In this document: positions 1 through 64,000 of the stretch, piece by piece
Position numbering within the stretch: position 1 is the first letter of the stretch
Layout of the letters: the number at the start of each line of letters is the position of its first letter
Notes under the pieces: model-generated
What the model was told of the DNA's origin: nothing
Seen by the model: only the letters and a program-made list of their open reading frames with translations
Databases searched by the model: none
Made by a program: the position numbers and the translations under genes
Source: Sanguibacter antarcticus
GTDB taxonomy: Bacteria > Actinomycetota > Actinomycetes > Actinomycetales > Cellulomonadaceae
DNA length: 64,000 nt
Assembly (NCBI RefSeq): GCF_002564005.1
Contig: NZ_PDJG01000001.1
Span: 1,178,001 to 1,242,000 of the forward strand
Reading direction: 5' to 3'

Positions 1-300
1 CCCGCGCGCGCGTTCTTCGAGAACCGCTACACGACGCTGCGTGCCGAGGTCGTCCAGGCTTTCACGACACTGTGCGCAGAGAACGACGCACCGCTCCCCG
101 ACACCGTCCACCACGCGTCCGCCGCGATCCTCGCGATCATGGACGGCCTGCAGGTCCAGTGGCTCCTCGATCCCACCGACGTCTCGCTCGGCGACGCCAG
201 CGCGTTCGCCATCGACGCGATCGTCACCGCGGTCCTCGACCCGCGTCCCTCGCCTCTCGGGGACCCGTCGACGTGGCCGGTGCCCGGCCCGCGCCCATAG
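1..300 (+). CDS. TetR-family regulator, C-terminal end (partial)
   Basis: The reading frame is open from the first base of the window and stops at TAG, giving about 99 residues. The stretch AIMDGLQVQWLLDP followed by a short helix and a proline-rich tail is typical of the ligand-binding C-terminal half of TetR/AcrR regulators. The DNA-binding helix-turn-helix would lie upstream and is outside the window, so the assignment rests on the C-terminal pattern only. The target and ligand cannot be deduced. It is followed in the same direction by a small thioredoxin gene. Confidence 0.6.
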   Translation, partial: PARAFFENRYTTLRAEVVQAFTTLCAENDAPLPDTVHHASAAILAIMDGLQVQWLLDPTDVSLGDASAFAIDAIVTAVLDPRPSPLGDPSTWPVPGPRP

Positions 301-346
301 CCTGACGTCGTTCGCTCAGGCAGTCGGCACCGCGTAGATTCGCCGT

Positions 347-712
347 GTGCCGACCACAGCGATGACTCCTGAGACCCTCGGCCCGGCGATCGCGCGCGGC
401 GGACTGGTCCTCATCGACTTCTGGGCTCGCTGGTGCCGCCCGTGCCACCTGTTCTCGCCGATCTTCGCGGCCTCGTCCGACGCGCACCCGGAGCACGTCT
501 TCGCCACGGTCGACACCGACCAGCAGCAGGGCCTCGCCCGGCGGTTCGGCGTCCTGTCCCTGCCGACCCTCGTCGTGCTGCACGACGGGAAGATCGTCTA
601 CTCGCGTGCGGGCGTCCCCCGCCTCCACGAGCTCGAGGCGATCATCGCCGACCTGTCCGTGGCTGTCAGCCCACCGACGCCTGCGCCGCTTCCGCCTGCG
701 CCAGGTCGGTGA
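347..712 (+). CDS. Thioredoxin-family protein
   Basis: This is a 121-residue single-domain thioredoxin fold. The active site reads FWARWCRPCHLFSP, giving the redox pair Cys-Arg-Pro-Cys near residue 30. The cis-proline loop is present as LPTLVVL. It is expected to act in the cytosol as a dithiol-disulfide reductase, since no signal peptide or membrane segment is visible. The frame can start at the GTG used here or at an ATG five codons later. Its last 47 bases overlap the 3' end of the convergent DUF4125 gene. The WCRPC motif differs from canonical TrxA (WCGPC), so it is probably an accessory thioredoxin. Confidence 0.8.
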   Translation: MPTTAMTPETLGPAIARGGLVLIDFWARWCRPCHLFSPIFAASSDAHPEHVFATVDTDQQQGLARRFGVLSLPTLVVLHDGKIVYSRAGVPRLHELEAIIADLSVAVSPPTPAPLPPAPGR

Positions 713-1313
713 ACCCGCCCAGCACCACCGTCCACGTGATCGCCTGCTCAGAGAGGTTCTCCCCCGCCGCCACCGTCTCCTCGACGAGCTCGTCGTAGAG
801 GCCGAGCGTGCGGTCGGAGTACGTGCCCAGCTCGCCGCGCAGATACGTCTCGAAGGACGTCTCCGTCAGAGTGTCCTGGGCGGTCCTCAGCACACGCATC
901 GCCACACCGAGCCGCGGGTACCGGTCACGGAAGGCGACAGCCCACCCGATCTGGACCTCGACGATCGCCTCCTGGCGGGCCACGCGGGCATCGTCGAGCA
1001 CGGGAAGGTGCGGTGCGATCTCCTGGGCGTACCGGTCCGGCTCGGTGGAGGCCATCATCCGGGCGTACTTCTCGGTGAGCAGGTTGGCTCCGCACGCGTC
1101 GGCGGCGTCGAGGTCGCCGGCGTAGCTCTCGAGGAGGGGCAGCGGCCACGTGAGGAACTGGCTCAGGCGCATCTGGTGGAACGTCGGCCAGTCCCCCTGG
1201 CAGTCCGCTCGGCCGCCCTCGTTGTTCACACGCTGGAACTGGTCCCACTCGTGATCGACGATCGCCTGCGCCGCAGCCAACCGTTTCTCCCGCAGGGTCG
1301 TGGTGGTACTCAT
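666..1313 (-). CDS. DUF4125 family protein
   Basis: The protein has about 215 residues. It carries the pattern of the DUF4125 family: a helical N-terminus with W-D-Q-F and V-N-N-E-G-G-R-A-D-C-Q, then the block DWPTFHQMRLSQF and an EKYARMM motif. The function of the family is not established. The start ATG was chosen because GAGGGAGC lies just upstream; a longer in-frame extension reads into the preceding gene. It sits 34 bp downstream of the TPR-DUF4037 gene on the same strand, so the two are probably one transcript. DUF4037 and DUF4125 also occur together or fused elsewhere, which argues for a shared function. Confidence 0.8.
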   Translation of the reverse strand: MSTTTTLREKRLAAAQAIVDHEWDQFQRVNNEGGRADCQGDWPTFHQMRLSQFLTWPLPLLESYAGDLDAADACGANLLTEKYARMMASTEPDRYAQEIAPHLPVLDDARVARQEAIVEVQIGWAVAFRDRYPRLGVAMRVLRTAQDTLTETSFETYLRGELGTYSDRTLGLYDELVEETVAAGENLSEQAITWTVVLGGFTDLAQAEAAQASVG

Positions 1314-1347
1314 GTGCTCCCTCTCTCTCGTCTCGCGATCAGTACGC

Positions 1348-3249
1348 TCACAGGCTCTTGAGCCACGCGTCGTCGATGTGCGCATCGACGAACGGCCGCT
1401 GCCGCTCGAGAAAGCTCTCGTCGCTCACGGTGAGGCCGCGCGCCTGGAGCTCGATCACGACCTGCCTGCAGATCTGCTCGACGAACACGTACACGCGTTC
1501 CTGCGCCGCGAGCGCACCCGTGCCGCCTGGTCCTGCGCCGAAGCAGGCCGTCGACGAGAGCCGTGCCAGCTCCGAGAGGTCGGTGCACACCTCTGGTAAC
1601 CGTGAGCCCATGCGCGCACCGAGCGCGCGCAGCGCGGCGAACTGCCACTTGTAGTACGGGAGGTATCCAGCAGAGGCCGGACCGTTGAGCAGGAAGACGA
1701 GCGACGCCGTGGCTCGGGTGAACTCCGCGAGCGCCAGCCACGCGGCCTCCCCGTCTGCGCGCGCGAGCATCCGGGGCACGTTGTACTGCCCTGCCTGGGC
1801 GACCATCCCGAGCCTGCGCGAGACGAGCGCGAGCTGGACGTCCCGCGGCATCCTGAGGAAGCCACCGCGCGCGGCGCCGAAGGCCCCGAACGGGTCCGCG
1901 AAGACGGCGCCGTTCGTCGCGGCGGCCAGCGTCGCTTCGTCGAGGAGGAGCCACTCGTGCACCCGGTCGGCGGCTGGGGCGGCACGGTACCCGGTGAGCC
2001 CGTCGAAGAAGTCGCCGATCTCGAAGACGCCGACGCGACGCTGGGCGCCGCGTGCCCTCGAGGTCGTCCGGCGCGGTCCGACCCCGCGGAGCTCGGCCGG
2101 GAGCGCCTCGTAGTCTGCCTGGAGCTCGTCGCCGATCGCCGCGTGGTCTTCAGCGGTGAGCCAGAGGCAGAAGCCTGGACCGAAGTCGTGGTCGCGCGAG
2201 ATCTCGTCGTCGAAGCCGTAGCACTCCGAGCCGTGACCGACGAGACCGACCGCGATGCGTGCACGATGGTGGGGATATCTGGCGAGCATCGGCTTGCCGT
2301 ACGTCTCCCAGTACTCGCGGGCGAGGGCGAGCCCCGTGACAGGCGGTGCGGCAGGTTCGGCCGGTGCCGCGGGCACGCGACCGACGGACGGCGTGACCGG
2401 TGTCAGCCCGGCCGCGTGCAGGTCGGCCTGCACCTCGGCGAGGTTGCCTGCCGTGACCGCGTAGTAGTCGTTGGTGGTGCCGTAGCAGGCGGCGATGATC
2501 TCCAGCGCCCGCTGGTAGAGCGCCTCGGCGTCGGTGAGGCGTCCCATCCGGTAGCAGGCTTCGGCGTGGCCGGCGACGGCTGATGCGTAGTGCGCGTCGT
2601 CCTCGTGGCCGCCCGCGCGGAAGATCGCGAGGGAGCGTTCGACGCACGCGGCGGCGGCGTCCTTCTGCCCCATCGAGAAGTGCACGAGCACGAGGTTGGT
2701 GCAGGTCGTCGCGATGTCCATGTCACGTGCAGGGTCGTGCGAGGACGCCTCGAGGATCGCCAGGGCAGCGTCCAGCTCGGCGGCGGCCTGCGGCTGGTCC
2801 TGCATCTCGCTGAAGAGGATCGAGAGGTTGTTGTGCAGCGCTGCGAGCCGCCGGTCGCTCGGTGCCATCGTTGCCTCGCTCGCGACGAGCGCCTGCCGGT
2901 AGAGACCGAGGGCTCTCTCGTAGCGACCGCCGGCGCGCAAAGCCGTCGCCGCGTTGATGAGGGTGCTCGCGTGCGCGTCGGTCCCGACGATCCCCATGCT
3001 CTCAGCGAGCACGAGCGCCCGGTCGCTCGTCTCGGCCGCGTGGTCGTGCCTGCTCTGGGACCGGTAGAAGCCGATGAGCTCGTTGAGCAGCGTCAGCCGT
3101 GCACCGGCGTCGTGGAGCTCGTCGGCCTCGGCGAGCCCCGTGAGCAGGAGCGGTTCTGCACGGGTGGCGCCCTCGTGGGCGGCGAAGATGCCGTCGAGCT
3201 CGCGCAGGAGGGCATCGAGGTCGAACGCCCTGGGATCGGGGGTCGGCAT
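1348..3249 (-). CDS. TPR-repeat protein with DUF4037 nucleotidyltransferase-like domain
   Basis: This is a 633-residue two-part protein. Residues 1 to about 270 are tetratricopeptide repeats, with helices such as GRYERALGLYRQAL and GRLTDAEALYQRALEI. After an Ala/Pro linker, residues from about 305 to the end form a DUF4037 domain. That domain contains VGHGSECYGFDDEISRDHDFG, which resembles the Gly-Ser plus paired acidic residues of nucleotidyltransferases. The TPR part suggests that it docks on a partner protein. It probably forms an operon with the DUF4125 gene behind it. The substrate is unknown, and nucleotidyl transfer is an inference from the motif. Confidence 0.8.
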   Translation of the reverse strand: MPTPDPRAFDLDALLRELDGIFAAHEGATRAEPLLLTGLAEADELHDAGARLTLLNELIGFYRSQSRHDHAAETSDRALVLAESMGIVGTDAHASTLINAATALRAGGRYERALGLYRQALVASEATMAPSDRRLAALHNNLSILFSEMQDQPQAAAELDAALAILEASSHDPARDMDIATTCTNLVLVHFSMGQKDAAAACVERSLAIFRAGGHEDDAHYASAVAGHAEACYRMGRLTDAEALYQRALEIIAACYGTTNDYYAVTAGNLAEVQADLHAAGLTPVTPSVGRVPAAPAEPAAPPVTGLALAREYWETYGKPMLARYPHHRARIAVGLVGHGSECYGFDDEISRDHDFGPGFCLWLTAEDHAAIGDELQADYEALPAELRGVGPRRTTSRARGAQRRVGVFEIGDFFDGLTGYRAAPAADRVHEWLLLDEATLAAATNGAVFADPFGAFGAARGGFLRMPRDVQLALVSRRLGMVAQAGQYNVPRMLARADGEAAWLALAEFTRATASLVFLLNGPASAGYLPYYKWQFAALRALGARMGSRLPEVCTDLSELARLSSTACFGAGPGGTGALAAQERVYVFVEQICRQVVIELQARGLTVSDESFLERQRPFVDAHIDDAWLKSL

Positions 3250-3416
3250 CGTCAGGTCGTCACGTCGGCTGAACGGTCGGGGTGCACCGTTCTCACGTTT
3301 CCATACGGTCCTCGTCGGCTCGTGGGGCTTTGGTCACCGGCGTCGCTCAGGAAACGGCCGGACACGGTCCAGATCCTGATGCCTTGGGCCTCGTCGAGCG
3401 TCCCTCGGGTACGGAC

Positions 3417-4181
3417 CTAGCGCTGCACGAGCGCCTCGACGTCGAGGAGGCGCACGCGTCGCGGTTCGCGCGCGGCGAGCGCGCTGCGGTAGCCGCGCGG
3501 GGCTGGCAGAGCCGTCACAGCCAGGCCGACGAGACCAGGGGTGCCTGCCTCGGAGACGTGCCTCCATCGGGACGGGTCGACGACCACGTCGCCGACCAGC
3601 GACACGTCGCACACGAGCCGTGGGACCGGGCGCAGCATGTTCAACGGCGACTCCCGACCCGTGCCGACGGACCTGCGGACGGCATCCTTCTCGACCCAGC
3701 GTCCGATCCGCAGGTCGATCGCGGAGGCGACCCGTGACGGGACGCCGCGCTCGGCCGGGTGCAGCGCGACCACGTCGGTCGTGCTGAAGAGCCGCTCCGG
3801 GATCCGCTCGACACAGACCCCGACGGACGCGGCATCGTCAGCGACAGCCACGAGCACGTGGTCGTACGAGCTCGACGAGCTCGCGGTGAGGCCAGGTCCC
3901 CGTGCACGACCGTGCGGCACGCCGCAGACCGTGCAGGTCCGCACGAGGGTGAGGCTTGCGGCGTCTGCGACGTCCACACCGAGGCGGGCGGCCGCGACGA
4001 GACGCACGGCAGCCCGCCCGGCCAGCGTTCGACGGGCGTCGTCCGGCCGGCGTCTGCGCGCGACCGCTGACCGGTCGATGTCGTCGACGAGCCGCTGCGC
4101 ACCCGTCCCGTCGTGCACACCGGCGGCCCGGTCGCAGGCTCGCAGCACCTCGGCGACGGACGCCGAGAGGAGGTCGATCAT
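3417..4181 (-). CDS. 4'-phosphopantetheinyl transferase-like protein, diverged
   Basis: This 254-residue protein has the layout of Sfp/EntD-type phosphopantetheinyl transferases, which load CoA-derived arms onto carrier proteins. The segment SYDHVLVAVADDAASVGVCVERI aligns with the usual S-H-S..VGVDVE block. RIGRWVEKDAVRRSVGTG aligns with the W-x-x-K-E-A..G-x-G block. Two magnesium-binding positions look changed: the Asp of VGVDVE is Cys, and the Glu of W-x-x-K-E is Asp. Activity is therefore doubtful. The ATG start overlaps the upstream stop as ATGA, so the gene is translationally coupled to the adenylation-domain fragment before it. Confidence 0.6.
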   Translation of the reverse strand: MIDLLSASVAEVLRACDRAAGVHDGTGAQRLVDDIDRSAVARRRRPDDARRTLAGRAAVRLVAAARLGVDVADAASLTLVRTCTVCGVPHGRARGPGLTASSSSSYDHVLVAVADDAASVGVCVERIPERLFSTTDVVALHPAERGVPSRVASAIDLRIGRWVEKDAVRRSVGTGRESPLNMLRPVPRLVCDVSLVGDVVVDPSRWRHVSEAGTPGLVGLAVTALPAPRGYRSALAAREPRRVRLLDVEALVQR

Positions 4182-5023
4182 CGTCGGCCCGCCGCTCGTC
4201 GTGCGCCGTCGGGGCGCAGCCCTGCGACGAGGCACGCCTCGAACGCACCGAGCAGAGGACCGCCGTGCTCAGCGAGCGCCGCAGCGAGGTCGCTGTGCTG
4301 GACGTGCACGCGACGAGGTGTCCCGCCGTCGCCCGTGCCGTAGTCGAGACAGGCGAGGTCGTCGGGTGACGGCGGCGGGGGCACCTCTCCCCCGGTCACG
4401 CCGATGACGTCTTGGACCGTGCACACGTACCAGGAACGCCCCGCGGCCGTCGTGTCCCGGTCGGCTGTCGTCAGCGCGCCCAGGAGCGCCGACGCACGTC
4501 CGTCGTCGTCCGTGACGAGCAGGCGCGCATCGCTGTCCCGCAGGACGTAGGCGAGGTGGGCACCGGGGGCGGACACGTCGAGAGGCACGGCGACGGCTCC
4601 GGCGCGCAGCACGCCGAGGAACAGGACGGTCGCGTCGGCCGACCGGGGCAGAGCCACCGCGACGCGCTCCCCCGGGCGGACACCGAAGCTGACCAGACCG
4701 CGTGCGGCGGTCGTGACGACCTCGTCGAGGGCCTCGAACGTGAACTTCCGAGCAGCGTCGGCGAGGGCCGTCTCGTCGGGATGCTGGGCAACAGTCCGGG
4801 CGAACCGGTCCAGCACGGTGCCGCCGATCTGCGGCTGCGGCGACGCGCGACGGAGCGCCCGCGCGACGATCGTCGCCACCGACATGCCGAGCACACGCTG
4901 GGCGCGCGCCACCAGCTCGCGCGGACGTCCTCGGCCAGACGACTCGTCGGCTACCTCGTGGGGCACCTGGTCCTCGTCGGACCGCTCGTCGGGGTCGCAC
5001 GTCGTCGCTCGTGCACGGTCCAC
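4178..5023 (-). CDS. Truncated AMP-binding (adenylation) domain protein
   Basis: The 281 residues cover only the N-terminal part of an acyl- or aminoacyl-adenylating enzyme. FARTVAQHPDETAL, LVSFGVRPGERVAVALPRS and LGVLRAGAVAVPLD are the early core blocks of the family. The later ATP-binding block, normally Y-T-S-G-T-T-G-x-P-K-G, is degraded to LDYGTGDGGTPRRVHVQH with the Lys lost, and the protein ends about 40 residues later. Full members have about 500 residues. The GTG start follows AGGAGG at a good distance, so it is probably still translated. Together with the coupled PPTase-like gene it looks like the remnant of a carrier-protein pathway. Confidence 0.6.
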   Translation of the reverse strand: MDRARATTCDPDERSDEDQVPHEVADESSGRGRPRELVARAQRVLGMSVATIVARALRRASPQPQIGGTVLDRFARTVAQHPDETALADAARKFTFEALDEVVTTAARGLVSFGVRPGERVAVALPRSADATVLFLGVLRAGAVAVPLDVSAPGAHLAYVLRDSDARLLVTDDDGRASALLGALTTADRDTTAAGRSWYVCTVQDVIGVTGGEVPPPPSPDDLACLDYGTGDGGTPRRVHVQHSDLAAALAEHGGPLLGAFEACLVAGLRPDGARRAAGRR

Positions 5024-5156
5024 GTGAAGCTCCTCCTGCCGGTCTGTGCTCGGCGCCGATCGGTGCCTCGATCATGGTTCGGAGCCGAGCAGGGCGTGGA
5101 TGGGTCAGTTCGGGAAGGACGTGTCTCATGGTCCTCCCTGACGGCAGTCGCGCGCG

Positions 5157-5172
5157 GTGTGCTACGTCACAC
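5157..5172. promoter_or_regulatory. Inverted repeat upstream of the RutE-like gene
   Basis: GTGTG-CTACGT-CACAC is a perfect 5-bp-arm dyad 44 bp before the nitroreductase start. The TGTG..CACA form recalls operators of LacI- or CRP-type regulators. The spacing, TGTG-N6-CACA, is two bases shorter than the actinobacterial CRP/GlxR site. The role is a guess from position. Confidence 0.3.
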
Positions 5173-5216
5173 ACGGTTCAGGACGCACGAAGGCCGCGGT
5201 CGGTGTTGTCGTCCGT

Positions 5217-5858
5217 ATGACTACCGACACCGCCCCCACCGCTGACACCACGCTCGACGAGCTCCTCGAGATCGATCCAGCCACCGCGGGCCTGCTCTTC
5301 CGCGAGGCACGCACCGTCAACGTCTTCGCAGACGAGCCCGTGCCGGACGAGAAGATCCAGGCCGCATACGACCTCGTCCGCTGGGGACCGACAGCGATGA
5401 ACACCGTTCCGCTGCGGTTGCTCGTCGTCCGCGAACCCGCGGCACGGGCTCGCCTCGTCGAGCACATGGCGGACGGCAACAAGACGAAGACCCTCTCTGC
5501 TCCGTTGACGATCGTCGCGGCTGCCGATCCGAGCTTCCACGAGCATCTGCCGGTGCTCGCGCCGCACATGAAAGGTGCTCGCGAGCGCTTCGCGGCCGGC
5601 AGCGAGGAGATGCGGGTCGGGATGGCGCGCACGTCTGCTCTCATCCAGGTGGGCTACCTCATCATCGGGCTGCGTGCAGCCGGGCTGCACGTCGGACCGA
5701 TGACCGGGTTCGACGCGGACGGTGTCGACAGTGAGTTCTTCGACGAGAACGGTTGGAGGTCCCTCGTCGTCCTCAACGTCGGGATGCCCGCGAGCGAGGG
5801 TGCCTCGCACCCGCGCCAGGCGCGGCTGAGGTTCGACGAGGTCTCCCTCACGGTCTGA
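5217..5858 (+). CDS. Nitroreductase family protein, RutE-like (malonic semialdehyde reductase type)
   Basis: This 213-residue FMN-dependent nitroreductase-fold protein is expected to use NAD(P)H in the cytosol. The N-terminal block RTVNVFADEPVPDEKIQAAYDL followed by WGPTAMNTVPLRLLVV is characteristic of the RutE/HadB subgroup. That subgroup includes the reductase turning malonic semialdehyde into 3-hydroxypropionate in pyrimidine breakdown. No other rut genes are nearby, so the true substrate is open. The ATG at MTTDTAP was preferred over an upstream TTG/GTG extension because it begins the conserved part at normal length. A second, unrelated nitroreductase-like gene follows. Confidence 0.75.
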   Translation: MTTDTAPTADTTLDELLEIDPATAGLLFREARTVNVFADEPVPDEKIQAAYDLVRWGPTAMNTVPLRLLVVREPAARARLVEHMADGNKTKTLSAPLTIVAAADPSFHEHLPVLAPHMKGARERFAAGSEEMRVGMARTSALIQVGYLIIGLRAAGLHVGPMTGFDADGVDSEFFDENGWRSLVVLNVGMPASEGASHPRQARLRFDEVSLTV

Positions 5859-5877
5859 CAGGCTGCCCGAGGCGGAC

Positions 5878-5931
5878 GGTCCCGGACACAGACGGTCCGG
5901 TTACATGAGGATCAACGTCCGATCCGGGACC
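5878..5931. promoter_or_regulatory. Spaced inverted repeats before the Acg-like gene
   Basis: GGTCCCGGA and TCCGGGACC form 9-bp inverted arms 36 bp apart. The left arm also overlaps a small hairpin, CCGGAC-7 nt-GTCCGG. The right part, GGGACCTTCCACCC, matches 10 of the 14 core positions of the DosR box GGGACTTWAGTCCC in a loose reading. This could be an operator or a weak terminator of the upstream gene. Confidence 0.25.
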
Positions 5932-6044
5932 TTCCACCCTTTCCTCACACGATGTCCACGTGCTTGCATGGTGGGATCAGGCGACGGCGCCCGGATGTGC
6001 CACCCGCGGCGCCTGCAACGAGTGCGATCGGAAGGAATGGCGCC

Positions 6045-6998
6045 ATGGACGTCGAAGACGCTCGCATCGAGAGGATCCTGTCCGCTGCGGCCAAAGCGCC
6101 CAGCGTGCACAACACGCAGCCGTGGGCGGTCGACGTGCACGGAGACCGGATCACGCTCCGTGCTGATCCAGCACGACAGCTCCGCCATGCTGATCCGACC
6201 GGCCGTGAGATGTACATCAGCTGCGGCGCGTTCCTCCTCAACCTCGAGGTTGCCGCCCGCCGGGAGTCGCTCACCGCTGTCACGACCGTCCTCCCGAGCT
6301 CGACAGACGACCTCCTCGTCGCCCGCGTCGTCCTGGAGAGCGCGCTGGAACCGACGATGGAGGAGCTCGAGCTCGCTGTCGCTATCGGTCACCGTGCAAC
6401 GTCCCGCGCGCCGTTCGACGACGCTCCGCTCGACGTCGACGTGCTCAGCGAGATGCAGAACACCGCGCGCACCGATGGCGTAGGCCTACGGGTGATCCAG
6501 CCCTCGGAACCTGCGCGGTCGCAGGTGCTCGACCTCGTCCGCCGGTCAGAGGCTCTCGCGACGGAGGACGCTGTCGCCCGAGGCGAGGAGTCGGCGTGGA
6601 CCACGCGCGACCCGGAGCGGCACGACGGCATCCCGGCGAGGCTGCTCGGTGCACCCGACGCGCAGGGGCACCGTCCGGTCCGTCGCTCGTGGGCCGACGC
6701 GGGGCCTGATGCAGAGCCGTTCGACCACCGTTCGACGATGGTGGTGCTCACGACGCCGGGCGACAAGCGCGAGGACTGGGTCGCTGCCGGTCAGGGGCTC
6801 GAGCACCTGCTGCTCGTCGCCACGAGCTACTACGTGCACGCGTCGTTCGCGACGACGGTGCTGGAGAACCCGACCACGCGCCACGACCTGGTCCGTGCGC
6901 TGGAGCTCGACGGTCAGCCTCAGATGCTCGTCCGGCTCGGTTACTCCGGCACCGAGCGGCACTCGCCTCGACGGACGGTCGAGGAGATCATCACCTGA
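6045..6998 (+). CDS. Acg-family FMN-binding oxidoreductase
   Basis: The protein has 317 residues. An early motif, SVHNTQPWAVDV, is the signature of the Acg group of nitroreductase-like proteins, named after the Mycobacterium tuberculosis gene of the DosR dormancy regulon. The family binds FMN but has a lid that may block normal substrates, so Acg proteins are thought to store flavin or act in stress rather than reduce nitro compounds. The ATG follows GGAAGGAA and gives the normal family length; an upstream extension lacks conserved sequence. It is in the same direction as the RutE-like gene with 186 bp between them. Confidence 0.75.
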   Translation: MDVEDARIERILSAAAKAPSVHNTQPWAVDVHGDRITLRADPARQLRHADPTGREMYISCGAFLLNLEVAARRESLTAVTTVLPSSTDDLLVARVVLESALEPTMEELELAVAIGHRATSRAPFDDAPLDVDVLSEMQNTARTDGVGLRVIQPSEPARSQVLDLVRRSEALATEDAVARGEESAWTTRDPERHDGIPARLLGAPDAQGHRPVRRSWADAGPDAEPFDHRSTMVVLTTPGDKREDWVAAGQGLEHLLLVATSYYVHASFATTVLENPTTRHDLVRALELDGQPQMLVRLGYSGTERHSPRRTVEEIIT

Positions 6999-7025
6999 CG
7001 ACCACCACATGGAACGAGGTTCGTC

Positions 7026-8447
7026 TCAGCGCGCGGCCAGCCAGGCCAGCGCGTCCTCCTCGCTCGTGATCACGCCTGTGTCCTGAGCGGCCAGTGCCGC
7101 AGCGAGGGTCGTCGCGAAGTGCGGTCCCGGCGTCATGCCTGCCTCGACGAGGTGCCTTCCCGTGAGGATCGCGGCCGTCGGCGTGCGCGTCGTGCCTGCC
7201 AGTTCGGCGAGCTCGAGCCAACGACCGGTGCTCGCCGGTCCGCTCGCTGTGCCGCGTCCCCCGCGGTCGGCGCCGGTGACCAGCGCCCACTCGAGCATCG
7301 TGGCCGGGACCAGGCGCCGAGCGAGCCGGCGCACGGCTGCAGCCGACGGGTCGCGCACCGTCGTGGCCACCATGTGCTCGCGCACGAGCGGCAGGACGCG
7401 CTCGATCACCGACCGGGGTGCGCCGGTGCGGGAGAGGAAGGTGTGCGCGATCGGGCGCCCGGCCTCGTCGTGGCCGTGCGAGGTGATCCGGCCGTCCGCG
7501 CGGTGCTGGGTGCTGACGGTCTTGCCGACGTCGTGCAGCATGGACGCCAGGACGACGACTGCGCGGTCCTCACCGGTCAGGCCTGCCTCGTCGGCCAGCC
7601 GGGCCCCGGCGTCGGCTGCCAGGCGGCTGTGCGCGAACACGTCTCCCTCGGGGTGCCAGCGCGGGTCCTGGGCGATGCCACGCTGGGCTGCCACCTCGGG
7701 AAAGTGCTCGATCCACCCTGTCTCGTCCAGCACGTCGAGCCATGCCGACGGGTGGGCAGCCGTCGCCGCCATGGCCTGCCACTCGCCCCACACCCGCTCG
7801 GTCGGCACGACCGCGAACTGTGGCGCGAGCTCGCGCGCCAGAGCCACAGTGGACGGGTCGAGAGTGAACCCGAGCTGCGCGGCGAAGCGTGCTGCACGCA
7901 GCACACGCAACGGGTCTGCCGAGAAGGCCGGACCCGTGTGGCGCAGGATCCCGGCGTCCAGGTCGGCGAGCCCGCCCCAGCAGTCGACGACCTCACCGGA
8001 GGCGGGGTCGAACGCCAGCGCGTTGATCGTGAGATCACGACGCGCCGAGGACTCCCGCAGGGTGGCCGACGGATCGACCACGACGTCGACGTCGTCAGGC
8101 CCGGAGCCGGTGCGCACCATGCGGCGCGGCAGGGCGACGTCGAACGACTCCCCCTGCGTGCGGACGACCAAGACCGAGAACGCCCGACCGACCTCGGCGA
8201 CGTGGGCGACCCGCGAGAGCGCGGCGACGAGGGCTCGGGGCTCGAGCCCGTAGACCTCGATGTCGATGTCGTGCGGCGTCGACCCCGGCGCCAGGAGCGC
8301 GTCGCGGACGCACCCGCCGACCAGGAGGCCGCGCCCGCCCGCGCCGGTGATCGCACCGAGGACGCGGGCGGCTGCCGCCGTCGTCGGGACGGACGCCTGG
8401 CGCCGGACCTCTGCGGGGTGCCCGTGCTGGGACCGGTCTCCGCCCAT
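7026..8447 (-). CDS. CCA-adding enzyme/poly(A) polymerase family protein with HD domain
   Basis: This is a 473-residue class II nucleotidyltransferase. VGGCVRDALLAPGSTPHDIDIEVYG holds the G-G-x-V-R-D and D-x-D catalytic motifs, RRDLTINALA is the nucleotide-binding block, and FSADPLRVLRAARFAAQLGF is the RNA-binding block. An HD phosphohydrolase domain with MLHDVGKT follows near residue 295. Such enzymes add or repair the CCA end of tRNA. The main actinobacterial copy usually lies near the replication origin, so this may be a second copy. The start overlaps the stop of the beta-glucosidase gene as TGATG, so the two are translationally coupled, an unexpected pairing. Confidence 0.8.
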   Translation of the reverse strand: MGGDRSQHGHPAEVRRQASVPTTAAAARVLGAITGAGGRGLLVGGCVRDALLAPGSTPHDIDIEVYGLEPRALVAALSRVAHVAEVGRAFSVLVVRTQGESFDVALPRRMVRTGSGPDDVDVVVDPSATLRESSARRDLTINALAFDPASGEVVDCWGGLADLDAGILRHTGPAFSADPLRVLRAARFAAQLGFTLDPSTVALARELAPQFAVVPTERVWGEWQAMAATAAHPSAWLDVLDETGWIEHFPEVAAQRGIAQDPRWHPEGDVFAHSRLAADAGARLADEAGLTGEDRAVVVLASMLHDVGKTVSTQHRADGRITSHGHDEAGRPIAHTFLSRTGAPRSVIERVLPLVREHMVATTVRDPSAAAVRRLARRLVPATMLEWALVTGADRGGRGTASGPASTGRWLELAELAGTTRTPTAAILTGRHLVEAGMTPGPHFATTLAAALAAQDTGVITSEEDALAWLAAR

Positions 8448-10963
8448 CAGGCCACGGGTGGTTCCTCGACCGGGATGCTCCCCTGCTCGACGCCCCGCGC
8501 GCTGGCGCCGATCGTCTCGCTGAGCACGGGCAGCGCGAGAGCGAGCCGGAGCACCGTGCGCGCGGTGCGCTGGATCTCGCCGAGCGTGATGCCGTCCGGG
8601 CGGGCGAGCGAGTCGAGGAGGGAGGTCGTGGCGGCGGGGTCGAAGGTGCCGGTGGCGTGGTCGACCCAGCCGCCGGGCATGAAGACGTCGACCTGTGCGC
8701 GGACCCGGTAGGCGTCGTCGGTCACGGCCGTGAAGTCTGGGTCAGCGGCGCGCTGCATCCACCAGTCGGTGATGACGGTGCCCTCGAATCCCCACTCGTC
8801 GCGCAGGATCGTCGTGCACAGCTCGTCGTTGTAGTGCGACCACACGCCGTTGATCTTGTTGTACGACGTCATGAGCGTGTGCGGGCGCGCCTGCGTGAGG
8901 CAGATCTGGAACCCGCGCAGGTAGATCTCGCGCAGCGCCCGCTCGGAGACCCGCGAGTCGTTGAGGTTGCGGTTGGTCTCTTGGTTGTTGCACGCGAAGT
9001 GCTTGGGGCACGCAGCGACGCCCGCCTCCTGGACCCCTGCCACGACGGCGGCCGCGATGAGACCGGTGACGAGCGGGTCTTCGGAGAAGTACTCGAAGTT
9101 GCGACCGCACAGCGGGTCACGGTGGATGTTCATGCCTGGGCTGAGGAGCACGTGGGTGCCCTTGCGCACCATCTCTGCACCGTGGGTGGCCGCGAGCCGT
9201 CGCACGAGCGGGGCGTCCCACGTCGAGGCGAGCGCGGCACCGCACGGCAGGAGGGACGCGTAGGCGGCGATCCGGATGCCCGACGGGCCGTCCGTCGTCG
9301 TCACAGCAGGCACTCCGTGCGCGCGCAGCGACTCGGTGATCCCACCGAAGACGCCGGCGTTGCCGGGCGCCCCGAGCGGGCTGTCCATGACGATGTCGCC
9401 GCGGGTGAGCGCGTCGAGGTCGGCGAGCGAGAGCTGCGCGACGAGCTCGTCGAGCGTCGCGTCACCTCGGGCGACGTCGCCGAGCGTGATGCCACGGTCG
9501 AGGGTCGGCTCGACCGCGGGCACCTGGCGCGCCAAGACCCGCTCACGGCGCGAGACCTCCCGCGACGGGACGGCCTCCCACCCGACGACGGGGCGTCCGG
9601 CGTCGTCACGGGTGAGCGTCATCCGCTGGAACTGGTCCTGCGCGGTGGGCGCGCACGCCTCGGTCAGCTGCTCGACGACGCGGAGCTCGTCCACGGTGAA
9701 CGTCGCGACCTGGGTCGCGGAGCGGACGTCGGTCCCGGCGAAGACGGTGTAGGTCCCCGTCTCGAGGACGTAGGCGGACCGGTGGCCGGTCACCCCGGAG
9801 TCGTCATAGGAGGCGAGGGAGGTGATCGGGACGGTCAGGCACAGCTCGTCGCTCTCCCCCGGTGCGAGCCGGCGGGACTTCGCGAAGGCCGCGAGCGCCC
9901 GGGCCGGCTTGCCGAGCAGCCCGTCCGGCGCCTGGACATAGACCTGGACGATCTCGGCCCCGGGGTGCTCGATGCCGGTGTTGGCGACGTGGGCGGTGAC
10001 GGTGATCTCGTCGCTGCTGACGTCGGCGGTGGCGGTGAGGTCGAGCGTCGTGTAGCCGAGGCCGAACCCGAAGGGGAAGAGCACGGCGTGGGGGGCGAAG
10101 GTCTCGAAGTACCGGTAGCCGACGTAGATGTCTTCGGCGTAGTCGTTGTGCTCGAGCCCACCGAAGTTCGGTGCGCTCGGGTAGTCGGCGTAGTGGCGTG
10201 CGATGGTGTCGGTGAGCCGCCCGCCGGGCACCCGGACGCCGGTGAGCACGTCGGCGATCGCCCGCGCGCCTTCCATGCCGCCCTGCCAGGCGTAGAGCAC
10301 GGCGGAGATCTTCTCGCCGTACTCTTCGAGCCAGGCGAGGTCGATGACGTTGCCGCAGTCGAGCACCACGACGGTGTGCGTGAACTCTGCGGTGATCGTG
10401 TCGAGCAGCTCGCGCTCGGCGTCGGTGAGGTAGTAGCTGCCCTTGGTCAGGGTGTTCTCGCGTGCCTCGCCGGCTGCGCGGCCGATGACGACGACGGCGG
10501 CGTCTGCTCGGGTCGCGGCGGCGGCGACGGCCGCGCGCTCGAGGGGCATCTCCTCGAAGAAGCGTGGCCAGTTCGCCCAGGTGCCTTCGTCGGGCGGGTT
10601 CTGCTCGCTCCAGCGGGTGTAGGTCTCGGCCAGCTCCGTGTCGACGGTGACGCGGCCGACGTCGCGCAGCGCGTCGAGGAGGTTCCAGGAGTAGGGGGCG
10701 TTGACGTCCCCGCCGGAGCCGTAGCCGACGGCGAAGTAGTCGATCTGCACGCGTCCGAAGAGGGCGACGCGCGAGCCGTCGCGCAGCGGGAGCGTCCCGT
10801 CGTTGCGGAGCAGGACTGCTCCGTCGGCGGCGGACTCCCGGCACAGCGCGGCCAGCTCCGGGTCGACGAAGGTGTCGGTGTCGACCAGCGTCGTGGACGC
10901 TTGCGCGAGCTCGTGCTCCCCTGCCGAGAGCGGTGGGGTGGGGCTGTCCGGCAGCGAGGTCAT
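8447..10963 (-). CDS. Beta-glucosidase-type glycoside hydrolase family 3, permuted domain order
   Basis: This 838-residue cytosolic enzyme releases beta-linked sugars from oligosaccharides. The domain order is reversed. The alpha/beta sandwich (VALFGR near residue 70, then AAVVVIGR) and the fibronectin-like domain (VQVYVQAPDG) come first. The catalytic TIM barrel comes last, with PAVTTTDGPSGIR, VLLSPGMNIHRDPLCGRNFEYFSEDP, CPKHFACNNQE and EGTVITDWW. The Asp of ITDWW is the nucleophile. A subgroup of GH3 has this permuted layout. The ATG at MTSLPDSP follows GGAG; upstream sequence in frame lacks conservation. There is no signal peptide, so substrates must be imported. Confidence 0.88.
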   Translation of the reverse strand: MTSLPDSPTPPLSAGEHELAQASTTLVDTDTFVDPELAALCRESAADGAVLLRNDGTLPLRDGSRVALFGRVQIDYFAVGYGSGGDVNAPYSWNLLDALRDVGRVTVDTELAETYTRWSEQNPPDEGTWANWPRFFEEMPLERAAVAAAATRADAAVVVIGRAAGEARENTLTKGSYYLTDAERELLDTITAEFTHTVVVLDCGNVIDLAWLEEYGEKISAVLYAWQGGMEGARAIADVLTGVRVPGGRLTDTIARHYADYPSAPNFGGLEHNDYAEDIYVGYRYFETFAPHAVLFPFGFGLGYTTLDLTATADVSSDEITVTAHVANTGIEHPGAEIVQVYVQAPDGLLGKPARALAAFAKSRRLAPGESDELCLTVPITSLASYDDSGVTGHRSAYVLETGTYTVFAGTDVRSATQVATFTVDELRVVEQLTEACAPTAQDQFQRMTLTRDDAGRPVVGWEAVPSREVSRRERVLARQVPAVEPTLDRGITLGDVARGDATLDELVAQLSLADLDALTRGDIVMDSPLGAPGNAGVFGGITESLRAHGVPAVTTTDGPSGIRIAAYASLLPCGAALASTWDAPLVRRLAATHGAEMVRKGTHVLLSPGMNIHRDPLCGRNFEYFSEDPLVTGLIAAAVVAGVQEAGVAACPKHFACNNQETNRNLNDSRVSERALREIYLRGFQICLTQARPHTLMTSYNKINGVWSHYNDELCTTILRDEWGFEGTVITDWWMQRAADPDFTAVTDDAYRVRAQVDVFMPGGWVDHATGTFDPAATTSLLDSLARPDGITLGEIQRTARTVLRLALALPVLSETIGASARGVEQGSIPVEEPPVA

Positions 10964-11132
10964 CAGGGCGTTCTCCAAGGTTGTCGAGTCGTCACGGTGC
11001 TGGCACGGAGGTGTCGTCACCGGATCGGGCATCGCCTGAACGATACCGAACGGTGCGGGCTCGGCTGCACCCGTGACGGTGCGACCGGGAGCTGCACGCG
11101 TGGGTCGGGCGGGGCAGCACTCGTGCAGAGGG

Positions 11133-11163
11133 TTGACAGTCTGGATACCCCTGGGGGTATCGT
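11133..11163 (+). promoter_or_regulatory. Promoter with CsoR/CstR-like operator of the sulfide operon
   Basis: A consensus -35 box TTGACA (11133-11138) is followed 19 bp later by TATCGT (11158-11163). Between and over them lies GATACCCC-TG-GGGGTATC (11144-11161), a dyad with perfect 8-bp arms. It matches the type of operator used by CsoR/CstR repressors, which respond to copper or to persulfides. The genes behind it handle sulfane sulfur, so a CstR-type role is the better reading. No regulator gene of this family is in the window. Confidence 0.75.
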
Positions 11164-11171
11164 AGGGACAT

Positions 11172-11193
11172 GCTCCTCGGGGTATCCAGGAGC
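11172..11193 (+). promoter_or_regulatory. Leader hairpin with a second operator half-site
   Basis: GCTCCT and AGGAGC form a 6-bp stem around a loop that contains GGGGTATCC, a repeat of the operator half-site just upstream. It lies in the presumed leader, 29 bp before the first small gene. It could extend repressor binding or fold in the mRNA. Confidence 0.4.
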
Positions 11194-11221
11194 CCGTCCG
11201 ACAGATTCGAGGGACAACACG

Positions 11222-11407
11222 ATGTGCCGAGCAGTGACGTGCCGAGTGTGCGAGAAGACGACCTGGGCAGGCTGCGGCCAGCACATCCAGGACGTGAAGC
11301 GAACCGTCCCAGCATCGAGCTGGTGCAACGGAAAGCACACGCCAGCCCAGATCGAGGCCGCCAAGGCCAACCGCGGCGGATTCTTCGCCCGCCTGTTCAA
11401 CCGCTAG
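11222..11407 (+). CDS. Small Cys-rich protein of the sulfide operon (61 residues)
   Basis: The start ATG follows GAGGGA and the frame gives 61 residues. The N-terminal half has five cysteines, in MCRAVTC, CEKTTWAGCGQH and SSWC, and the C-terminus is basic and ends in GGFFARLFNR. The Cys and His spacing suggests a small metal- or thiol-binding knuckle. I recall similar short proteins in other Actinobacteria but cannot name a function. It is the first gene after the CsoR/CstR-like promoter and 38 bp before the persulfide dioxygenase gene, so it is probably co-expressed and may act as a sulfur carrier, zinc-binding protein or regulator partner. Confidence 0.7.
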   Translation: MCRAVTCRVCEKTTWAGCGQHIQDVKRTVPASSWCNGKHTPAQIEAAKANRGGFFARLFNR

Positions 11408-11445
11408 GACTCAACCGCCAGGACGTTCGAGAGGAAGAAAAGACC

Positions 11446-12858
11446 ATGCTGCTAGAGCGCATCTACGACGAGGACCTCGCACAGGCGAGCTACCTCATCG
11501 GCTGCCAGGCGAAGGGTGAGGCGATCGTCGTCGACCCGCGCCGTGACCTCGACGTGTATCTCGATCTGGCCGCGAAGAACAACATGACGATCACGTCGGT
11601 CACCGAGACGCACATCCACGCGGACTACCTCTCGGGCACCCGCGAGCTCGCCGCACGCACCGGCGCCACGATCTACGTGTCCGACGAGGGCGGCCCCGAC
11701 TGGACCTACGGCAGCGCGTTCGACGACGCCGTGCGCATGAAGGACGACCACGAGATCACGCTCGGCAACATCACCGTGCGCGCCGTCCACACGCCGGGCC
11801 ACACACCCGAGCACATGTCGCTCCTCGTCACCGACGGCGCACAGGCCGACGCCCCCGGGTTCATGCTCACGGGCGACTTCGTGTTCGTCGGCGACCTCGG
11901 CCGCCCCGACCTCCTCGACGAGGCAGCGGGCGGCGTCGACACCCGCTTCGCCGGCGCCAAGGACCTCTTCGCGAGCCTGCGAGACCGGTTCCTTCCCCTC
12001 CCCGACTACGTCCAGGTGCTCCCGACCCACGGCTCGGGCAGCGCGTGCGGCAAGGCTCTGGGATCGATCCCGAGCACGACCGTCGGCTACGAGCGGGCCT
12101 TCGCCTGGTGGAGCACGTACCTCGAGAACGACGACGAGCAGGGCTTCATCGACGAGCTGCTCGACGGTCAGCCCGACGCGCACGCGTACTTCGCTCGCAT
12201 GAAGGTGCAGAACAAGGTCGGCCCGGCCGTCATGGGCACGTTGCCCGACCTCGTCGAGTACTCCGCGGAACAGCTGACCGCCTCGCTCGAGGCCGACGAC
12301 GTCATCTTCGTCGACACGCGCGACAACGTCGCCGTGCACCAGGGCACCGTCGACCGCTCCCTCAACATCCCTGGCGTCGCCAAGGCCGCCAGCTATGGCG
12401 CGTGGGTCGTCGATCCCGAGGTGGAGCACCGACCGCTCGTCGTCCTGGCGAAGGACGCCCAGGAAGCCGAGACCCTGCGCGACCACCTCGTCCGCGTCGG
12501 TATCGACACCGTAGCGGGCTACACGACCTCGCTCGACACCCTCGACCTCGTCAAGCCGCTGCTCGTGACACCGGACGACCTCGCCACGCTCCCCCACGCG
12601 CTCCTGCTCGACGTGCGCAACAAGACCGAGTACGCGGCAGGTCACCTTCCCGGCGCACAGCAGCTGAGCGGTGGGCGTGTCATGTGGCACCTCGACGAGC
12701 TGCCCGACGAGGGCACGATCGTCACCTACTGCCAGAGCGGCGTCCGCAACAGCGTCGCCGCGAGCGCCCTGCGCCGGATCGGTTATGACGTCGCCGAGCT
12801 CGAGGGCTCCTACCTGGGCTGGTCGGCGATCCCCGGCAACGTCCCGGTGACGTCCTAG
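11446..12858 (+). CDS. CstB-like persulfide dioxygenase-rhodanese fusion
   Basis: This 470-residue fusion consumes sulfane sulfur in the cytosol. Residues 1-250 are an ETHE1-type metallo-beta-lactamase fold, with ETHIHADYLSG, HTPGHTPEH and TGDFVFVGDLGRPDLL binding a non-heme iron that oxidises persulfides to sulfite. Two rhodanese domains follow. The first, from about residue 265, reads VVLAKDAQEAE at the catalytic loop and lacks Cys, so it is inactive. The second reads VTYCQSGVRNS and keeps the sulfur-carrying Cys. This dioxygenase, pseudo-rhodanese, rhodanese order is that of Staphylococcus aureus CstB. The ATG follows GAGGAAG. It heads the main part of a sulfide detoxification operon. Confidence 0.88.
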   Translation: MLLERIYDEDLAQASYLIGCQAKGEAIVVDPRRDLDVYLDLAAKNNMTITSVTETHIHADYLSGTRELAARTGATIYVSDEGGPDWTYGSAFDDAVRMKDDHEITLGNITVRAVHTPGHTPEHMSLLVTDGAQADAPGFMLTGDFVFVGDLGRPDLLDEAAGGVDTRFAGAKDLFASLRDRFLPLPDYVQVLPTHGSGSACGKALGSIPSTTVGYERAFAWWSTYLENDDEQGFIDELLDGQPDAHAYFARMKVQNKVGPAVMGTLPDLVEYSAEQLTASLEADDVIFVDTRDNVAVHQGTVDRSLNIPGVAKAASYGAWVVDPEVEHRPLVVLAKDAQEAETLRDHLVRVGIDTVAGYTTSLDTLDLVKPLLVTPDDLATLPHALLLDVRNKTEYAAGHLPGAQQLSGGRVMWHLDELPDEGTIVTYCQSGVRNSVAASALRRIGYDVAELEGSYLGWSAIPGNVPVTS

Positions 12859-12911
12859 TCCCTGAGCGTCCTCTGCTCGTCCCGTGCTCGAACCTTTCCG
12901 AGAGTCAGGTC

Positions 12912-13694
12912 ATGGAACCCACCATCATCATCGTGCTCGTGCTCGCGGTGCTCGTCGGAGTCTCGCTCGGGCTGCTGGGCGGCGGCGGGTCGATCCTCAC
13001 GGTCCCGATCCTCACGTACGTCCTGGGCATGGACCCGCAAGAGGCGATCGCTGCGTCGCTCTTCATCGTCGGTACGACGAGCGCGGTGAGCGTCATCTCG
13101 CACGGGCGTGCTGGTCGTGTCCGCTGGAAGATGGGCCTGATCTTCGGCACGGCCGGCATGACGGGTGCGTTCACCGGTGGTCTCGTCGGCGGGTACATCC
13201 CGGGCACGGTCCTCATGCTGCTGTTCGCGATCATGATGGTCGCCACGGCCACCGCCATGATCCGGGGCCGCAAGCGCGCTGACGACTCCGAGGAACCGAA
13301 AGAGCTGCCGCTCGCCCGGATCATCCTGGACGGGTTCCTCGTCGGGATCGCGACGGGTCTCGTGGGTGCGGGCGGCGGGTTCCTCGTCGTGCCTGCGCTG
13401 ACGTTGCTCGGTGGGCTGCCGGTCGCGATCGCGATCGGGACGTCGCTCCTCATCATCGCCATGAAGTCCTATGCAGGCCTGGCCGGGTACCTCTTCACGG
13501 TGCAGATCCAGTGGCCGATCGTGCTGGCGTTCACGGCGGTCGCGATCGGTGGGTCGTTCATCGGGACGGCCCTTGCCGGGAAGATCCCGGAGAAGACCTT
13601 GCGCAAGGGCTTCGGGGTGTTCGTGCTCGTCATGGGCATGATCGTGCTGGCGCAGGAGATCCCTGACGCGTTCGCGCTCCTGACGGACGCATGA
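12912..13694 (+). CDS. TauE/SafE-family membrane permease
   Basis: This 260-residue integral membrane protein has about eight hydrophobic segments in two repeats. The repeats start with GLLGGGGSILTVPIL and TGLVGAGGGFLVVPAL, the glycine-rich motifs of the TauE/SafE (DUF81) family. Members export or import sulfur-containing organic anions, sulfite or related compounds. In cst-type operons a TauE protein is thought to remove sulfite made by the persulfide dioxygenase, which is the likely role here. The stop overlaps the next start as ATGA, so translation is coupled to the DUF4395 gene. Confidence 0.85.
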   Translation: MEPTIIIVLVLAVLVGVSLGLLGGGGSILTVPILTYVLGMDPQEAIAASLFIVGTTSAVSVISHGRAGRVRWKMGLIFGTAGMTGAFTGGLVGGYIPGTVLMLLFAIMMVATATAMIRGRKRADDSEEPKELPLARIILDGFLVGIATGLVGAGGGFLVVPALTLLGGLPVAIAIGTSLLIIAMKSYAGLAGYLFTVQIQWPIVLAFTAVAIGGSFIGTALAGKIPEKTLRKGFGVFVLVMGMIVLAQEIPDAFALLTDA

Positions 13695-14200
13695 CGGCGC
13701 CGCTCATCGGCACGAGGGTGCCTGGTTTCGACGTGCCGGTGATCGACGAGCGCGCTGTCCGCGCGGCGGCAGGGATCCTCTTCCTCGCGGGAGCGGTCGC
13801 GTTCGGTATGGCTGCGGCGTCAGGGTCAACGCGGCCGCTGCAGCCGTTCGGTATGTTCTTCATGCTCGACATGATGCTCCGGATCACGATGGGCGACCGG
13901 TGGTCCCCCGCCTTGCTGGTGGGGCGCCTGATCGTTCGCCGTCAGGCTCCTGAGTGGGTCGGTGCGCCGCAGAAGGAGTTCGCGTGGTGGCTCAGCTTCG
14001 GCCTCGCGGCTGTCTCGTGCGCGAGCATGGGCTTCTTGCCGGTGCCGTTCTCGTTGACGCTCGCCCTGTGCGGCGTGTGCTTGTCCATGCTGTTCGTCGA
14101 GACGGCGTTCGGCATCTGCGTCGGGTGCGCCCTGCAGCGTGTGCTCACCCGCACCCCGCCGCAGTACTGCCCCGGTGACACCTGCTCTGTTCCTACCTGA
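13691..14200 (+). CDS. DUF4395 family membrane protein
   Basis: The protein has 169 residues with about four hydrophobic segments and the DUF4395 layout. IDERAVRAAAGILFL begins the first segment and FVETAFGICVGC is the conserved Cys pair near the C-terminus. Further cysteines lie in SCASMGF, in LCGVC and near the end. DUF4395 genes commonly neighbour rhodanese and thioredoxin-like genes, and a role in moving reduced sulfur or electrons across the membrane has been suggested but not shown. It is coupled to tauE upstream and followed 22 bp later by the rhodanese lipoprotein gene. Confidence 0.8.
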   Translation: MTAPLIGTRVPGFDVPVIDERAVRAAAGILFLAGAVAFGMAAASGSTRPLQPFGMFFMLDMMLRITMGDRWSPALLVGRLIVRRQAPEWVGAPQKEFAWWLSFGLAAVSCASMGFLPVPFSLTLALCGVCLSMLFVETAFGICVGCALQRVLTRTPPQYCPGDTCSVPT

Positions 14201-14222
14201 GACCTAGAACCTTGGAGAACCC

Positions 14223-14579
14223 ATGTTCCGCACCATGTCCGCTGTCGGCGCCCTCGCCCTTGCACTCACGCTGTCGAGCTGTGCTGATGCTGAGCAGGTA
14301 ACCGTGCCTGACGACGCGATCATCATCGACGTCCGCACCCCGGCCGAGTATGCGGAAGGTCACCTCGAGGGTGCGCAGCTGCTCGACCTCACGGGTGGGG
14401 AGCTTGCTGCGGCGATCCCGACCTTGGACCAGGACGCGGAGTACTTCGTCTACTGCAAGTCGGGCAACCGGTCTGGCCAGGCGACCCAGCTCATGACGGA
14501 CGCCGGCATCACGGACATCACCGACCTGGGCTCGATGACGGACGCCGCGGAGGCGACGCAGATCGACGTCGTGCGCTGA
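14223..14579 (+). CDS. Rhodanese-domain lipoprotein
   Basis: This 118-residue protein has a lipoprotein signal peptide. The hydrophobic stretch ends in LTLSSC, so the mature protein would be anchored outside the membrane by Cys at about residue 20. The rest is a single rhodanese domain: IIIDVRTPAEYAEGHLEGA, then the active loop VYCKSGNRSGQA with the catalytic Cys. It would transfer sulfane sulfur or hold it at the cell surface. The ATG follows CTTGGAGAA. It is the last gene of the sulfide operon, and its stop codon lies inside the terminator stem. Confidence 0.87.
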   Translation: MFRTMSAVGALALALTLSSCADAEQVTVPDDAIIIDVRTPAEYAEGHLEGAQLLDLTGGELAAAIPTLDQDAEYFVYCKSGNRSGQATQLMTDAGITDITDLGSMTDAAEATQIDVVR

Positions 14580-14608
14580 CTGCCCACGGGTGCACGTGGG
14601 CAGTCAGC
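14575..14608 (+). terminator. Terminator of the sulfide operon
   Basis: GCTGACTGCCCACG and CGTGGGCAGTCAGC form a perfect 14-bp stem with the six-base loop GGTGCA. The rhodanese stop codon TGA is part of the left arm. There is no T-run, as is common in high-GC Actinobacteria. It may also serve the convergent chitinase gene. Confidence 0.8.
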
Positions 14609-14634
14609 GGCAGACATGCTGGCGTGAGGGGTGC

Positions 14635-15600
14635 TCAGCAGCTGAGGTTGGAGCCCGTCGTCGTGCCGAGGATCTGCACGAAGCTCTCGAACGCGGAGAT
14701 GCGACTCTGCACCTGTGTGGGGTTGTTGCCGTTGCACTCGAGCGAACCGTTGATGGTGCGGATGGTCTCGCCGAAGCCGCTGCCGTTGACGATCGCATCG
14801 TGGCTGGTCATGGTGCCTGCGCCGGTCTGCGTGTTCCAGTACCAGAGGCCGGTCTTCCAGGCGACGGCCGGGTCCGTCTCGACGAGGGACGGGTTGTTGA
14901 GCAGGTCGATGCCGAGGGCGTCGCCGGCGGCCTTGTAGTTGAAGTTCCAGGAGAGCTGGATGGGTCCGCGTCCGTAGTAGGCCGACTGCCCGGCCGGGCA
15001 CCCGTAGGACTGCGACCAGTCGCAGTAGTGCGAGTAGTTGGCCGTGTTGATCTCCTTGACGTAGACCAGCCCGCCGGTCTCGTGGTTGACGTTCGCGAGG
15101 AAGGCAGCCGCTTCACGCTTCGCGATCTCGGTTCCACCGGCCTGGGCGAACTCCGGGTAGGCGTCGAGCGCGGCGACGAGGCCCGCGTAGGTGTAGAACG
15201 AGCTCCGGTTCGGGAACATCTGGTTGAACTGGGCCTCGCTCACGATGAAGTCGCCAGGGACGCTCGGGGTCTCAGGCGTCTCGGTCGGGGTCGTGGTCGG
15301 CGTCGGGGTCGGCGTCGTCGATCCTCCGCAGGTGCCTTCGGAGCGCCAGACACCCCACTCCCCTGTGGTTCCGGGCGTCTCTTGTGTCGTCCACCAGCCG
15401 GCCTTCCAGTTGGAGCCGCCGTAGGACACGATCGCACCGTTGGTGTAGATGGTCGATGCGCTCCACGGGGCGGCGCAGGTGACCGCCGCAGCAGCACGTG
15501 AGGCGGGCCCGGCGACGACCCAGGCAACGCTGGTGGTCAGGAGCAGGGCGAGGATCGCCAGCAGCGTTGCTGGCCGGCGAAGCGTTGACGTTCCGAACAT
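14635..15600 (-). CDS. Secreted chitinase, glycoside hydrolase family 19, with chitin-binding domain
   Basis: The protein has 321 residues. A signal peptide ends near the Ala-rich stretch SRAAAAV. A small carbohydrate-binding module follows at about residues 41-92, with the aromatic pattern WSASTIYTNGAIVSYGGSNW and WKAGWW. A Thr/Pro linker of repeated T-P units follows. The GH19 domain runs from about 116: NVNHETGG carries a catalytic Glu, and YYGRGPIQLSWNFNY is the family hallmark. It cleaves chitin chains outside the cell by inversion. GH19 chitinases of this size are common in Actinobacteria. It is a single gene with a candidate promoter just upstream. Confidence 0.92.
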   Translation of the reverse strand: MFGTSTLRRPATLLAILALLLTTSVAWVVAGPASRAAAAVTCAAPWSASTIYTNGAIVSYGGSNWKAGWWTTQETPGTTGEWGVWRSEGTCGGSTTPTPTPTTTPTETPETPSVPGDFIVSEAQFNQMFPNRSSFYTYAGLVAALDAYPEFAQAGGTEIAKREAAAFLANVNHETGGLVYVKEINTANYSHYCDWSQSYGCPAGQSAYYGRGPIQLSWNFNYKAAGDALGIDLLNNPSLVETDPAVAWKTGLWYWNTQTGAGTMTSHDAIVNGSGFGETIRTINGSLECNGNNPTQVQSRISAFESFVQILGTTTGSNLSC

Positions 15601-15635
15601 GAAGAGCCTTTCGTCTGTTTTGCGATGACTCTGAC

Positions 15636-15665
15636 CATTAAGCCGACCGGGTGATGACTGGTCAA
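15636..15665 (-). promoter_or_regulatory. Candidate promoter of the chitinase gene
   Basis: Read on the minus strand, TTGACC and TTAATG are separated by 18 bp, 36 bp before the chitinase start. The heptamer GATGACT occurs twice nearby (15624-15630 and 15652-15658), which could be a direct-repeat binding site. This is pattern evidence only. Confidence 0.4.
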
Positions 15666-15732
15666 CCTACGTACGGGGTTCCACGTATCTACGAGAGCGC
15701 CGCCCTGCGACACCGATCGTCGTGGAGGCGCG

Positions 15733-16866
15733 TCAGGACGTTGGCGACGCCGTCCTGGAGCGCTTCGTGTTCTGCTGCAGCGACATCTGCCGACGCTCGT
15801 ACTCGCGGTTGCTGAAGGTTGCCCGGCGCACCACCTCTGCATCGCTGAAGTTTGCCCCCACCGCTCCTCCGATCGTCCCCATGGACGAGGCGAGCCACGC
15901 CAGGCTGACATAGTCGGTGAATCCGGCATCCGTGCGGAGGTACTCCTCGAGGTAGTCCACGTCGATGACGACGAGCGCTCCGAACAAGACCATGACGAAG
16001 AGAGCCAAGAACATGGCTGTCACGGCGATGAGCACGCTCGTCGCCGTAGCCGCGTTGTAGAGGACACGACGCTCGCGCCGGTGCGCGCCCTGGGGCGATT
16101 CCCACAGTCCGTGGGAGGAGATCAACCAGATCGTCATCGTCGCGACGGAGAGCAGGCTGATGAGCAGCAGCCGTCCGGGGCTGAGGTAGTCGGCCATCGA
16201 CCAGATGCTCGTGTAGAAGATGCCGAACGCTGCCGTCCCGATCGCGCCGGCCATGGCTGACGACAACCGCGGCACGAGCCGGAGGGGTGCGCTGCTGCGC
16301 ACCATGCCGGCAAAGACGATCAGCCGGCCGGGCAGCCCCTTCAGTGTTCGGACCGACTCCTGAGACTCGATCCCGTCGGTCTCGTCGTCGACTGCGGTGT
16401 CTCGCCCGACGAGCGTCCGCGGGCTGCCTGACCGGTTCTCATGATCGGCGCCGGAGTGCAAGGCCACCACCATGTGCAGGAGCAGCTGGCGCAGGGAGCG
16501 CGCTCCACCAAGACCGAGCGCGGCGACGGCGACCATGCCACCGCCGTGAGTGGTGTTCAGTGTTGCGAGCACGGGTTCGTCGAGCTGGTAGGTGGGCAGG
16601 TCGGTGAGATAGACCAAGTAGTCGCACCCGCGCTCGTCGCGCAGCGTCGACACGTTCGCGGCCAGCTGGACGAGGCCGTCGTCATCGAGCGGCAACAAGT
16701 ACTCGTCGGCCTCGACCAGCCACTCGATCTCGTCTGCGCACTCGTTCACCAACAGCTGCGGCAGGTCTACTGCGGTTCTCTGCGCCAGCCGCAACGGTCG
16801 CCCCGGGTCGGCGATCAGCACCACGCAGATCTGACGCTTCGACGGTGGCTCGCTGTGAGCGTCCAT
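15733..16866 (-). CDS. Four-TM membrane protein with soluble N-terminal domain, unknown function
   Basis: The protein has about 377 residues and I do not recognise a named family. Residues 1 to about 175 look soluble and begin ICVVLIADPGRPLRLAQ, with a beta-strand-rich pattern and VYLTDLP. Four hydrophobic segments follow at about 200-222, 228-248, 275-305 and 325-345. The tail is basic and ends in RQMSLQQNTKRSR. The start ATG at MDAHSEPP has AGGGG seven bases upstream; an alternative ATG lies six codons earlier. It stands alone between the chitinase and a divergent kinase gene, so context gives no clue. Confidence 0.65.
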   Translation of the reverse strand: MDAHSEPPSKRQICVVLIADPGRPLRLAQRTAVDLPQLLVNECADEIEWLVEADEYLLPLDDDGLVQLAANVSTLRDERGCDYLVYLTDLPTYQLDEPVLATLNTTHGGGMVAVAALGLGGARSLRQLLLHMVVALHSGADHENRSGSPRTLVGRDTAVDDETDGIESQESVRTLKGLPGRLIVFAGMVRSSAPLRLVPRLSSAMAGAIGTAAFGIFYTSIWSMADYLSPGRLLLISLLSVATMTIWLISSHGLWESPQGAHRRERRVLYNAATATSVLIAVTAMFLALFVMVLFGALVVIDVDYLEEYLRTDAGFTDYVSLAWLASSMGTIGGAVGANFSDAEVVRRATFSNREYERRQMSLQQNTKRSRTASPTS

Positions 16867-16979
16867 ACGGTGACCCCTACCCATCTTTGCCCTAGGCAGC
16901 TGTGATCTCGGATCCGTGGCACGTCGCGTTCGGGCCGGTCAGGGCCGGTGCGCGCCGACGGTCTGTGCGGACATAACGG

Positions 16980-17000
16980 ACGGGCGATCATATCGCCCGT
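16980..17000. promoter_or_regulatory. Perfect 9-bp stem-loop in the divergent gap
   Basis: ACGGGCGAT-CAT-ATCGCCCGT is a perfect dyad between the membrane protein gene and the kinase gene. The 430-bp gap around it (16867-17296) holds no convincing gene. The dyad lies 114 bp from one start and about 300 bp from the other, so it may be an operator serving one or both. Confidence 0.4.
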
Positions 17001-17296
17001 TCACCCTCTCCGCTGAGCGGTCGATGTCACTGCCGTGAGGTGGGCATCGGCTGAGGAAAATCTGTTGGGCACACAGCACCTGCGTGCGACGATCGTCGAG
17101 CTCGGCTCGATCGTCCACGGCCGATCGTGTCCACACTGCCCAGAGCGGAGACCTCTCTGATGACCAGCACATGCCCGAGCCTGCCGACCCACGCCTTGCG
17201 AGAGGCCAGATCCAGGCTCGGCCATGGCCGGTGGACCGACGTGTTCGGCGAGGCTCACCTCGTCACCGACGGTCTACAGGTCCGTTGATCGTGGAG

Positions 17297-18250
17297 ATGC
17301 CGCGGAGTCCGTCCACGGTGGAGCCGCAGGCGCCTGCGGCGAAGATGCACGCCGACGAGCTGGACATCGACGAGGAGCTGGTCGCTGCTCTCGTCGCCGA
17401 GCAGTTCCCGCAATGGGCACGGTTGCCTGTCCTGCGTGTGCTGTCGTCAGGCACCGACAACGCCATGTTCCGGCTCGGCGACGAGCTCGTGGTCCGGCTC
17501 CCCCGCATTCCGTCGGCGGCCCGGCAGGTGTCCAAGGAACAGCGGTGGCTGCCCCACCTGGCGCCCTCGCTGCCGCTGGAGATCCCCGCCCCGGTCGGCC
17601 TCGGCCAGACGAGCGACGCGTTCCCGCTGCCGTGGTCTGTCTACAGGTGGATCGAGGGCTCAGACGCGGCCGCTGCGCCGCCCACCGACCTGACCGAGAC
17701 CGCCCAGAGGCTGGGCGAGTTCGTGCACGCGCTCGAGCGGGTCCCGTCCGCAGGCGGGCCTGCGTCGTTCCGCGGCGGACCGCTCTCGAGCCGCGACGTG
17801 AGCACACGAGTGGAGATCGACGACCTTGGCGGCGCCGGGAAGATCGACGGCGACCGTGCGCGCTGGTACTGGGACAGCGTTCTCGCGCTGCCGCGGTGGA
17901 ACGGAGAGCCGGTGTGGCTGCACAGCGACCTGCTCCCGGGCAACCTGGTGACCGTCGACGGCGTGGTGACCGCGGTCATCGACTTCGGCGGGTGCGGCAC
18001 CGGTGACCCTGCGTGCGACCTCATGGCGGCGTGGACGGTCCTCGACGAGGCTTCCCGCCCGACGTTCCGCGCTGCCGCCGGTGTCGACGACGACACCTGG
18101 GCTCGCGGTCGAGGATGGGCCTTCTGCTTCGGTGTCGGCGCGTGGCACTACTACGAGGTGACGAACACTGCGCTGGCCGGCGTCGGTCGCCGCACCGCGC
18201 TCGCCATCCTCGACAAGGTCGGCCGGTGGCACGGCGCGCCTTCTGCCTGA
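17297..18250 (+). CDS. Aminoglycoside phosphotransferase-family kinase
   Basis: This is a 317-residue protein, or about 300 residues from the second ATG at 17348, which is the usual family length. VLSSGTDNAMFRLGDELVVRLPR is the nucleotide-binding lobe, HSDLLPGNLV is the catalytic loop (H-x-D-x-x-x-x-N), and VIDFGGCGTGDPACDL is the metal-binding D-F-G-like block. The family includes antibiotic kinases but also many kinases of small metabolites, so drug resistance should not be assumed. The first ATG sits directly behind GTGGAG. The neighbours do not reveal a substrate. Confidence 0.78.
   Translation: MPRSPSTVEPQAPAAKMHADELDIDEELVAALVAEQFPQWARLPVLRVLSSGTDNAMFRLGDELVVRLPRIPSAARQVSKEQRWLPHLAPSLPLEIPAPVGLGQTSDAFPLPWSVYRWIEGSDAAAAPPTDLTETAQRLGEFVHALERVPSAGGPASFRGGPLSSRDVSTRVEIDDLGGAGKIDGDRARWYWDSVLALPRWNGEPVWLHSDLLPGNLVTVDGVVTAVIDFGGCGTGDPACDLMAAWTVLDEASRPTFRAAAGVDDDTWARGRGWAFCFGVGAWHYYEVTNTALAGVGRRTALAILDKVGRWHGAPSA
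17323..17340 (+). promoter_or_regulatory. 18-bp perfect palindrome near the kinase start
   Basis: GCCGCAGGCGCCTGCGGC is perfectly palindromic. It ends seven bases before ATG 17348, one of two plausible starts of the kinase gene. If that start is used, the palindrome lies where the ribosome binding site should be and could block translation or bind a regulator. If the upstream start is used, it is simply coding. Confidence 0.35.
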
Positions 18251-18329
18251 GCGCGGGCTCTCCTCGAGGCACGCGGTCCTGGGCGGGCGTCTCCCCTGGT
18301 CCCGAGCACAGGTGCGGTCTCCAGCAGCC

Positions 18330-19076
18330 TCAGCGGAGCTTGACGACCCGGACAGCGACGACAGTGAGCCAGGCGAACGCCGCCGCGATGACGATCGCGA
18401 CGAGGAGCATCGGTAGCACGTCGCTGGCGGTGAGCCCTCCGGATGCCGCGATGGCGGTGGAGCCGAGGTTCAGCGCCCGGGTGTTGATCGCCTGAGGTAG
18501 GACGTAGCCCAGGGGTCGCAGTGTCGTGGAGGTGACGGCGGCGATGCCGAGCACGCACCCGACCAGGCAGAGCGCGACGGGCGCGGCGAAGGAGCGCAGG
18601 AGCATCGAGAGCAGAGACTGCAGGGCGATGAGCGGCAGGGCTGCGACGACGGCGATGAGGCCTACGGCAACGACCTCCCAGGGGACGGGGCCTTCCAGGT
18701 TGAGGACGAGTGTCCCGGAGATCGCGGTTCCGGTGACGAGCACCGTGTCCATGATGGCGACGGGCAGGAGGACGACTGCGATCTTGGCCAGGACGAGGCG
18801 TGTGGCTCCGGTGGTCGAGGTCAGCAGCAGGTTCCAGCTCGTGCCACGGTGTTCGACGCGCCAGACGGCGGCGGCGAGCAGGCTGATGCCCATCGAGTAG
18901 AAGAGCAGGCCGTAGAAGAGCACGACCTGGGAGGTGAAGGACGCCCAGCCGGCGTCGAGGGCGTCGGTGTTGTTGGCCAGGTTGATGGTGCCGGTGACGA
19001 CGGTGAGGACGGGCAGGATCACGGCGATGATCCAGGTGCTGGATCTCTTGAGCTTGATGAGCTCGGCGCGGAACAT
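18330..19076 (-). CDS. ABC transporter permease (lantibiotic/bacitracin immunity type)
   Basis: This is a 248-residue membrane protein with six predicted segments. It starts MFRAELIKLKRSSTWII, the short cytosolic start seen in ABC-2 type permeases of the lantibiotic immunity group. A central block reads WRVEHRGTSWNLLL, a motif of these permeases. It is the third gene of an exporter operon, six bases after the first permease gene, and together they would form a heterodimeric membrane channel driven by the ATPase. The cargo is probably a peptide or a membrane-active compound. Confidence 0.8.
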   Translation of the reverse strand: MFRAELIKLKRSSTWIIAVILPVLTVVTGTINLANNTDALDAGWASFTSQVVLFYGLLFYSMGISLLAAAVWRVEHRGTSWNLLLTSTTGATRLVLAKIAVVLLPVAIMDTVLVTGTAISGTLVLNLEGPVPWEVVAVGLIAVVAALPLIALQSLLSMLLRSFAAPVALCLVGCVLGIAAVTSTTLRPLGYVLPQAINTRALNLGSTAIAASGGLTASDVLPMLLVAIVIAAAFAWLTVVAVRVVKLR

Positions 19077-19082
19077 GGGTGG

Positions 19083-19844
19083 CTATTCTCCGATGTGGTC
19101 GAGGCGACGCGTGCTCACGATGAACGCGGCTGCGACGAGGACGAGGAATCCGGTGATCCATCCGTAGGGCGCTTGGACGTAGTCGACGTCTGCGCCGGAC
19201 GGGCCGGACTGGCCTGCCTGGGAGATGACGGCGTAGTACCCCCAGGGGATGACCCGGCTCACCGCGGCGGGCACGAGCAGGGAGAAGACCGCCAGGAACG
19301 CGCCGAGCATGCCGACGCCCACGCTCAGGAGCTGGTTCTCCACCCGGGCGGCGAGCCAGATGTGCAGGGCGCAGAAGGCGACGTCGATCAGGAACAGGAG
19401 CGTCGTGTAGGCGGCCCACGGCACGGCATCCACGGGCGTCTGGATTCCCGCGAGGACGCCGATGCTGATGACGAGGAGCGTCTGCAGCGCGATCGCTGGT
19501 GCCAGCAGGAGTGCCAGTGCGACGAGCTTTGCGCGGCAGAGGCTGCCTGGGGTGCGCCCAGCGGAGGCGGCGAGGATCCAGCCGGAGCCGGTGTGCTCGA
19601 TGTCGGTCTGTCTGCTGGCGAGCACGGCGGTGAGGATCGGTGAGGTCATCGCTGCGATCAGGGTGTAGCTCAGGAGCAGCGCCGCCCAGGGTGTCGCGGT
19701 CGGATTGGTGAGTGTCTGTTGCGTCGTGCTGGAGAACAAGGATGCGGAGCTGAGCGCCGCGACGGCGACGACGAGGCCAACGAGGATGGGCATCGTGCGC
19801 AGCCGCCGCATCTTGCGGAGCTCGAGCCCGACAGGTCCGTTCAC
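19083..19844 (-). CDS. ABC transporter permease
   Basis: This 253-residue permease has about six hydrophobic segments and begins VNGPVGLELRKMRRLRT, a typical ABC-2 permease start. The GTG start was chosen because GGAGG lies six bases upstream and the GTGA overlap couples it to the ATPase gene. ASRQTDIEHTGSGWILA parallels the WRVEHRGTSWNLLL block of its partner permease, suggesting that the two arose by duplication. It is expected to form the channel with the next gene's product. Confidence 0.8.
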   Translation of the reverse strand: MNGPVGLELRKMRRLRTMPILVGLVVAVAALSSASLFSSTTQQTLTNPTATPWAALLLSYTLIAAMTSPILTAVLASRQTDIEHTGSGWILAASAGRTPGSLCRAKLVALALLLAPAIALQTLLVISIGVLAGIQTPVDAVPWAAYTTLLFLIDVAFCALHIWLAARVENQLLSVGVGMLGAFLAVFSLLVPAAVSRVIPWGYYAVISQAGQSGPSGADVDYVQAPYGWITGFLVLVAAAFIVSTRRLDHIGE

Positions 19845-20740
19845 AGGAGTCCTCCGCGGCCGGTGAGGTCCATGAACACGTCTTCGAGGCTGCGGTGGAC
19901 GCGGCGGACCTCGTGGATGGGCACGTCGGCCTCGGCCAGGCGCTTGACCAGCGCCGCGGTCTCGTCCTTGTCGTATCCGCTGACCTGGATGCCGCCGCTT
20001 GTTGCCACCGCGCCGGGAACGCATCGCAGGGCTTCGCTCGGTGCGGTGGTCTCGATGACGAGGTCGGGGAGCGACTGGTCGAAGAGCTGGGTCCGGGTTC
20101 CCTGAAAGATCATCGTCCCGGCGGAGAGGATGCCCAGGACGGAGGCCATCTTGTCGATCTCGTCGAGCAGGTGGCTGGAGACCATGACCGTGATGCCCTG
20201 CCCGGCCAGGTCGACGAGGAGGGTCCGGATCTCTTCGATCCCGGCAGGGTCGAGGCCGTTCGTCGGTTCGTCGAGAACCAGGAGCGCGGGGTCACGGGCG
20301 AGGGCCATCGCGATGCCGAGGCGCTGCTTCATGCCGAGCGAGTAGTTGCGGACGAGCTTTGCCTTGTGCTCGGTGAGTCGCACCGTGGCCAGTGCCCGCT
20401 CGATCTGCGCGTCGGTGAGACCGAGCATGCAGCGCACGATCTGCATGTTCTCCCACCCTGTCAGGTGCCCGTACCCGGCGGGAGCCTCGATCATCGAGCC
20501 GATCGAAGGAAGCACCTGGGCGCGAGAGGCTCGTGTGAGCGGTTGCCCGAACAGCTCGATGTTCCCGCTCGTGGGCTGAGTGAGCCCCAGGAGCATCTTC
20601 ATCGTCGTGGACTTCCCGGAGCCGTTGGGGCCGAGGAATCCGTAGACGACGCCCTGTGGCACGGCCAGGTCCAGGTCGTTCACAGCCGTGTGGTCTCTGA
20701 AGCGCTTCGTGAGCCCGCGGGTCGCGATGACGGGGCTCAC
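19841..20740 (-). CDS. ABC transporter ATP-binding protein (bacitracin/lantibiotic type)
   Basis: This is a 299-residue ATPase. The Walker A motif is GPNGSGKST near residue 39, the signature is YSLGMKQRLGIA near 133, and Walker B is LLVLDEPTNGLD with the switch region in VSSHLLDEI. The C-terminal 80 residues form the accessory domain seen in BcrA-type exporters, which protect cells from bacitracin or lantibiotics. It leads a three-gene operon with two permeases. An AT-richer patch with CGATC-6 nt-GATCG (20789-20804) upstream probably carries the promoter. No sensor kinase is next to it. Confidence 0.9.
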   Translation of the reverse strand: MSPVIATRGLTKRFRDHTAVNDLDLAVPQGVVYGFLGPNGSGKSTTMKMLLGLTQPTSGNIELFGQPLTRASRAQVLPSIGSMIEAPAGYGHLTGWENMQIVRCMLGLTDAQIERALATVRLTEHKAKLVRNYSLGMKQRLGIAMALARDPALLVLDEPTNGLDPAGIEEIRTLLVDLAGQGITVMVSSHLLDEIDKMASVLGILSAGTMIFQGTRTQLFDQSLPDLVIETTAPSEALRCVPGAVATSGGIQVSGYDKDETAALVKRLAEADVPIHEVRRVHRSLEDVFMDLTGRGGLL

Positions 20741-20926
20741 GACGGTCTTCTCTCTGTGATCAGCATGGCATTCATCATTGCGACATATCGATCATTATGG
20801 ATCGTGCTCTGGGTGGACTGGCGCGTCCGTCTCCGGTCGTACTGTCCGCGCGATCGGAGGAAGCGACGTACACCCGGAGACGGAGACGCGTCAGCGGGAT
20901 GTGCTGTCGACGACGACCAGGTTCGG

Positions 20927-21937
20927 TTACCTTCCGGAATACTCTGCGTGGATGTCGCCGTCGACCAGGCGCCAGCTGAAGTCGTTCATCCGGGCTGCCG
21001 CGGGAGCGTGACGGGCGAGGATGCGCGCCACGACTGCGGGCACGTCCTGCGGGATGTCCCCCGTCGCGCACTGGCTGACGTAGGCGTTGCGTGCCGCGAG
21101 ACCGTCGCTGGCCAGCAGCGGCACCTCACATGCCCGTGTGACCAGCCAGTTGACCAGTCGCATCGCCGCGTAGTCGGCATCGTGGTCGATGTTCTGGGCC
21201 ACGAAGTCGCGCTCGGTGTCCGACAGGTCGAACTGGGGCGATGTAGCTAGCCCGAAGTCGACGAGGTAGATCCGGTCACCGTCGGCGCGCATGTTGCCAA
21301 AGTGTCCGTCCATGTGGAGCACCTCGCGGCGACGCAGGAACGCGACTGCTTCGACGAGCTGCTGCTCGACCGTTTCGGCCTTGCCCATCGGGTCGTCCAG
21401 GATGTCGGCCAGCGAGTCAGGCAGGTACTCGAGAAAGAGGACAAGGCTGGAGCGCGCGCCCTCAAGCTCCTCGAAGCGGGTCCGCACCGCAGTGCTGCCC
21501 TCAAACTGTTCGACGACTGCCTCGATGTCCTGATGCTCGACCGCGACGGGTGGGCGGCCTGGCAGCACCCGCCAGTGATGCAGGAGCGCGAACAACTCGG
21601 ACTCACCGCTGAGGACGCCGTCGGTGACGATGATATTGGCGGCCAGCTCGCGCCACGCGCCGAAGCCCGGGCCTGCGAGGGGGTGCATGCCGTAGTGGCA
21701 GAAGGTCGGCAGGTCGAACAGGTTCGCGGTGCTGCGCGGATGCGCCAGCTCTCGATCGGTGATCGGAATCTGCTTGGCGAACACCCTGATGTCGTCGATG
21801 TCGAGCACTGACGAACCACCGCCCACACCCACTTCGCTGAGGGGCACAGCATGAAGAAGTGCTGCCAGGTCGTGGTCGCCACGAGCCTCGAGCGCAGCTG
21901 ACACGCGGTCGTGACGAACACGTCGGGTGCTGAGCAT
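20927..21937 (-). CDS. Protein kinase-fold protein (small, atypical)
   Basis: The protein has 336 residues. HMDGHFGNMRADGDRIYLVDFGLA combines a catalytic loop (H-x-D-x-H-x-x-N) and a D-F-G motif. An upstream Lys in IRVFAKQIPIT could be the ATP-anchoring residue, and FLEYLPDSLADIL may be the hinge. No clear glycine-rich loop is seen and there is no membrane segment. It could phosphorylate a protein or a small molecule. It stands alone between the ABC exporter and the scarred region, and no paired regulator gene is visible. Confidence 0.65.
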   Translation of the reverse strand: MLSTRRVRHDRVSAALEARGDHDLAALLHAVPLSEVGVGGGSSVLDIDDIRVFAKQIPITDRELAHPRSTANLFDLPTFCHYGMHPLAGPGFGAWRELAANIIVTDGVLSGESELFALLHHWRVLPGRPPVAVEHQDIEAVVEQFEGSTAVRTRFEELEGARSSLVLFLEYLPDSLADILDDPMGKAETVEQQLVEAVAFLRRREVLHMDGHFGNMRADGDRIYLVDFGLATSPQFDLSDTERDFVAQNIDHDADYAAMRLVNWLVTRACEVPLLASDGLAARNAYVSQCATGDIPQDVPAVVARILARHAPAAARMNDFSWRLVDGDIHAEYSGR

Positions 21938-22037
21938 CGAGCAAATCTACCTGCCGGTGGGATCCTTAAGAGAGCTCCTCGCCGCCGGAGGACTCACCCC
22001 GTGATCCCCACCGAATCGGCGAAGAGCCGCATAAGCA

Positions 22038-22095
22038 GTGTGGATGTCCGAGTGGCAGATGCCAACGAACTCGGTGTCAATACGGACGTCGAGCG
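22038..22095 (-). pseudogene. Alcohol dehydrogenase fragment (58-bp remnant)
   Basis: Read on the minus strand, this stretch encodes [20 protein letters not shown], the zinc-binding N-terminal block of cinnamyl/YahK-type alcohol dehydrogenases. Conservation stops directly after it. The DNA matches 24283-24340 at 52 of 58 positions. The surrounding 21938-22257 gap shows no other gene. Confidence 0.65.
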
Positions 22096-22257
22096 CGCTG
22101 ACTGACGGGCGCGTGCCACGTCGTCGGACCTGGTCGCCTTCGTACAGTGCAATGGCACGTCCACGCCACCCGAGAGAGATGTGCTGGCAGTGCACCTCAG
22201 CGTGCGTCAGGGGCGCGCGAGAGAATTCACAAGGAGAGTCAGGCCGGCCGCTCCGCA

Positions 22258-23733
22258 TCAGCACTCGATGACATTGACCGCAAGTCCTCCCGTACTGGTC
22301 TCCTTGTACTTGGTGGACATGTCAAGACCGGTCTGGCGCATGGTCTCGATGACTGTGTCGAGGCTGACGACGTGCGATCCGTCACCCTGGAGCGCAAGCC
22401 TTGTCGCGGACACTGCGGTGCACGCGGCGATGGCGTTGCGCTCGATGCACGGCACCTGCACGAGCCCTCCGACGGGGTCGCAGGTCAGTCCAAGGTTGTG
22501 CTCCATGGCGATCTCGGCAGCATTTTCGATCTGAAGCGGGGTCCCTCCCATCACAGCGGTGAGAGCACCGGCGGCCATCGAGCACGCGGACCCGACCTCA
22601 CCCTGGCATCCGGCCTCCGCTCCGGAGATGGACGCGTTGCGCTTGTAGAGCGCTCCGATCGCCCCAGCAGTCAACAGGTAGGTGCGCATGGTGGCGCGGC
22701 GCGCCTCCTCGTCCTGGGCCAGGTCGGGACGCTGGCGCAGGAGGTGCCGCCCGACCGCCGGGATCACCCCGGCGGCTCCGTTCGTGGGTGCGGTGACGAC
22801 GCGACGGCCGTCGGCGTTCTCCTCGTTGACGGCCATGGCGAAGGCCTGCAACCACTCGATGGCCGTGTCCTGCCCGCGCTTCTCCAGCTCGGAGAGCTGA
22901 TCCCCCAGCGCCCGCGCACGTCGCTTCACGTTGAGAGAGCCAGGCAGGACGCCCACACGCGCGAGCCCGGCGTCGACGCACTCCGACATGACACGCCAGA
23001 TCGCGTCGAGCCCACTGATCACCTCCGCGGCGGGGCGGAGCGCACACTCGTTCTCCCAGGCGATCTCAGCGATGCTCATGCCGGTCGCGTCGCACAGGAC
23101 GAGGAGCTCGTCCGCGCTCGCGAAGGGGTGGGGAACGACGTCGATGACGTCCACGGCGGGCACCGGCGGGCGGTGGGTCGGGTCGGCTCCGCGGGCTGCG
23201 CCCGAGGCATCCACCGCAGCGAGGTCTTCGGCGGCGACGACGAATCCCCCGCCCACGGAGTAGTAGTCCTTCTCGGACAAGATGATCGGCGTGCTGGGCT
23301 CGTCCACTGTGGCGAACGCCGTGAACCGCATCCCGTTGGGGTGCCCGGGCATACGAGTGAGGGGAGCTAGCACGACGTCGTCGCGGGTCATCGTGATCTC
23401 GTGACCGCCGGAGACAGCGTGCGTCTCGTCGAGCTCGACGGTGCACCCGTCTCCGAGAGCGGCGACGCCACCGGGGATCGCCGCCGGATCGCACGTCTCG
23501 GGGGCGTGTCCGCGCAGGCCGGCCAGGACAGCGTCAGGAGTGCCGTGACCGAGGCCAGTGGCTCCGAGCGACCCGCACAGCTTGACCGTCACTCGTCCCA
23601 CCTGTGACAGCACTCCCTCGTCGGCGAGGGACGTGACGAAGGCCGTCGCAGCACGCATGGGCCCGACGGTATGGGAGCTGGACGGCCCGATCCCCACGGA
23701 GAACAGGTCGAGCACGGAGATGTAAGAAACCAT
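22258..23733 (-). CDS. sdaA: L-serine dehydratase (single-chain, iron-sulfur)
   Basis: This 491-residue enzyme deaminates L-serine to pyruvate and ammonia in the cytosol. The N-terminal beta domain starts [25 protein letters not shown], the serine-binding signature. The alpha domain carries the cluster cysteines in [17 protein letters not shown] and [24 protein letters not shown] is also conserved. The ATG chosen is the family start; longer frames upstream lack conservation. The gene is intact but is flanked by broken genes on both sides. A membrane-protein fragment ending just upstream may be what is left of a partner transporter. Confidence 0.93.
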
Positions 23734-23831
23734 GGGCCCATACTGAACCCCGCGGGCCGTGTCTGGCGCACCAGAGCCGGGAGAGCACGCCCCCCGATGA
23801 GCGATCAGCAGCGATTGTGCTCTCGCTCGCT

Positions 23832-24012
23832 CATCCGACTTCCTCTTCCTGAGCGTCAACGACGATGCGGGCAGTTGGCACGTCCTTGGCTCGGTACTTC
23901 TCCGGGGTGCGCGTGCGGCCGGACGCGGCGTACTCGTGGAACGTCGACTTCATCACGGCCCAGATGATCAAGAGGGTGCTCAGGGCTGTGACGCCGTGAT
24001 CGTGGGCGGTCT
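23832..24012 (-). pseudogene. C-terminal fragment of a membrane protein
   Basis: On the minus strand the last 60 codons of a gene remain. They include [22 protein letters not shown], then a polar tail rich in Arg and Lys ending AQEEEVG and TGA. A hydrophobic segment near a charged C-terminal tail fits the end of a transporter or permease. The upstream side runs into alcohol dehydrogenase sequence in another frame, so the gene has lost its 5' part. Its position before sdaA suggests an amino acid transporter, but this is inference. Confidence 0.5.
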
Positions 24013-24404
24013 TCAGCAGGTGGCGCCACCAAACTCAGGTCTGGGGTGCGGGTGCCGTCGACGTCGGTGGTGGCGTAGGTGCCGATGTTGCCCTTGAGGC
24101 AGTACTGCTCGAGGCCCTTCTCGCACTGGACGCACTCGCCGCACGAGTTGACCATGCAGCCCACACCGACGCGGTCGCCGACGGAGAACTTCGTGACGTC
24201 GGGTCCGACCTCGGCGACGACACCGGCGATCTCGTACCCGACGACGAGCGGGTACTGGACCCCGCCCCACTCGGCGCGAGGGGTGTGGATGTCGGAGTGG
24301 CAGATGCCGGCGAACTTGATGTCGATACGGACGTCGAGCGGACCGACGTCACGGCGCTCGATCGTGGTGCGCGACAGCGGCTGGTCGGCTGCCGTGGCGG
24401 CTTA
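24013..24404 (-). pseudogene. Zinc alcohol dehydrogenase, N-terminal fragment
   Basis: About 120 codons remain of a zinc-dependent alcohol dehydrogenase of the YahK/AdhC group: [23 protein letters not shown], then [14 protein letters not shown], then [16 protein letters not shown] with the structural-zinc cysteines. The start is missing, because an in-frame TAA and the end of the first IS1380 copy lie directly upstream. The 3' end breaks off near [13 protein letters not shown] at the junction with the membrane-protein fragment. The catalytic and NAD-binding parts are absent, so it is not functional. Confidence 0.75.
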
Positions 24405-24405
24405 G
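24402..24405. repeat. Target duplication TTAG, left of IS1380 copy 1
   Basis: TTAG stands immediately left of the terminal CCTCGATC of the element. The same four bases stand immediately right of it at 26083-26086. IS1380-family elements make 4-bp duplications. Confidence 0.7.
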
Positions 24406-26082
24406 CCTCGATCTTTCATGGCGGGGTGTGTCTCAGCAGGTGTCGTGAGACAAGAAAGTGCTCCTGAACTGGGAGAATGTGGATTGTCTAGATACACATT
24501 GAGCCAGTTCAAAGGAGCACCTTCAAGGTGAAGAGTACCGGTTACCCCCGCTTGCGTGTGAGTTCGTCCGCGACGGCTGCGGTCGGTCAGGCTGGTGGGG
24601 TGCTGCTCACCGAGACGGTCCGGGCCACGGGCCTGGACCGGACGCTCTCGACGGGCTTGGCGCGGTGGCGTAAGGCGACGGCGGTTCATGACCCGGGCAA
24701 GGTCGTTGCTGACTTGGCGATCGCTCTCGCGTTGGGCGGTGAGGCCCTCGCGGACGTCGCGGTCCTGCGCGGCGAGTCGGGTCTCTACGGCTCGGTCGCA
24801 TCCGACCCGACGGTCTCGCGCACGATCGCAGCGCTGGCCGCTGACGCTCCGGCGGCGTTACGCGCGATCAACACCGCTCGAGCCGCAGCGCGGGCGAGGG
24901 CGTGGCATCTGGCCGGTGGGCACGCCCCCGACCACGACGCCAGCGTCAAGAACCCCCTGGTCATCGACCTGGACGCGACACTGGTCACGGCGCACTCGGA
25001 GAAGGAGAACGCGGCGCCGACGTTCAAGCGCGGGTTCGGGTTCCATCCCCTTGCCGCGTTCGTTGATCACGGGGCAGCCGGGACCGGGGAACCGTTGGCG
25101 ATCATGCTGCGCAAAGGCAACGCCGGGTCGAACACCGCCGCCGACCACATCACGGTCGTCAGGGACGCTCTCGCCCAGCTCCCTGGCCATCACGGTCGGA
25201 CCCGGGGCAGCAAGAAGATCCTCATCCGCACCGACGGGGCTGGGGGAACCAAGGCCCTGCTCGAGTGGCTCACGCCCCAGCGACTGGCCTACTCGGTCGG
25301 GTTCACGCTGCCCGAGAACACCCCCGACCTGCTCGCCCGCATCCCCGAGCGTGTCTGGGCTCCGGCCCTGGACGCTCATGACCAGGTCCGTGACGGCGCC
25401 TGGATCGCTGAGCTCACCGACCTGATGGACCTGACCGCCTGGCCGGCAGGCATGCGCGTCATCGTTCGCAAGGAACGACCCCACCCCGGCGCCCAGCTGC
25501 GCTTCGAGGACGTTGACGGGATGCGCATCACCGCGTTCGTGACGAACACGCCCGCCGGTCAGCTCGCTGACCTCGAGCTGCGTCACCGTCGCCGCGCCAG
25601 GTGTGAAGACCGCATCCGCATCGCCAAGGACACCGGTCTGCGCAACCTCCCCCTCAAGGCGTTCGCTCAGAATCAGATCTGGTGCGCCATCGTCGCCCTC
25701 GCCGGCGACCTGCTGGCCTGGATGGGCATGCTCGCCCTCACCGACCACCAGGCCCGGCGCTGGGAACCCAAACGACTGCGACTGCGCCTGTTCACCATCC
25801 CCGCGATCATCGCCCGCACCGGGCGGCGCACCTGGCTGCGCCTGAACCAACGCGCACCCTGGGCCAGCCTCACAGCGCAAGCGATCACGACACTGAGAGC
25901 CCGAGCCGCACCCACCTGAGCACCCCTACCCCGACGACCCCCTGAACGACCACCCGGCACTGGAACCGGCGCCCACCCCCACGACACGGGGAACTTTGTC
26001 GCACCCGCAGAGCACAATCACACCCAAGCAGGCGCACCGACGCCCAAGCGACCCACCTCAAAAGCCCGATGAAAGATCGAGG
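24406..26082 (+). mobile_element. IS1380-family insertion sequence, copy 1 (intact)
   Basis: The element is 1677 bp long. Its ends are inverted repeats that begin CCTCGATCTTTCAT on the left and end ATGAAAGATCGAGG on the right. It is flanked by TTAG on both sides. It carries one complete transposase gene in the forward direction. It separates an alcohol dehydrogenase fragment from a second, related element. Confidence 0.88.
24528..25919 (+). CDS. IS1380-family transposase
   Basis: This 463-residue DDE transposase has the IS1380 pattern. VIDLDATLVTAHSEKE carries the first catalytic Asp, IRTDGAGGTKALLEWL the second Asp, and RRRARCEDRIRIAKDTGLRNLP the conserved region with the catalytic Glu. The N-terminal part contains VHDPGKVVADLAIALALGG. 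The GTG start is preceded by AAAGGAG about a dozen bases upstream. It is complete and would move its own element. Its closest relative is the broken copy directly downstream. Confidence 0.92.
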   Translation: MKSTGYPRLRVSSSATAAVGQAGGVLLTETVRATGLDRTLSTGLARWRKATAVHDPGKVVADLAIALALGGEALADVAVLRGESGLYGSVASDPTVSRTIAALAADAPAALRAINTARAAARARAWHLAGGHAPDHDASVKNPLVIDLDATLVTAHSEKENAAPTFKRGFGFHPLAAFVDHGAAGTGEPLAIMLRKGNAGSNTAADHITVVRDALAQLPGHHGRTRGSKKILIRTDGAGGTKALLEWLTPQRLAYSVGFTLPENTPDLLARIPERVWAPALDAHDQVRDGAWIAELTDLMDLTAWPAGMRVIVRKERPHPGAQLRFEDVDGMRITAFVTNTPAGQLADLELRHRRRARCEDRIRIAKDTGLRNLPLKAFAQNQIWCAIVALAGDLLAWMGMLALTDHQARRWEPKRLRLRLFTIPAIIARTGRRTWLRLNQRAPWASLTAQAITTLRARAAPT

Positions 26083-26086
26083 TTAG

Positions 26087-27772
26087 CCTCGGGCTTTCAT
26101 GGCGGGGCGGTCTGATACCCGTGTCGTGACGCAAGAAAGTGCCCCTGAACTGGGAGAATAGTGATTGTCTAGATCAGCATTCGCTTAGTTCGAGGAGCAC
26201 CTTCAAGGTGAAGAGTACCGTCGTCTATCCCCGTCTGACCATCGCCACGTCCCCGACTGCTGCGGTGGGTCAGGCCGGTGGGGTGCTGTTGACCGAGACG
26301 ATCCGCGCGACCGGCTTGGGCCGAGCGCTGGGCGAGGCGTTGTTGGCGTGGCGTAAGCCGACCGCGGTGCACGACCCGGGCAAGGTGATCCTGGATCTGG
26401 CGATCGCGTTGGCGCTGGGCGGGGACGCTCTCGCGGATATTGCGGTACTGCGTGCCGAGCCCGGTCTCTACGGCGCGGTGGCCTCGGACCCGACCGTCTC
26501 GCGGGTGATCGCTGCGTTGGCTGCGGATGCTCATACAGCGCTCAAGGCGATCGGCGGGGCCCGGGCCGCTGCGCGCGCGGCGGCCTGGGCGTTGGCTGGT
26601 CAGCACGCACCCGACCATGGCGCAGATGCCAAGAATCCCCTGGTCATCGACCTGGACGCGACGCTGGTGACGGCACACTCGGAGAAGGAGCAGGCGGCAC
26701 CGACGTTCAAGCGCGGGTTCGGGTTCCACCCGCTATGCGCGTTCCTCGACCACGGCTGCGCCGGGACCGGTGAGCCGTTGGCGATCATGCTGCGCCCGGG
26801 CAACGCCGGGTCGAACACCGCCGCCGACCACATCGCCGTCATCGCCAGCGCCCTCGCCCAGCTCCCCGACCACCACGGTCGGAGGCGGGGCAGCAAGAAG
26901 ATCCTGATCCGCACCGACGGAGCCGGAGGCACCAAAGCCCTCATCGAGTGGCTCACCGCCCAGCGGCTGGCCTACTCGATCGGGTTCACCCTCCCCGAGA
27001 ACACCCCCGACCTGCTCGCCCTCATCCCACCGAAGGTCTAGACCCCGGCCCTGGACGGCGACGGCCAGATCCGCGACGGCGCCTGGGTCGCCGAGCTCAC
27101 CGGTCTCATGAACCTGAGCGGCTGGCCCAAGGGCATGCGCGTCATCGTCCGCAAGGAACGACCCCACCCCGGCGCCCAGCTGCGTTTCGACGACGTCGAC
27201 GGCATGCGCATCACCGCGTTCGTGACGAACACGCCCGCCGGTCAACTCGCTGACCTCGAGCTGCGCCACCGGCGCCGGGCCAGGTGTGAAGACCGCATCC
27301 GCATCGCGAAAGACACCGGTCTGCGCAACCTACCCCTCAAGGCCTTCGCTCAGAATCAGATCTGGTGCGCCATCGTCGCCCTCGCCGGCGACCTGCTGGC
27401 CTGGATGGGCATGCTCGCCCTCGATGGCCACGAGGCCCGGCGCTGGCAACCCAAACGACTGCGACTGCGCCTGTTCACGATCCCCGCGGTGCTGGCCCGC
27501 ACCGGCCGGCGCACCTGGCTGCGACTGTCCGACCGCGCGCCCTGGGCACACCTGGCCACCCAAGCCACCACCGCCCTGCGAGCACGGGCCGCACCCAGCT
27601 AATCACCAGCCACGGCCCTGCCCCCACGACTCCCGCACGACCACCGGCCCCGCAACCGGCGCCCATCCCGGTGACACGGGGACCTTGTCATACCCTCATG
27701 GCAAAATCACACCTCAAGCGAGCGCATCGACGCCCAAACGACTGGCCTCAGGGAATCGATGAAAGATCGAGG
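26087..27772 (+). mobile_element. IS1380-family insertion sequence, copy 2 (degenerate)
   Basis: This 1686-bp element is related to copy 1. The left end CCTCGGGCTTTCATGG is diverged and the right end ATGAAAGATCGAGG is identical to that of copy 1. TTAG lies on the left (shared with copy 1) and CTAG (27773-27776) on the right, so the target duplication is imperfect or has been changed. Its transposase has an internal stop. Confidence 0.85.
26208..27602 (+). pseudogene. IS1380-family transposase, interrupted by an amber codon
   Basis: The reading frame is open over 465 codons except for one TAG at 27039-27041. Copy 1 has Trp (TGG) at the matching place, in ERVWAPALD, so a single G-to-A change explains the stop. 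Both halves keep the conserved blocks: LVIDLDATLVTAHSEKE and RTDGAGGTKALIEWL before the stop, RCEDRIRIAKDTGLRNLP after it. The product would end after about 277 residues and lack the catalytic Glu region. It could still be complemented by copy 1. Confidence 0.88.
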
Positions 27773-27784
27773 CTAGGCGTTGAC

Positions 27785-29208
27785 GGCTCATCGCAGACGA
27801 GAGTGTAGGTAGCGGCGGCGCGTCGGTCGCTGGGTAGGGGTCGAGGCCTTCCGATGATGGGAGTTCTCACGCTGCCCATCGGGAAGACCTCGACGTGCTT
27901 GACGCTACCTTCGCTTGCCCTGACCTGACCACGTTCGCTCGCCTCGACGAACTCGGCCTGCATGTCGTGGGGCAACGCCTCGAACCTGACCGGACGGTCC
28001 TGGCGTGCCGGGTCGTGCAGGACGACGGGTGGTGTCGTCGGTGTGGGTGCGAGGGCTCGCCCCGGGATAGCGTGACGCGCCGGTTGGCCCATGAGCCGCT
28101 GGGCTGGCGTCCCACGGTGTTGCTGGTCACGGTGCGCCGCTACCAGTGCACCGGGTGCGGGCACGTGTGGCGCCAGGACCTCACCAAGGCCGCGCAGCCG
28201 CGCTCGAAGCTCTCACGTCGCGCGCTGGCCTGGGCCCTGGAAGGGCTCGTCGTCCAGCACCTGACGATCGCCCGCATCGCGGAGAGCTTGGGGGTCTCCT
28301 GGCACACCGCCAACGACGCGGTGCTGGCCGAAGGCAAGCGGGTGCTGATCGATGACCCGGCCCGGTTCGGCGGAGTGAGCGTGCTCGGAGTCGACGAGCA
28401 CGTGTGGCGCCACACCCGCCGCGGCGAGAAGTACGTCACCGTGATCATCGACCTGACCCCGATCCGCGACGGCACGGGGCCAGCGAGGCTGTTGGACATG
28501 GTCGAGGGTCGCTCCAAGGCCGCGTTCAAGACCTGGCTCGCCGAGCGCCCCGAGACGTGGCGTCAGGAGGTGGAGGTCGTCGCGATGGATGGGTTCACCG
28601 GGTTCAAGACCGCCACCAGCGAAGAACTGCCCGACGCGGTCGCGGTGATGGACCCCTTCCACGTCGTCCGCCTGGCCGGCGACGCGTTGGACCGGTGCCG
28701 GCGCCGCGTCCAGCAAGACACCCACGGCCACCGCGGCCGCGCCACCGACCCGCTCTACCGGGCCCGCCGCACCTTGCACACCGGCGCCGACCTGCTCACC
28801 AACAAGCAACAATCGCGCCTCGAGGCGTTGTTCGCGATCGATGAGCACGTCCAGGTCGAGGCAACCTGGGGCGTCTACCAGCAGATGATCGCGGCCTACC
28901 GCCACCCCGACCGCACGCAAGGCCGAGCGTTGATGAGCAAGCTCATTGACGCGGTCGCCAGCGGCGTCCCGCGCGCACTGAGCGAAGTCATCACTCTCGG
29001 GCGGACCCTGAAGAAGCGCGCCGACGACGTCCTGGCCTACTTCGAACGCCCCGGCACATCCAACGGGCCAACCGAAGCCTTGAACGGACGCCTCGAACAC
29101 CTACGCGGGTCCGCCCTCGGGTTCCGCAATCTGACGAACTACATCGCCCGATCCCTACTCGAGACCGGCGGCTTCAGACCCCAACTACACCCTCGAATGC
29201 GATGAGCC
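27785..29208 (+). mobile_element. ISL3-family insertion sequence, copy A
   Basis: The element is 1424 bp with imperfect inverted ends of about 26 bp. The left end begins GGCTCATCGCAGACGAGAG and the right end, read inward, begins GGCTCATCGCATTCGAGGG. It lies 12 bp after the end of IS1380 copy 2 and 5 bp before ISL3 copy B. No matching 8-bp target duplication is visible around it. Confidence 0.85.
27895..29205 (+). CDS. ISL3-family transposase, copy A
   Basis: This 436-residue transposase has an N-terminal zinc-ribbon pair, WCRRCGCEG and YQCTGCGHVW. A helix-turn-helix region follows (LTIARIAESLGVSWHTAND). The catalytic core contains GVDEHVWRHTRRG with the first Asp, MDPFHVVRLAGDALDRCRRR with the second Asp, and GTSNGPTEALNGRLEHLRG with the Glu. 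It is complete and starts at GTG. The stop codon is inside the right terminal repeat. It shares roughly three quarters of its residues with copy B by eye, so the two are separate arrivals rather than a fresh duplication. Confidence 0.92.
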   Translation: MLDATFACPDLTTFARLDELGLHVVGQRLEPDRTVLACRVVQDDGWCRRCGCEGSPRDSVTRRLAHEPLGWRPTVLLVTVRRYQCTGCGHVWRQDLTKAAQPRSKLSRRALAWALEGLVVQHLTIARIAESLGVSWHTANDAVLAEGKRVLIDDPARFGGVSVLGVDEHVWRHTRRGEKYVTVIIDLTPIRDGTGPARLLDMVEGRSKAAFKTWLAERPETWRQEVEVVAMDGFTGFKTATSEELPDAVAVMDPFHVVRLAGDALDRCRRRVQQDTHGHRGRATDPLYRARRTLHTGADLLTNKQQSRLEALFAIDEHVQVEATWGVYQQMIAAYRHPDRTQGRALMSKLIDAVASGVPRALSEVITLGRTLKKRADDVLAYFERPGTSNGPTEALNGRLEHLRGSALGFRNLTNYIARSLLETGGFRPQLHPRMR

Positions 29209-29213
29209 GCTTT

Positions 29214-30635
29214 GGCTCATCGCAAACGAGGGTGTAGCAGGGTGGGCGCGTCGTTGCGGGATGAGGGTCGAGGTCTTCCGATGATGGAGGTTCCTACGCC
29301 GCCCACCTGAAAGACCTCGACGTGTCTGACGCTACCTTCACGCGCCCCGATCTGACCACATTCTGCCGTCTTGACGAGCTGGGCCTGGAGGCGATCGGGC
29401 AGCGCCTGGAGCCTGATCGGGCTGTCTTGGCGTGCCGGATCACCGAGCCGGACAACTGGTGCCGGCGGTGCGGGTGCGAGGGGATCTTTCGAGACAGTGT
29501 CACTCGTGAACTCGCGCACGAACCTCTGGGTTGGCGGCCGACCACGCTCGTGCTCACGGTGCGCCGCTACCAGTGCACGGGCTGCTCTCATGTGTGGCGC
29601 CAAGACACCAACGCCGCGGCCGAGCCGCGTTCGAAGATCTCCCGCCGCGGCCTGCGCTGGGCGCTGGAAGGCCTGGTCCTCCAGCACCTCACGGTGGCCC
29701 GGATCGCCGAAGGCCTCGCGGTCGCTTGGAACACCGCCAACGCGGCCGTCTTGGCAGAAGGTCGCCGTCGCTTGATCGCCGACCCCCGCCGTTTTGAGAC
29801 GGTGACGACGATCGGGGTTGATGAGCACGTCTGGCGCCACACCCGCCACGGCGACAAATACGTGACCGTCATCATTGATCTCACCCCGATCCGGGGCGGG
29901 ACCGGCCCCTCCCGGCTCCTGGACATGGTCGCCGGCCGCTCCAAGCAGGTCTTCAAGACCTGGCTCTCTGGCCGCCCCCAGGACTGGCGCGACGGGGTCG
30001 AAGTGGTCGCGATGGATGGGTTCACCGGCTTCAAGACCGCCGCCGCCGAAGAGCTCCCCCAGGCGGTCGCGGTGATGGATCCGTTCCACGTCGTCCGTCT
30101 CGCCGGGGACGCCTTGGACCGTTGCCGGCGCCGCGTTCAGCACGACCTGCACGGCCACCGCGGCCGCCGAGACGACCCGCTCTACCGCGCCCGCCGGACC
30201 TTGCACACCGGCGCCAGTCTCCTCACCCAGAAGCAGACTGCCCGGATCGCGGCACTGTTCGCCAGTGACGAGCATGTTCAGGTTGAGGCGACCTGGGGCA
30301 TCTACCAGGCGATGGTCACCGCCTACCGCGAACCCGACCGCGCCAGAGGCAAAGCCCTGATGGAAACCCTGATCACCTCGGTCACCTCCGGCGTTCCGGC
30401 CGCCCTGACCGAGATCATCACCCTCGGTCGAACACTCAAGAAACGAGCCATCGACGTCCTGGCCTACTTCGACCGCCCCGGCACCAGCAACGGACCTACC
30501 GAAGCCATCAACGGCCGTCTCGAGCACCTGCGCGGCTCGGCCCTCGGCTTCCGGAACCTGACGAACTACATCGCCAGATCGCTGCTCGAAGCCGGCGGCT
30601 TCAGACCGCTCCTACACTCTGGATTGCGATGAGCC
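29214..30635 (+). mobile_element. ISL3-family insertion sequence, copy B
   Basis: The element is 1422 bp, in the same direction as copy A, with ends GGCTCATCGCAAACGAGGG on the left and, read inward, GGCTCATCGCAATCCAGAG on the right. Only GCTTT separates it from copy A. Its right end adjoins the reading frame of the unrecognised 344-residue protein. Confidence 0.85.
29322..30632 (+). CDS. ISL3-family transposase, copy B
   Basis: This 436-residue protein has the same architecture as copy A: zinc ribbon (WCRRCGCEG, YQCTGCSHVW), GVDEHVWRHTRHG, MDPFHVVRLAGDALDRCRRR and GTSNGPTEAINGRLEHLRG. All three acidic catalytic residues are present and there is no frameshift. It starts at GTG and its stop codon lies within the right terminal inverted repeat, as in copy A. 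Confidence 0.92.
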   Translation: MSDATFTRPDLTTFCRLDELGLEAIGQRLEPDRAVLACRITEPDNWCRRCGCEGIFRDSVTRELAHEPLGWRPTTLVLTVRRYQCTGCSHVWRQDTNAAAEPRSKISRRGLRWALEGLVLQHLTVARIAEGLAVAWNTANAAVLAEGRRRLIADPRRFETVTTIGVDEHVWRHTRHGDKYVTVIIDLTPIRGGTGPSRLLDMVAGRSKQVFKTWLSGRPQDWRDGVEVVAMDGFTGFKTAAAEELPQAVAVMDPFHVVRLAGDALDRCRRRVQHDLHGHRGRRDDPLYRARRTLHTGASLLTQKQTARIAALFASDEHVQVEATWGIYQAMVTAYREPDRARGKALMETLITSVTSGVPAALTEIITLGRTLKKRAIDVLAYFDRPGTSNGPTEAINGRLEHLRGSALGFRNLTNYIARSLLEAGGFRPLLHSGLR

Positions 30636-30678
30636 TCTAAAGTCTGGTGCTGGCCTCCTGGAGGCAGCCTCCGGGGTC

Positions 30679-31713
30679 ATGGAGCAGTCTGCGTTGTACC
30701 TGAAGCTCACGCCCGAGTCCGCGAAGCGCCTCAAAGACGCGGGTGGATTGATGAAGACCAAGACCGAGGGCATCAGCCATGCAATGCTCGGTGAGACCGG
30801 GAAGCAGTCACTCAAGTGGCTCCAGGTCGAAGACGGTCCCGCCTCTCTGCTCACGAACCCAGCGGTGCTTTCCGGTGTGGGCGGGCTGATGAGCCAGTTC
30901 TCCCAACAAGCCGAGGCGCAAGAGCTCAAGGCGCTTCTGCTGAGGATCGACGAGAAGCTCAATGACGTACGCCGCGCGCAACGAGATACCGTCCTTGCCA
31001 GGATGAAGAGCGCAGCGGCTGCGATCGAGGAAGCCATGACGATCCGATCGCACGGCGGCGACCCCAAGACGCTGTGGGACAAGGTAGGCGGTGTCTCCGA
31101 GACGATTCTGAACGTGCAGGACGAGGCATTGCTCGCGCTATGTGCCCTTGCCGATAAGGTGGATGGCAAGCACAAGACCGGCGAGTTGAGGAAGGCCACG
31201 CACGAGATCGAGCACGACGTCGCGGTCCAGCTCGCCGTGCTCGCTCGTTGCTTCGAGCTCCAGGACGAGTTCAGAGTGGTCGAGCTCGATCATGTGCTGA
31301 CCATGGCCCCAGAGAACCTCGAAGGCCACCGGCTTGGACTTGCGGCCGCGCGCGAGAAGCGGCGGACGAGCGTGCTCGAAAACACGACATGGTTGATGAC
31401 TCAGATGGATCAAGCCGGCGGCGTTGCCAACGGCAATGTCCTCCTCCACGCGAGAGCCGCACGTTCCGTGATCGACTCCCTCAACTCCACGGCAGCAGTG
31501 GTCGACGACTTCCACACCCCACTTGGCATCGCACCCATTCGTGATGTGCTCAGTCCTACTTCGTGGCGAGAGGCGTTTCGCGACCCGCAGCAGCGCAGGA
31601 CCGCGGGTAGAGAAGTAGGACGGAAAGCACTCATCGGAGTCAGTGCAGTCGGATCACTTGGCGCAGTTGCACTAGCGGCAAAAGCGAAGAATGACTCCAA
31701 ACCAAGCGAGTGA
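30679..31713 (+). CDS. Unrecognised 344-residue helical protein, possibly 5'-truncated
   Basis: I do not recognise a family. The protein is mostly helical and charged, with a likely coiled coil around FSQQAEAQELKALLLRIDEKLNDVRRAQRD (about 75-105). Its C-terminus has a short hydrophobic stretch, GRKALIGVSAVGSLGAVALAA, that may be a membrane anchor. The frame remains open upstream into the right end of ISL3 copy B, so the original N-terminus may have been lost. The ATG used has GGAGG about 14 bases upstream, inside a small dyad GCCTCC-T-GGAGGC. Codon use is less GC-rich than in neighbouring housekeeping genes, which fits acquired DNA. Confidence 0.6.
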   Translation: MEQSALYLKLTPESAKRLKDAGGLMKTKTEGISHAMLGETGKQSLKWLQVEDGPASLLTNPAVLSGVGGLMSQFSQQAEAQELKALLLRIDEKLNDVRRAQRDTVLARMKSAAAAIEEAMTIRSHGGDPKTLWDKVGGVSETILNVQDEALLALCALADKVDGKHKTGELRKATHEIEHDVAVQLAVLARCFELQDEFRVVELDHVLTMAPENLEGHRLGLAAAREKRRTSVLENTTWLMTQMDQAGGVANGNVLLHARAARSVIDSLNSTAAVVDDFHTPLGIAPIRDVLSPTSWREAFRDPQQRRTAGREVGRKALIGVSAVGSLGAVALAAKAKNDSKPSE

Positions 31714-32102
31714 AGGCCGATCACGTTCGCGCACTGGTAAGCAGTGGTCACCTCAAGTCGTCGCGCACCGGCGCAGTCGCCCACTCCGATTCGGAGGTAC
31801 GGACTTCGGGGTTCCCAACCGCCGCCCATCCCAAGATCCCTACTCAGAACTCGCTGGCGCCTGCATACGCTCCGAGATCGCGAGCCTCGTTCACGCGAGG
31901 ATCCCCGACGAGCACGATTCGTGAGCATCGCTCGGCACGTCGTCTAGGGTTGGGCCGCCGCACAGCCCGGCGTGGATCGCGACCTCACGGCACGTCGCCG
32001 AAGCGGTAAGTCATCAGACGCAGATCTGTTGCCCCGTCGTCCAATTCTGTCTACTGGTAGCACTATCACCATGCCCCCCCCCGGATAGGCCCAAAAGCCG
32101 CG
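31714..32102. other. Non-coding stretch between the unrecognised gene and tRNA-Pro
   Basis: No convincing gene is seen on either strand; open frames here lack start signals and family patterns. It contains a run of nine C at 32074-32082, a probable variable-length tract. No copy of the tRNA 3' end was found here. Confidence 0.5.
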
Positions 32103-32137
32103 AAAAAGGCCACCCCCGCCTTGGCGGTGATGACCTT
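32103..32137 (-). terminator. Intrinsic terminator of tRNA-Pro
   Basis: On the minus strand AAGGTCATCACCGCC pairs with GGCGGGGGTGGCCTT around a very short loop, with two G-T wobbles and one mismatch, followed by a run of five T. It begins 20 bases after the tRNA 3' end. It is the most classical terminator of the window. Confidence 0.85.
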
Positions 32138-32157
32138 CCGACGTGCGTAAACGCTAG

Positions 32158-32231
32158 TCGGGATGACAGGATTTGAACCTGCGACCCCCTGACCCCCAGT
32201 CAGGTGCGCTACCAAGCTGCGCCACATCCCG
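32158..32231 (-). tRNA. tRNA-Pro (anticodon GGG)
   Basis: The 74-nt cloverleaf reads from 32231 down. Acceptor arms CGGGATG and CATCCCG pair fully and are followed by the discriminator A. The D-arm contains AGCTTGGTAGC, the anticodon arm is CCTGA-CTGGGGG-TCAGG with anticodon GGG (reads CCC/CCU), and the T-arm contains GGTTCAAATCC. CCA is not encoded. The 3' end faces the insertion-sequence-rich region, a common arrangement where islands have entered at a tRNA gene. Confidence 0.97.
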
Positions 32232-32232
32232 A

Positions 32233-32271
32233 AGGCTCTCGCGCCAGTCCGAGGACTGTCTGTGAGAGCCT
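32233..32271. other. Nested stem-loop just 5' of tRNA-Pro
   Basis: AGGCTCTC pairs with GAGAGCCT (8 bp), and inside it CAGTCC pairs with GGACTG (6 bp). The structure ends one base from the mature tRNA 5' end. It may be part of the tRNA leader recognised during processing, or a second terminator for the UDP-glucose pyrophosphorylase transcript. Confidence 0.45.
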
Positions 32272-32308
32272 CACCGGCCCCGGAGGGCCGTAGAGAACTT
32301 TACCTCAC

Positions 32309-32337
32309 CGTGGGCGGTGCTCACGACACCGCCCACG
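32309..32337 (-). terminator. Terminator after the UDP-glucose pyrophosphorylase gene
   Basis: CGTGGGCGGTG and CACCGCCCACG form a perfect 11-bp stem with a 7-base loop, starting 29 bases after the gene's stop on the minus strand. No T-run follows. Confidence 0.7.
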
Positions 32338-32366
32338 CCACCGAGCCCCGTCGAGCGGGCTCCAGG

Positions 32367-33764
32367 TCAGGCCTCAGAGAGCCCGTCCGCGCTGATCGTG
32401 GCCCCAGAAGGCACCGTCGACGGCGCACCCGTGTCAGACAGCACAGCGTCCCCCACAGCCGTCACGCCAGCCTCGAACGTCCAGTCCCCAGCCACGCTCA
32501 GCGATGAAGTCGCAACGAGCGAGGGCGCCCCCGCCGAGAACCGCGCATCGAACGTCCCGATCGTCTTGTAGAACCTCGAGTCCAGATCAACGAGCGGCGC
32601 CTCGACCACAGCACGCAGCAGGTAGTCCTCCCCCAGCTCGTACACGTCGCTGCGCAGCACCAGCAGGTCGTTCGTCGTCTTCACCGGCAAGAACCGCGAC
32701 CGGTCCACCTCGAGCACCACAGCGCCCTCGAACACCTCGATCGCCGCGCCCATCGCCGACTCGATCTGGATCACCGGCGTCGACGACGCATCCGCCGGGT
32801 CCACCGTCTTCGAGTTCTTGATGAGCGGCAGCTGCAGCACGCCGTTCGTCCGGTCGAGCTCGGTCGTCAACGCCTCGAGATCGAACCACAAGTTGTTCGT
32901 GTTGAAGAACTTGTGCTTCGAGATGTCCGCCGCAGCAGCCGCATCCTCGTCGAGCGTCTGCGCCGTCTCTCGCAGCACGATCCTGCCGTCGCTCTTGCGC
33001 ACCACCTGGTGACCGCCCTTGCGGTCCGCCGGCGTCCGCACAGCCACCTCGGCACCGAACGGCGCCCCCGAAGACGCAAACCACCCCGCAACGGCCGCGT
33101 CCGGAGACGCACCGAGGTTGTCAGAGTTCGACACGTGCACATACCGGAAGCCCTGCGCCACAAGATCCTTGAGCACCCCCGACGTCTGGAGCGCCGTGTA
33201 CAGGTCACCGTGCCCAGGCGGGCACCACTCCAGCGTCGGGTCCGCCTCCCACGTCACCGGCGAGAGGTCGTCCGCCCGCAGCTTGGGCTCACGGTTCTGC
33301 AAGAAGTCCAGCGGCACGCCCTCGACCGCCACGTCCGGGTGCTTCGCGAGCGCCGCCAACGTGTCGTCCTGCGTGCGGAAGCTGTTCATGAAGATCAGCG
33401 GCAGGCGCGCCCCGGACGTCTCCCGAGCGTGCCGCACCTGGCCCACGATGATGTCGAGGAACGACTCCTCGCCCCGCACCGTGAGCAACGACTTCGCCTT
33501 GTCCATGCCCATCGACGTACCGAGGCCACCGTTGAGCTTGATGATCGCCGTCAGAGCGAGCGCATCACGCCCGACCTCCTCCGGGATCTCCAAATCCTCC
33601 TGGCGATCGACGTCCACCAACGGATCCACGTCGCACTCACGGATCACGCCGGTCTCACCAGACTCGAGAAGTCCGTAGAAGTGGGAGAAGACGTCGATCG
33701 CGGTGGGGTGCACTCCCCCGTCACGCATCTTCTGCTGGGCCTGAGACAGTCCTGGAGCAGTCAT
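32367..33764 (-). CDS. UTP-glucose-1-phosphate uridylyltransferase (eukaryotic-type UGPase)
   Basis: This 465-residue enzyme makes UDP-glucose from UTP and glucose 1-phosphate. It has the eukaryote-like UGPase pattern, not the short bacterial GalU pattern: IIKLNGGLGTSMGMDKAKSL is the nucleotide-binding loop, LIFMNSFRT and EWCPPGHGDLYTAL bind substrate, and FNTNNLWFDL is conserved. This longer form is usual in Micrococcales and Bifidobacteria. UDP-glucose feeds glycogen, trehalose and cell-envelope sugars. It follows der on the same strand with 26 bp between them, so it may share that transcript. Confidence 0.92.
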   Translation of the reverse strand: MTAPGLSQAQQKMRDGGVHPTAIDVFSHFYGLLESGETGVIRECDVDPLVDVDRQEDLEIPEEVGRDALALTAIIKLNGGLGTSMGMDKAKSLLTVRGEESFLDIIVGQVRHARETSGARLPLIFMNSFRTQDDTLAALAKHPDVAVEGVPLDFLQNREPKLRADDLSPVTWEADPTLEWCPPGHGDLYTALQTSGVLKDLVAQGFRYVHVSNSDNLGASPDAAVAGWFASSGAPFGAEVAVRTPADRKGGHQVVRKSDGRIVLRETAQTLDEDAAAAADISKHKFFNTNNLWFDLEALTTELDRTNGVLQLPLIKNSKTVDPADASSTPVIQIESAMGAAIEVFEGAVVLEVDRSRFLPVKTTNDLLVLRSDVYELGEDYLLRAVVEAPLVDLDSRFYKTIGTFDARFSAGAPSLVATSSLSVAGDWTFEAGVTAVGDAVLSDTGAPSTVPSGATISADGLSEA

Positions 33765-33790
33765 GCTCCGATGCTAGTGAATACCTTCGG

Positions 33791-35341
33791 TCAGCGCTTG
33801 CGCTTCTCTCGGACACGCACCGAGATCGAGATCGGCGAGCCCTCGAAACCGAACGTCTCGCGCAAGCGTCTCTCGATGAAACGGCGGTAGCCCGCCTCGA
33901 GGAACCCGGTCGAGAAGATGACGAAGCGCGGCGGGCGTGTCGAGGCCTGCGTCGCGAAGAGGATGCGCGGCTGCTTGCCACCGCGCAGCGGGTGCGGGTG
34001 CGCGGCCACGAGCTCACCGAGGAACGAGTTGAGCTTGCCGGTCGAGATGCGGGTGTCCCACGACTCCAACGACCGCTCGAGCGCAGGCACGAGGCGGTCC
34101 ATGTGCCACCCCGTCATCGCCGAGATGTTCACCCGCGGCGCCCACTGGACCTGCACGAGCTCCTTCTCGATCTCGCGCTCCAGGTACGGGCGGCGGTCCT
34201 CGTCCATGAGGTCCCACTTGTTGTACGCGATGACCACGGCGCGGCCAGACTCGATCACCTGCGAGATGACGCGCGTGTCCTGCTCCGTGAGCGAGACGCT
34301 CGCGTCGAGGAGCACCACGGCCACCTCAGCCTTCTCGATCGCTGCCTGCGTGCGCAGCGAGGCGTAGAAGTCGGCGCCCTGCGTCTGGTGCACCCGACGA
34401 CGGATGCCGGCGGTGTCGACGAAGGTCCACGGCTTGCCCTTGAGCACGATGAGCTCGTCGACCGGGTCGCGCGTGGTCCCCGCGGTCGAGTCGACGACGA
34501 CCCGCTCCGAGCCGGCCACCTTGTTGAGGAGCGACGACTTGCCGACGTTCGGACGCCCGACGAGCGCGACACGACGCGGACCCTGCTGGATCGCGACACC
34601 GTGCTCCGACGTGGTCGGCAGCGCCTTCATGGCGGCCTCGAGGAGGTCGCCGGTGCCACGGCCGTGCAGTGCGGAGACCGGGTACGGCTCGCCGAGACCG
34701 AGGCTCCACAGCTCAGAAGCGTCTGCCTCTGCGCGCGGCCCGTCGACCTTGTTGGCGCACAGCACCACGGGCTTGCCGGACTTGCGGAGGAGCTTGACGA
34801 CCTTCTCGTCCGTGGCGGTGGGGCCTACGGTCGCGTCGACGACGAACATGATCGCGTCAGCGAGACCGATCGCGATCTCAGACTGCTCGGCCACACGGGC
34901 GTCGAGCCCACGGGCGTCGACCTCCCAGCCGCCGGTGTCGACGACCATGAAGTTGCGGCCACCCCACTCGGCCGGGTAGCTCACCCGGTCGCGCGTGACG
35001 CCAGGCTTGTCCTCGACGACCGCCTCGCGGCGGCCGATGATGCGGTTGACGAGCGTCGACTTGCCGACGTTCGGGCGTCCCACGACAGCCAGAACAGGCA
35101 GCGGCGCCATCGAGGCAGCACGCGCGAGGGCGTCAGGGTCGCCAGCGAGCAGGGCGTGGTCGTCGTCCGCGAGCTCGTAGTCGGACAGGCCGGCCAGCAG
35201 CGCCCGCTCACGACCCGCGTCGGAGTCGTCGTCGCCGGAAGCGTCCGTGGCGGAACCGTCCTGGTCTTCGATCGGGAGGTCCGTGGTGGGCTGCGCTTCT
35301 GCGACGACGTCTTCGGTGTGGTTGTGCTCAGGCGTACTCAT
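33791..35341 (-). CDS. der: Ribosome assembly GTPase Der (EngA)
   Basis: This 516-residue protein has tandem GTPase domains. An acidic N-terminal extension of about 75 residues is followed by the first G domain ([30 protein letters not shown]) and the second ([32 protein letters not shown]). The last 80 residues form the KH-like domain, ending in basic KKRKR-type sequence. Der binds the 50S subunit and is needed for its maturation. The extended N-terminus is a known actinobacterial trait. It lies at the end of the xerD-to-plsC cluster. Confidence 0.95.
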
Positions 35342-35386
35342 GGTCCCATTGTCCCAGCAACAGGGCCCCTTCACGAACACACGCGC

Positions 35387-36079
35387 TCAGACGACGGCGT
35401 CCTGCTCCGGGCCGTCCGCAGGGAGCGCGATCCCCGTGCGTGCGACCGCCTCGACCACGAGCGACGAGAGCGCCTCCCGGATCTGCACGTTGGCTTCCTC
35501 GAGCGCCACCTTGCCGCTGGTCCCGGGCCTGCGCTCGACGAGGAACGGCTCGCCGAACTCAACATGGATCCGGTGCCGGAACCTCGGCAGGGCGCTGACC
35601 TTCTGGCCCGTGCTGCGCGTGCCGAGGACCGCGACCGGCACCACCTGCGCCTTGCCGTTGAGCGCGAGCCACGCGACCCCCGCGTGCCCGGTCGACACGT
35701 CACCGCGGCCCCGGTTGCCCTCCGGGAAGATGCCGAGCCCGCCACCGCGGCGCAGGACGCCGATGCCGGCCGCGAGCGCGGAGCGCCCACCGTCCTGATC
35801 GACAGAGATCTGGCCCGCGGCGTGCAGGAAGGTCCCGACGGCCCCGGTGAACATCGACTCCTTGACGAGCATGTGCACGGGGCGCGGGGAGACGCCGACG
35901 ACGACGGGTCCGTCCATGAGGCCGGTGTGGTTGGCCGCGAGGATGAAGGGTCCGTCGGTGGGGACGTTCGACCGTCCGACCGCGCGGGTGTTCCACACGA
36001 TGCGGGCGAGGAACACTCCGACCCAGCGTGCCCAGGCGGCGCCGCGGGGTCCGGGCACGGTGGGCGGGGCGGCGCTCAT
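35387..36079 (-). CDS. plsC: 1-acyl-sn-glycerol-3-phosphate acyltransferase
   Basis: This 230-residue membrane-associated acyltransferase transfers an acyl chain to lysophosphatidic acid in phospholipid synthesis. The catalytic N-H-T-G-L-M-D (H-x4-D type) is at about residue 50 and the phosphate-binding block is IFPEGNRGRGD. The start ATG overlaps the cmk stop as ATGA, so the two are translationally coupled. It is followed by der, an order kept in many Actinobacteria. A GNRG sequence replaces the usual GTRS, which is normal in this subgroup. Confidence 0.9.
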   Translation of the reverse strand: MSAAPPTVPGPRGAAWARWVGVFLARIVWNTRAVGRSNVPTDGPFILAANHTGLMDGPVVVGVSPRPVHMLVKESMFTGAVGTFLHAAGQISVDQDGGRSALAAGIGVLRRGGGLGIFPEGNRGRGDVSTGHAGVAWLALNGKAQVVPVAVLGTRSTGQKVSALPRFRHRIHVEFGEPFLVERRPGTSGKVALEEANVQIREALSSLVVEAVARTGIALPADGPEQDAVV

Positions 36080-36777
36080 GCGCTCGCACCGACAACGCGC
36101 TGGACGACGCTGAGGACGGCCTGGACCGTCTGCTCGAGGTCGAGGTCGGAGGAGTCGATGGTCACGACCCCGTCGGCGGCGACGTGGAACTGCGAGACGG
36201 TCGAGTCGTCGGCGTCGCGGCGCAGGACCTGGTCGCGGGTCGCGTCGACCGAGGCCGCGTCGTCGGTCCCGTGGACGTCGCGGGCGCGGCGCGCGAGCCG
36301 GGCGTCCTCGCTCGCGACGAGGAGGATGCGCACGTCGGCGTCCGGCGCGACGACGGTGGTGATGTCGCGTCCTTCCGCGACGACGCCCTGACCGCCGGAG
36401 AACCCGCCGACGGCCTCGCCGGCGATGACGGCGCGCTGGCGGGCCTGGAGCTCGGCGCGCACGACGAGGTTCGTCGCGACGGCGCTGACCGCTGTGGAGA
36501 TCGCCGAGTCGCGGATCGCGTCGGCGACGTCCACGCCGTCGACGTGGACGGTCGGCGCCTGCGGGTCCGTCACCATGACGAGCGGGATGTGTTCGACGAG
36601 GCCGGCGACCCCGGGCTGGTCGTCGAGGTCCATCCCGTTGCGCACGCACCACCACGTGGCTGCGCGGTACATCGCCCCCGTGTCGAGGTACGCGAGGCCG
36701 AGCCTGCGCGCCACCTCCCGGGAGACGCTCGACTTGCCCGAGCCGGACGGCCCGTCGATGGCGATCGTGAGGCTCAC
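36076..36777 (-). CDS. cmk: Cytidylate kinase
   Basis: This 233-residue enzyme phosphorylates CMP and dCMP. The P-loop is IDGPSGSGKSSVS near the N-terminus, LAYLDTGAMYRAATWW is the family signature, and VAEGRDITTVVAPDADVRILL binds the nucleotide. The GTG start overlaps the preceding aroH stop as GTGA. Its own stop overlaps plsC. It supplies dCTP and CTP for DNA and lipid precursor synthesis. Confidence 0.95.
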   Translation of the reverse strand: MSLTIAIDGPSGSGKSSVSREVARRLGLAYLDTGAMYRAATWWCVRNGMDLDDQPGVAGLVEHIPLVMVTDPQAPTVHVDGVDVADAIRDSAISTAVSAVATNLVVRAELQARQRAVIAGEAVGGFSGGQGVVAEGRDITTVVAPDADVRILLVASEDARLARRARDVHGTDDAASVDATRDQVLRRDADDSTVSQFHVAADGVVTIDSSDLDLEQTVQAVLSVVQRVVGASA

Positions 36778-37136
36778 TGCGCCAGGTCCTTTCGTAGTGC
36801 GGTCGCGCCGTGCAGGTAGACGTGCCGGACGTCCGCGCGCGGCACCTCGAGGTTCGCGTGCGCCATGAGGCGCACCACCCGGGGCAGCGCGGTCGGTACG
36901 GCGATCTCCGTGGCGCACATGAGCGGGACGTCCCCGAGGCCCATCTCGCGCGCCGCAGCGGCGGGAAAGTCCGAGACGAGGTCCGGGGTGCACGTGAAGA
37001 TGATCGAGATGAGCGACTCGGTGTCGACGTCGTTCGCGCGCAGCACCTCGCGCACGAGCTCGGTCGTCCGTGCGAAGAGGTGCTCGCGCTCGTCCGAGTC
37101 GAGCTGCGTGGCGCCACGGATGGCGCGCACGGTCAT
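36774..37136 (-). CDS. aroH: Chorismate mutase, AroH type
   Basis: This 120-residue monofunctional enzyme converts chorismate to prephenate for phenylalanine and tyrosine. MTVRAIRGATQLDSDERE is the typical AroH start, with the active-site Arg in IRGAT. Further conserved blocks are SIIFTCTPDL, FPAAAAREMG and RHVYLHGA. The ATG chosen gives the normal length; a longer frame upstream has low-complexity sequence. It lies between rluB and cmk, a placement seen in many Gram-positives. Confidence 0.92.
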   Translation of the reverse strand: MTVRAIRGATQLDSDEREHLFARTTELVREVLRANDVDTESLISIIFTCTPDLVSDFPAAAAREMGLGDVPLMCATEIAVPTALPRVVRLMAHANLEVPRADVRHVYLHGATALRKDLAQ

Positions 37137-37173
37137 GACCGGCCCGCCCTCGGGTCGGCCACGCGCCGCACGG

Positions 37174-37965
37174 TCACAGCCCGACGTCGGCCATGAGCGT
37201 GCCGAGCTCGGTCTGGCCGAGCACACGCACACGACCCGGACGCAGGTCGCCGAGGCGCACCGGCCCGATCTTCGTGCGGACCAGCTGGGTCACGGGGTGG
37301 CCCACCTCGTCGAACATCCGGCGGACGATGCGGTTGCGGCCCGCGTGCAGCTCGACCTCGACGAGGCTCGACTGCGGGTTCGTGTCGACGACCTTGTAGC
37401 GGTCGACCTTCGCGGTGCCGTCCTCGAGCTCGATGCCGTGGAGCATCGCGTTGGCGACGGTCCCGGTCACGCGACCCTGGACGTGCACGAGGTACGTCTT
37501 GGGGATCTCGTACTTCGGGTGCGCCAGACGGTTGGCGAGCTCTCCGTCGTTCGTGAGGATGAGCAGGCCCTCCGACTCCGCGTCGAGGCGACCGACGTGA
37601 AACAGTCGCTCTGGGCGGTCCGCGACGAACTGCGCGAGCGTCGGGCGTCCCTCCGGGTCGTGCATCGTCGAGACGACGCCGAGCGGCTTGTTCAGAGCGA
37701 TCGTCACGAGGGACGTGTCGAGCTGGATCCGCATGCCGTCGACGTGCACGGCGTTCTTCACCGGGTCCACGCGCACGCCGAGCTCGGTCACGAGGACCCC
37801 GTCGACCTCGACACGACCGTTCGTGATGAGGTTCTCGCAGGCACGACGCGACCCTAGGCCGGCCGTCGCGAGCACCTTCTGCAGGCGGACCCCGTCCGGT
37901 ACGTGGACGTCGCGGGGCGCTTGTTGTGGGAGTGCCTTCTTGCGGCCACCACGGGTGTTGCTCAT
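37174..37965 (-). CDS. rluB: 23S rRNA pseudouridine synthase, RluB/RsuA family
   Basis: This 263-residue protein has a basic N-terminus and an S4 RNA-binding domain (VRLQKVLATAGLGSRRACENLI). The catalytic domain has the active Asp in FHVGRLDAESEGLLILTNDG. HAGRNRIVRRMFDEVGHPV is the C-terminal signature. It converts a uridine of 23S rRNA to pseudouridine. The start ATG abuts the scpB stop with no spacing. The rRNA position cannot be told from sequence alone. Confidence 0.92.
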   Translation of the reverse strand: MSNTRGGRKKALPQQAPRDVHVPDGVRLQKVLATAGLGSRRACENLITNGRVEVDGVLVTELGVRVDPVKNAVHVDGMRIQLDTSLVTIALNKPLGVVSTMHDPEGRPTLAQFVADRPERLFHVGRLDAESEGLLILTNDGELANRLAHPKYEIPKTYLVHVQGRVTGTVANAMLHGIELEDGTAKVDRYKVVDTNPQSSLVEVELHAGRNRIVRRMFDEVGHPVTQLVRTKIGPVRLGDLRPGRVRVLGQTELGTLMADVGL

Positions 37966-38694
37966 CTACTTGTCCTCCAGTTCAGGCGCTACGGGTTGCT
38001 CGTGCGCTCCGGCTCCTACCAGTCCTGCCCACCGATCGTCGCGACCACGGGGTCCGACGTCGTCGAGACCGTCCAAGGCGTCGATCTCCGGCAGGTGCGG
38101 CGCGAGCGCGGGCAGCTCGTCGAGCGAAGAAAAGCCCATACGCTCCATGAAGTATCCCGTGGTTCCGTAGAGCAGCGCACCACTCGACGCGTCGGTGCCC
38201 ACCTCGGCGACGAGTCCGCGTGCGCTCAGGGTGCGCACCACGCCGTCGACGTTGACCCCGCGGACGGCCGAGACCTGCCCGCGCGTGACCGGCTGGCGGT
38301 ACGCGATGACGGCGAGCGTCTCGAGCGCGGCCTGGGTCAGACGCGCCGTCTGACCATCTGTGACAAAGCGCGCGACCACGTCCGCGAACGCCGGAGCGCT
38401 GTAGATCCGCCACCCGCCGCCGGCCTCGCGCAGCTCGAAGCCCGCCGGCCGACGGGGCTCGCCCTCCTCGGGCAGCACGGACGGCTCCCCCGGTGGCCGC
38501 CCGGCATACTCCGCCGACAGGGTCCGCAAGCACTCCTCGACCTCGGGGACCGGGACCGCGAGCGCTGTGGCGAGACGCACAACCGAGACCGGCTCGTCCG
38601 TCACCATGAGGACGGCCTCGACCGCAGCCAGCACCCCTCCGGGGAGCGAGCGGACGTCAGGCTCGAGCGCTGCGGCGTCGTCGGCCGTGCTCAT
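37966..38694 (-). CDS. scpB: Segregation and condensation protein ScpB
   Basis: This 242-residue protein has two winged-helix domains. LAAVEAVLMVTDEPVSV starts the first, and LTQAALETLAVIAYRQPVTRGQVSAVRGVNVDGVV is the hallmark of the second. It forms the condensin complex with Smc and ScpA that compacts and separates chromosomes. The start lies 38 bases inside the scpA gene, so the two are co-translated. The long Asp/Gly-rich C-terminal tail is common in Actinobacteria. Confidence 0.95.
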   Translation of the reverse strand: MSTADDAAALEPDVRSLPGGVLAAVEAVLMVTDEPVSVVRLATALAVPVPEVEECLRTLSAEYAGRPPGEPSVLPEEGEPRRPAGFELREAGGGWRIYSAPAFADVVARFVTDGQTARLTQAALETLAVIAYRQPVTRGQVSAVRGVNVDGVVRTLSARGLVAEVGTDASSGALLYGTTGYFMERMGFSSLDELPALAPHLPEIDALDGLDDVGPRGRDDRWAGLVGAGAHEQPVAPELEDK

Positions 38695-39580
38695 CGCTCG
38701 TCTCCTTCGTCGTCGGTGCGGTGGTCGTCGTGCTCTCAGGAGACATCGTGCCAGAGGAGAGGTCCGGCTCGTCGAAGTCGCCCTGGACCTGGACGTCTTC
38801 GACGTCGCCGCCGGTCCAGTGCACGGTGAGGTCTCCGAGCGGTGTCACCTGGTCGAACGACACGACGCCCTCGCGGAAGAGCTCGAGCAGAGCGAGGAAA
38901 CGTGCGACGACCACCATGACGCCGTCGGCGTCGAGGACGAGCGCACGGAAAGACGACGCCCCGCGCGAACGCAACCGCTCGACGATGATCGCAGCCTGGT
39001 CTCGCACGCTCACGAGCGGTGCGTGGAGGTGGCCGACGTCGACGCTGGGCGGTTCCGGGCGCGGCTGGAGCGCACGGGCCGCGAGCGCGGCGAGCTGCTC
39101 CGGCGAGACGGTCCACACGAGCTCGGGAAGCAGTGCTGCGACGTGCGGCTCGAGCGGCGCGATCCGAGGCAGTCCCCGTCCTTGGTCGGCCAGACGCTCG
39201 GCGAACACCCCGGCGAGCTGCTTGTACGCGCGGTACTGCAGGAGCCGGACGAAGAGCAGGTCGCGGGCCTCGAGCAGCTCGAGGTCGTCGGCGTCGTCGA
39301 CGTCACCGGCGGGCAGGAGCCGTGCCGCCTTGAGGTCGAGCAGCGTCGCAGCGACGAGGAGGAACTCGCTCGTCGTGTCGAGGTCGCGCTCGGCGGCCCG
39401 CAGGTAGGAGATGAACTCGTCCGTCACCTGGGCGAGCGCGATCTCGGTGATGTCGAGCTTGTGCTTGGCGATGAGCGAGAGGAGCAGGTCGAACGGCCCT
39501 GAGAAGTTCTCTAGGTGGACCTCGAACTCGCCGTCGAGGGCGCTGTCGGCCGTGCGGCCTGCCTCAGGCCGCGTCGCCAC
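38657..39580 (-). CDS. scpA: Segregation and condensation protein ScpA
   Basis: This 307-residue kleisin subunit bridges the Smc heads. The N-terminal block FEVHLENFSGPFDLLLSLIAKHKLDITEI is diagnostic. The C-terminal winged helix is near FRALVLDADGVMVVVARFLALLELFREGVVSF. A Ser/Thr-rich tail follows. The GTG start overlaps the parA stop by 17 bases and the 3' end overlaps scpB, so the three genes form one tightly packed unit. Confidence 0.93.
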   Translation of the reverse strand: MATRPEAGRTADSALDGEFEVHLENFSGPFDLLLSLIAKHKLDITEIALAQVTDEFISYLRAAERDLDTTSEFLLVAATLLDLKAARLLPAGDVDDADDLELLEARDLLFVRLLQYRAYKQLAGVFAERLADQGRGLPRIAPLEPHVAALLPELVWTVSPEQLAALAARALQPRPEPPSVDVGHLHAPLVSVRDQAAIIVERLRSRGASSFRALVLDADGVMVVVARFLALLELFREGVVSFDQVTPLGDLTVHWTGGDVEDVQVQGDFDEPDLSSGTMSPESTTTTAPTTKETSDEHGRRRRSARA

Positions 39581-40451
39581 GGAAGACGAGCTCGCGTGCG
39601 AGCTGACGGTAGGCCGTCGCGCCCGCGTGCGTCGGGGCGTACGTGGTGATGGGTTCGGCGGCCACCGAGGAGTCCGGGAACTTCACCGTGCGCCCGATGA
39701 CGGTGTGCATGAGGGTCTCGTTGAACGCTTCGAAGACTCGGGCGACGACCTCGCGGGAGTGCAGGGTCCGGTTGTCGTACATCGTCGCGATGATGCCGTC
39801 GACCTCGAGGCGCGGGTTGAGCCGGTCGCGGATCTTCTCGATCGTCTCGACGAGCAGCGCGACGCCGCGCAGCGCGAAGAACTCGCACTCGAGCGGGATG
39901 AGGACGCCGTGGGCGGCGGTGAGCGCGTTGACGGTGAGGAGCCCGAGGCTCGGCTGGCAGTCGACGAGGATGACGTCGTAGTCGTCCGTCACCGGGCGCA
40001 GCACGCGGGAGAGGACGGACTCGCGGGCGACCTCGCCGACGAGCTGCACCTCCGCAGCGGACAGGTCGATGTTGGCGGGCAGCACGTGCAGCCCGGAGAT
40101 GCGGGTCGGCACGATCGTCGCGTGGATGTCGGCGTCGCGCTCCATGAGGAGGTTGTAGATCGTCTGGTCGAGCTCGTGCGGGTTGACCCCGAGACCGACC
40201 GAGGCCGCGCCCTGGGGGTCGAAGTCGACGATGAGGACGCGGCGACCGTACTCCGCGAGGCTGGCACCGAGGTTGATGGTCGTGGTCGTCTTGCCCACGC
40301 CACCCTTCTGGTTGCACATCGCGATGATCCGCGCAGGGCCGTGGCTGGTCAGCGGGGCCGGCTCCGGGAAGTCGGGCAGACGGCGCCCGACCGCGTCGAG
40401 CGTCGGGTCTAGCGTCGGTTCGCTGGTGTCGTCCTGGGCCTGGCTGGTCAC
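39564..40451 (-). CDS. ParA-family chromosome partitioning ATPase
   Basis: This 295-residue protein has a deviant Walker A motif (NQKGGVGKTTTTINLGASLA), Walker A' (VLIVDFDPQGAASVGLG) and Walker B (YDVILVDCQPSLGLLTVNAL). It belongs to the second ParA/Soj paralogue that lies beside scpA in Actinobacteria (as in mycobacterial Rv1708), not to the origin-proximal parAB pair, since no parB follows. It probably acts in DNA positioning with the condensin genes it overlaps. Confidence 0.9.
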   Translation of the reverse strand: MTSQAQDDTSEPTLDPTLDAVGRRLPDFPEPAPLTSHGPARIIAMCNQKGGVGKTTTTINLGASLAEYGRRVLIVDFDPQGAASVGLGVNPHELDQTIYNLLMERDADIHATIVPTRISGLHVLPANIDLSAAEVQLVGEVARESVLSRVLRPVTDDYDVILVDCQPSLGLLTVNALTAAHGVLIPLECEFFALRGVALLVETIEKIRDRLNPRLEVDGIIATMYDNRTLHSREVVARVFEAFNETLMHTVIGRTVKFPDSSVAAEPITTYAPTHAGATAYRQLARELVFRGDAA

Positions 40452-40534
40452 GCGATCACGCTACCCCAGGGCACCCGCGCGGTCGCTGAAGCGCGCCGTC
40501 GCATGTCGTGCGTGCCTGCCGCGGTGCGACTGGC

Positions 40535-41491
40535 TCAGCCGAGCGCCCTGGGGTGCGACTGGATGTACACCTCGCGCAGCGCGTCCGCGGTCACCATCGT
40601 GTAGATCTGCGTCGTGGTGACCGAGGCATGCCCGAGGAGCTCTTGGACCACCCGCACGTCAGCGCCACCGGAGAGCAGGTGGGTCGCGAACGAGTGCCGC
40701 AGGGTGTGCGGGGAGACGTGGGCCGCGCCGGGCAGCTTCGCGCGCTCGGCGGACGTCCGCAGGACAGCCCATGCGCTCTGCCTGCTCAGACGGTTGCCGC
40801 GCGTGTTGAGAAAGATCGCGGGCGTCCCGCGACCGGTCGATACGAGGGCAGGTCGAGCCAGCACGAGATATGCCTCGACGGCGTCGACCGCGTAGGTCCC
40901 GACGGGCACGACGCGCTCCTTGCTGCCCTTGCCGAAGAGCCGCACGGACGCGGTGCCCCGCGTGAGGTCGAGGTCGTCGACGTCGAGGTTCACAGCCTCG
41001 GAGATACGCGCGCCCGTGGAGTAGAGGAGCTCGAGCAGCGCACGGTCGCGCAGCGGGCCCGGGCCCTCGCCTGCGCCCGCTGCCTCGAGGAGCAGCTCGA
41101 CGTCGTGCGTCGAGATCGCCTTGGGCAGGCGCTTGGGCCTGCTGGGGGGACGGATCCCGAGAGCCGGGTTCGAGGTCGTCAGTCGCTCCTCGACACAGAA
41201 CTTGTGCCACCCGCGCAGCGCCGCCAGGCTCCGCGCGGTCGACCCGGGAGCAAGGACGGCGCCACCGTCGGTGCCGGTGCGCAGCGCCTCGACGAACAGC
41301 TCGACGTCGCTCGTCTGAACCTCGGCGAGGTCGGTCTGGGTGGCGTCGAGGAACAGGACGTAGCGCGTGAGGTCCCGCCGGTACGCGGCCACCGTGTTCG
41401 GCGAGCTTCCTCGCTCGATTGCCAGGTGGTCGAGGTAGCCCTGGAGCGCACGACCCGCAGCGCTCTCTGAGACCGCAGCCGTCATAGCCAC
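40535..41491 (-). CDS. xerD: Site-specific tyrosine recombinase XerD
   Basis: This 318-residue protein has a SAM-like N-terminal domain ([26 protein letters not shown]) and a catalytic domain. The active residues are Arg in [12 protein letters not shown], Lys in [25 protein letters not shown], His in [12 protein letters not shown] and Tyr in the last. With XerC it resolves chromosome dimers at dif. The chromosomal cluster (xerD-parA-scpAB) and full set of residues separate it from phage integrases. GTG 41491 was preferred to ATG 41485 because of AGGAA placement. Confidence 0.93.
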
Positions 41492-41504
41492 CGCCGTTCC
41501 TGAC

Positions 41505-42683
41505 CTAGAAGGGCAGGAAGACGTCGACCGCTACGGCGACGAACAGCAACGTCAGGTAGGTGATCGAGGCGTGGAAGACCTTCATCGCACCGAGCTTGCC
41601 GAGCGTCGGGTCCATCGCACGCCGGTACATGCCGATGCACGAGTAGAGGAACCATGCACCGAGCCCCGTCGCCACGACCGCGTACACCCAGGACATGTTC
41701 TCGAGGGGCACGAGGGCGAGCGAGCACGCGATCATCGCGAGCGTGTAGAGCACCATCTCGCGGGCGACCTTGGCGTCGTCGGCGACGACGGGCAGCATCG
41801 GTACCCCGGCGTTGGCGTAGTCCCGCCGGAACTTCATCGACAGCGGCCAGTAGTGCGGCGGCGTCCAGAAGAAGATGACGAGGAAGAGCGCGACAGCGCC
41901 CCAGCTGAGCGATCCCGTGACGGCGGACCAGCCGATGAAGACCGGCATGCAGCCGGCGATCCCGCCCCACACGATGTTCTGCGGCGTGCGGCGCTTGAGG
42001 ATCATCGTGTAGCCCACGACGTAGATGAGGATCGCGCCCGCGGTCAGCAGCGCCGACGAGATGTTGACGACGAGAGCGAACCACAGGAGCGAGATCGCCC
42101 CGAGGGCCACGCCGAAGATCAGAGCGGACTCCGGCGACACCTCGCCGGTCACCAGCGGACGACGCTTGGTGCGGTCCATGATCTCGTCGATGTCACGGTC
42201 GATATAGCAGTTGAGGACGTTCGCGGACGCCGCGGCAGCCGTACCGCCGACGAGCGTCGCGATCACGAGCCACAACGACGGCAGACCGTCGGCAGCGAGG
42301 ATCATCGTCGGCAGGGTCGTCACGAGGAGGAGCTCGATGATGCGTGGCTTCGTCAGCGCCACGTAGGCGCCGAGCCGTCCGCCGAAGCTCTGGTCACGCT
42401 CGCCTGCCCCCGTCGACGACGTGGCCGGTGACGGTCGCTCGGGCGTCGCGTCGTCGTCGACGCTCAGACCGTCGTCGATGTCACGGCTACGACCGTGGTC
42501 GGCGTCGCCGCTCGGGGAGGATGCTGGGCCGCCGTCGCCGTGGGGACGGCTCGACGGCTGGGCCGATGCTGGGCTCGAAGTGTGCACGCGAGGCTGGGAT
42601 CCGTTCTGCGTCCGAGGGGAGCAGGTGCGCGAGCTGCTGTGCGCTGCCTGAGACGACGTTCGTTCATGGTACTGGTGTCTCAC
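41505..42683 (-). CDS. ctaB: Heme O synthase (protoheme IX farnesyltransferase) with long N-terminal extension
   Basis: This membrane prenyltransferase adds a farnesyl group to heme b for cytochrome oxidase. The core starts [26 protein letters not shown]. It contains [23 protein letters not shown], the Asp-rich prenyl-diphosphate site, and [26 protein letters not shown]. About nine membrane segments are expected. The GTG used has GGAGG eight bases upstream and gives 392 residues with about 95 disordered Ser/Pro/Asp-rich residues first. A second GTG at 42587 would shorten this to about 63. It is divergent from tkt. Confidence 0.88.
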
Positions 42684-42739
42684 CCTGGAACACCTCCGGC
42701 AGGGCCGGATCGTGGTGTGACGTTAGGAGGTGACCGCCG

Positions 42740-42753
42740 TGTGAGCGCTCACA
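42740..42753. promoter_or_regulatory. LacI-type operator between ctaB and tkt
   Basis: TGTGAGCGCTCACA is a perfect 14-bp palindrome. It is identical to the core of the ideal symmetric lac operator and typical of LacI-family repressor sites. It lies 56 bp before the ctaB start and 190 bp before the tkt start. The 260-bp divergent region (42684-42943) must carry both promoters, and no gene is seen in it. No LacI-family gene is in the window. Confidence 0.65.
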
Positions 42754-42943
42754 AGGTGCTCAGCGGGTGACGCGTTAAGGTTGGTGATGGTCCAGACGTG
42801 CACGATGGCGCAGGGCCACCAGTGCTCTACAGCACGTGCTCCATCAGGCGCCAGGCTGGCCCGCACAGGTCTACCGCACTGCCTGCCACACCCTGCACGA
42901 CGACTGATTCCGGTGAGCGAGAGCCCCGGAGAAATGAGGTTCG

Positions 42944-45121
42944 GTGAACGCGTTCGCCCCCGCAGAGCAGCCCTTCGAGTGGACTGACCTGGACGACCGA
43001 GCAGTCAAGATGATCAAGGCCCTCGCGGCCGACGCCGTCGAGAAGGTCGGCAACGGCCACCCCGGCACCGCGATCTCCCTCGCCCCCGCGGCATACCTGC
43101 TGTTCCAGAAGGTGCTGCGCCACGACCCGAGCGACGCCCACTGGGTCGGTCGCGACCGTTTCGTCCTCTCCGCAGGGCACGCCTCGCTGACGCTCTACCT
43201 CCAGCTCTTCCTCTCGGGCTACGACCTCGACCTCGACGACCTCAAGTCGCTGCGCACCTGGGGCTCGAAGACCCCGGGACACCCCGAGTACAAGCACACA
43301 GACGGTGTCGAGATCACGACCGGCCCCCTCGGCCAGGGCCTCGCGTCCGCCGTCGGCATGGCCATGGCCGCCCGCCGCGAGCGTGGGCTGCTCGACCCGA
43401 GCACAGCGCCCGGCGAGAGCCCGTTCGACCACTCTGTCTACGTCATCGCCGGCGACGGTGACCTCCAGGAGGGCGTGACGTCCGAGGCGTCGTCGCTCGC
43501 TGGGCACCAGAAGCTCGGCAACCTCGTGGTCGTCTACGACCAGAACCACATCTCCATCGAGGACGACACGAACATCTCGTTCAGCGAGGACGTCCTCGCG
43601 CGCTACGAGGCGTACGGCTGGCACGTCCAGCGCGTCGATTGGACGGGTGGCGGGACCGGCTACGTCGAGGACGTCGCCGAGCTCGCTGCAGCACTGGCCG
43701 CAGCGAAGAGCGAGACCGGCAAGCCGTCGATCATCGCGCTGCGCACCGTCATCGGCTGGCCCTCCCCGAGCAAGCAGAACACCGGCAAGATCCACGGGTC
43801 TGCGCTGGGTGGCGACGAGATCAAGGGCCTCAAGATCGCTCTCGGCCTCGACCCCGACGAGACCTTCGCTGCTCCGGCCGAGGTCCTCGCGCACGCTCGT
43901 GAGGTCGGTGCCCGCGGGGCTGCGCTCCGCGAGAGCTGGACCGTCGGCTTCGACGCGTGGAAGGCCTCCAACCCGCAGGGCGAGGCGCTCCTCGAGCGCC
44001 TCTCCACCCGCACGCTGCCCGACGGCTGGTCTGAAGCCCTCCCCGTGTTCGAGGGCGGCAAGGACATGTCGACCCGCGCCGCGTCCGGCAAGGTGCTCAG
44101 CGCGCTTGCACCGGTGCTCCCTGAGCTCTGGGGCGGGTCCGCCGACCTCGCCGAGTCGAACAACACGACGATGGCCGGCGAGCCGTCGTTCATCCCGGCC
44201 GAGCACTCGACCGACGCGTGGACAGGCGACAAGTACGGCCGCACGCTGCACTTCGGCATCCGCGAGCACGCCATGGGCGCGATCCTCAACGGGATCGTCC
44301 TGCACGGCGGCACCCGCGCGTACGGCGGCACGTTCCTCGTGTTCTCCGACTACATGCGTCCCGCTGTGCGCCTCGCGGCGCTCATGGGAGCACCGTCGAC
44401 GTTCGTGTGGACGCACGACTCGATCGGTCTCGGCGAAGACGGCCCGACGCACCAGCCCATCGAGCACCTGGCCGCGCTGCGGGCCATCCCGGGGCTCGAC
44501 GTCATCCGCCCGGCGGACGCCAACGAGGTCTCTTGGGCCTGGAAGACGCTCCTCGAGCACGACGACCGCCCCGCCGGGATCGTCCTCACGCGCCAGAACG
44601 TCCCGACGTACACGCGGAGCGAGGGTGCCGCCAGCGGCGACGCCTTCGCCTCGGCCGCCGGCGTCGCCCGCGGCGCGTACGTCCTCCTGGACGCACCGTC
44701 CGGCACACCGGACGTCATCCTCCTGGCGACCGGGTCTGAGGTCCAGCTCGCCGTCGCGGCGCGCGAGACGCTCGCTGGGGAAGGCATCGCGGCACGCGTC
44801 GTGTCCGTCCCGTGCCGCGAGTGGTTCGACGCGCAGGACGCCGAGTACCGCGAGTCGGTGCTGCCCGCGTCCGTCAAGGCCCGGGTATCGGTCGAGGCCG
44901 GCATCGCGCAGGGCTGGCGCGAGCTCGTCGGAGACGCCGGCCGCTCGATCAGCATCGAGCACTACGGTGCGTCCGCCGACTTCAAGACGCTGTTCCAGGA
45001 GTTCGGGATCACGTCCGAGACCGTCGCTGCAGCAGCACGAGAGTCGATCGCCGCTGTGGGTTCAGACACACCTGGAGCAGCACCTGTCCCGTCGGAGGGC
45101 GGAACAGCCGACCAGCACTGA
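42944..45121 (+). CDS. tkt: Transketolase
   Basis: This 725-residue thiamine-diphosphate enzyme moves two-carbon units between sugar phosphates in the pentose-phosphate pathway. Residues to about 330 bind the cofactor ([32 protein letters not shown]). The middle domain carries [15 protein letters not shown] and [25 protein letters not shown]. The C-terminal domain follows from about 560, with [14 protein letters not shown]. The GTG start is behind GAGG. It leads the tkt-tal-zwf-opcA-pgl cluster. Confidence 0.97.
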
Positions 45122-45145
45122 GGTCGCTCAGCACCACCAGCTTGC

Positions 45146-45174
45146 GACCGGTCTGTCTCTGGACTAGACCGGTC
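45146..45174. promoter_or_regulatory. Inverted repeat between tkt and tal
   Basis: GACCGGTCT and AGACCGGTC are perfect 9-bp arms around 11 bases. The dyad lies 24 bp after the tkt stop and 33 bp before the tal start. It may be an attenuating or RNA-processing hairpin, or an operator for a tal promoter. Confidence 0.45.
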
Positions 45175-45207
45175 TCCGTCCCACCACGCTCTCGAGGAGA
45201 GGTCATC

Positions 45208-46371
45208 GTGACATCTGAAGCCAACACCCCCCATCGGTCCGACGCAGCTGCGCAGCTGTCCGCAGCGGGGGTGGCCATCTGGCTCGATGATCTCTCCCGG
45301 GAGCGGATCACGTCCGGCAACCTCGCAGACCTCGTCGCAACGCGCGGCGTCGTCGGAGTGACCACCAACCCGACGATCTTCGCCGGTGCTCTCGCCAAGG
45401 GCTCGAGCTACGACGCCCAGCTCGGCGAGGGCGACGGACCGACGTCCGAGGCGGAGCTCGACGAGCTCGTCTGGGCGATCACCACCCAGGACGTCCGCGA
45501 CGCCTGCGACGTCCTGCGTCCCGTCTACGACGCCACGGACGGTGTCGACGGACGCGTGTCCATCGAGGTCGACCCCCGGCTCGCGCGGGACACCCACGCG
45601 ACCATCGCCCTCGCGAAGAAGCTGTGGACGCTCGTCGACCGACCGAACCTCTACATCAAGATCCCGGCGACCGTCGAAGGGCTCCCGGCGATCACCGCGA
45701 CCATCGCCGAAGGCATCAGCGTCAACGTCACGCTGATCTTCTCGCTCGAGCGCTACCGCGCCGTCATCGACGCATACCTCGTAGGGATCGAGGCGGCCCA
45801 CGCGGCCGGCCACGACGTCCACCCCATCGGGTCCGTCGCCTCCTTCTTCATCAGTCGGGTCGATGCGGCTGTCGACCCCGCCCTCGACGCGCTCGGGACC
45901 CCCGAGGCGACCGAGCTGCGGGGCAAGGTCGCGGTCGCGAACGCCCGTCTCGCCTATGCCATCCACCGTGACGTGCTCGCCAGCGATCGCTGGAAGAAGC
46001 TCGCCGGGCTCGGCGCACAGCCTCAGCGCCCGCTCTGGGCCTCGACCGGCGTGAAGGACCCGTCCTACCCCGACACCCTGTACGTCACGGAGCTCGTGGC
46101 CGCCGGCGTGGTCAACACGATGCCCGAGCCCACGCTCACGGCCGTCGCCGACCACGGCGTCATCACCGGGGACACCATCACCCCCGCCCTCGAGGACGCG
46201 CGTACGGTCATCGACCGCCTCGCCGCTGTCGGCATCTCCCTCGACGAGATCACCGCGCAGCTCGAGACCGAAGGGCTCGAGAAGTTCGTCACGAGCTGGG
46301 AAGAGCTCCTCACGACCGTCACGACAGGGCTCGACCGGGTGCACGAAACAGGCAAGAACGACAAATCCTGA
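45208..46371 (+). CDS. tal: Transaldolase
   Basis: This 387-residue enzyme transfers a dihydroxyacetone unit between sugar phosphates. The Schiff-base Lys is in [16 protein letters not shown]. Further conserved blocks are [30 protein letters not shown] and [15 protein letters not shown]. It is of the longer actinobacterial form. The GTG start has GAGGAGA at good spacing. A large stem-loop follows directly after the stop. Confidence 0.96.
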
Positions 46372-46376
46372 GATAG

Positions 46377-46444
46377 GGTGCCGCTGCAACCAGGCTCTGA
46401 GGTAGAACGTCTAGCAAACGACTACCGCCTGGTGCAGCGGCACC
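46377..46444 (+). ncRNA. Candidate structured RNA element between tal and zwf
   Basis: The sequence folds into one long hairpin starting five bases after the tal stop. GGTGCCGCTGCA pairs with TGCAGCGGCACC (12 bp). After one bulged A, CCAGGC pairs with GCCTGG (6 bp). After a five-base left bulge, GGTAG pairs with CTACC (5 bp), and CGT pairs with ACG (3 bp) under a seven-base loop CTAGCAA. That is 26 pairs in 68 bases. It is much more elaborate than a simple terminator and has no T-run. It may be a 3' mRNA stabiliser, a processing site, a partial terminator that tunes zwf, or a small RNA. I know of no named family for it. Confidence 0.55.
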
Positions 46445-46508
46445 TTGCTCCGTCCGACCACGACCGCTGTCCGTACCGCGCTCCCGAGCACCGCTGGCGC
46501 AACCGAGA

Positions 46509-48062
46509 ATGGTGAACCACGTGAGACCCGCAAAGATCAGCGCCGAGTCGAACCCGCTCCGCGACCCGCGTGACCTCCGCCTCCCCCGCATCGCAGGCCC
46601 CTGCGGGCTCGTGATCTTCGGAGTCACCGGAGACCTCGCGCGCAAGAAGCTCATGCCGGCCGTCTACGACCTCGCGAACCGCGGCCTCCTGCCTCCCGGC
46701 TTCGCTCTCACCGGTTTCGCTCGCCGCGACTGGGAAGACCAAGACTTCGCCGAGGTCGTCCACGATGCGGTGAAGCAGTACGCCCGCACGCCCTTCCGCG
46801 AGTCCGTGTGGAAGCAGCTCGCCGAAGGCATCCGGTTCGTCCAGGGCAGCTTCGACGACGACGAGGCGTTCGAGCGCCTCAGCGAGACGGTCGCCGAGCT
46901 CGACGAGATCCGAGGCACCAAGGGCAACCACGCCTTCTACCTCTCTGTGCCGCCCAGCGCGTTCCCGGTCGTCTGCCGCCAGCTCGCCCGGTCAGGCCTG
47001 TCCGAGTCGACCGAGGACGCCTGGCGCCGGGTCGTCATCGAGAAGCCGTTCGGCCACGACCTCGAGAGCGCACGCGAGCTCAACGACGTCGTGTCCGAGG
47101 TCTTCGCTCCCGAGGACGTCTTCCGCATCGACCACTACCTCGGCAAGGAGACGGTCCAGAACCTCCTCGCCCTGCGCTTCGCCAACCAGATGTACGAGCC
47201 GATCTGGAACGCGAACTACGTCGACCACGTTCAGATCACCATGGCCGAGGATATCGGCATCGGCGGGCGCGCCGGCTACTACGACGGCATCGGTGCAGCA
47301 CGCGACGTCATCCAGAACCACCTCCTCCAGCTCTTGGCGCTCACCGCGATGGAAGAGCCGGTCTCCTTCAGCGCCGACGACCTCATCGCCGAGAAGATCA
47401 AGGTGCTCTCCGCGATGCGGCTGCCCAAGGACCTCGGCAAGCACACAGCCCGTGGGCAGTACGAATCAGGATGGCAGGGCGGCGAAGAGGTCGTCGGCTA
47501 CCTCGAGGAAGCCGGCACCGACCCAGAGTCCGCTACCGAGACGTTCGCCGCGATCCGCGTCGACATCGATACCCGCCGATGGGCTGGGGTGCCGTTCTAC
47601 CTCCGCGCCGGCAAACGGCTCGGCCGCCGGGTCACCGAGATCGCGATCGTCTTCAAGAAGGCACCGCACCTTCCCTTCGAGTCGACAGCCACCTCTGAGC
47701 TCGGCAAGAACGCCATCGTCATCCGCGTCCAGCCCGACGAGGGGGTCACGCTCCGCCTCGGTGCCAAGGTCCCTGGCACCGCCATGGAGGTCCGCGACGT
47801 CACCATGGACTTCGGCTACGGTCACGCCTTCACCGAGTCATCTCCCGAGGCCTACGAACGACTCATCCTCGACGTGCTCCTCGGCGACCCGCCGCTGTTC
47901 CCGCGTCACGAAGAGGTCGAGCTCTCGTGGAAGATCCTCGATCCCATCACCCAGTTCTGGGCGAGCAAGGGCAAGCCTGAGCCCTACCGCTCCGGCACGT
48001 GGGGCCCCGAGTCTGCGACCGCCATGCTCACGCGCGACGGTCGCGCCTGGCGCCGTCCGTGA
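46509..48062 (+). CDS. zwf: Glucose-6-phosphate dehydrogenase
   Basis: This 517-residue enzyme oxidises glucose 6-phosphate and makes NADPH, the entry to the oxidative pentose-phosphate pathway. VIFGVTGDLARKKLMPA is the coenzyme-binding fold, FRIDHYLGKETVQN carries the catalytic His and substrate Lys, and IEKPFGHDLESA is conserved. Starts at ATG 46509 or GTG 46521 are possible. The next gene, opcA, encodes its partner. Its distance from tal, 137 bp with a large hairpin, suggests separate control of expression. Confidence 0.96.
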   Translation: MVNHVRPAKISAESNPLRDPRDLRLPRIAGPCGLVIFGVTGDLARKKLMPAVYDLANRGLLPPGFALTGFARRDWEDQDFAEVVHDAVKQYARTPFRESVWKQLAEGIRFVQGSFDDDEAFERLSETVAELDEIRGTKGNHAFYLSVPPSAFPVVCRQLARSGLSESTEDAWRRVVIEKPFGHDLESARELNDVVSEVFAPEDVFRIDHYLGKETVQNLLALRFANQMYEPIWNANYVDHVQITMAEDIGIGGRAGYYDGIGAARDVIQNHLLQLLALTAMEEPVSFSADDLIAEKIKVLSAMRLPKDLGKHTARGQYESGWQGGEEVVGYLEEAGTDPESATETFAAIRVDIDTRRWAGVPFYLRAGKRLGRRVTEIAIVFKKAPHLPFESTATSELGKNAIVIRVQPDEGVTLRLGAKVPGTAMEVRDVTMDFGYGHAFTESSPEAYERLILDVLLGDPPLFPRHEEVELSWKILDPITQFWASKGKPEPYRSGTWGPESATAMLTRDGRAWRRP

Positions 48063-48111
48063 GCGCCCAGGCTCGACCGGCACCCGACTCACCCCTGACG
48101 GAGGACCGCAC

Positions 48112-49035
48112 GTGATCATCGACATGCCAGGCACGACCGCCGGAGCCGTCGCCAAACGACTCATCAAGATCCGCGAAGAAGGCGGAGCGATCGCGCTCGG
48201 GCGCGTGCTCACCCTCATCATCGTGGCCGACGAGGGCGACATCACCGAGGCTGTCGACGCCGCGAACGACGCGAGCCGTGAGCACCCGTGCCGCATCCTC
48301 GTCGTCGCGGCCGCGCACGACCGCACGACCGACGTCCTCGATGCCGAGATCCGTGTCGGCGGTGACGCTGGCGCGAGCGAGGTCATCATCCTGCGCCCCT
48401 CGGGCGGCCTCATCGGCCACCCTGACACCCTCGTCATGCCGCTCCTGCTCCCTGACGCGCCGATCGTCGCGTGGTGGCCGCAGAACATGCCTGCGAGCCC
48501 GTCGACAGACCTCATCGGGGCCATGGCCAAGATCCGGATCACCGACTCGATGAACTGCACGCAGCCGATCGACAACCTCCAGGTGCTGCGAGCGAACCAC
48601 GAGCCCGGTGACATCGACCTCGCGTGGACGCGTGTGACCGTCTGGCGCGGGCTGCTCGCCGCCGCTCTGGACCAGCCCCCCTACGAGCCGGTGCTCTCCG
48701 CCGTCGTCGAAGGCGACGAGGCCCACCCGTCGGTCGACCTGCTCGCGGCGTGGCTCGCCCGAGGTCTCAAGTGCCCCGTCACGATCCGTCGCAAGAGCCA
48801 GGCGTATGCCATCACGCGCGTCGTCATGACCCGCAGGTCGGGTGACATCATCCTCGACCGCCCCGACGGCCACATCGCCACCCTCACCCAGCCCGGGCAA
48901 CCGGACCATCGGATCGCCCTGCCCGTGCGGCAGCTGCGTGAGTGCCTCTCAGAAGAGCTCCGCCGGCTCGACCCCGACGAGGTCTACGGCGACGTCCTGG
49001 TCAAGGGGCTCGTCCGCGTCGAGGCCGACGCGTGA
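48112..49035 (+). CDS. opcA: Glucose-6-phosphate dehydrogenase assembly protein OpcA
   Basis: The protein has 307 residues. OpcA proteins bind glucose-6-phosphate dehydrogenase and are needed for its full activity and oligomerisation in cyanobacteria and Actinobacteria. Conserved blocks visible are TLIIVADEGDITEAVDAAN, PCRILVVA, LLLPDAPIVAWWPQNMP and TRVTVWRGLLAAALD. The GTG start has GGAGGACC upstream. Its 3' end overlaps pgl as GTGA. Confidence 0.93.
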   Translation: MIIDMPGTTAGAVAKRLIKIREEGGAIALGRVLTLIIVADEGDITEAVDAANDASREHPCRILVVAAAHDRTTDVLDAEIRVGGDAGASEVIILRPSGGLIGHPDTLVMPLLLPDAPIVAWWPQNMPASPSTDLIGAMAKIRITDSMNCTQPIDNLQVLRANHEPGDIDLAWTRVTVWRGLLAAALDQPPYEPVLSAVVEGDEAHPSVDLLAAWLARGLKCPVTIRRKSQAYAITRVVMTRRSGDIILDRPDGHIATLTQPGQPDHRIALPVRQLRECLSEELRRLDPDEVYGDVLVKGLVRVEADA

Positions 49036-49781
49036 CGGCGCCGCGCCTCGTCGTCGTCCACCCGACGCCTGCGGTGCTCGCTGAAGCCGTCGCCGCACGG
49101 CTCCTCACGCGGATCATCGACATCCAGTCCGTGCGCTCACCCGTGCACGTCGTCGTCACCGGCGGCACCATCGGTATCCGGACGCTGGCTGCCGTCGCGA
49201 CCAGCCCAGTCCGCACCGCGGTCGACTGGACCCAGGTGCACGTCTGGTGGGGTGACGAGCGCTTCCTGCCTGCGGGTGACCCTGAGCGCAACGAGACACA
49301 GGCGCGCAGCGCGCTCCTCGACAGCCTCGAGTCGCTCCCGGCCGACAACATCCATGCGATGGCGCCGGACGACGGAACCCGGACCGCAGAGGACGCTGCA
49401 GACCTCTATGCCGCCGAGCTGGCGCGCTTCGCACCCGAGGGCGCCCTGGCTCCTGCGTTCGACGTCACGCTCGTGGGTATGGGTCCCGACGCGCACGTCG
49501 CTTCGCTCTTCCCCGGCAACTCCGCGCTCGAAGTGACCGGACGTACGACGACAGCGGTGCACGACTCCCCCAAGCCGCCCTCAGACCGGGTGTCGTTGAC
49601 CTTCGAGGCGCTGCAGGGATCGTCGGAGGTGTGGGTCGTCGCCGCCGGCGCCGACAAGGCCTCAGCCGTCGCTGCAGCACTCGGCGGGGCGCCTGTCACC
49701 GAAGCACCGATCAGCGGAGCCACCGGACGCCTGCTCACGGCATGGCTCGTCGACGTCGACGCGGCCTCGGCGGTCGCCTGA
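49032..49781 (+). CDS. pgl: 6-phosphogluconolactonase
   Basis: This 249-residue enzyme hydrolyses 6-phosphogluconolactone, the step after Zwf. HVVVTGGTIGIRTLAAV is the nucleotide-sugar-like loop, VHVWWGDERFLPAGDPERNETQA is the active region, and DVTLVGMGPDAHVASLFPG carries the catalytic His. It is coupled to opcA by GTGA overlap. It closes the pentose-phosphate cluster and is followed by a strong two-way terminator. Confidence 0.95.
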   Translation: MTAPRLVVVHPTPAVLAEAVAARLLTRIIDIQSVRSPVHVVVTGGTIGIRTLAAVATSPVRTAVDWTQVHVWWGDERFLPAGDPERNETQARSALLDSLESLPADNIHAMAPDDGTRTAEDAADLYAAELARFAPEGALAPAFDVTLVGMGPDAHVASLFPGNSALEVTGRTTTAVHDSPKPPSDRVSLTFEALQGSSEVWVVAAGADKASAVAAALGGAPVTEAPISGATGRLLTAWLVDVDAASAVA

Positions 49782-49785
49782 TCTA

Positions 49786-49827
49786 CGCCGCTCCCCGCGG
49801 GCGGCCGACGCCCCGCGGGGAGCGGCG
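49786..49827. terminator. Bidirectional terminator between pgl and rbpA
   Basis: CGCCGCTCCCCGCGGG and CCCGCGGGGAGCGGCG form a perfect 16-bp stem with a 10-base loop. It sits between the ends of two converging genes, so it can stop transcripts from both sides. Confidence 0.85.
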
Positions 49828-49848
49828 CGGATCGGTCCGATCTGGGCC

Positions 49849-50208
49849 TCAGCGCAGCGGACGTCCTCCGCGGCGGGCCCTGAGCGAGGCAAGCGCCTCG
49901 TCAAGCAACGCTTTGCCGTCAGCCTCGCTGCGACGTTCTTTCACGTACGCGAGGTGGGTCTTGTAGGGCGTGTTGCGCACCGCCGCTGGAGGGTTCTCCG
50001 GGTCTTGACCGGCTGGAAGACCACAGCTCGTGCACTCCCAGACCTCCGGCGCCTCGACGTGCGCCTCGATCGAGAAGCTCGGTCGGGTCACGTGCTCGTG
50101 GGCACAGTAGTACGCGACGAAGAAGCGCGGAGCGGTGTCACCTCGCTCGGACTCGCCCATAGGTCCGGCACCGACACGCGATCCACGGATCGCACTACCA
50201 CCAGCCAC
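49849..50208 (-). CDS. rbpA: RNA polymerase-binding protein RbpA
   Basis: This 119-residue actinobacterial transcription factor binds RNA polymerase and the main sigma factor and helps open promoters. The N-terminal tail has IRGSRVGAGPMGESERG. The core domain carries a zinc site of CAHEH and CTSCG type (YYCAHEHVTRPSFS, WECTSCGLPAG). The C-terminal sigma-binding helix is rich in Arg and Leu. Its presence is strong evidence for an actinobacterium. Confidence 0.96.
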   Translation of the reverse strand: MAGGSAIRGSRVGAGPMGESERGDTAPRFFVAYYCAHEHVTRPSFSIEAHVEAPEVWECTSCGLPAGQDPENPPAAVRNTPYKTHLAYVKERRSEADGKALLDEALASLRARRGGRPLR

Positions 50209-50246
50209 TGCAGCTCCTCCGAAAGGCGGACGAGGTCATCCCAGAG

Positions 50247-50504
50247 CTACGGGGCGACCTTCTGGATAAGGCCGAGGAGCACGATGGACGTGAACCATAC
50301 GAGCGCGAACCCGACCGTGATGCGGTTGAGGTTCCGCTCAGCGACGCCTGAGCTTCCGACGCTGCTCGAGACACCTCCACCGAACATGTCGGAGAGTCCC
50401 CCGCCCTTGCCCTTGTGCATGAGGATCAAGAGAATCATGAAGGCGCTCGTCAGGACAAGGATGACCTCGAGGGCCACACGTAGGATCTCCACAGTCGCGT
50501 TCAT
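50247..50504 (-). CDS. secG: Preprotein translocase subunit SecG
   Basis: This 85-residue membrane protein of the Sec export channel has two hydrophobic segments (ILRVALEVILVLTSAFMILLILM and ITVGFALVWFTSIVLLGLI) around the loop GKGGGLSDMFGGG. This loop is the family signature. The start is ATG 50504; an alternative GTG at 50531 would add nine residues. It lies after tpiA in the usual actinobacterial order. Confidence 0.93.
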   Translation of the reverse strand: MNATVEILRVALEVILVLTSAFMILLILMHKGKGGGLSDMFGGGVSSSVGSSGVAERNLNRITVGFALVWFTSIVLLGLIQKVAP

Positions 50505-50610
50505 TCCTCTGACTCGAGAGGGAACCGACACGTTCAGCGGATCCCAGGATGTGTGGCACCGGCGGCACCGAGGTCAAGAATAGGCCAGTTTACGGCTCCC
50601 GATCCACCGA

Positions 50611-50640
50611 GCCCGCCAGTCGCTCTCGCGACCGGCGGGC
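50611..50640. terminator. Stem-loop between tpiA and secG
   Basis: GCCCGCC-A-GTCGC and GCGAC-C-GGCGGGC pair over 12 bp with one mismatch around the loop TCTC. It starts 30 bases after the tpiA stop on the minus strand and probably ends the glycolytic transcript. Confidence 0.7.
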
Positions 50641-50669
50641 CAGGCTCGTCGACCTGGGACCGTCGAGGC

Positions 50670-51464
50670 TCAGGCTCCGGCGTGCGCCTGGTACCGAGCG
50701 ATCTTCGCGAACTCCTCGGCGTCGAGGCTCGCTCCGCCGACGAGAGCACCGTCGACGTCCGTCTCCTTCATGAGCTCCGCGATCGACGTGGACTTCACCG
50801 AACCGCCGTACAGCACACGGACGGCGTCAGCGACCTCGGTCGAGTAGAGCTCGGCGAGACGCACGCGGATCGCTCCAGCGACCTCCTGAGCGTCCTGCGG
50901 CGTGGCGACCTCACCCGTACCGATGGCCCAGACGGGCTCGTACGCGATGACGACCTTCGCGGCGTCGTCTGCGGAGAGGCCCTCGAGCGCTCCGTCGACC
51001 TGCGCGAGGGTGTGGGACACCTGGTCGCCGGCCTTGCGGACCTCGAGCGCCTCGCCGACGCAGATGATCGGGACGAGCCCGTGCGCGAGAGCAGCCTTCG
51101 ACTTCGCGTTGACGAGCGCGTCGTCTTCCGCGTGGTACTGACGACGCTCGGAGTGACCGATCGCGACGTACTTCACGCCCAGCTTCGCGAGGAACACCGG
51201 AGAGATCTCGCCGGTGTACGCGCCGGACACGTGCTGCGAGACGTCCTGTGCGCCGTAGCTGAGCTCGAGCTTGTCAGCGTCGACGAGCGTCTGGACGCTG
51301 CGCAGGTCGGTGAACGGAGCGAGCACGGTGACCTCGACGGCCGAGAAGTCGTGCTTGCCGTCCTTGAGCGCCCAGGCGAGCTTCTGCACCAGGTGGATGG
51401 CCTCCTGGTGGTCCTGGTTCATCTTCCAGTTCCCTGCGATGAGGGGTGTGCGGGTCTGTGCCAC
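50670..51464 (-). CDS. tpiA: Triosephosphate isomerase
   Basis: This 264-residue enzyme interconverts dihydroxyacetone phosphate and glyceraldehyde 3-phosphate. The substrate Lys is in IAGNWKMN, the catalytic His in [11 protein letters not shown], and the catalytic Glu in [24 protein letters not shown] closes the phosphate site. The GTG at VAQTRTP is the family start. It is the last gene of gap-pgk-tpiA, 35 bp after pgk. Confidence 0.97.
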
Positions 51465-51499
51465 GGTAGCTCTACCTTCTTCAGAGAGGACGGGGTCGG

Positions 51500-52702
51500 T
51501 CACGCGTCGAGGACGGCGATGCCGGGGAGGGACTTGCCCTCGAGGTACTCGAGGCTGGCGCCACCACCGGTCGAGATGTGGCTGAAACCGGCCTCGTCGA
51601 AGCCGAGGATGCGCACCGCGGCAGCAGAGTCGCCGCCACCGACGATCGTGAACGCACCGTTGTTCGCGGTCGCGTCGACGAGCGCCTGCGCGACAGCGCG
51701 GGTCCCGGCCGAGAACGCCTCGAACTCGAACACGCCGGCGGGTCCGTTCCAGACCGCGGTCTTGGCGTCAGCGATCTTCGACGCGAAGAGCGCCTGCGAC
51801 GCCGGACCGATGTCGAGGCCGATCTTGCCGTCAGGGATCGCGTCTGCCGGGACGACGGTCGCGGGCGAGTCTGCCTTGAACTCGTCGGCGACGACGATGT
51901 CGGTCGGGAGGACGATCTCGACGCCGGACTCCTCTGCCTGCGCGAGGTAGCCCTTGACGGCCTCGATCTGGTCGGACTCGAGGAGCGAGTTGCCGACCGG
52001 GTATCCCTTCGCCGCGAGGAAGGTGAAGACCATGCCCCCGCCGATGAGGAGGCGGTCAGCCTTGGTGAGCAGGTTCGCGATGACTCCGAGCTTGTCGGAG
52101 ACCTTCGAGCCGCCGAGGACGACGACGTACGGGCGTGCGGGGTCTTCGGTCGCCTTCTTGAGGGACTCGACCTCCTTGAGCACGAGCGTGCCGACCGCAG
52201 ACGGGAGCTTGAGCGCCACGTCGTACACGGACGCCTGCTTGCGGTGCACCACACCGAAGCCGTCGGACACGAACGCGTCCGCGAGCGAGGCCAGGTCGTC
52301 AGCGAGCGAGGCACGCTCAGCGTCGTCCTTGGAGGTCTCGCGCGGGTCGAAGCGGATGTTCTCAAGAAGAGCCACCTCGCCGTCCGCGAGAGCAGCGACG
52401 GTGGCCTTGGCGGACTCGCCGACCGTGTCCTGCGCGAGAGCGACCGGGGCACCGAGGAGCTCGGCGAGACGGGCAGCGACGGGGGCGAGGGAGTACTTCG
52501 CCTCCGGTGCACCCTTGGGGCGACCGAGGTGGGCGGCGACGACGACCCGCGCACCGGCGTCGACGAGCGACTTCAGTGTCGGCAGGGCGGCGCGGATGCG
52601 GCCGTCGTCGGTGATGGTCGTGCCGTCGAGCGGCACGTTGAAGTCTGAACGGACGAGCACGCGCTTGCCGCGCAGGTCGCCGAGGTCCTCGATCGTCTTC
52701 AT
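51500..52702 (-). CDS. pgk: Phosphoglycerate kinase
   Basis: This 400-residue enzyme makes ATP from 1,3-bisphosphoglycerate. The N-terminal domain contains [23 protein letters not shown] and [10 protein letters not shown]. The C-terminal nucleotide domain contains [14 protein letters not shown] and [13 protein letters not shown]. It is complete and of normal length. A 17-bp inverted repeat lies between it and gap upstream. Confidence 0.97.
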
Positions 52703-52733
52703 GGGTTCTCCAAGCTCAGGGGGCGGACATGCA

Positions 52734-52785
52734 GACGTCCGCGTGAGTGACGTGTGCCGGAAGGCTCATCACTCACGCGGACGTC
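52734..52785 (-). promoter_or_regulatory. 17-bp perfect inverted repeat between gap and pgk
   Basis: GACGTCCGCGTGAGTGA and TCACTCACGCGGACGTC are perfect arms with an 18-base loop. It lies 40 bases after the gap stop and 31 before the pgk start. It may stabilise the gap mRNA, act as a partial terminator, or be a processing site that sets different levels of gap and pgk. Confidence 0.7.
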
Positions 52786-52825
52786 ATCTATTCGGGGTTA
52801 CCCGGCAGTCTTCGCAGCGCGAAGG

Positions 52826-53887
<1,062 letters not shown>

Positions 53888-53889
53888 TC

Positions 53890-53907
53890 ACGTACGTCGA
53901 CGTACGT
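53890..53907 (-). promoter_or_regulatory. 18-bp perfect palindrome upstream of gap
   Basis: ACGTACGTCGACGTACGT is palindromic over its full length. The 8-bp palindrome GAACGTTC directly adjoins it (53882-53889). The site begins 60 bp before the gap start. This is a strong candidate operator for control of the gap-pgk-tpiA genes; no regulator of central glycolysis is encoded next to it. Confidence 0.6.
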
Positions 53908-54011
53908 TGGTGTGATGGTGCCCGATCGCGCCAGAGGGTCGCTGCACGTTTTCTGCAAGGTACCCCCGGTCGATCTGACATCTTGAGCCTATACCCCGGC
54001 GGGACTTCATG

Positions 54012-54029
54012 TGGGGACCATCGTCCCCA
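54012..54029 (-). terminator. Short hairpin between whiA and gap
   Basis: TGGGGAC-CATC-GTCCCCA is a perfect 7-bp stem. It lies 110 bases after the whiA stop and before the gap promoter region. It may end the uvrC-rapZ-yvcK-whiA transcript, although there is no T-run. Confidence 0.45.
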
Positions 54030-54138
54030 TGAGACACGATCTCGTCCCGATGTGGTCACGGGGACGTGTGCTGTTCACCCGAAATGCCTCTGTAAACCAA
54101 TATGAACACCAGACTACGTCTCACAGTCTGGACGGCGT

Positions 54139-55119
54139 CTAGAGATCTAGCAGCTCAGGGCTCAGTCCAGCCTCGGTGTCGGGGATGCCGAGCTCCTCTG
54201 CGCGCTTGTCCGCGGTCGCGAGCAACCGCCGGATACGTCCCGCTACGGCGTCCTTCGTCAGAGGCGGGTCAGCAAGCTGGCCGAGCTCCTCGAGCGACGA
54301 CTGCTTGTGCGCGAGGCGCAGCTCGCCCGCCTGACGCAGGTGGTCCGGGAGATCCGGTCCGAGGATCTCGAACGCGCGCTCCACGCGCGCCCCGGCAGCG
54401 ACGGCAGCCCGCGCAGAGCGACGCAGGTTCGCGTCGTCGAAGTTGGCAAGACGGTTGGCCGTGCCCCGCACCTCACGACGGAGCCGTCGCTCCTCCCAGA
54501 CGACGACCGCGTCCTTCGCGCCGAGCCGGGTGAGGAGCGCGCCGATCGCCTCACCGTCACGGATGACGACCCGGTCGACGTTGCGGACCTCGCGGGTCTT
54601 GGCCGCGATGCCCAGCCTCCGGGCAGCGCCGACGAGCGCGAGCGCCGCCTCGGGGCCAGGGCACGTGACCTCGAGGGCAGACGAACGACCAGGCTCTGTG
54701 AGCGATCCGTGGGCGAGGAACGCGCCACGCCACGCGGCTTCGGCCTCGCCCGTCCCGGCCGAGACGACCTGGGGTGGGAGACCACGGACCGGCCGGCCGC
54801 GGCTGTCGAGGAGCCCCGTCTGGCGGGCGAGGGACTCACCGTCCTTAACCACCCGGATCACATAGCGGCTCCCCCGCCGGATCCCTCCGGCGGAGACGAC
54901 GATGATCTCGGACGTGTGCCCATAGACCTCCGCGATCGCCTGCCGCAGCCTCCGCGCCGCGATCGCCGTGTCGAGCTCAGCCTCGATGACGATCCGTCCC
55001 GAGATGATGTGCAGACCCCCGGCGAACCGGAGCATCGCAGACACCTCAGCCTTGCGGTAGGACGTCTTGTCGATCTTCAAGCGGGCAAGCTCGTCTTTCA
55101 CCTGTGCGGTCAGCGCCAT
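54139..55119 (-). CDS. whiA: DNA-binding protein WhiA
   Basis: This 326-residue regulator controls sporulation-linked cell division in Streptomyces and cell cycle genes in other Gram-positives. The N-terminal half is a degenerate homing-endonuclease fold ([36 protein letters not shown]). The C-terminal helix-turn-helix includes [33 protein letters not shown]. The ATG at MALTAQV is the family start. It follows yvcK and rapZ in the conserved order. Confidence 0.95.
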
Positions 55120-55158
55120 GGGGCAATCCTGCCATCTCTGACGGGCCGCTCTCACCCA

Positions 55159-56130
55159 TCAGCGCGAAATCGTGCCGACGTCCCCGAGGAAGTCGTCGAA
55201 CACGTCTCGGTAGGCTGCAGCCAGCCGCAGCGGGTCGTGGATCGGGGTCCCGTCGCCCCGACCGACCTGGCGCATGAGGAGCACCGCTCCGATGTGGTCG
55301 ACCTCCTTCACGAGCAGGTCCGGATCCTCGACCGCGGACGGGTCCGCGACGACCGCGTCGATCCGAAGGTCGGGTGCGTGACGGTAGAGCGCTCGGAGGT
55401 GCTCGATCGTCGTCATCCCGAGCGTCTCGTCCGTCTCGCTCGACAGGTTGAGGGTCAGGCAGCGTCGCCCCTTGGTCTCGTGGAGCGCCTTCGCCAGGTC
55501 GGGCACCAAGAGGTGCGGCATCACCGAGGAGAACCACGAGCCGGGGCCCAGCACGATCCAGTCGGCCGCCATGATCGCGTCCACCGCCTCCGGGCATGCT
55601 GGTGGGTTCGCCGGAGACAGCCGGATGTTCTCGACGCGGCCCGCGGTGGAGGCCACCTGCGACTGACCGACCACCGTGACGACCTCTCCCCCGATCGCCA
55701 CCTCGGCCTCGAGCGACAGCGGGACGGACGCCATCGGCAGCACCCTTCCCCGGGCACCGAGGAGCTTGCCTACCCAGTCGAGACCCTTGACCGAGTCGTC
55801 GAGGAGCTCCCACAGCGCGACGATGAGGAGGTTGCCGACCGCGTGCTGGTTGAGGTCCCCGGCCGACGTGAAGCGGTGCTGCAGCAGGTCACGCCACGTG
55901 CGCCCCCACTCGGAGTCGTCGCACAGCGCTGAGAGTGCCATCCGCAGGTCGCCGGGAGGCAAGACGCCCAGCTCCTCGCGCAGCCGGCCGGACGATCCCC
56001 CGTCGTCCGCGACGGTGACGATCGCCGTGAGACGGTCCGTCATGAGCCGCAGCGCCGAGAGGCTCGCAGAGAGCCCGTGCCCTCCTCCGAGAGCGACGAC
56101 GGCCGGGCTGCCTATCGGGTACACGGACAT
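55159..56130 (-). CDS. yvcK: Gluconeogenesis/cell-wall factor YvcK (CofD-like)
   Basis: This 323-residue protein has a CofD-type fold that binds UDP-sugars. The N-terminal loop is VVALGGGHGLSASLSALR, followed by AIVTVADDGGSSGRLREELGVLPPGDLRMAL, both diagnostic. PGSWFSSVMPHLLVPDLAKAL is also conserved. It is needed for cell-wall precursor balance on gluconeogenic carbon in several Gram-positives. The ATG has GAGGGG upstream and lies four bases after the rapZ stop. Confidence 0.93.
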   Translation of the reverse strand: MSVYPIGSPAVVALGGGHGLSASLSALRLMTDRLTAIVTVADDGGSSGRLREELGVLPPGDLRMALSALCDDSEWGRTWRDLLQHRFTSAGDLNQHAVGNLLIVALWELLDDSVKGLDWVGKLLGARGRVLPMASVPLSLEAEVAIGGEVVTVVGQSQVASTAGRVENIRLSPANPPACPEAVDAIMAADWIVLGPGSWFSSVMPHLLVPDLAKALHETKGRRCLTLNLSSETDETLGMTTIEHLRALYRHAPDLRIDAVVADPSAVEDPDLLVKEVDHIGAVLLMRQVGRGDGTPIHDPLRLAAAYRDVFDDFLGDVGTISR

Positions 56131-56134
56131 CCCC

Positions 56135-57073
56135 TCACTCCTTGCCGAGGTCGCGTGCCGTGACGGCGACCCTGTGCCCGTTCTCACGGAGCTTGCGAGC
56201 GATCTCCTCGCTCACCGCGACGGACCGGTGCTTGCCACCCGTGCACCCGATGGCGATCGTCACGTAGCGCTTCTCCTCGTTGAGATACCCGGCGAACACG
56301 GGCTCGAGCGCATAGACGTACCGATCGATGAACTCCTTCGCTCCCGGCCGTGCGAGCACGAAGTCACGGACGGGCTCGTCTCGGCCTGTGAGGTGACGCA
56401 GCTCGGTGATCCAGTAGGGGTTCGTCAGGAAGCGCATGTCCACGACGTGGTCCGCGTCGAGCGGGATGCCGTACTTGAAGCCGAACGAGACCACGTTGAT
56501 CCGGAGAGTCTCATGGTTGCCCTCGGCGACCCCCTGCCGGACCTCGCGCGCGAGGTCGTGGACGTTCAGCTCGGACGTGTCCACGACGATGTCCGACCGC
56601 TCGCGGATCGTCCGCAAGAGCTGGCGCTCCACGCCGATGCCGTCGAGGATGCGACCGTCGCCCTGGAGCGGGTGCGGTCGACGGACCTGCTCGAACCGCC
56701 TGACGAGGACCTCGTCGGAGGCGTCGAGGAAGAGGATCCGATACTCGATCCCCCGCTTGCGGAACCGGGCGAGGACGTCGTTGAGGTCGTTGAAGAACTC
56801 ACGTCCACGGACGTCCACCACAGCACCGACACGGGTGATCGCGGAGCCCGCCCGCGTCATCATGTCCACCAGCGGGACGAGCATCTTGGGTGGCAGGTTG
56901 TCCACCACGTACCAGTCGAGGTCCTCGAGGACCATCGCCGCCCGAGACCTCCCGGCTCCGGACATCCCGGTGATGATGAGGACCTCGCTCGAGCCCGGCT
57001 CGGGCGCGGGAGTCGCCGCCTCGACCTCGGGGATCCCCTGAGGGACGGTCATGGGTGCTGGTTCCTGGCTCAT
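56135..57073 (-). CDS. rapZ: RNase adapter/nucleotide-binding protein RapZ
   Basis: This 312-residue P-loop protein has LIITGMSGAGRSRAAMVLEDLDW as nucleotide site; Arg replaces the usual Lys of the P-loop, as is common in Actinobacteria. VRRPHPLQGD, SFGFKYGIPLDADHVVDMRFLTNPYW and IGCTGGKHRSVAVSEEIA are family hallmarks. RapZ controls glucosamine-6-phosphate synthase mRNA in enterobacteria; the actinobacterial role is less clear. An alternative ATG at 57052 exists. It is tightly followed by yvcK. Confidence 0.94.
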   Translation of the reverse strand: MSQEPAPMTVPQGIPEVEAATPAPEPGSSEVLIITGMSGAGRSRAAMVLEDLDWYVVDNLPPKMLVPLVDMMTRAGSAITRVGAVVDVRGREFFNDLNDVLARFRKRGIEYRILFLDASDEVLVRRFEQVRRPHPLQGDGRILDGIGVERQLLRTIRERSDIVVDTSELNVHDLAREVRQGVAEGNHETLRINVVSFGFKYGIPLDADHVVDMRFLTNPYWITELRHLTGRDEPVRDFVLARPGAKEFIDRYVYALEPVFAGYLNEEKRYVTIAIGCTGGKHRSVAVSEEIARKLRENGHRVAVTARDLGKE

Positions 57074-57095
57074 GCGTCCCAGCATGCCAGGTGGC

Positions 57096-59114
57096 TCAGC
57101 GGTCGGCAGGTTCCGCCACGAACGGCGCGACCGCGACTTCAGGCTCTGGCAGCACCAGGGCGGCGACGACCGCCTCGGCAGTCTTGCGCCCCATCCCCGG
57201 AACCGTGGCGATCTCCTCCGCCGTCGCGGCACGCAGACGCTTGAGCGACCCGAAGTGCCGCAAGAGCGCTGTGGTCCGCGCGGGTCCGAGACCGGGGACG
57301 TCGTCGAGCACAGAGACCGTCATCCCCTTGCCGCGCTTCTTGCGGTGCGCGCTGATCGCGAACCTGTGCGCCTCGTCCCTCACCCGCTGGAGCAGGTAGA
57401 GCCCCTCGGAGGACCGGTTGAGGATGACGGGGTACGGGTCGTCGGGCACCCAGACCTCCTCGAGCCGCTTGGCGAGCCCGCACAGCGCGACGTCGTCGAT
57501 CCCCAGGTCTGCCAGAGCCTTGGCGGCCGCAGCGACCTGCGGCGGACCACCATCGACGACGACGAGCTGCGGGGGGTAGGCAAACCGTCGACCGCGCGCG
57601 TCCTTCTCGTCGTCGGTCTCTGGCCCGACCTCGCCGCTGACGGTCTCGACCACGAGGTCGCCCGAGGACGCGAGGTCGCTGAGGTAGCGCTTGAACCGCC
57701 GCGTGATCACCTCGTACATGGCCGCGGTGTCGTCGCGCGCCCCGTCCCCGTCCGGACCTCGCACGCCGAACGTGCGGTACTCGCTCTTGCGCGCCAGCCC
57801 GTCCTCGAAGACGACCATCGACGCGGCCTGGTAGGTGCCCTGCGTCGTGGAGATGTCGTAGCACTCGATGCGCAGCGGTGCCGTGTCCAGCCCGAGCGCC
57901 TCCTGGAGCTCGCGCAACGCCTGGCTGCGCGTCGTGAGGTCGCCGGCCCGGCGTGTGCGGTGCAGCGCGAGCGCGTGCTCTGCGTTCTTGCGGACAGTCT
58001 CTGCCAGCTCGCGCTTGTCGCCCCGCTGAGGGATCCGCACGTCGACCTTCGCGCCGCGCAGGCCGGTGAGCCATGCCGCGACCTGCTCTGGGTGCGCAGG
58101 GAGCACGGGGACGAGCACCTCTCGCGGGACGAGCCCGCTGTCCCTCGCCGCCCCGACGTCGCCGCCCGACGTCTCGTCGGCCGTGCCGTAGACCTGCTGG
58201 AGCAGGTGCTCGACGAGGTCGGCGTCCGTGACGTCTTCGACCTTCTCGACGATCCAGCCCCGTTGCCCCCGGATGCGGCCGCCACGGACGTGGAAGACCT
58301 GGACGGCCGCCTCGAGCTCGTCGCCGACCATCGCGAAGATGTCAGCGTCCGTGGCGTCCTGCAGGACGACAGCGTTCTTCTCCATGGCACGCTCGAGCGC
58401 ACGGATGTCGTCACGCAAGCGCGCCGCGAGCTCGTACTCCATGTTCTGCGCGGCCATCGCCATGCGGTCGTTGAGGCGGCGGACGAACTTGCCGGTGTCA
58501 CCGGCCATGAACGCGCAGAAGTCGTCCGCGAGCGCGCGGTGCGCCTCCTGGGTGATCCGTTCGACGCACGGTGCCGAGCACTTGTCGATGTACCCGAGCA
58601 GGCAGGGGCGCCCCGACTGCTGGGCACGCTTGTAGACGCCTGCGGAGCAGGTGCGGATCGGAAAAACGCGCAAGAGCAGGTCGAGCGTCTCGCGGATCGC
58701 CCATGCGTGCGCGAAGGGTCCGTAGTACCGCGTCCCGGGCCGCTTGGCTCCGCGCATGACCTGGGCGCGTGGCACGCTCTCCCCCATCGTCACGGCGAGG
58801 AAGGGGTATGACTTGTCGTCGCGGTACTTGACGTTGAACCGTGGGTCGTACTCCTTGATCCACGAGTACTCGAGGGCGAGCGCCTCGACCTCGGTGCCGA
58901 CGACGGTCCACTCGACGGACGCGGCGGTGGTCACCATCGTCTGGGTCCGCTGGTGCAGGCCTGCGATGTCCTGGAAGTAGCTGGAGAGCCGGGCGCGCAG
59001 GTTCTTCGCCTTGCCGACGTAGATGACCCGGCTGTGCTCGTCCCGGAACCGGTACACGCCCGGGGTGGTCGGGATCTCTCCCTGAGCAGGGCGATACGTT
59101 GCTGGGTCAGCCAT
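57096..59114 (-). CDS. uvrC: Excinuclease ABC subunit C
   Basis: This 672-residue endonuclease makes both cuts in nucleotide excision repair. The GIY-YIG domain is at the start ([27 protein letters not shown]). A UVR motif lies near 215-250 ([26 protein letters not shown]). The RNase H-like domain has [13 protein letters not shown] and the helix-hairpin-helix pair is at the end ([30 protein letters not shown]). It leads the operon with rapZ, yvcK and whiA. Confidence 0.97.
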
Positions 59115-59224
59115 GCTGACGAGCCTAGTTCAGGCGTCCGACACGCTCGTCCTGTGGTCCGAGCCCGTACCGGCAGCAGGTGTGACGACTGTCACTGTCG
59201 GCCGCTTCCGGCTACCGTGACGTC

Positions 59225-59716
59225 ATGGGAGCCTTTCACGCATACTCAGCAGCGATCACCTGGACCGGGGCCGGCGAGACGGGTACGTCGAGCTACACGG
59301 CCTACTCGCGCGAGCACACGGTCCTCGTCGAGGGGAAGGCTGACATCCTCGGGAGCGCCGACCCTGCCTTTCGCGGGGACAGCTCACGGCACAACCCCGA
59401 AGAGCTGTTCGTCGCGTCGCTCGCGCAGTGCCACATGCTGTGGTTCCTCCACATGGCGGCGCAGGCCGGTGTCGTCGTCACGGAGTACACCGACCACGCA
59501 GTCGGGACGATGCGCGTCGAGGCCGCTGGTGCGGGGCAGTTCACGGAGGTCGAGCTACGCCCCCGTGTGGTCCTCGCCGAGGGCACCGCGGGTGACCCGG
59601 AGACGCTCGTCGCCGGCCTCCACGCCCGGGCGCACGACCACTGTTTCATCGCCCGGTCGGTGAACTTTCCGGTACGGATCAGCCCGATCGTCGCCGCGCA
59701 CGCACCGGTGGCCTAG
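59225..59716 (+). CDS. OsmC-family peroxiredoxin-like protein
   Basis: The protein has 163 residues. OsmC/Ohr proteins reduce organic hydroperoxides with a Cys pair. Here the candidate cysteines are in EELFVASLAQCHMLWFLH and in HDHCFIARSVNFPV, as in the family. The N-terminal part has AITWTGAGETGTSSYTAYSREH. The ATG start follows a 110-bp gap divergent from uvrC. It may use a dithiol partner such as lipoyl or mycothiol systems, but that is unknown. It converges with uvrA. Confidence 0.85.
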   Translation: MGAFHAYSAAITWTGAGETGTSSYTAYSREHTVLVEGKADILGSADPAFRGDSSRHNPEELFVASLAQCHMLWFLHMAAQAGVVVTEYTDHAVGTMRVEAAGAGQFTEVELRPRVVLAEGTAGDPETLVAGLHARAHDHCFIARSVNFPVRISPIVAAHAPVA

Positions 59717-59729
59717 CACAGCAGCAGGA

Positions 59730-59759
59730 ACGGTCGCCCGGCCTCGGCCGAGCGACCGT
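59730..59759. terminator. Bidirectional terminator between the OsmC gene and uvrA
   Basis: ACGGTCGC-C-CGGCC and GGCCG-A-GCGACCGT pair over 13 bp with one mismatch and a tight loop. The stem lies between two converging genes and ends eight bases before the uvrA stop. Confidence 0.8.
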
Positions 59760-59767
59760 CCACGGTG

Positions 59768-62710
<2,943 letters not shown>

Positions 62711-62806
62711 CGGTCTATCGTACGGGGAACCCCTCGAGCCCGCACACTTGTTCGAACGACAGCCTCCCGCCGTGCTTCCTACGGCCGGAGACAGCACAAT
62801 CGTCAG

Positions 62807-64000
62807 ATGAACACGGCCCCACCCGACGCCCTCGCTCGGGCGACCCCCAACCCCGAGCACACCACCACGATCCCCTCAGTCGACGACGGAACCACACCGA
62901 TCGCCGAGTACGCCGTGCTCGGCGACGGTCAGTCGTGCGCCCTCGTCAGCCGCCGAGGCTCCGTCGACTGGCTGTGCCTCCCGCACTTCGACTCTCCCGC
63001 GAGCTTCGCCGCGCTGCTGGGCACGCCCGAGCACGGCCGGTGGCTGCTCACGGTCCCCGACGCGCACACGGTCGAGCGCCGGTACGTCGGTGACTCGTTC
63101 GTCCTCGAGACGACGTACACGAGCGCGAGCGGGGTGGCGCGGATCATCGACGCGATGCCCGTCTGCGACGGGCGAGCCGACCTCGTCCGACGCGTCGAGG
63201 TGCTCTCCGGGACCGTGACGATCGAGCACGAGTGGATCGTCCGCTTCGGATACGGCGCCCTCGTCCCGTGGGTGCACCGCGTCGACGGCACCGGCGACAC
63301 CGGCGGCAGCCCCGGGATCCGTGCGATCGCTGGTCCGGACTCGATGCTCCTGCGCGGCGACCGCCTCCCGGTCGCGAGCGACCACCGGCACCGGGACGTG
63401 TTCTCCGCCTCTGCCGGCGAGGTCATCTCGTTGTCGTGCACCTGGAGCGCCTCGTGGACGCCGCCACCCGCGCACCTCTCGATCGCGGACCGGATCACCG
63501 AGACCGTCCGCTGGTGGGAAGACTGGTCCGGACACTGCGGATACAACGGTCGTTACCGCGACGCCCTCGTGCGCTCGCTCCTCGTCCTGCGCCTGCTCAC
63601 GAGCTCGACGACCGGCGGGATCGTCGCCGCCGCGACGACGTCCCTGCCCGAGGACTTCGGTGGAGGACGCAACTGGGACTACCGGTTCTGCTGGTTGCGT
63701 GACGCAGCCATGACGCTCGAGGCCCTCATCGAGTCGGGCTACCGCACCGAGAGCGCCTCCTGGCAGAACTGGCTCTTGCGCGCCGTCGCAGGCAGCCCGG
63801 AAGACCTCCAGATCATGTACAGCGTCGACGGCAGCCGCGACCTGCCGGAGCGCGAGCTCGACCACCTGCCCGGGTATGCCGGCTCCCGGCCCGTCCGGAT
63901 CGGCAACGGTGCGGTCCACCAGGTGCAGAACGACGTGCTCGGCGAAGTCATGAGCGCCCTCGAGATGACCCGCGAAGCAGGGATGCCCCACGATCACGAC
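62807..64000 (+). CDS. Glycoside hydrolase family 15 protein (partial at window end)
   Basis: The frame is open for 398 codons and runs off the window. After a polar N-terminus, [42 protein letters not shown] is the typical start of actinobacterial GH15 glucoamylase/trehalase-like enzymes. [28 protein letters not shown] is the conserved block around the first catalytic region. Full members have about 600-660 residues, so the second catalytic Glu is outside. In Actinobacteria many act as trehalases. The start ATG is 96 bp from the uvrA start in the divergent direction. Confidence 0.9.

Follow-up and report, generated by a model that had tools for sequence, protein, structure and literature searches.

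Between the transaldolase gene (tal) and the glucose-6-phosphate dehydrogenase gene (zwf) of Sanguibacter antarcticus lies an elaborate predicted hairpin, and the question this locus raises is whether the hairpin is a regulatory RNA in its own right or simply the structured end of a gene. The window, by which we mean the whole stretch of 64,000 nucleotides analysed here, carries on its plus strand the run tkt (42944-45121), tal (45208-46371), zwf (open frame 46509-48062), opcA (48112-49035) and pgl (49032-49781). NCBIfam profile searches identify tkt and pgl, and they confirm the identities of the genes flanking the hairpin that the earlier note had named, with matches above cutoff for tal (NF002881, TIGR00876) and zwf (TIGR00871); the OpcA model scores 253.9 bits, slightly below its cutoff of 256.25. 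The true start of zwf is probably the GTG at 46521, as suggested by a GTGA that is invariant in the genus alignment of the intergenic gap, and the encoded protein is 94% identical to the zwf proteins of Sanguibacter gelidistatuariae and S. suarezii. A second zwf-like gene lies outside the window (G000:C1:2730326-2731732; 37% identity to the zwf of the window), and two congeners, G002 and G005, each have a second zwf-like gene too.

The hairpin occupies positions 46377..46444 of the plus strand, and sequence and fold prediction bear out the architecture described in the earlier note, down to the coordinates. Its base is a 12-bp helix (46377-46388 with 46433-46444) whose two arms, 46377..46388 and 46433..46444, were also found as an inverted repeat. 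Above it are stacked helices of 6 bp (46390-46395/46427-46432), 5 bp (46401-46405/46422-46426) and 3 bp (46408-46410/46418-46420), closed by a 7-nt loop (46411-46417) and interrupted by a 1-nt bulge at 46389, a 5-nt bulge at 46396-46400 and a 2x1 internal loop. The surrounding segment, 46371-46450, has a minimum free energy of -47.9 kcal/mol, and because none of 200 dinucleotide shuffles folds as well (z -7.2), the fold does exceed chance for its own composition, as had been proposed. The opposite strand of the same segment is nearly as stable (-47.6 kcal/mol). The first base of the 12-bp helix is the sixth base past the tal stop codon, and the helix ends 76 nt ahead of the likely zwf start, so that the stem cannot directly mask the zwf ribosome site. 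A similarity search finds the hairpin once in the genome, with only itself at a significant E and the next match at E 0.46 over 23 nt; a repeated palindrome of the REP/BIME type is ruled out by this single copy. It is likewise true that the hairpin belongs to no named RNA family at the Rfam cutoffs; its best match, to a microRNA model, scores 25.1 bits where 85 would be needed.

A fold that is improbable for its own composition may still be commonplace in its genome. Indeed, the plus strand of the window alone contains 15 non-overlapping 80-nt positions that are more stable than the tal-zwf hairpin. For a wider view, we sampled 20 stretches of 20 kb which, together with the window, make up 464 kb, applied crude gene calls of our own, and took the best hairpin from each of 194 intergenic gaps of 40-400 nt (133 codirectional, 27 convergent and 34 divergent). 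At -47.0 kcal/mol the tal-zwf hairpin ranks 16th among the 194, and all 15 hairpins that outrank it sit in gaps with a gene end. These stronger hairpins include near-perfect stems of about 20 bp just past a stop codon, and they are U-poor as well, with between 0 and 3 T among the first 8 nt past the folded stem. Long, U-poor stems that follow genes are thus recurrent in this genome, and the tal-zwf stem is one of the less regular among them; the view that its order goes beyond the needs of a terminator does not survive comparison with the longer, more regular stems past other stop codons. Ranked by the energy of the whole 80-nt window, it is 18th among the 133 codirectional gaps.

Hairpins at least as strong as that of tal-zwf occur in 9 of the 133 codirectional gaps (tal-zwf counted), in 7 of the 27 convergent gaps and in none of the 34 divergent ones. 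Convergent gaps differ from divergent ones (p = 0.002), codirectional gaps do not differ significantly from divergent ones (p = 0.21), and codirectional and convergent gaps taken together against divergent ones give p = 0.08. The enrichment at gene ends is limited to the strongest hairpins among the 194 gaps and is lost at laxer thresholds: an energy cutoff of -30 leaves 58/133 codirectional, 17/27 convergent and 18/34 divergent gaps, and a minimum of 25 pairs leaves 53/133, 12/27 and 21/34. Overall, the tal-zwf hairpin is not exceptional for this genome. Within the window, other gene junctions illustrate the range. The tkt-tal gap (45122-45207) has a small hairpin of about 10 pairs, but its stability does not exceed that of its shuffles (z 0.17), and such a stem is therefore absent from some gaps of the tkt-tal-zwf-opcA-pgl operon. 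The end of pgl (49780-49833) has 22-nt arms that are 91% complementary, gives the most stable 80-nt fold found on either strand of the window, and apparently marks the end of the run. On the minus strand, the tpi-secG gap (50586-50670) also has a strong hairpin right past a gene (-51.1 kcal/mol, z -4.2).

Is the hairpin nonetheless maintained among relatives, as a specific regulatory element might be? Among 109 relatives' loci, tal and zwf lie in order in 101, which with the window gives 102 gap records; the remaining eight (L026, L027, L030, L031, L038, L042, L077 and L102) lack a tal match and do not enter the count. Some genomes occur twice among these loci, and the gaps of L024 and L039 are identical. 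Measured to the zwf start of the window, 41 of the 102 records have no gap at all between the two genes. The others, with the stop codon included, span 20-39 nt in 4 records, 40-300 nt in 35 and more than 300 nt in 22. The 40-300 nt class has 33 distinct records, the window's among them, and the fold z score is below -2 in 10 of these and below -3 in 5.

Within the genus, the hairpin is not common to the five other Sanguibacter genomes, where it is either absent or replaced. Two of these congeners have exactly the gaps of S. gelidistatuariae (61 nt, z -0.75) and S. suarezii (z -0.97), neither with a strong fold. G004 (z -5.3) and G001 (z -4.3) have another pair of hairpins in common, and the hairpin of G002 (z -2.9) is different again. 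The gap changes fast, and one might suppose that the palindrome is a chance inverted repeat without function, a supposition in keeping with the two congeners devoid of a strong fold and with the many records in which tal and zwf have no gap between them. We nonetheless regard it as highly improbable, given the z score of the fold in the window, the lack of any of the strongest sampled hairpins in the divergent gaps, and a significant fold at this site in four of the six genus genomes (z -2.9 to -5.3), whose sequences differ.

Another idea builds on the suggestion in the earlier note that the hairpin could set the tal:zwf ratio: it would do so as a dedicated cis-regulatory RNA, for example an attenuator or a hairpin ahead of zwf that binds a ligand or a protein. 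A strong, bulged fold does separate two genes of the same pathway, and when the window structure is placed on the six-row genus alignment, 60.2% of the cells are paired, a figure matched by only 17 of 500 shuffles, with the number of pairs showing two-sided changes matched by 21 of 500; both results are weak, coming from a poor alignment and a structure taken from one row. The covariation score itself was matched by 89 of 500 shuffles on that same poor alignment, and covariation over the six genus genomes gives no real support for the fold. We also built a covariance model, R1, from the one window stretch entered twice. With a self score of 110.9 bits, R1 recovers only itself at low E in 200 family genomes; the seven other matches have E values of 0.02-0.094 per genome, which across 200 genomes is chance level, and none adjoins tal or zwf. 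Nothing above that level was therefore found in the 199 other family genomes, in a search whose stricter filters may have lost weak matches. In 19 relatives' loci selected from the 109, R1 found no match up to E 5, and it found two further weak matches in the window itself. Neither compensatory changes in relatives nor an Rfam match at cutoff, the marks of a conserved structured RNA, are seen here. The prediction places one dominant fold at the site, with no visible alternative, and the distance to the likely zwf start also argues against such control. Taken together, these results make a dedicated regulatory RNA unlikely, and the comparative checks suggested for it came out negative.

The other proposal in the earlier note was a small RNA made from the 3' end of tal, either by cleavage of the tal mRNA or as an RNA that stops at its 3' end. 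Small RNAs derived from 3'-UTRs end at stable stems past stop codons, and the tal-zwf stem is just such a place. The sequence is not conserved in the genus, so that there is no conserved seed, and no Rfam family comes near its cutoff. The proposal thus finds no sequence support, and we consider it very improbable.

Regulation might instead act at the level of DNA, through an operator or a zwf promoter box within the palindrome. Among the relatives, the tal-zwf gaps of L048, L049, L053, L054, L028, L069, L013, L061, L011, L043 and L041 contain a -10-like box (TATGAT, TATCAT, TAGGAT or TAGGCT), a hint that a separate zwf promoter may lie in the gap in those genomes. These boxes, too, are without a good -35, and in the window the sole TANNNT of the gap is a TAGGGT that lies before the hairpin and has no matching -35. 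A scan restricted to sigma-70-like promoters found none in 40000-55000, and neither the promoter scan nor inspection of boxes revealed a clear zwf promoter behind the hairpin. We therefore hold a DNA-level element to be very unlikely, if marginally less so than the small RNA. The lack of a clear zwf promoter also means that strong termination at the hairpin would be odd.

What, then, is the tal-zwf hairpin? We believe it is probably a gene-end hairpin that belongs to the tal mRNA and is specific to this lineage, acting, if it has a role, as a generic partial U-poor terminator, as a barrier to 3'-to-5' exonucleases, or as both. Several observations point this way: the strong fold begins right past a stop codon, it is present in single copy and lacks a U-tract, and most genomes of the genus fold significantly in this gap despite unlike sequences. 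Of the features of a canonical intrinsic terminator, the stable hairpin soon past the stop codon is present and the U-tract directly after the stem is absent: the 12-bp helix is followed by 3 scattered T within 8 nt, and the wobble-extended stem by 2 T. This is the arrangement expected of a U-poor, or 'I-shaped', terminator, although the site is borderline by the rule of 3 U in 8 nt (PMC8269248). A consensus terminator scan did not list the hairpin, whose loop and stem fall outside the limits of that scan.

Structured 3' ends of this kind are known from GC-rich actinobacteria. Term-seq in S. clavuligerus classed 353 of 535 structured 3' ends as U-lacking and 182 as U-rich, split at 3 U in 8 nt (PMC8269248), and U or A trails are described as rare next to inferred terminator hairpins (PMC8355165). 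A review places U-less mycobacterial terminators close past stop codons; the same review describes termination in mycobacteria as mostly Rho-dependent and intrinsic terminators as scarce, and a title in its reference list names the U-tract as a requirement of the mycobacterial polymerase (PMC12288462). For C. glutamicum, 320 predicted terminators showed a clear 3' end, which in most cases fell in the first arm of the stem, with RNase action given as a possible cause (PMC3890552). As these sources describe the U-lacking or 'I-shaped' ends (PMC8269248, PMC12288462), the tal-zwf hairpin resembles them in being a stable stem near a stop codon with no U-tract; it differs in lying between codirectional genes of the same pathway and in its predicted bulges and internal loop.

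An intercistronic stem-loop blocks mRNA decay in the puf operon, and the tal-zwf hairpin is alike in standing between cistrons of a presumed operon. The same likeness extends to papBA of E. coli, one of several operons in which structure-guided intra-operon decay is described as established (PMC5927463). According to that account, the E. coli structures lie mostly within coding regions and are frequently conserved, whereas the tal-zwf hairpin is intergenic and not conserved in the genus. Among the matches listed in our literature search, no paper is on the tal-zwf hairpin by its title or the start of its abstract.

As a gene-end hairpin, the tal-zwf stem would act on the tkt-tal-zwf-opcA-pgl transcript generically, as a partial U-poor terminator, and it might also, or instead, block 3'-to-5' exonucleases at the end of tal. 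The result could be a tkt-tal mRNA somewhat more abundant than the zwf-opcA-pgl mRNA. Selection, if any, would then be on the presence of a stable stem at the site rather than on its sequence or shape. Partial termination or mRNA decay at the hairpin may shift the tal:zwf ratio. The earlier observation of the hairpin is confirmed and the significance attached to it is not; we read it as an ordinary, fast-evolving 3'-end hairpin of tal.

The same comparative test gives a very different answer only 6 kb away. On the minus strand of the window the genes run gap-pgk-tpi-secG, with gap at 52826-53830 (NCBIfam profile search) and pgk at 51500-52702 (so named after a bifunctional pgk/tpi model that it matches below the cutoff). 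Between the first two lies a hairpin at 52734-52785, detected as an inverted repeat, by folding (z -7.55) and by alignment. Like the tal-zwf hairpin, it is a long stem without a U-tract between two genes of central metabolism. Unlike the tal-zwf hairpin, its arms, both of 18 nt, are identical in all six genus genomes while the loop and flanks vary, and compensatory changes appear beyond the genus. Searched for as an exact pattern, parts of the arms turn up in those six genomes and nowhere in the other 194 family genomes covered. At 29 of 30 pgk loci, obtained from 39 genomes searched and including that of the window, the intergenic gap contains a hairpin whose energy per 80 nt is at least as low as -37.8 kcal/mol; the remaining locus (L209) has a 14-nt gap and no hairpin.

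An alignment of 26 of these loci, which omits L209 and three whose hairpins were judged too unlike (L204, L207 and L211), has 18 pairs formed in 90.1% of cells, with two-sided changes in 14 pairs. None of 500 shuffles matched it on any of five measures, and sliding the arms out of register lowers the pairing to 24-52%. The pair count is biased in its own favour, since each row is the best hairpin of its gap and the four unlike loci are omitted; a covariance model built from the 26-locus alignment, R2, is the fairer test. Of the 297 genomes searched in the order, R2 has a match at E 0.001 or better in 35, of which 24 had no part in building the model. The other 262 have none under the strict filters applied, which speaks against a wide spread. 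Where loci were given, 29 of 30 lie between gap and pgk, including 18 of the 19 in genomes outside the model set. Elsewhere in the class the only matches, all of them weak, come from 3 of 245 further genomes. The gap-pgk hairpin is thus a conserved intercistronic hairpin, with compensatory changes beyond the genus in other Micrococcales. It reached no Rfam cutoff at the window site or in the 9 loci scanned, the window's among them, and no paper among the matches listed is on it by title or abstract start; one of them, on S. aureus RNase III (PMC3386247), holds gap-pgk and hairpin terms.

A broader model may be considered, wherein hairpins within operons serve as tuned valves of termination or decay for central carbon metabolism, some slow-evolving (gap-pgk, in part of the Micrococcales) and others fast-evolving (tal-zwf), each setting the ratio of its flanking genes. 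We regard this model as doubtful. Regardless, the tal-zwf hairpin is one more gene-end hairpin of little significance of its own, and it carries a caution: a striking fold in a GC-rich genome does not by itself make a regulatory RNA. The same comparative test, applied within the same window, singled out the gap-pgk hairpin as conserved, at no Rfam cutoff in the loci scanned, and this hairpin is the better object for a study of covariation. With it, the question whether these actinobacteria express GAPDH and phosphoglycerate kinase to different degrees would become open to direct test.
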